Assembly (NCBI GenBank): GCA_903851455.1
Contig: CAINOM010000477.1
Span: 1 to 10,166, forward strand
DNA length: 10,166 nt
Source: an uncultured Bacteroidota bacterium
GTDB lineage: Bacteria > Bacteroidota > Bacteroidia > Chitinophagales > Chitinophagaceae
Direction of reading: 5' to 3'
Each line of letters opens with the position of its first letter. Within the stretch, counting starts at the first letter, position 1. Made by a program: the position numbers and the translations under genes. Below, piece by piece: positions 1-10,166 of the stretch. The notes below the pieces were generated by a model, which saw nothing but the letters and a program-made list of their open reading frames with translations, was not told the DNA's origin and made no database searches.

Positions 1-80
1 CTCGGGGTTTTTCGTATCACTCTTTACTTTTCAGCAGACCCTAATAGTTTCCGTAAACTGGAAACGAAATCTGATGGCTA

Positions 81-117
81 AAATAAAAAATGGCCGCCCC
101 TTTGCCGGAGCAGCCAT
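81..117 (-). terminator. Rho-independent terminator of the T9SS cargo gene
   Basis: Read on the minus strand, an 11-bp stem (arms 107-117 and 90-100, with two G-U pairs) closes a six-base loop and runs straight into a U-rich tract (90-81). It starts 20 nt after the stop codon at 138. On the plus strand the same hairpin is followed a few bases later by a shorter T run (about 122-128), so it could also stop a convergent gene arriving from the left. Its stem sequence is closely related to that of the terminator at 1612-1646. Confidence 0.85.
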
Positions 118-137
118 CACTTATTTTTCGCGGGCTT

Positions 138-1433
138 CTACCTGTTAATTGAAACCCTGATCACTTTGCTTGAGTTTTCGCTGACAACCTTTATGAGGTA
201 AACGCCATTGGCAATATCATCGCGCAGGCTGATCGTTTTGTCTATACCTCCGTTTGTTATTGCTACGATGTCGTGGTACACAACATTGCCCATTATATCC
301 ACCACTTCTATGCTTGCTTCCCTGGCAGTGCCGGCGGCCGGCAACGCACCACTTAGGGTGAAAGAGCCACTGTTAGGATTAGGGAAGCAAACCAGGTCGC
401 CGGAGAACTGTGCCACGAGCGGCGCAGCGGTGGTATGGTCCTCACCGGAGCAGCTATATGATTTGCAGGTACTGTCGTCTTCTTTGACCAGCGAATTGTG
501 GCCGGTCAGCGAATAGAGTGTTCCATACAGATTCATTCCGGTAGGATTATATATAGTGCTCTCGGGGAAGTTGTAATTCTGAACGACAATGTTCAGTTTG
601 TGTGTGCCGGGTGCCAGGTATATCCCTGCGCTGGTAACGAAATGTTGAAATTCCTCGTGATTTGCGTGCTCATCAGGACTACTGCCCGCGGCTGCTTGTA
701 CTGCAAAGTCGGGCAGGTTCAGCGTGTCGTCTATGTTAGCAGACACTATATAATTGTCATTGGCGATCATCGCGTCTATCATCACGCTGTCGCTGAGACA
801 CATACTGAATGGCCTGGAAAGAATCATCCACAGGTCTAAAGTATTGTCATTGTCAGTTTCATATCCGTGGGCATTCTGGGCTGTTATCCAACTGCTGGGG
901 CTGCTGGTGGCATTTACGGTCCAGCTTCCTGCAGGATAGGTTGGGGAAAGGTCAGCGTCTATAATATCTGCCTGGCCACCCAGCGACACTGCTGTTGATC
1001 CCTGGGCAGCAATCTGGCCCGCCGCGTCTGGTGAAATACCGGTCACTATCCATTTTGGATCTTTTATCGCCGTTCCGTTATCGCCTGCTTCGCCTGCGAT
1101 AGCTAAGCCGGTTAACGGGTCATATCCGGTGTTAATGATCAGCGAATTTGTGAGGCAGCAAGCATTTACCGTCACCACTGCATAAACCGAGTTCTTACCG
1201 CTGTTGTATAGGATCATTGCCGTGCCTGCAGCTATGCCGGTCACTACGCCTGAGCTGGCACCTACTGTGGCCACGGCTGGGTTGCTGCTGCTCCATGTGC
1301 CGGCTGGTCCGAAAACGGTTTCGGTAAGCGTGGCGCCTATACATATTGATGCATTGCCGGGGACAATAGAATACGAAAAGCCGCGGATGCTCAGCAGGCA
1401 TAAAAGGATCGATAAGTAGATTTTCCTGGTCAT
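138..1433 (-). CDS. Secreted T9SS cargo protein with Big_2-like domain and C-terminal sorting domain
   Basis: This is an exported, probably surface-attached or released protein of 431 residues. Residues 1-22 form a signal peptide (Lys/Arg, then a Leu/Ile-rich core). Residues about 23-91 look like a bacterial Ig-like Big_2 fold, with the typical run TWSSSNPAVATVGASSGVVTG followed by G-x-A. Residues about 97-315 form an unassigned beta-rich region with Trp/Gly/Asn motifs (DPKWIVTG, SSWITAQNAHGYE), which recalls carbohydrate- or ligand-binding beta-sandwiches of secreted proteins; that reading is inference. Residues about 345-431 are a type A T9SS sorting domain: FPNPNSGSF, then IEVVDIMGNVVY, then NGVYLIKV and a terminal KVIRVSINR. 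By family knowledge this domain directs export through the outer-membrane T9SS translocon and is removed on secretion. The ligand is unknown. The ATG at 1431-1433 directly precedes the signal peptide; no strong ribosome binding site is visible. The gene appears monocistronic, with terminators on both sides. Confidence 0.9.
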   Translation of the reverse strand: MTRKIYLSILLCLLSIRGFSYSIVPGNASICIGATLTETVFGPAGTWSSSNPAVATVGASSGVVTGIAAGTAMILYNSGKNSVYAVVTVNACCLTNSLIINTGYDPLTGLAIAGEAGDNGTAIKDPKWIVTGISPDAAGQIAAQGSTAVSLGGQADIIDADLSPTYPAGSWTVNATSSPSSWITAQNAHGYETDNDNTLDLWMILSRPFSMCLSDSVMIDAMIANDNYIVSANIDDTLNLPDFAVQAAAGSSPDEHANHEEFQHFVTSAGIYLAPGTHKLNIVVQNYNFPESTIYNPTGMNLYGTLYSLTGHNSLVKEDDSTCKSYSCSGEDHTTAAPLVAQFSGDLVCFPNPNSGSFTLSGALPAAGTAREASIEVVDIMGNVVYHDIVAITNGGIDKTISLRDDIANGVYLIKVVSENSSKVIRVSINR

Positions 1434-1611
1434 AGCTTAATGTTTTAAAGTTTTCAAAAGTGATCTAAGTCAAAATTCTATACTAAATTGATTATATTGA
1501 TAATTGAAATATTTTCTTCGAGATCATCCTCAACAATATAGGCGTACTGAAAGCGAAGGATGTTAGTATCCACGGAAAATTTATTTTGAACTACCAGCGT
1601 TTAGCTTAAAC

Positions 1612-1646
1612 AGAAAAACGGCCACCCCGTTTCCGGGGCAGCCGTC
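1612..1646 (-). terminator. Rho-independent terminator with GAAA loop
   Basis: On the minus strand, arms 1634-1645 and 1618-1629 form a 12-bp GC-rich stem (ACGGC pairs with GCCGT, CCCCG with CGGGG, with two G-U pairs between) closed by a GAAA tetraloop and followed by a U run (1618-1614). It lies about 30 nt after the stop codon of the T9SS-like remnant at 1677-1760 and about 120 nt after the terminator of the LuxR-type gene. No intact gene therefore needs it, which suggests that it once served a lost one. Confidence 0.8.
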
Positions 1647-1676
1647 TTATTCACAAAAAGGCCTTTATGCGTTAAG

Positions 1677-1760
1677 TTAGAACCTGATCAGAGCGCAAGT
1701 TACCTTGTCATAAAATAGCCTTGCTTTGAGCATATTGTAAAAAGTACCTGCATAGCCAAT
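1677..1760 (-). pseudogene. Possible remnant of a T9SS sorting-domain C-terminus
   Basis: A 27-codon open frame on the minus strand, bounded upstream by an in-frame TAG at 1761-1763, ends at TAA 1677-1679. It translates to AGTFYNMLKA, then LFYDKVTCALIRF, which resembles the last strands of T9SS sorting domains (G-x-Y/F-x-x-x-L, then K-x-x-x-x-I-R-F). It has no start codon, and the rest of the domain is absent upstream. Its 3' end also resembles that of the intact cargo gene: both share TGATCAGG near the stop, and GGCTGC of the terminator follows about 40 nt later. I read it as the decayed end of a second cargo gene. A chance open frame of this length cannot be excluded. Confidence 0.35.
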
Positions 1761-1762
1761 CT

Positions 1763-1787
1763 AAAAAAATACCCATTCGTGGGTATT
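1763..1787 (-). terminator. Rho-independent terminator of the LuxR-type gene
   Basis: On the minus strand a perfect 8-bp stem (AATACCCA pairing with TGGGTATT, arms 1780-1787 and 1768-1775) closes a CGAA tetraloop and is followed by a T7 run (1769-1763). It begins 6 nt after the stop codon at 1794, so it is clearly assigned to that gene. Confidence 0.88.
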
Positions 1788-1793
1788 GACATT

Positions 1794-2009
1794 TTAAAGA
1801 AATTGATTAAAATAAGCCTGCACCAGTTGCATGCTGTTTTTAGCGCCCATCTTTTTCAGCATGTTTTTTCGATGCTTGTCCACTGTTTGTTTGCTAATAG
1901 ATAATACACTGCTAATAAGCCTGGAACTCTTGCCAGCAGCGATATATTCCAGTATTTCCGCCTCACGTTTTGTGAGCGATGCTTCGCTACTTGTGGTTTT
2001 GTTATTCAT
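1794..2009 (-). CDS. Small LuxR/GerE-type helix-turn-helix regulator (HTH domain only)
   Basis: The 71-residue product is almost nothing but a LuxR/GerE DNA-binding domain. The signature runs LTKREAEILEYIAAGKSS (about residues 12-29), then the helix-turn-helix with SISKQTVDKHRKNMLKKMGA and a final NSMQLVQAYFN. The known pattern is LTxREx-VL, IAxGxS, then TVxxHxxNIxxKxG. There is no receiver or ligand-binding domain, so how it is switched is unknown. I chose the ATG at 2007-2009 because conserved sequence begins soon after it. The frame stays open to an ATG at 2142-2144 (116 residues), but the extra residues are Phe/Tyr/Ile/Lys-rich with no recognisable domain, their DNA is strongly AT-rich and promoter-like, and they would span the inverted repeat at 2111-2140. 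Its targets cannot be read from the sequence. Confidence 0.82.
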   Translation of the reverse strand: MNNKTTSSEASLTKREAEILEYIAAGKSSRLISSVLSISKQTVDKHRKNMLKKMGAKNSMQLVQAYFNQFL

Positions 2010-2076
2010 AGCGTTATAGTTATAAGTTTTAAAAAAAGAAAAGAAAATCGAATGTTTTATTTCATATTTTATAGCA

Positions 2077-2085
2077 CAAAAGATA
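2077..2085 (-). promoter_or_regulatory. Candidate -7 box for the LuxR-type gene
   Basis: On the minus strand TATCTTTTG closely matches the Bacteroidota -7 consensus TAnnTTTG, with one extra T. It would start transcription near 2070, about 60 nt before the ATG at 2009. No TTG sits at the usual 17-23 nt upstream; the nearest is about 26 nt away. If real, it supports the short start of the gene. Confidence 0.3.
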
Positions 2086-2110
2086 GGAGACATTTCAAAT
2101 ATTCCACCGC

Positions 2111-2140
2111 TCAAAAAGCTGGAATATGGGCGCTTTTTGA
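2111..2140. repeat. 9-bp inverted repeat upstream of the LuxR-type gene
   Basis: TCAAAAAGC (2111-2119) and GCTTTTTGA (2132-2140) form a perfect inverted repeat with a 12-nt spacer, about 100 nt upstream of the preferred start of the HTH gene. It could be a protein-binding site, for example for the regulator itself, or a weak hairpin. The stem is too A/T-rich, and lacks a following U run, to be a good terminator. Confidence 0.4.
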
Positions 2141-2181
2141 ACATTTATGGATTCTAACGCGTTGAATATGTGATAATAAGC

Positions 2182-2209
2182 GAAAAGTGTGGCGAATGGC
2201 AATCGCCAC
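2182..2209 (-). terminator. Possible terminator of the SGNH hydrolase gene
   Basis: On the minus strand GTGGCGA and TCGCCAC (arms 2203-2209 and 2189-2195) form a perfect 7-bp stem with a 7-nt loop, followed by ACTTTTC. The U run is short, so termination may be partial. It starts about 43 nt after the stop codon at 2252. Confidence 0.5.
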
Positions 2210-2251
2210 TAAGGGGTCGTGCCAGTAGATGTATTATTACGTGAGGGTTGG

Positions 2252-3676
2252 TTAGCCCTCGTATTTCACGTGTATTTTGCTGTTGTTGCGGGGGCGCGCA
2301 GGCGTGGTATCTGGCCGGGCGACCGGTTTCTTATTTTCTCCTGTGGCCGGAGCAGTGGGTTTTTCGGAAGTGTTGGTTGGTTTCTTATCTGCCTTAGGTT
2401 TCGCGGTGGTTTTTGGCAACGCTTTTTTATGAACGACCGGTTCTGGATTAAATGGGTGCAGGCGGGCGTAATTACTGTATGCTTTTGCAAATGCACTGAG
2501 TAATAGCTGGCCCTGCAACTGGTAGCCCTTTGGCTGGTAGTGCACAAGATCGTGGCCGAGGAGACCACTGTGCTTCCATGCGGCTGCGCTCTTTTTGCCG
2601 CCGCTTATTTTGTAGAGGTCCCACCAGGCGGCGCCATTGCGCTCGGCGGACTCGATAAAGCCGTTTGTCACCCGGGTCAGGACAGCGTTCGGGCGTTTTC
2701 CTTTGTAGTAGGAGCCGGCTGGAGTAGTGATTAGGATGGGCGCGCCGGGCACCATCTCGCGGATTCTGCGGATCATGGTGTCGCATAGCGCCGCTGCGGC
2801 AGCTTCGCTCAGATCAGGGTTTTGCGCTTCATTGGTACCCATGGATATGATGAACAGATCGCCCTGCAATGCTTTAAGCTGCTCCCAGAAGAGGCTGCTA
2901 TTGGCATACTGGTCGTAGCGTGCGCCGTTGGCGCCGATGGTATGATAGATGACACCGCCGGTATCTTTGCGCTCCAGGGAGACGCCATAAAACTGGTAGT
3001 CGCCAAAGGTGGTCTTGGTGAGCGAACAGCCGGACAGCAGGGCGTCGGTTTCGTAGACGAGTGAGGGGCTGTTATTACCTTCCAGCGTGGATAAAGAAAC
3101 CTGGTTGCCTTTATTGCTATCGGTTAGTGAATATTCCTGCCTGTCTTTACCCAGGAAGAACACCATGCGGTTAAAATACTCCGGGTTACCGTTCTCATCT
3201 TTGAGCCATATAGAAACATTGGCATCCTTGTGAGCAGAGACCATGCCATAGCCGCAGATCCCTGTTTCTATTGGCGATGAGTTATTGGTAATGCGGTTGC
3301 TGTGCCATGAGGCGTTAGACGAGGCGTGGAGGTCTTTAGGACCATTTGTATTTGCCAAAGGATAAGGGAATACAAGTCCGCGGCCGGCATTGCCAAAGTA
3401 GGCCTGGAAACCGTTGCGCAATACGCTGGTGATACCATCGGCCTGAAGGTGTGAGTCGCCGATGTGGATGATGTTTACATGACCTTTGCGGGTCGCGTGC
3501 AGGGCTACCAGCTTGCTAAAAACACTATCCAACTTGTCGTGGTGCATGATGGCGTTTTCCTCATAGTTGATGAAGGCGTAGTGATCCGGTTTGGGCACCG
3601 TCCATTTAGTAGTATCCATTTGCGGATAAGCCATGAAGGGAATTAGTACGAGTATGAGGAATAAGAATTGTTTCAT
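2252..3676 (-). CDS. Secreted SGNH/GDSL-fold hydrolase (putative periplasmic esterase)
   Basis: The 474-residue protein begins with a signal peptide (residues 1-19, MKQFLFLILVLIPFMAYPQ). The SGNH motifs are in order. Block I is HIGDSHLQAD (residues 71-80, catalytic Ser75, with His replacing the usual Leu of GDSL). A block II-like Gly is in IGANGARYDQY (from residue 248). Block III is SMGTNEAQ (about 278-285). Block V is GHDLVHYQPKGY (from residue 374), with Asp376 and His379 as D-x-x-H. This is the pattern of the periplasmic SGNH subfamily whose relatives hydrolyse or transfer acetyl esters on cell-wall or surface glycans. The substrate here is not known, and no membrane O-acyltransferase gene lies next to it. 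Residues about 413-474 form a Pro/Lys/Thr-rich tail, probably disordered. The start at 3674-3676 fits the signal peptide. The gene stands alone between spacers. Confidence 0.88.
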   Translation of the reverse strand: MKQFLFLILVLIPFMAYPQMDTTKWTVPKPDHYAFINYEENAIMHHDKLDSVFSKLVALHATRKGHVNIIHIGDSHLQADGITSVLRNGFQAYFGNAGRGLVFPYPLANTNGPKDLHASSNASWHSNRITNNSSPIETGICGYGMVSAHKDANVSIWLKDENGNPEYFNRMVFFLGKDRQEYSLTDSNKGNQVSLSTLEGNNSPSLVYETDALLSGCSLTKTTFGDYQFYGVSLERKDTGGVIYHTIGANGARYDQYANSSLFWEQLKALQGDLFIISMGTNEAQNPDLSEAAAAALCDTMIRRIREMVPGAPILITTPAGSYYKGKRPNAVLTRVTNGFIESAERNGAAWWDLYKISGGKKSAAAWKHSGLLGHDLVHYQPKGYQLQGQLLLSAFAKAYSNYARLHPFNPEPVVHKKALPKTTAKPKADKKPTNTSEKPTAPATGENKKPVARPDTTPARPRNNSKIHVKYEG

Positions 3677-3764
3677 TGTCTGTCAGGCACGCGAAGCACT
3701 AAAGTAACGGTTATCACGCAAAAAGCGGCTCGTTGTAGTGTTAAAAAAATCTCCCGCAAAGGCT

Positions 3765-3786
3765 CGTCCCGATGGCTATCGGGACG
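3765..3786. repeat. Perfect 9-bp palindrome with GGCT loop
   Basis: CGTCCCGAT (3765-3773) and ATCGGGACG (3778-3786) form a strong hairpin with a four-base loop. No U run follows on the minus strand, and the plus strand shows only a loose T-rich stretch, so it is not a standard terminator of either neighbour. The core CCCGAT/ATCGGG is like small dispersed palindromes I know from Bacteroidota intergenic DNA; whether it recurs in this genome cannot be seen here. Confidence 0.55.
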
Positions 3787-3853
3787 CTGTTCCTTTATTA
3801 CGTTTTTAAAGGTCGCAAAACGGGAGTTTCGTATTATGGGGTGGGTATTGTGT

Positions 3854-3875
3854 GAGACACAGGGCATGGTGTCTC
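3854..3875. repeat. 7-bp inverted repeat GAGACAC/GTGTCTC
   Basis: GAGACAC (3854-3860) and GTGTCTC (3869-3875) are perfect complements around an 8-nt loop containing GGGCATG. It lies about 45 nt after the stop codon of the NamA-like gene and lacks a U run. It looks like a dispersed intergenic palindrome of the type GAGAC...GTCTC. It is also the only hairpin close to the end of that gene, so it may serve as a weak transcript end. Confidence 0.5.
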
Positions 3876-3917
3876 TACGTCTCGTGCAATCAGTATTGGA
3901 GGCTACAAAAGTGTGAA

Positions 3918-4988
3918 TTATTTTTTCCTTTTTGCTCTTTCGTATTGGACGGGCCAGGGCATATCGTCGTGGCCGAGCTCGCGGGCGGCACTGAGCGGGA
4001 AGTAGGGATCACGAAGCAGTTCGCGGGCCATGAATATAAGATCTGCCTGGCCGGTGGTGAGTATTTCTTCTGCTTGTTCCGATGTCACAATGATACCTAC
4101 TGCGCCGGTGGGCATACCTGTTTTGCGGACAGCCGCAGCGAAGGGCACCTGGTAGTTGGGCTTGGCAGGGATCTTTGCATAGGAGACCACACCGCCAGAG
4201 GAACAATCCATGAGGTCTACGCCCTTGCTCTTCACCATATCTGCGAGCTTTACAGAGTCTTCAACGGTCCAGCCGTCATCTGCCCAGTCGGACGCGGATA
4301 TGCGGAGGAACAGGGGCAGTGCCTGTGGCCATACGCTTCGAATTGCATCTATGATCTCTATGAGAAAACGGGTGCGGTTATCATAACTGCCTCCGTATTC
4401 ATCGGTGCGCTTGTTGCTGAGCGGCGACATGAATTCGTTGATGAGGTAGCCATGTGCCCCATGTATTTCTATCACTTTAAAACCGGCGGCCAGTGCACGC
4501 ACCGCGGCTGCTTTAAAGTCTTCGACGATCTTTTTTATTTCGTTGATGCTCAGCTCCAGCGGTGTATCCTTTTCTTCGGAAAAAGCTACCGGGCTTGGCG
4601 CAACTGTTTTCCAGCCGCCTTCGGAGACAGGTATCAGCTTGTCATTGTTCCATGGTTCGGTGACACTTGCCTTTCTTCCTGCGTGCGCGAGCTGCATGCC
4701 GGGAACAGCGCCCTGCTGCTCGATAAAAGCTGTTATCCTTTTTAGCTGCTCTATGTGCTCATCTTTCCATATGCCGAGATCGTGGGGTGATATGCGGCCT
4801 TCGGGGCAGACTGCTGTAGCCTCCGTAAACACCAGCGCAGCGCCGCCTACTGCCCTGCTGCCGAGGTGCACAAAGTGCCAGTCGTTGGCAAAGCCGTCCT
4901 GGCTGCTGTACTGGCACATGGGTGACACCACGATGCGGTTCTTCAGGTTGATGCTTCTTATGGTGAGTGGTGTGAAAAGTTGCGGCAT
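3918..4988 (-). CDS. namA: NADH:flavin oxidoreductase, Old Yellow Enzyme family (NamA/YqjM class)
   Basis: The 356-residue cytosolic FMN enzyme should reduce activated C=C bonds with NAD(P)H. It carries the marks of the thermophilic-like/YqjM class. The N-terminus is LFTPLTIRSINLKNRIVVSP, followed by MCQYS with Cys25 and Tyr27 (equivalent to YqjM Cys26 and Tyr28). The substrate-binding pair His176/His179 and Tyr181 lie in EIHGAHGYL, followed by FMSPLSNKRTDEYGGS and NRTRF. The FMN phosphate-binding end is IFMARELLRDPYFP. YqjM is 338 residues, so this is a normal length. The physiological substrate of this class is generally unclear; detoxification of electrophiles is a common proposal. It starts 33 nt after the HicB-like gene and may share its transcript. 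No strong ribosome binding site is visible. The C-terminus is very Lys/Arg-rich (YERAKRKK). Confidence 0.93.
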   Translation of the reverse strand: MPQLFTPLTIRSINLKNRIVVSPMCQYSSQDGFANDWHFVHLGSRAVGGAALVFTEATAVCPEGRISPHDLGIWKDEHIEQLKRITAFIEQQGAVPGMQLAHAGRKASVTEPWNNDKLIPVSEGGWKTVAPSPVAFSEEKDTPLELSINEIKKIVEDFKAAAVRALAAGFKVIEIHGAHGYLINEFMSPLSNKRTDEYGGSYDNRTRFLIEIIDAIRSVWPQALPLFLRISASDWADDGWTVEDSVKLADMVKSKGVDLMDCSSGGVVSYAKIPAKPNYQVPFAAAVRKTGMPTGAVGIIVTSEQAEEILTTGQADLIFMARELLRDPYFPLSAARELGHDDMPWPVQYERAKRKK

Positions 4989-5021
4989 GGGGTGATTATG
5001 GTAAATGATCTTTGGGAGATT

Positions 5022-5174
5022 TTATGCAAGATTGTTCTCAACTTCTGATGCGAGTGACTGAACTTTAGCAATTGCCTCATCGCGAGTAGTGCCATAGCAT
5101 AAGACACCGGGTATATCTACTACTTCGGCGATCCAACGCCCATCGTCTTCGGGTTCTGTCTCTACAGTCCACAT
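5022..5174 (-). CDS. Short HicB-like protein, apparently without HicA partner
   Basis: A 50-residue protein begins MWTVETEPEDDGRWIAEV and continues DIPGVLCYGTTRDEAIAKVQ. This is the HicB/DUF1902-type fold of small partial RNase-H-like antitoxins: beta strand, acidic turn DDGRW, beta strand, D-I/L-PG, then T-x-x-EA-x-x-K starting a helix. Relatives I know usually run about 70 residues or more, so it ends early, just after the helix (SEVENNLA). The start is firm: a strong Shine-Dalgarno AAAGGAGA lies about 10 nt upstream of the ATG, unlike most genes here. A hicA toxin gene would need about 180 nt, and neither the 57-nt gap to purH nor the 33-nt gap to namA can hold it. It is therefore an orphan and may regulate or simply persist. 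The assignment is from pattern recall, not a search. Confidence 0.8.
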   Translation of the reverse strand: MWTVETEPEDDGRWIAEVVDIPGVLCYGTTRDEAIAKVQSLASEVENNLA

Positions 5175-5231
5175 TGTTCTCTATCTCCTTTAATAAAAAT
5201 ACGACTTTGCTAGGTTAGCGTGAATTAAAGA

Positions 5232-6746
5232 TCAATGCTTAAAATGCCGCATACCGGTTATCACCATTGCCATGCCATTCTCCTTACAGAATTGAATGCT
5301 GTCATTATCGCGAACGGAGCCGCCGGGATGAATGACTGCTGTGATGCCGGCCTCGTGGGCCATGCGCACACAGTCGTCGAAGGGGAAGAAGGCATCAGAT
5401 GCCATTACTGCACCCTTGATGATGAAGCCGAATTGTTTGGTTTTATCTATTGCCTGGCGCAGGGCGTCTATGCGGCTGGTTTGTCCGCAGCCCTTGCCTA
5501 TGAGCTGTTTGTTTTTTACGATGGCGATCGCGTTAGACTTCAGATGCTTGCATACTATGTTGGCAAACAAAAGGTCTTCCTTCTCTGCATCACCGGCAGT
5601 GTGCGCACCTACGTCTTTCCATTCGGCAAAGTTCTGCGTGTCGGCGTCTTGTGCCAATACGCCGTTGAGGATTCGTTTGTACTCCTTCGAAGAGGAGAAT
5701 GGGCGTTTCTGCATGAGCAGGTTGCGGTTCTTCTTGCTCTTCAGCAAGGCAAGGGCATCTTCGTCGTAAGACGGTGCGATCAGTATCTCGAAGAATAGTT
5801 CGTTTATTTTTTGTGCCGCATCGATATCTATGGTTTGATTGGTGATGAGCACACCGCCAAATGCACTCTCGGGGTCGCCGGCAAGTGCCGCTTCCCACGC
5901 ATGTGTAAGGTTATCGCGCTCGGCAATGCCGCAAACGTTTGTGTGCTTAATGATGGCAAATGCAGGGTTTGAAAACTCAGCAATGATCTGGCAGGCGGCG
6001 TCTATGTCTACCAGGTTGTTGTATGACAGTTCCTTGCCATTCAGTTTCTCGAACAAGGCATCAAGATCGCCATAGAAAGAGGCTTTCTGGTGCGGGTTCT
6101 CGCCATAGCGCAGGCTGCGCTCATTGCCATAAGACAACTGGAAGTGACCAGTGCCTGATACCTTTGCAAAGTAATCGGCAATAGCTACATCATAATGGGC
6201 GCACTCTGCAAATGCCAGCGCAGCAAAATGCTTTCTGTTGTGCAGGGAGGTTTCACCATTGCCGCTTTCCAGCAGCTGCAGCAGCGCATCATATTGATCA
6301 CGGGATGCTACAATGCAGACATCATTAAAATTCTTTCCGGCCGCGCGTATCAGTGATACGCCGCCTATGTCTATTTTTTCTATTATCGTTTTTTCGTCGG
6401 CGGTTTGCTTTACAGTTTCTTCGAACGGATAGAGGTCAACGATAACAAGATCGAGCAAGGGGATCTCATATTCTTTTATGTGCTGCTGGTCGTCATTAAA
6501 ATCGCGGCGGGCCAGTATGCCGCCAAACACTTTGGGATGCAGTGTTTTTACACGGCCTCCAAGTATGGAAGGGTAACCGGTAACACTTTCTACGGAAGTG
6601 CAGGGAATGCCCAGCTGCTCAATGAACGATTGTGTGCCGCCGGTAGAGTATAATGCCACGCCGAGGCTATGGAGCTTGCGGACAACAGGTTCCAGGCCGT
6701 CTTTATAAAAAACGGAGATCAGCGCTGATTTAATGGTACGATTCAT
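5232..6746 (-). CDS. purH: Bifunctional AICAR transformylase / IMP cyclohydrolase
   Basis: PurH catalyses the last two steps of de novo purine synthesis in the cytosol: formylation of AICAR with 10-formyl-tetrahydrofolate, then ring closure to IMP. The 504-residue length is normal for the family. The N-terminal MGS-like cyclohydrolase domain (about 1-125) begins IKSALISVFYKDGLEP and has STGGT and GRVKTLHPKVFGGILARR. The transformylase domain shows LRYGENPHQKASFYG (about 212-226), SYNNLVDIDAA, and the catalytic Lys267-His268 in AIIKHTNVCG. FFPFDD and AVIHPGGSVRDND precede the C-terminal ITGMRHFKH. The start at 6744-6746 matches the family N-terminus. It is transcribed from its own promoter at 6791-6798 and is not clustered with other pur genes in this window. 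No clear terminator follows; an AT-rich 57-nt gap leads to the HicB-like gene, so read-through is possible. Confidence 0.97.
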   Translation of the reverse strand: MNRTIKSALISVFYKDGLEPVVRKLHSLGVALYSTGGTQSFIEQLGIPCTSVESVTGYPSILGGRVKTLHPKVFGGILARRDFNDDQQHIKEYEIPLLDLVIVDLYPFEETVKQTADEKTIIEKIDIGGVSLIRAAGKNFNDVCIVASRDQYDALLQLLESGNGETSLHNRKHFAALAFAECAHYDVAIADYFAKVSGTGHFQLSYGNERSLRYGENPHQKASFYGDLDALFEKLNGKELSYNNLVDIDAACQIIAEFSNPAFAIIKHTNVCGIAERDNLTHAWEAALAGDPESAFGGVLITNQTIDIDAAQKINELFFEILIAPSYDEDALALLKSKKNRNLLMQKRPFSSSKEYKRILNGVLAQDADTQNFAEWKDVGAHTAGDAEKEDLLFANIVCKHLKSNAIAIVKNKQLIGKGCGQTSRIDALRQAIDKTKQFGFIIKGAVMASDAFFPFDDCVRMAHEAGITAVIHPGGSVRDNDSIQFCKENGMAMVITGMRHFKH

Positions 6747-6790
6747 TTGAAATTCTTTTTTGAAGAAAGTGGAAAACGCAAAAATGTCCG

Positions 6791-6798
6791 CAAAGATA
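6791..6798 (-). promoter_or_regulatory. purH promoter, -7 box
   Basis: On the minus strand TATCTTTG is a perfect match to the Bacteroidota sigma-A -7 consensus TAnnTTTG. It would start transcription roughly 37-40 nt before the purH ATG. No exact TTG lies 17-23 nt upstream; a T-rich TTTTCC occupies that zone. The box lies just 32 nt past the stop of the 45-residue lipoprotein gene. Confidence 0.6.
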
Positions 6799-6829
6799 CG
6801 GAGCTAATAAAACATCGTGGAAAATTAGA

Positions 6830-6967
6830 TTACCACCACCTGTCGCCGGCATGATAAGCGCCGCGGCGGGGCACGCGCCTGTTGGTATGCGGGCGGTGTG
6901 ATATGCAGCTGCCCAGGTGGGCAAGAATGACCAGTATGGCGGCAACCTTAATAATTTTGTATTTCAT
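6830..6967 (-). CDS. Micro-lipoprotein A (45 residues), member of a tandem family
   Basis: The ATG at 6965-6967 begins MKYKIIKVAAILVILAHLGS, a short lipoprotein signal peptide. Cys21 follows in the lipobox LGSC, so the mature lipid-anchored peptide is only 25 residues. It has six Arg and three His but a single acidic residue, and ends GDRWW. It is not a recognised family. The evidence that it is real is its two downstream-oriented paralogues (7171-7302 and 7421-7549), which have the same length, the same Cys position and, for the nearer one, an almost identical start context (CCGATGAAATA). The 3' half is much richer in G/C than its siblings, and its tail is the most divergent. A 71-codon open frame in another phase overlaps it and is taken as its shadow. 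Function unknown. Confidence 0.72.
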   Translation of the reverse strand: MKYKIIKVAAILVILAHLGSCISHRPHTNRRVPRRGAYHAGDRWW

Positions 6968-7170
6968 CGGAAGTAATTTTTATTGCTGGCTGCCGGGAAG
7001 ATCGCTGTTGCTGATCTTACGGGTGATCTGCTGTAACGAAACAGCAGTGTTTTAAACCATTAATCGCTTAAAAGTAATAAAATCTTCTGTTTTATAAATA
7101 CAATTTTTCCTAACTAAAGGAATAGCCAATCACCCTGCACAAGGCAGGTAGAAAAGTACCAATACTGGAA
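6968..7170 (-). promoter_or_regulatory. Long leader region of micro-lipoprotein A with hairpins
   Basis: The 203 nt between the second and third lipoprotein genes hold no reading frame I can support. On the minus strand a weak promoter-like pair (TTG, then TACTTTTA about 24 nt later, near 7070-7105) would give a leader of about 100 nt. Inside it lie a perfect 7-bp hairpin (7028-7034 with 7041-7047, CTGCTGT/ACAGCAG) and, closer to the start codon, a bulged stem AGATC/GATCT with a GC-rich body (about 6999-7019). A small CCTGC/GCAGG stem at 7134-7148 lies just past the stop of the middle gene. A structured regulatory leader is possible but not shown. Confidence 0.3.
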
Positions 7171-7302
7171 CTAGTAATTCCGTTGCCGCGGTTGAGGACG
7201 TACTGTCTTTTGAGGCTCGGTTGCTTTTTTGTGTGTATGACAGCTTGCTACTGTAAACGCTACTGCTGCTACGAGGATCACCCTGAGTATATTATATTTC
7301 AT
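7171..7302 (-). CDS. Micro-lipoprotein B (43 residues), member of a tandem family
   Basis: The ATG at 7300-7302 begins MKYNILRVILVAAVAFTVAS, followed by Cys21 in the lipobox VASC. The mature part is 23 residues, starting CHTHKKATEP and continuing QKTVRPQPRQ. It is basic (three Lys, three Arg, two His, one Glu) with several Pro. It aligns well with the 42-residue neighbour: C-H-x-x-K-K, then P-Q-x-T-V, then R-P. Its start context CCGATGAAATA equals that of the 45-residue gene. Such a short lipid-anchored basic peptide should sit on the outer face of the inner membrane or in the outer membrane; the sorting is not predictable here. No function can be assigned. Confidence 0.78.
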   Translation of the reverse strand: MKYNILRVILVAAVAFTVASCHTHKKATEPQKTVRPQPRQRNY

Positions 7303-7318
7303 CGGTAGTGTAAAAATG

Positions 7319-7349
7319 TAAAGCTAAGATATTCATTTTACCAACGCAA
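7319..7349 (-). promoter_or_regulatory. Candidate promoter of micro-lipoprotein B
   Basis: On the minus strand TTG (7347-7349) is followed after 20 nt by TAGCTTTA (7319-7326), matching the Bacteroidota TTG-N17-23-TAnnTTTG pattern except for the last base. Transcription would start only about 10 nt before the ATG at 7302, which is short. If real, the middle gene has its own promoter and the three genes are not one simple operon. Confidence 0.35.
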
Positions 7350-7420
7350 TACTTTAAGACACAAAATAAAACATGCCCCCCTGGAACAGGAAGGTTGAAA
7401 AACAAAAAACTTACCATCGA

Positions 7421-7549
7421 CTAGTCGTTAATGTGCCTCGCGTGTGGGCGAAGAACAGTGTACTGGGGTTGTTTTTTGTTGGCATGGCAGCTGGCAATGC
7501 TGAAAGCTATAGCCAGAACTACTATTGACTTAAATATGTTACGCATCAT
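7421..7549 (-). CDS. Micro-lipoprotein C (42 residues), member of a tandem family
   Basis: The product begins MMRNIFKSIVVLAIAFSIAS with Cys21 in the lipobox IASC. The mature peptide is 22 residues: CHANKKQPQY, then TVLRPHARHIND. There are two adjacent ATGs (7547-7549 and 7544-7546); the first puts the Cys at exactly residue 21, as in both siblings. The tail is basic, with two Lys, two Arg and three His against one Asp. This is the first gene of the tandem set in the direction of transcription, 118 nt past the GT-C gene stop. The family does not match any I know; entericidin-like tandem small lipoproteins are similar in architecture only. Confidence 0.75.
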   Translation of the reverse strand: MMRNIFKSIVVLAIAFSIASCHANKKQPQYTVLRPHARHIND

Positions 7550-7599
7550 GGGGGATAAATTGTAAACTAAAGTTATTCAATGCCGCGACACAGAGTATA

Positions 7600-7618
7600 T
7601 TAATCGTTATATGATTAA
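7600..7618. repeat. 6-bp inverted repeat upstream of the micro-lipoprotein cluster
   Basis: TTAATC (7600-7605) and GATTAA (7613-7618) are perfect complements around a 7-nt spacer, 51-69 nt upstream of the first micro-lipoprotein start. It could be an operator or a weak AT-rich end signal for the GT-C gene, which otherwise has no visible terminator. The length is within reach of chance in this AT-rich stretch. Confidence 0.25.
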
Positions 7619-7667
7619 CCGAAGCTTAACGAAAATCAATCATTTATAAGATAAGCAATTGTAAATA

Positions 7668-9143
7668 TTAATTTACTCTGCAAACTGTAAAGCTGTATCC
7701 CTGTGGTGTATTGGTAAGGGGTATGCCCAGGAATTTCCTTTGCTCGGTAGTGCGCCAGTCGTAGATAATGGTGCATTTGCTTAGGAATTCGTTAGCAAAA
7801 GGAAGATATATCTGCTGGATAATCAACGTGTCATCTTTTTTGAAGTGGACGCCATCGAAAAACTTTACATCGCTGGCATCGTCGACCAGCGGCCAGAGGT
7901 TCACTGTGATGTAGACATTTTTACTGTTTTGAACCAGGCGATTGATGATGGGGCGGGCAGCAGCATAGTCCTTCTTATCTGTTTTATAATCGACAAAAAG
8001 GATGAACACCCGGAGAAATACAACTGTGCCGGCGACGTAAGTGAGTATGGATAAGGAGTAAACAGCAGTTTTCAGATAGCTCTTAGGCAACGAGATAATA
8101 TTGAGGAAGAGGTATACTGAGAGTGGCAGGATGAATTGCGTGGCGTTGTAAACAGTGGGCGATGCATAAAGAATGAAGCGCGCAATACCGTAGAGCACCA
8201 TGAGCTGGAGCGCGATGACCATGAGTACCCGCATGATCTTAGCATCTTTCAGCTTAACAAAAAGGGTTCTGAGATAAAAACCCGTGCATACCAGGAACAG
8301 GATCAAAAAGCCGAAGTTGAGCTGCGAGAACAGCCAGTAGTGTACAAAGAGTTTAGCGCTGCGGTCGCTACGGGTCATGGCTGATGACGCATGCAGGCGT
8401 ATAGTATCAACAGTGTCTGTAAAACCGTGCGGCGATGCGGATAGTATAGCGAAGAAAATAAGTGCGACGCCCCAGAAGCGGGCGGTGTTTATTAGTATCG
8501 TTATAAACAGATTGCGGGCATTAAGCAGCTCAAATACGAGAAAGAAAATGAAGCAGAAATAGAAGCAGATGATCTGCGTAGCAAACATGACCCCGAAGAT
8601 GACGCAGATAAGTAGGTTGTATAGAGCGGGGTGCAATTCATATCGCCGGTCGTAAAGAATGTAGATCATGAACACCAGCAGCACGGTAAGGTTCTCTGGC
8701 CGGCCCACCGTGGGTATGAGGTAGGTAGCCACATAAACAAGTGAGCACAGCACGAACACCTTCATAGAATTGCTCAGGCGCGCAGGCAGAACAGAAGCTA
8801 TGGCGCGGATATAAAGAAAAAGCCCTGCAATGCTGAACATGGAACAAATGAAAAAGATGGTTTTTATGCCGGGATTGATCTTGCCCAGGGTACCCAGCAA
8901 CATGGGGTAGAACGGAACGTAATAGTTGAATTTTATGGCATTGCTGACGTTGGTAGCCACGCCTACCACAGAGACATCGTAAAGGGGATTGACAAGCCCG
9001 AAACCCCGGGCGTACAAAAGGGCAGTGGGTATGAACACACGTGAATCTGTACCGGGCGTAGGGAAAATATTTAACCCATACAAAACCAGGATGACAGACA
9101 ACACAGCGGTTAAGGAATAAAACAAAACCTTAAATCTATTCAT
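7668..9143 (-). CDS. Polytopic membrane protein, GT-C glycosyltransferase-like
   Basis: The 491-residue protein has about ten or eleven hydrophobic segments, roughly at residues 5-27, 94-116, 126-144, 151-165, 172-204 (two), 213-236, 269-291, 303-327, 333-352 and 357-385. A soluble C-terminal part of about 105 residues follows. The layout fits lipid-linked-sugar glycosyltransferases of the GT-C/GT39/ArnT type. An acidic residue lies in the first external loop (TPGTDSRVF, Asp33), followed by LYARGFGLVNPLYD and YYVPFYPMLLG, and later GRPENL (147-152). In that fold the loop-1 Asp is catalytic, and the enzymes transfer sugars from polyprenyl carriers on the outer face of the inner membrane. Donor and acceptor are unknown. 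The start follows the RemB-like gene by 39 nt, so the two are probably co-transcribed. Confidence 0.72.
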   Translation of the reverse strand: MNRFKVLFYSLTAVLSVILVLYGLNIFPTPGTDSRVFIPTALLYARGFGLVNPLYDVSVVGVATNVSNAIKFNYYVPFYPMLLGTLGKINPGIKTIFFICSMFSIAGLFLYIRAIASVLPARLSNSMKVFVLCSLVYVATYLIPTVGRPENLTVLLVFMIYILYDRRYELHPALYNLLICVIFGVMFATQIICFYFCFIFFLVFELLNARNLFITILINTARFWGVALIFFAILSASPHGFTDTVDTIRLHASSAMTRSDRSAKLFVHYWLFSQLNFGFLILFLVCTGFYLRTLFVKLKDAKIMRVLMVIALQLMVLYGIARFILYASPTVYNATQFILPLSVYLFLNIISLPKSYLKTAVYSLSILTYVAGTVVFLRVFILFVDYKTDKKDYAAARPIINRLVQNSKNVYITVNLWPLVDDASDVKFFDGVHFKKDDTLIIQQIYLPFANEFLSKCTIIYDWRTTEQRKFLGIPLTNTPQGYSFTVCRVN

Positions 9144-9182
9144 ACTTTTTTCCTTAATAGTGCCGCGAAGATATTCCTTTGT

Positions 9183-10166
9183 TTAAAACAGATCATAATC
9201 GCGACGGGAAGCATTGAGCCTTAACCCAATATAGAAGTAATTTGTAGTGAGTGGGCCGTAAACAGGGCCGGTAGTAGAATAATCGTTGCGGTAAATGCCG
9301 GCATTATTCGCATACTTCCGGTAAGTATCACCAAGATCGATAAAGAGATTCCTGCGGAGCTGGTAGGAGATATTGATGTTGATCATTTCGCAATGGCTCT
9401 CGGGACCATGGATCATTTTCACACCATACTGATCAGGTGCGGTAACGTAGGGGTTGAATATGTTGTTGCCATAGTTTACGCCGCCGGTGTCGATACCCTG
9501 TATGTAGTAAGTTCCCTTGAGTGTGAGATAAAGGTTTTGAACCGGCTGGTAGCGTGCAACGCCGACAACACGAATGAAGCCTGAACCAAGCGGATCGGCA
9601 AGCGGCTGGTTGTAGTTGGTGTAATTGGCAAGGGTATCTTTCGCAGAATAAGTATAGGGGCGCACAGCATCTATCTCGCCCTGCAGGTCAAAGTTTTTCA
9701 ATGTAAATGCGTCGAAGTATTTGCCGCCGGCCTGTATACCCCATTTGTTGCCGTACCAGCCATTGCTGCTGAAGAGTTCTTTAGCCCTGAACTCATTGAA
9801 CATCAGCTGGCCATAAAACTGCAGGTGCTTTGCCACAATTGCCTTCGCGCTCATACCCAATATCGATTTATCTCCTTCTCCGTTGAACCTGTTTACTGCA
9901 GTAGAGAAAATGATGGGGTTGAGGTAGGACAGCTCGTATGAATTGGGACGATCGAACACTTCAGCTTCGAAGAAGCCGAGGTTGAGCCATTTAAAGGTAT
10001 TCCAGGTGAGGTAGTGGATGGTGGAATACTTGTGTGCCACGAGTCCATCGCCCAGGTTCTTATCATATTGCGGGGTCAGCTCCAGGTAGAGGCATTCGTA
10101 ATTGATATGCCAGATGCGGGTCTGCAACTGCAGGAAAGGCATGTTGGACGAATTGTCTGTAAGGAA
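9183..10166 (-). CDS. Outer-membrane beta-barrel protein, RemB/Wzi-like (5' end outside window)
   Basis: The frame is open to the window edge, so at least 327 C-terminal residues are visible and the start is missing; an internal Met at 10140-10142 is not the start. The sequence alternates hydrophobic and polar residues in amphipathic strands and ends LNASRRDYDLF with a terminal Phe, as outer-membrane barrels do. Blocks such as NSYELSYLNPIIFSTAVNRF, NKWGIQAGGKYFDAF and EIDAVRPYTYS recall the Bacteroidota RemB/Wzi-like proteins associated with surface polysaccharide or gliding-motility adhesins. The name rests on memory of these motifs and not on a search. The nearby GT-C gene fits a role in surface glycan handling. 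No terminator separates the two. Confidence 0.65.
   Translation of the reverse strand, partial: FLTDNSSNMPFLQLQTRIWHINYECLYLELTPQYDKNLGDGLVAHKYSTIHYLTWNTFKWLNLGFFEAEVFDRPNSYELSYLNPIIFSTAVNRFNGEGDKSILGMSAKAIVAKHLQFYGQLMFNEFRAKELFSSNGWYGNKWGIQAGGKYFDAFTLKNFDLQGEIDAVRPYTYSAKDTLANYTNYNQPLADPLGSGFIRVVGVARYQPVQNLYLTLKGTYYIQGIDTGGVNYGNNIFNPYVTAPDQYGVKMIHGPESHCEMININISYQLRRNLFIDLGDTYRKYANNAGIYRNDYSTTGPVYGPLTTNYFYIGLRLNASRRDYDLF

Follow-up and report, generated by a model that had tools for sequence, protein, structure and literature searches.

Tiny lipoproteins with a short mature part are known from the entericidins, which in Escherichia coli are encoded in tandem by ecnA and ecnB. Another short lipid-anchored peptide, Braun's lipoprotein Lpp, is a 58-residue helix that is covalently joined by its terminal Lys and whose C-terminal end is the working part. 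An annotated member of the entericidin family outside E. coli, Atu8019 of Agrobacterium, is described in PMC7296081 as a 53-aa lipoprotein with a 32-aa mature part that is found in outer membrane vesicles (OMVs), is surface-exposed and is reported to aid docking, its overproduction being described there as proceeding without lysis. Keyword searches of one open library returned no paper that combined the terms for small lipoproteins with Bacteroidetes, Bacteroidota or Chitinophagaceae.

The window analysed here, a stretch of 10,166 nucleotides from an uncultured member of the Chitinophagaceae, is one entire contig of an assembly (genome G000) that comprises 760 contigs and is 70% complete. In the interval 6747-7667, flanked by purH and by an ORF for a membrane-protein-like product of 491 aa without a Pfam match, both on the minus strand, the initial annotation had reported three minus-strand ORFs of 42, 43 and 45 aa with a Cys at residue 21, and their coordinates, strands and lengths all proved exact (Table 1). 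In all three a basic N-region is followed by a hydrophobic stretch and by a lipobox whose Cys is residue 21, as identified with a rule-based scan of our own (an ATG start, 30-75 aa, K/R in the N-region, a hydrophobic stretch and a Cys in a lipobox at residue 14-28), and under this fixed rule the interval contains LP1, LP2, LP3 and no others. Shuffling did not reproduce such a cluster: among 2000 first-order Markov shuffles of the interval 1992 gave none, 8 gave one and 0 gave two or more. The mature parts are short and basic, as had been claimed, with 22, 23 and 25 residues and net charges (K+R-D-E) of +3, +5 and +5; the elements CHxxKK, PQxTV and RP are common to LP1 and LP2, and the start context CCGATGAAATA to LP2 and LP3, just as described. 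Throughout the alignments A1 (19 LP3 sequences), A2 (11 LP1/LP2 sequences) and A4 (17 members) the lipobox Cys is invariant.

Table 1. Coordinates of genes and predicted elements in and around the lipoprotein interval of the window
Feature	Position	Strand	Description
purH	5232..6746	-	neighbour downstream of LP3; served as synteny marker
LP3	6830..6967	-	45-aa predicted lipoprotein, mature CISHRPHTNRRVPRRGAYHAGDRWW, family 2, nearly genus-wide
Inverted repeat	7028..7047		arms of 7 bp, loop of 6 bases; lies in the leader predicted for LP3 in the window genome
Predicted LP3 -7 element	7069..7076	-	TACTTTTA; implies a leader of ~96 nt
LP2	7171..7302	-	43-aa predicted lipoprotein of family 1, paralogous to LP1 and in tandem with it, mature CHTHKKATEPQKTVRPQPRQRNY
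Predicted LP2 -7 region	7319..7331	-	orthologous site TATCTTAG, one base off, overlaps the shifted match TAGCTTTA
Terminator-like hairpin	7376..7394	-	between LP1 and LP2
LP1	7421..7549	-	42-aa predicted lipoprotein, mature CHANKKQPQYTVLRPHARHIND, family 1
Predicted LP1 -7 element	7568..7575	-	TAACTTTA; same site in 4 aligned LP1 upstreams
Membrane-protein-like ORF	7668..9143	-	491 aa

The three genes had been taken for a single duplicated family, a claim that holds for LP1 and LP2 and finds no support for LP3. Used as a query in its own genome, LP2 finds LP1 (E 4.6e-6, residues 2-40) and not LP3, which makes LP1 and LP2 tandem paralogues. When the mature parts of LP3 and LP1/LP2 were aligned, the score of 10.57 was reached by 6 of 60 permuted-column controls, so that no significant kinship of the mature parts is seen and a single family of all three is not supported; an hhalign comparison of the two profiles, signal peptides included, gave 96.9%. 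On present evidence we treat LP1/LP2 (family 1) and LP3 (family 2) as two families that have in common a lipoprotein signal and a neighbourhood, and the comparison leaves room for a distant common origin.

Selection on the encoded proteins was assessed by pairwise Nei-Gojobori counts, and dN/dS between copies, which the initial annotation had proposed as a check, is low, indicating purifying selection at the protein level. In the nine listed pairs of LP1, LP2 or LP3 genes without saturation the ratio ranges from 0.03 to 0.15, among them 0.04 (G000/G015) and 0.07 (G000/G001) for LP2, 0.09 (G000/G015) for LP1, and 0.13 (G000/G015) and 0.03 (G004/G020) for LP3. Codon differences fall mostly at third positions, the LP2 genes of G000 and G015 differing 4, 2 and 21 times at codon positions 1, 2 and 3. 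Pooled over close sets, from which the extra LP2 copy of G001 was left out, dN/dS is 0.154 for LP3 (28 pairs) and 0.207 for LP2 (15 pairs); for LP1, saturation of synonymous sites leaves the ratio undefined in the pool and in two of the three pairs listed.

The C-terminal 11 residues of LP2, TVRPQPRQRNY, do not differ among six copies that come from five genomes (a count without G012), although synonymous sites are close to saturated. Over these 11 codons pS is 0.665 and pN 0.008, a value above zero despite identical residues because mutation paths are averaged; the LP2 linker, which varies in length, has a pS of 0.868 and a pN of 0.375, and the LP1 tail a pS of 0.796 and a pN of 0.047 (4 copies). 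The tails of the two tandem LP2 copies of G001 differ at 9 of 33 nucleotides and at 0 of 11 residues. As the synonymous sites have changed and the residues have stayed fixed, the LP2 tail is held at the protein level and not by a constraint on DNA or RNA. Changed tails occur in G012 (VLRPKPRERNY) and G033 (VLRPHARSVRS), and C21, K25, K26, R35, P36, R39 and N42 are invariant in 11/11 LP1/LP2 sequences. LP3 has a terminal W in 19/19 sequences of alignment A1, with S20, C21 and T28 invariant, and its tail is across the genus no better conserved than the signal (pN/pS 0.565 for the last 11 codons and 0.428 for the signal, with pS close to saturation); among the 8 closest sequences it is better conserved by a small margin (0.263 against 0.333). 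Judged from sequence comparison, selection on the protein, a division into two families and the fixity of the LP1/LP2 tails are established, and LP1, LP2 and LP3 are real genes of two overlooked families of tiny predicted lipoproteins. The prediction of lipoprotein genes has thereby stood up in its main parts, with start, frame and Cys conserved in relatives, purifying selection, and the tandem duplication of LP1 and LP2.

The two families differ in their spread. Among the 35 genomes of the genus in the search set, LP3 was found in 33, the match covering the whole profile or lacking no more than its first 2-4 positions (weakest E 6.7e-8); the 19 sequences from which the profile was built match by construction. 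No match was obtained in G014 and G025, which are 65% and 57% complete. purH was matched in 34 genus genomes and its locus was readable in 30, in 19 of which LP3 lies less than 500 bp upstream of purH with a gap of 74-280 nt. Diverged forms are located ~140 bp (G023) and ~560 bp (G003) upstream of purH, and in G010 LP3 lies 1.7 kb upstream, past another ORF. In 11 genomes LP3 and purH are on different contigs or separated by at least 19 kb, both among the 30 readable loci (G007, G017, G021, G034, G006, G009 and G002) and outside them (G013, G008, G018 and G029), and for this reason we rejected LP3 as a leader peptide of purH or of purine synthesis. Family 1 gave near-full-profile matches in 7/35 genus genomes (G000, G001, G004, G012, G015, G020 and G033), with one to three copies per carrier, located upstream of LP3 in the interval; an additional partial match elsewhere in G033 was read as a similar lipoprotein, and the remaining matches (E up to 0.001) stop at position 29 or earlier and reflect the signal. 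In a purH tree the seven carriers group with G005 and G011, for which the profile search gave no family 1 match; local support is 0.921 for the group of nine genomes and weak inside it (0.304, 0.126).

Beyond the genus, at most 18 candidates per genome were scored family-wide and at most 24 order-wide, so that the counts are lower bounds, and many matches cover the signal only. Family-wide (394 genomes), whole-profile LP3 matches with E up to 7e-8 occur in at least 8 genomes from a single other genus (g122), one of these eight (G392) carrying an in-frame stop; a ninth g122 match (G332) was found at E 3.6e-6 and one in a third genus (G119) at 1.8e-5. Six of the seven g122 proteins that were read extend five residues beyond the conserved W and one ends at it, hence a free C-terminal W is not universal in the LP3 family. 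Order-wide (298 genomes), there was no whole-profile LP3 match besides the window's own among the best 24 candidates per genome, and a few partial matches had E values of 2e-5 to 1e-4. Searches with LP3 found nothing in viral contigs (alignment A3) or in plasmids, and a phage or plasmid origin was rejected for LP3, the only query used.

Other small lipoproteins and ORFs were seen along the way. The same genome encodes on contig C584 (L127, 1959-2120, minus strand) a predicted lipoprotein of 53 aa, MKYKILRL...SSCFKERWTRYGNRKTYYVHRKHYNWHHRHRHSDW, that is rich in His, Arg and Tyr and ends in W, with look-alikes in G002, G024, G027, G028 and G012, and on contig C237 (L128, 1601-1753) one of 50 aa whose His/Asp/Glu-rich tail could bind metal. 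Another basic type, ending in GGYW, occurs in G012, G007 and G016 (L195 3500-3685, L136 335-535 and L166 1486-1686), and several of the tiny basic lipoproteins seen have an aromatic last residue. A census of small lipoproteins in G012 found 1 with a first filter (400 kb) and 8, some doubtful, with a second (1.2 Mb; null mean 0.65, maximum 3 in 20 replicates), whose lipobox was looser and coding mask stricter and which misses the one from the first filter. Elsewhere in the window, on the minus strand, a 50-aa ORF (5022-5174) has sub-threshold similarity to DUF1902, UPF0150-like and HicB-like proteins, and a 431-aa protein (138-1433) shows a weak Ig-like match besides a type IX secretion C-terminal sorting domain.

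Promoter-like elements were sought with the pattern TANNTTTR within 130 nt upstream of each copy, the Bacteroidetes -7 consensus being given in PMC6847099 as TAHHTTTG with a spacing to the start site of 4-5 nt. A -7-like element was found before 30 of the 31 copies, where 9.3 were expected (LP3 19/20, LP2 7/7 and LP1 4/4; expected 5.8, 2.1 and 1.4). Its position is -26 (three copies) or -29 for LP1 and -23 to -28 for LP2, the shifted LP2 match of the window containing a disfavoured G; by eye, nearly all elements end in A where the consensus has G. For LP3 the element is found 96-123 nt upstream in the window and four close relatives and at -13 to -15 before the ATG in 10 of the 20 genomes of the genus, G026, G028 and G019 among them, which together with the published spacing predicts nearly leaderless mRNAs. 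For Flavobacterium johnsoniae the same source gives a leader of more than 10 nt for 87% of predicted transcripts and describes A at -3 and -6 as favourable; this A is present at -3 in 1/31 and at -6 in 5/31 of our copies, which, like the terminal A of the elements and the G in the window's LP2 match, speaks against the promoter assignment. Terminator-like sites number 10 against 3.4 expected in 5500-9000 on both strands, and LP1, LP2 and LP3 are probably transcribed separately.

As had been anticipated, LP1-LP3 are absent from the family libraries searched: there was no match in Pfam or PADLOC, none above cut-off in NCBIfam and a best E of only 0.038 in PHROGs, and the matches of A1, A2 and A4 members all stayed below threshold. 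The initial annotation had seen no kinship with entericidins, and no entericidin model matched above threshold; none was among the Pfam matches of A4 or A2, and in NCBIfam entericidin B matched 1 of 19 LP3 sequences (E 0.012) and entericidin A 2 of 11 LP1/LP2 sequences (best E 0.021), all below threshold. A known RNA or type I toxin-antitoxin system was rejected in view of the PADLOC result and of no Rfam match in 5000-9200, and a RiPP precursor because NF050125 reaches only E 0.078 for LP2 (residues 5-33) and at best E 0.02, in 2/11 members. Among solved structures the best E was 0.63 (A4) and 0.053 (A2), over the N-terminal part. The protein database yielded one LP3 relative by single sequence and 19 by profile, of which three are named (hypothetical protein twice, LptE/RlpB once), and no relative of LP2 by single-sequence search; relatives thus appear scattered in the databases with no family model found. 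An AGRYW pattern gave 30 matches against 1 for a reversed-pattern control, 12 of them LP3; of the 18 others 14 were read and 4 end in TGG, hence have no stop. Those read are open frames of 8-66 aa, by eye no lipoproteins, and AGRYW as a tail of other proteins was rejected.

We propose, with a probability of about 0.45, that the LPs are lipid-anchored peptide ligands whose fixed C-terminal tail docks on a specific envelope partner. Cleavage by signal peptidase II ahead of Cys21 and lipidation of this Cys would yield a basic peptide of 22-25 residues that is lipid-anchored, probably to the outer membrane. The variable linker after the Cys would hold out the tail, i.e. the LP2 sequence given above, VLRPHARHIND in LP1 and ...TxRR.P.H..Y..AGRYW or a DRWW form in LP3, which would dock on one specific partner, either a protein or an anionic polymer (peptidoglycan, LPS). 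LP1 and LP2 stem from a tandem duplication and now carry two versions of the tail, so they may bind two partners, or one in two ways. A mature part of this length is in our judgement unlikely to form a domain, and a free linker with a fixed tail has the look to be expected of a tethered peptide ligand. Counting against the proposal are the LP3 tail, which across the genus is no better conserved than the signal, the extension of most g122 proteins read beyond the W, the altered tails of G012 and G033 and the scarcity of the favourable A at -3. Rather doubtful is the wider idea that both families, unrelated to each other, are short linear motifs on a lipid anchor that dispense with a folded domain altogether, lipid and length-variable linker merely presenting a fixed C-terminal ligand, in LP2 of 11 residues, to an envelope receptor dedicated to it, as a ready-made tether or sensor missed by gene finders across the genus and beyond.

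Several other explanations have to be weighed against docking of a fixed tail, among them surface charge and lysis or toxin-like activity, which the initial annotation had named as possible roles beside membrane stress. The peptides could be a cationic filler of the envelope that acts by charge on LPS or lipid phosphates, or loosely holds peptidoglycan, with no specific partner; all 19 LP3 and 11 LP1/LP2 alignment members are basic (net +3 to +7) and His and Arg are frequent in both families. Charge alone would, however, tolerate an exchange of R for K and give no reason for Q and N to be preserved, whereas in the six exact copies of the LP2 tail, with synonymous sites near saturation, R is never swapped for K and Q and N are kept. 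For LP3, with its more variable tail, the argument does not apply. We consider the filler unlikely. Less likely again is an outward-facing surface lipopeptide that helps OMVs or cells to dock, for which Atu8019, as described in PMC7296081, offers a parallel in its small size, presence in OMVs and aid to docking. The export signal of Bacteroidota surface lipoproteins, described in PMC5080379 as acidic and placed after the Cys (K-(D/E)2 and variants), is missing when looked for as two acidic residues at +2..+7 (0/19 LP3, 0/11 LP1/LP2), a test that says little here, as among 34 large predicted lipoproteins sampled in G012 only 2 carry the signal; entericidin models, to which Atu8019 is assigned, also stay below threshold.

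We regard as improbable a lytic or toxin-like lipopeptide (an entericidin, a lysis protein or a type I toxin): size, lipobox and tandem order do resemble ecnA-ecnB, the sub-threshold entericidin matches point the same way, and LP1 has a PHROGs match to a lysis family (Rz-like spanin; E 0.084, residues 1-31), but the Pfam, PADLOC and Rfam searches were negative and LP3 is both kept nearly throughout the genus and not found in viral contigs or plasmids. Very improbable, finally, is that the ORFs are not genes or that the peptides matter only as regulatory leaders of purH, as the frequent position of LP3 shortly upstream of purH, also in G023, might suggest; this is opposed by dN/dS and the codon-position pattern, by the 11 genomes in which LP3 is away from purH and the variable gap of 74-280 nt in the 19 with LP3 close to it, and by the -7-like elements that LP1 and LP2 have of their own.

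If the tail is a ligand, a lipopeptide of 22 residues would be a minimal and easily synthesised probe for a Bacteroidota envelope receptor. More generally, conserved lipoproteins of 40-45 residues can escape family libraries and nearly escape protein databases, and short alignments in combination with codon statistics can recover them.

Compared with the described systems, the LPs resemble Atu8019 in being small lipoproteins with a short mature part, but stay below the models of the entericidin family to which that protein is annotated. The PG1828 family (NF050142), also small Bacteroidota lipoproteins, is the commonest sub-threshold match of LP1/LP2 (5/11, best E 0.0063), with 15.9 bits for LP2 and 17.2 for LP1 against a curated cut-off of 50 and no match for LP3, and the match spans the signal and a few residues past the Cys (LP2 5-29, model 4-27 of 59). 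EcnA and EcnB are likewise tiny lipoproteins with a short mature part and tandem genes, from which the LPs differ in their basic Arg/Pro or Tyr/Trp tails, in phylum and in the level of the matches. Unlike Lpp, with its 58-residue helix and terminal Lys, the LPs have mature parts of 22-25 residues and no terminal Lys; what they may have in common with it is the design of a short lipid-anchored peptide with a working C-terminal end.
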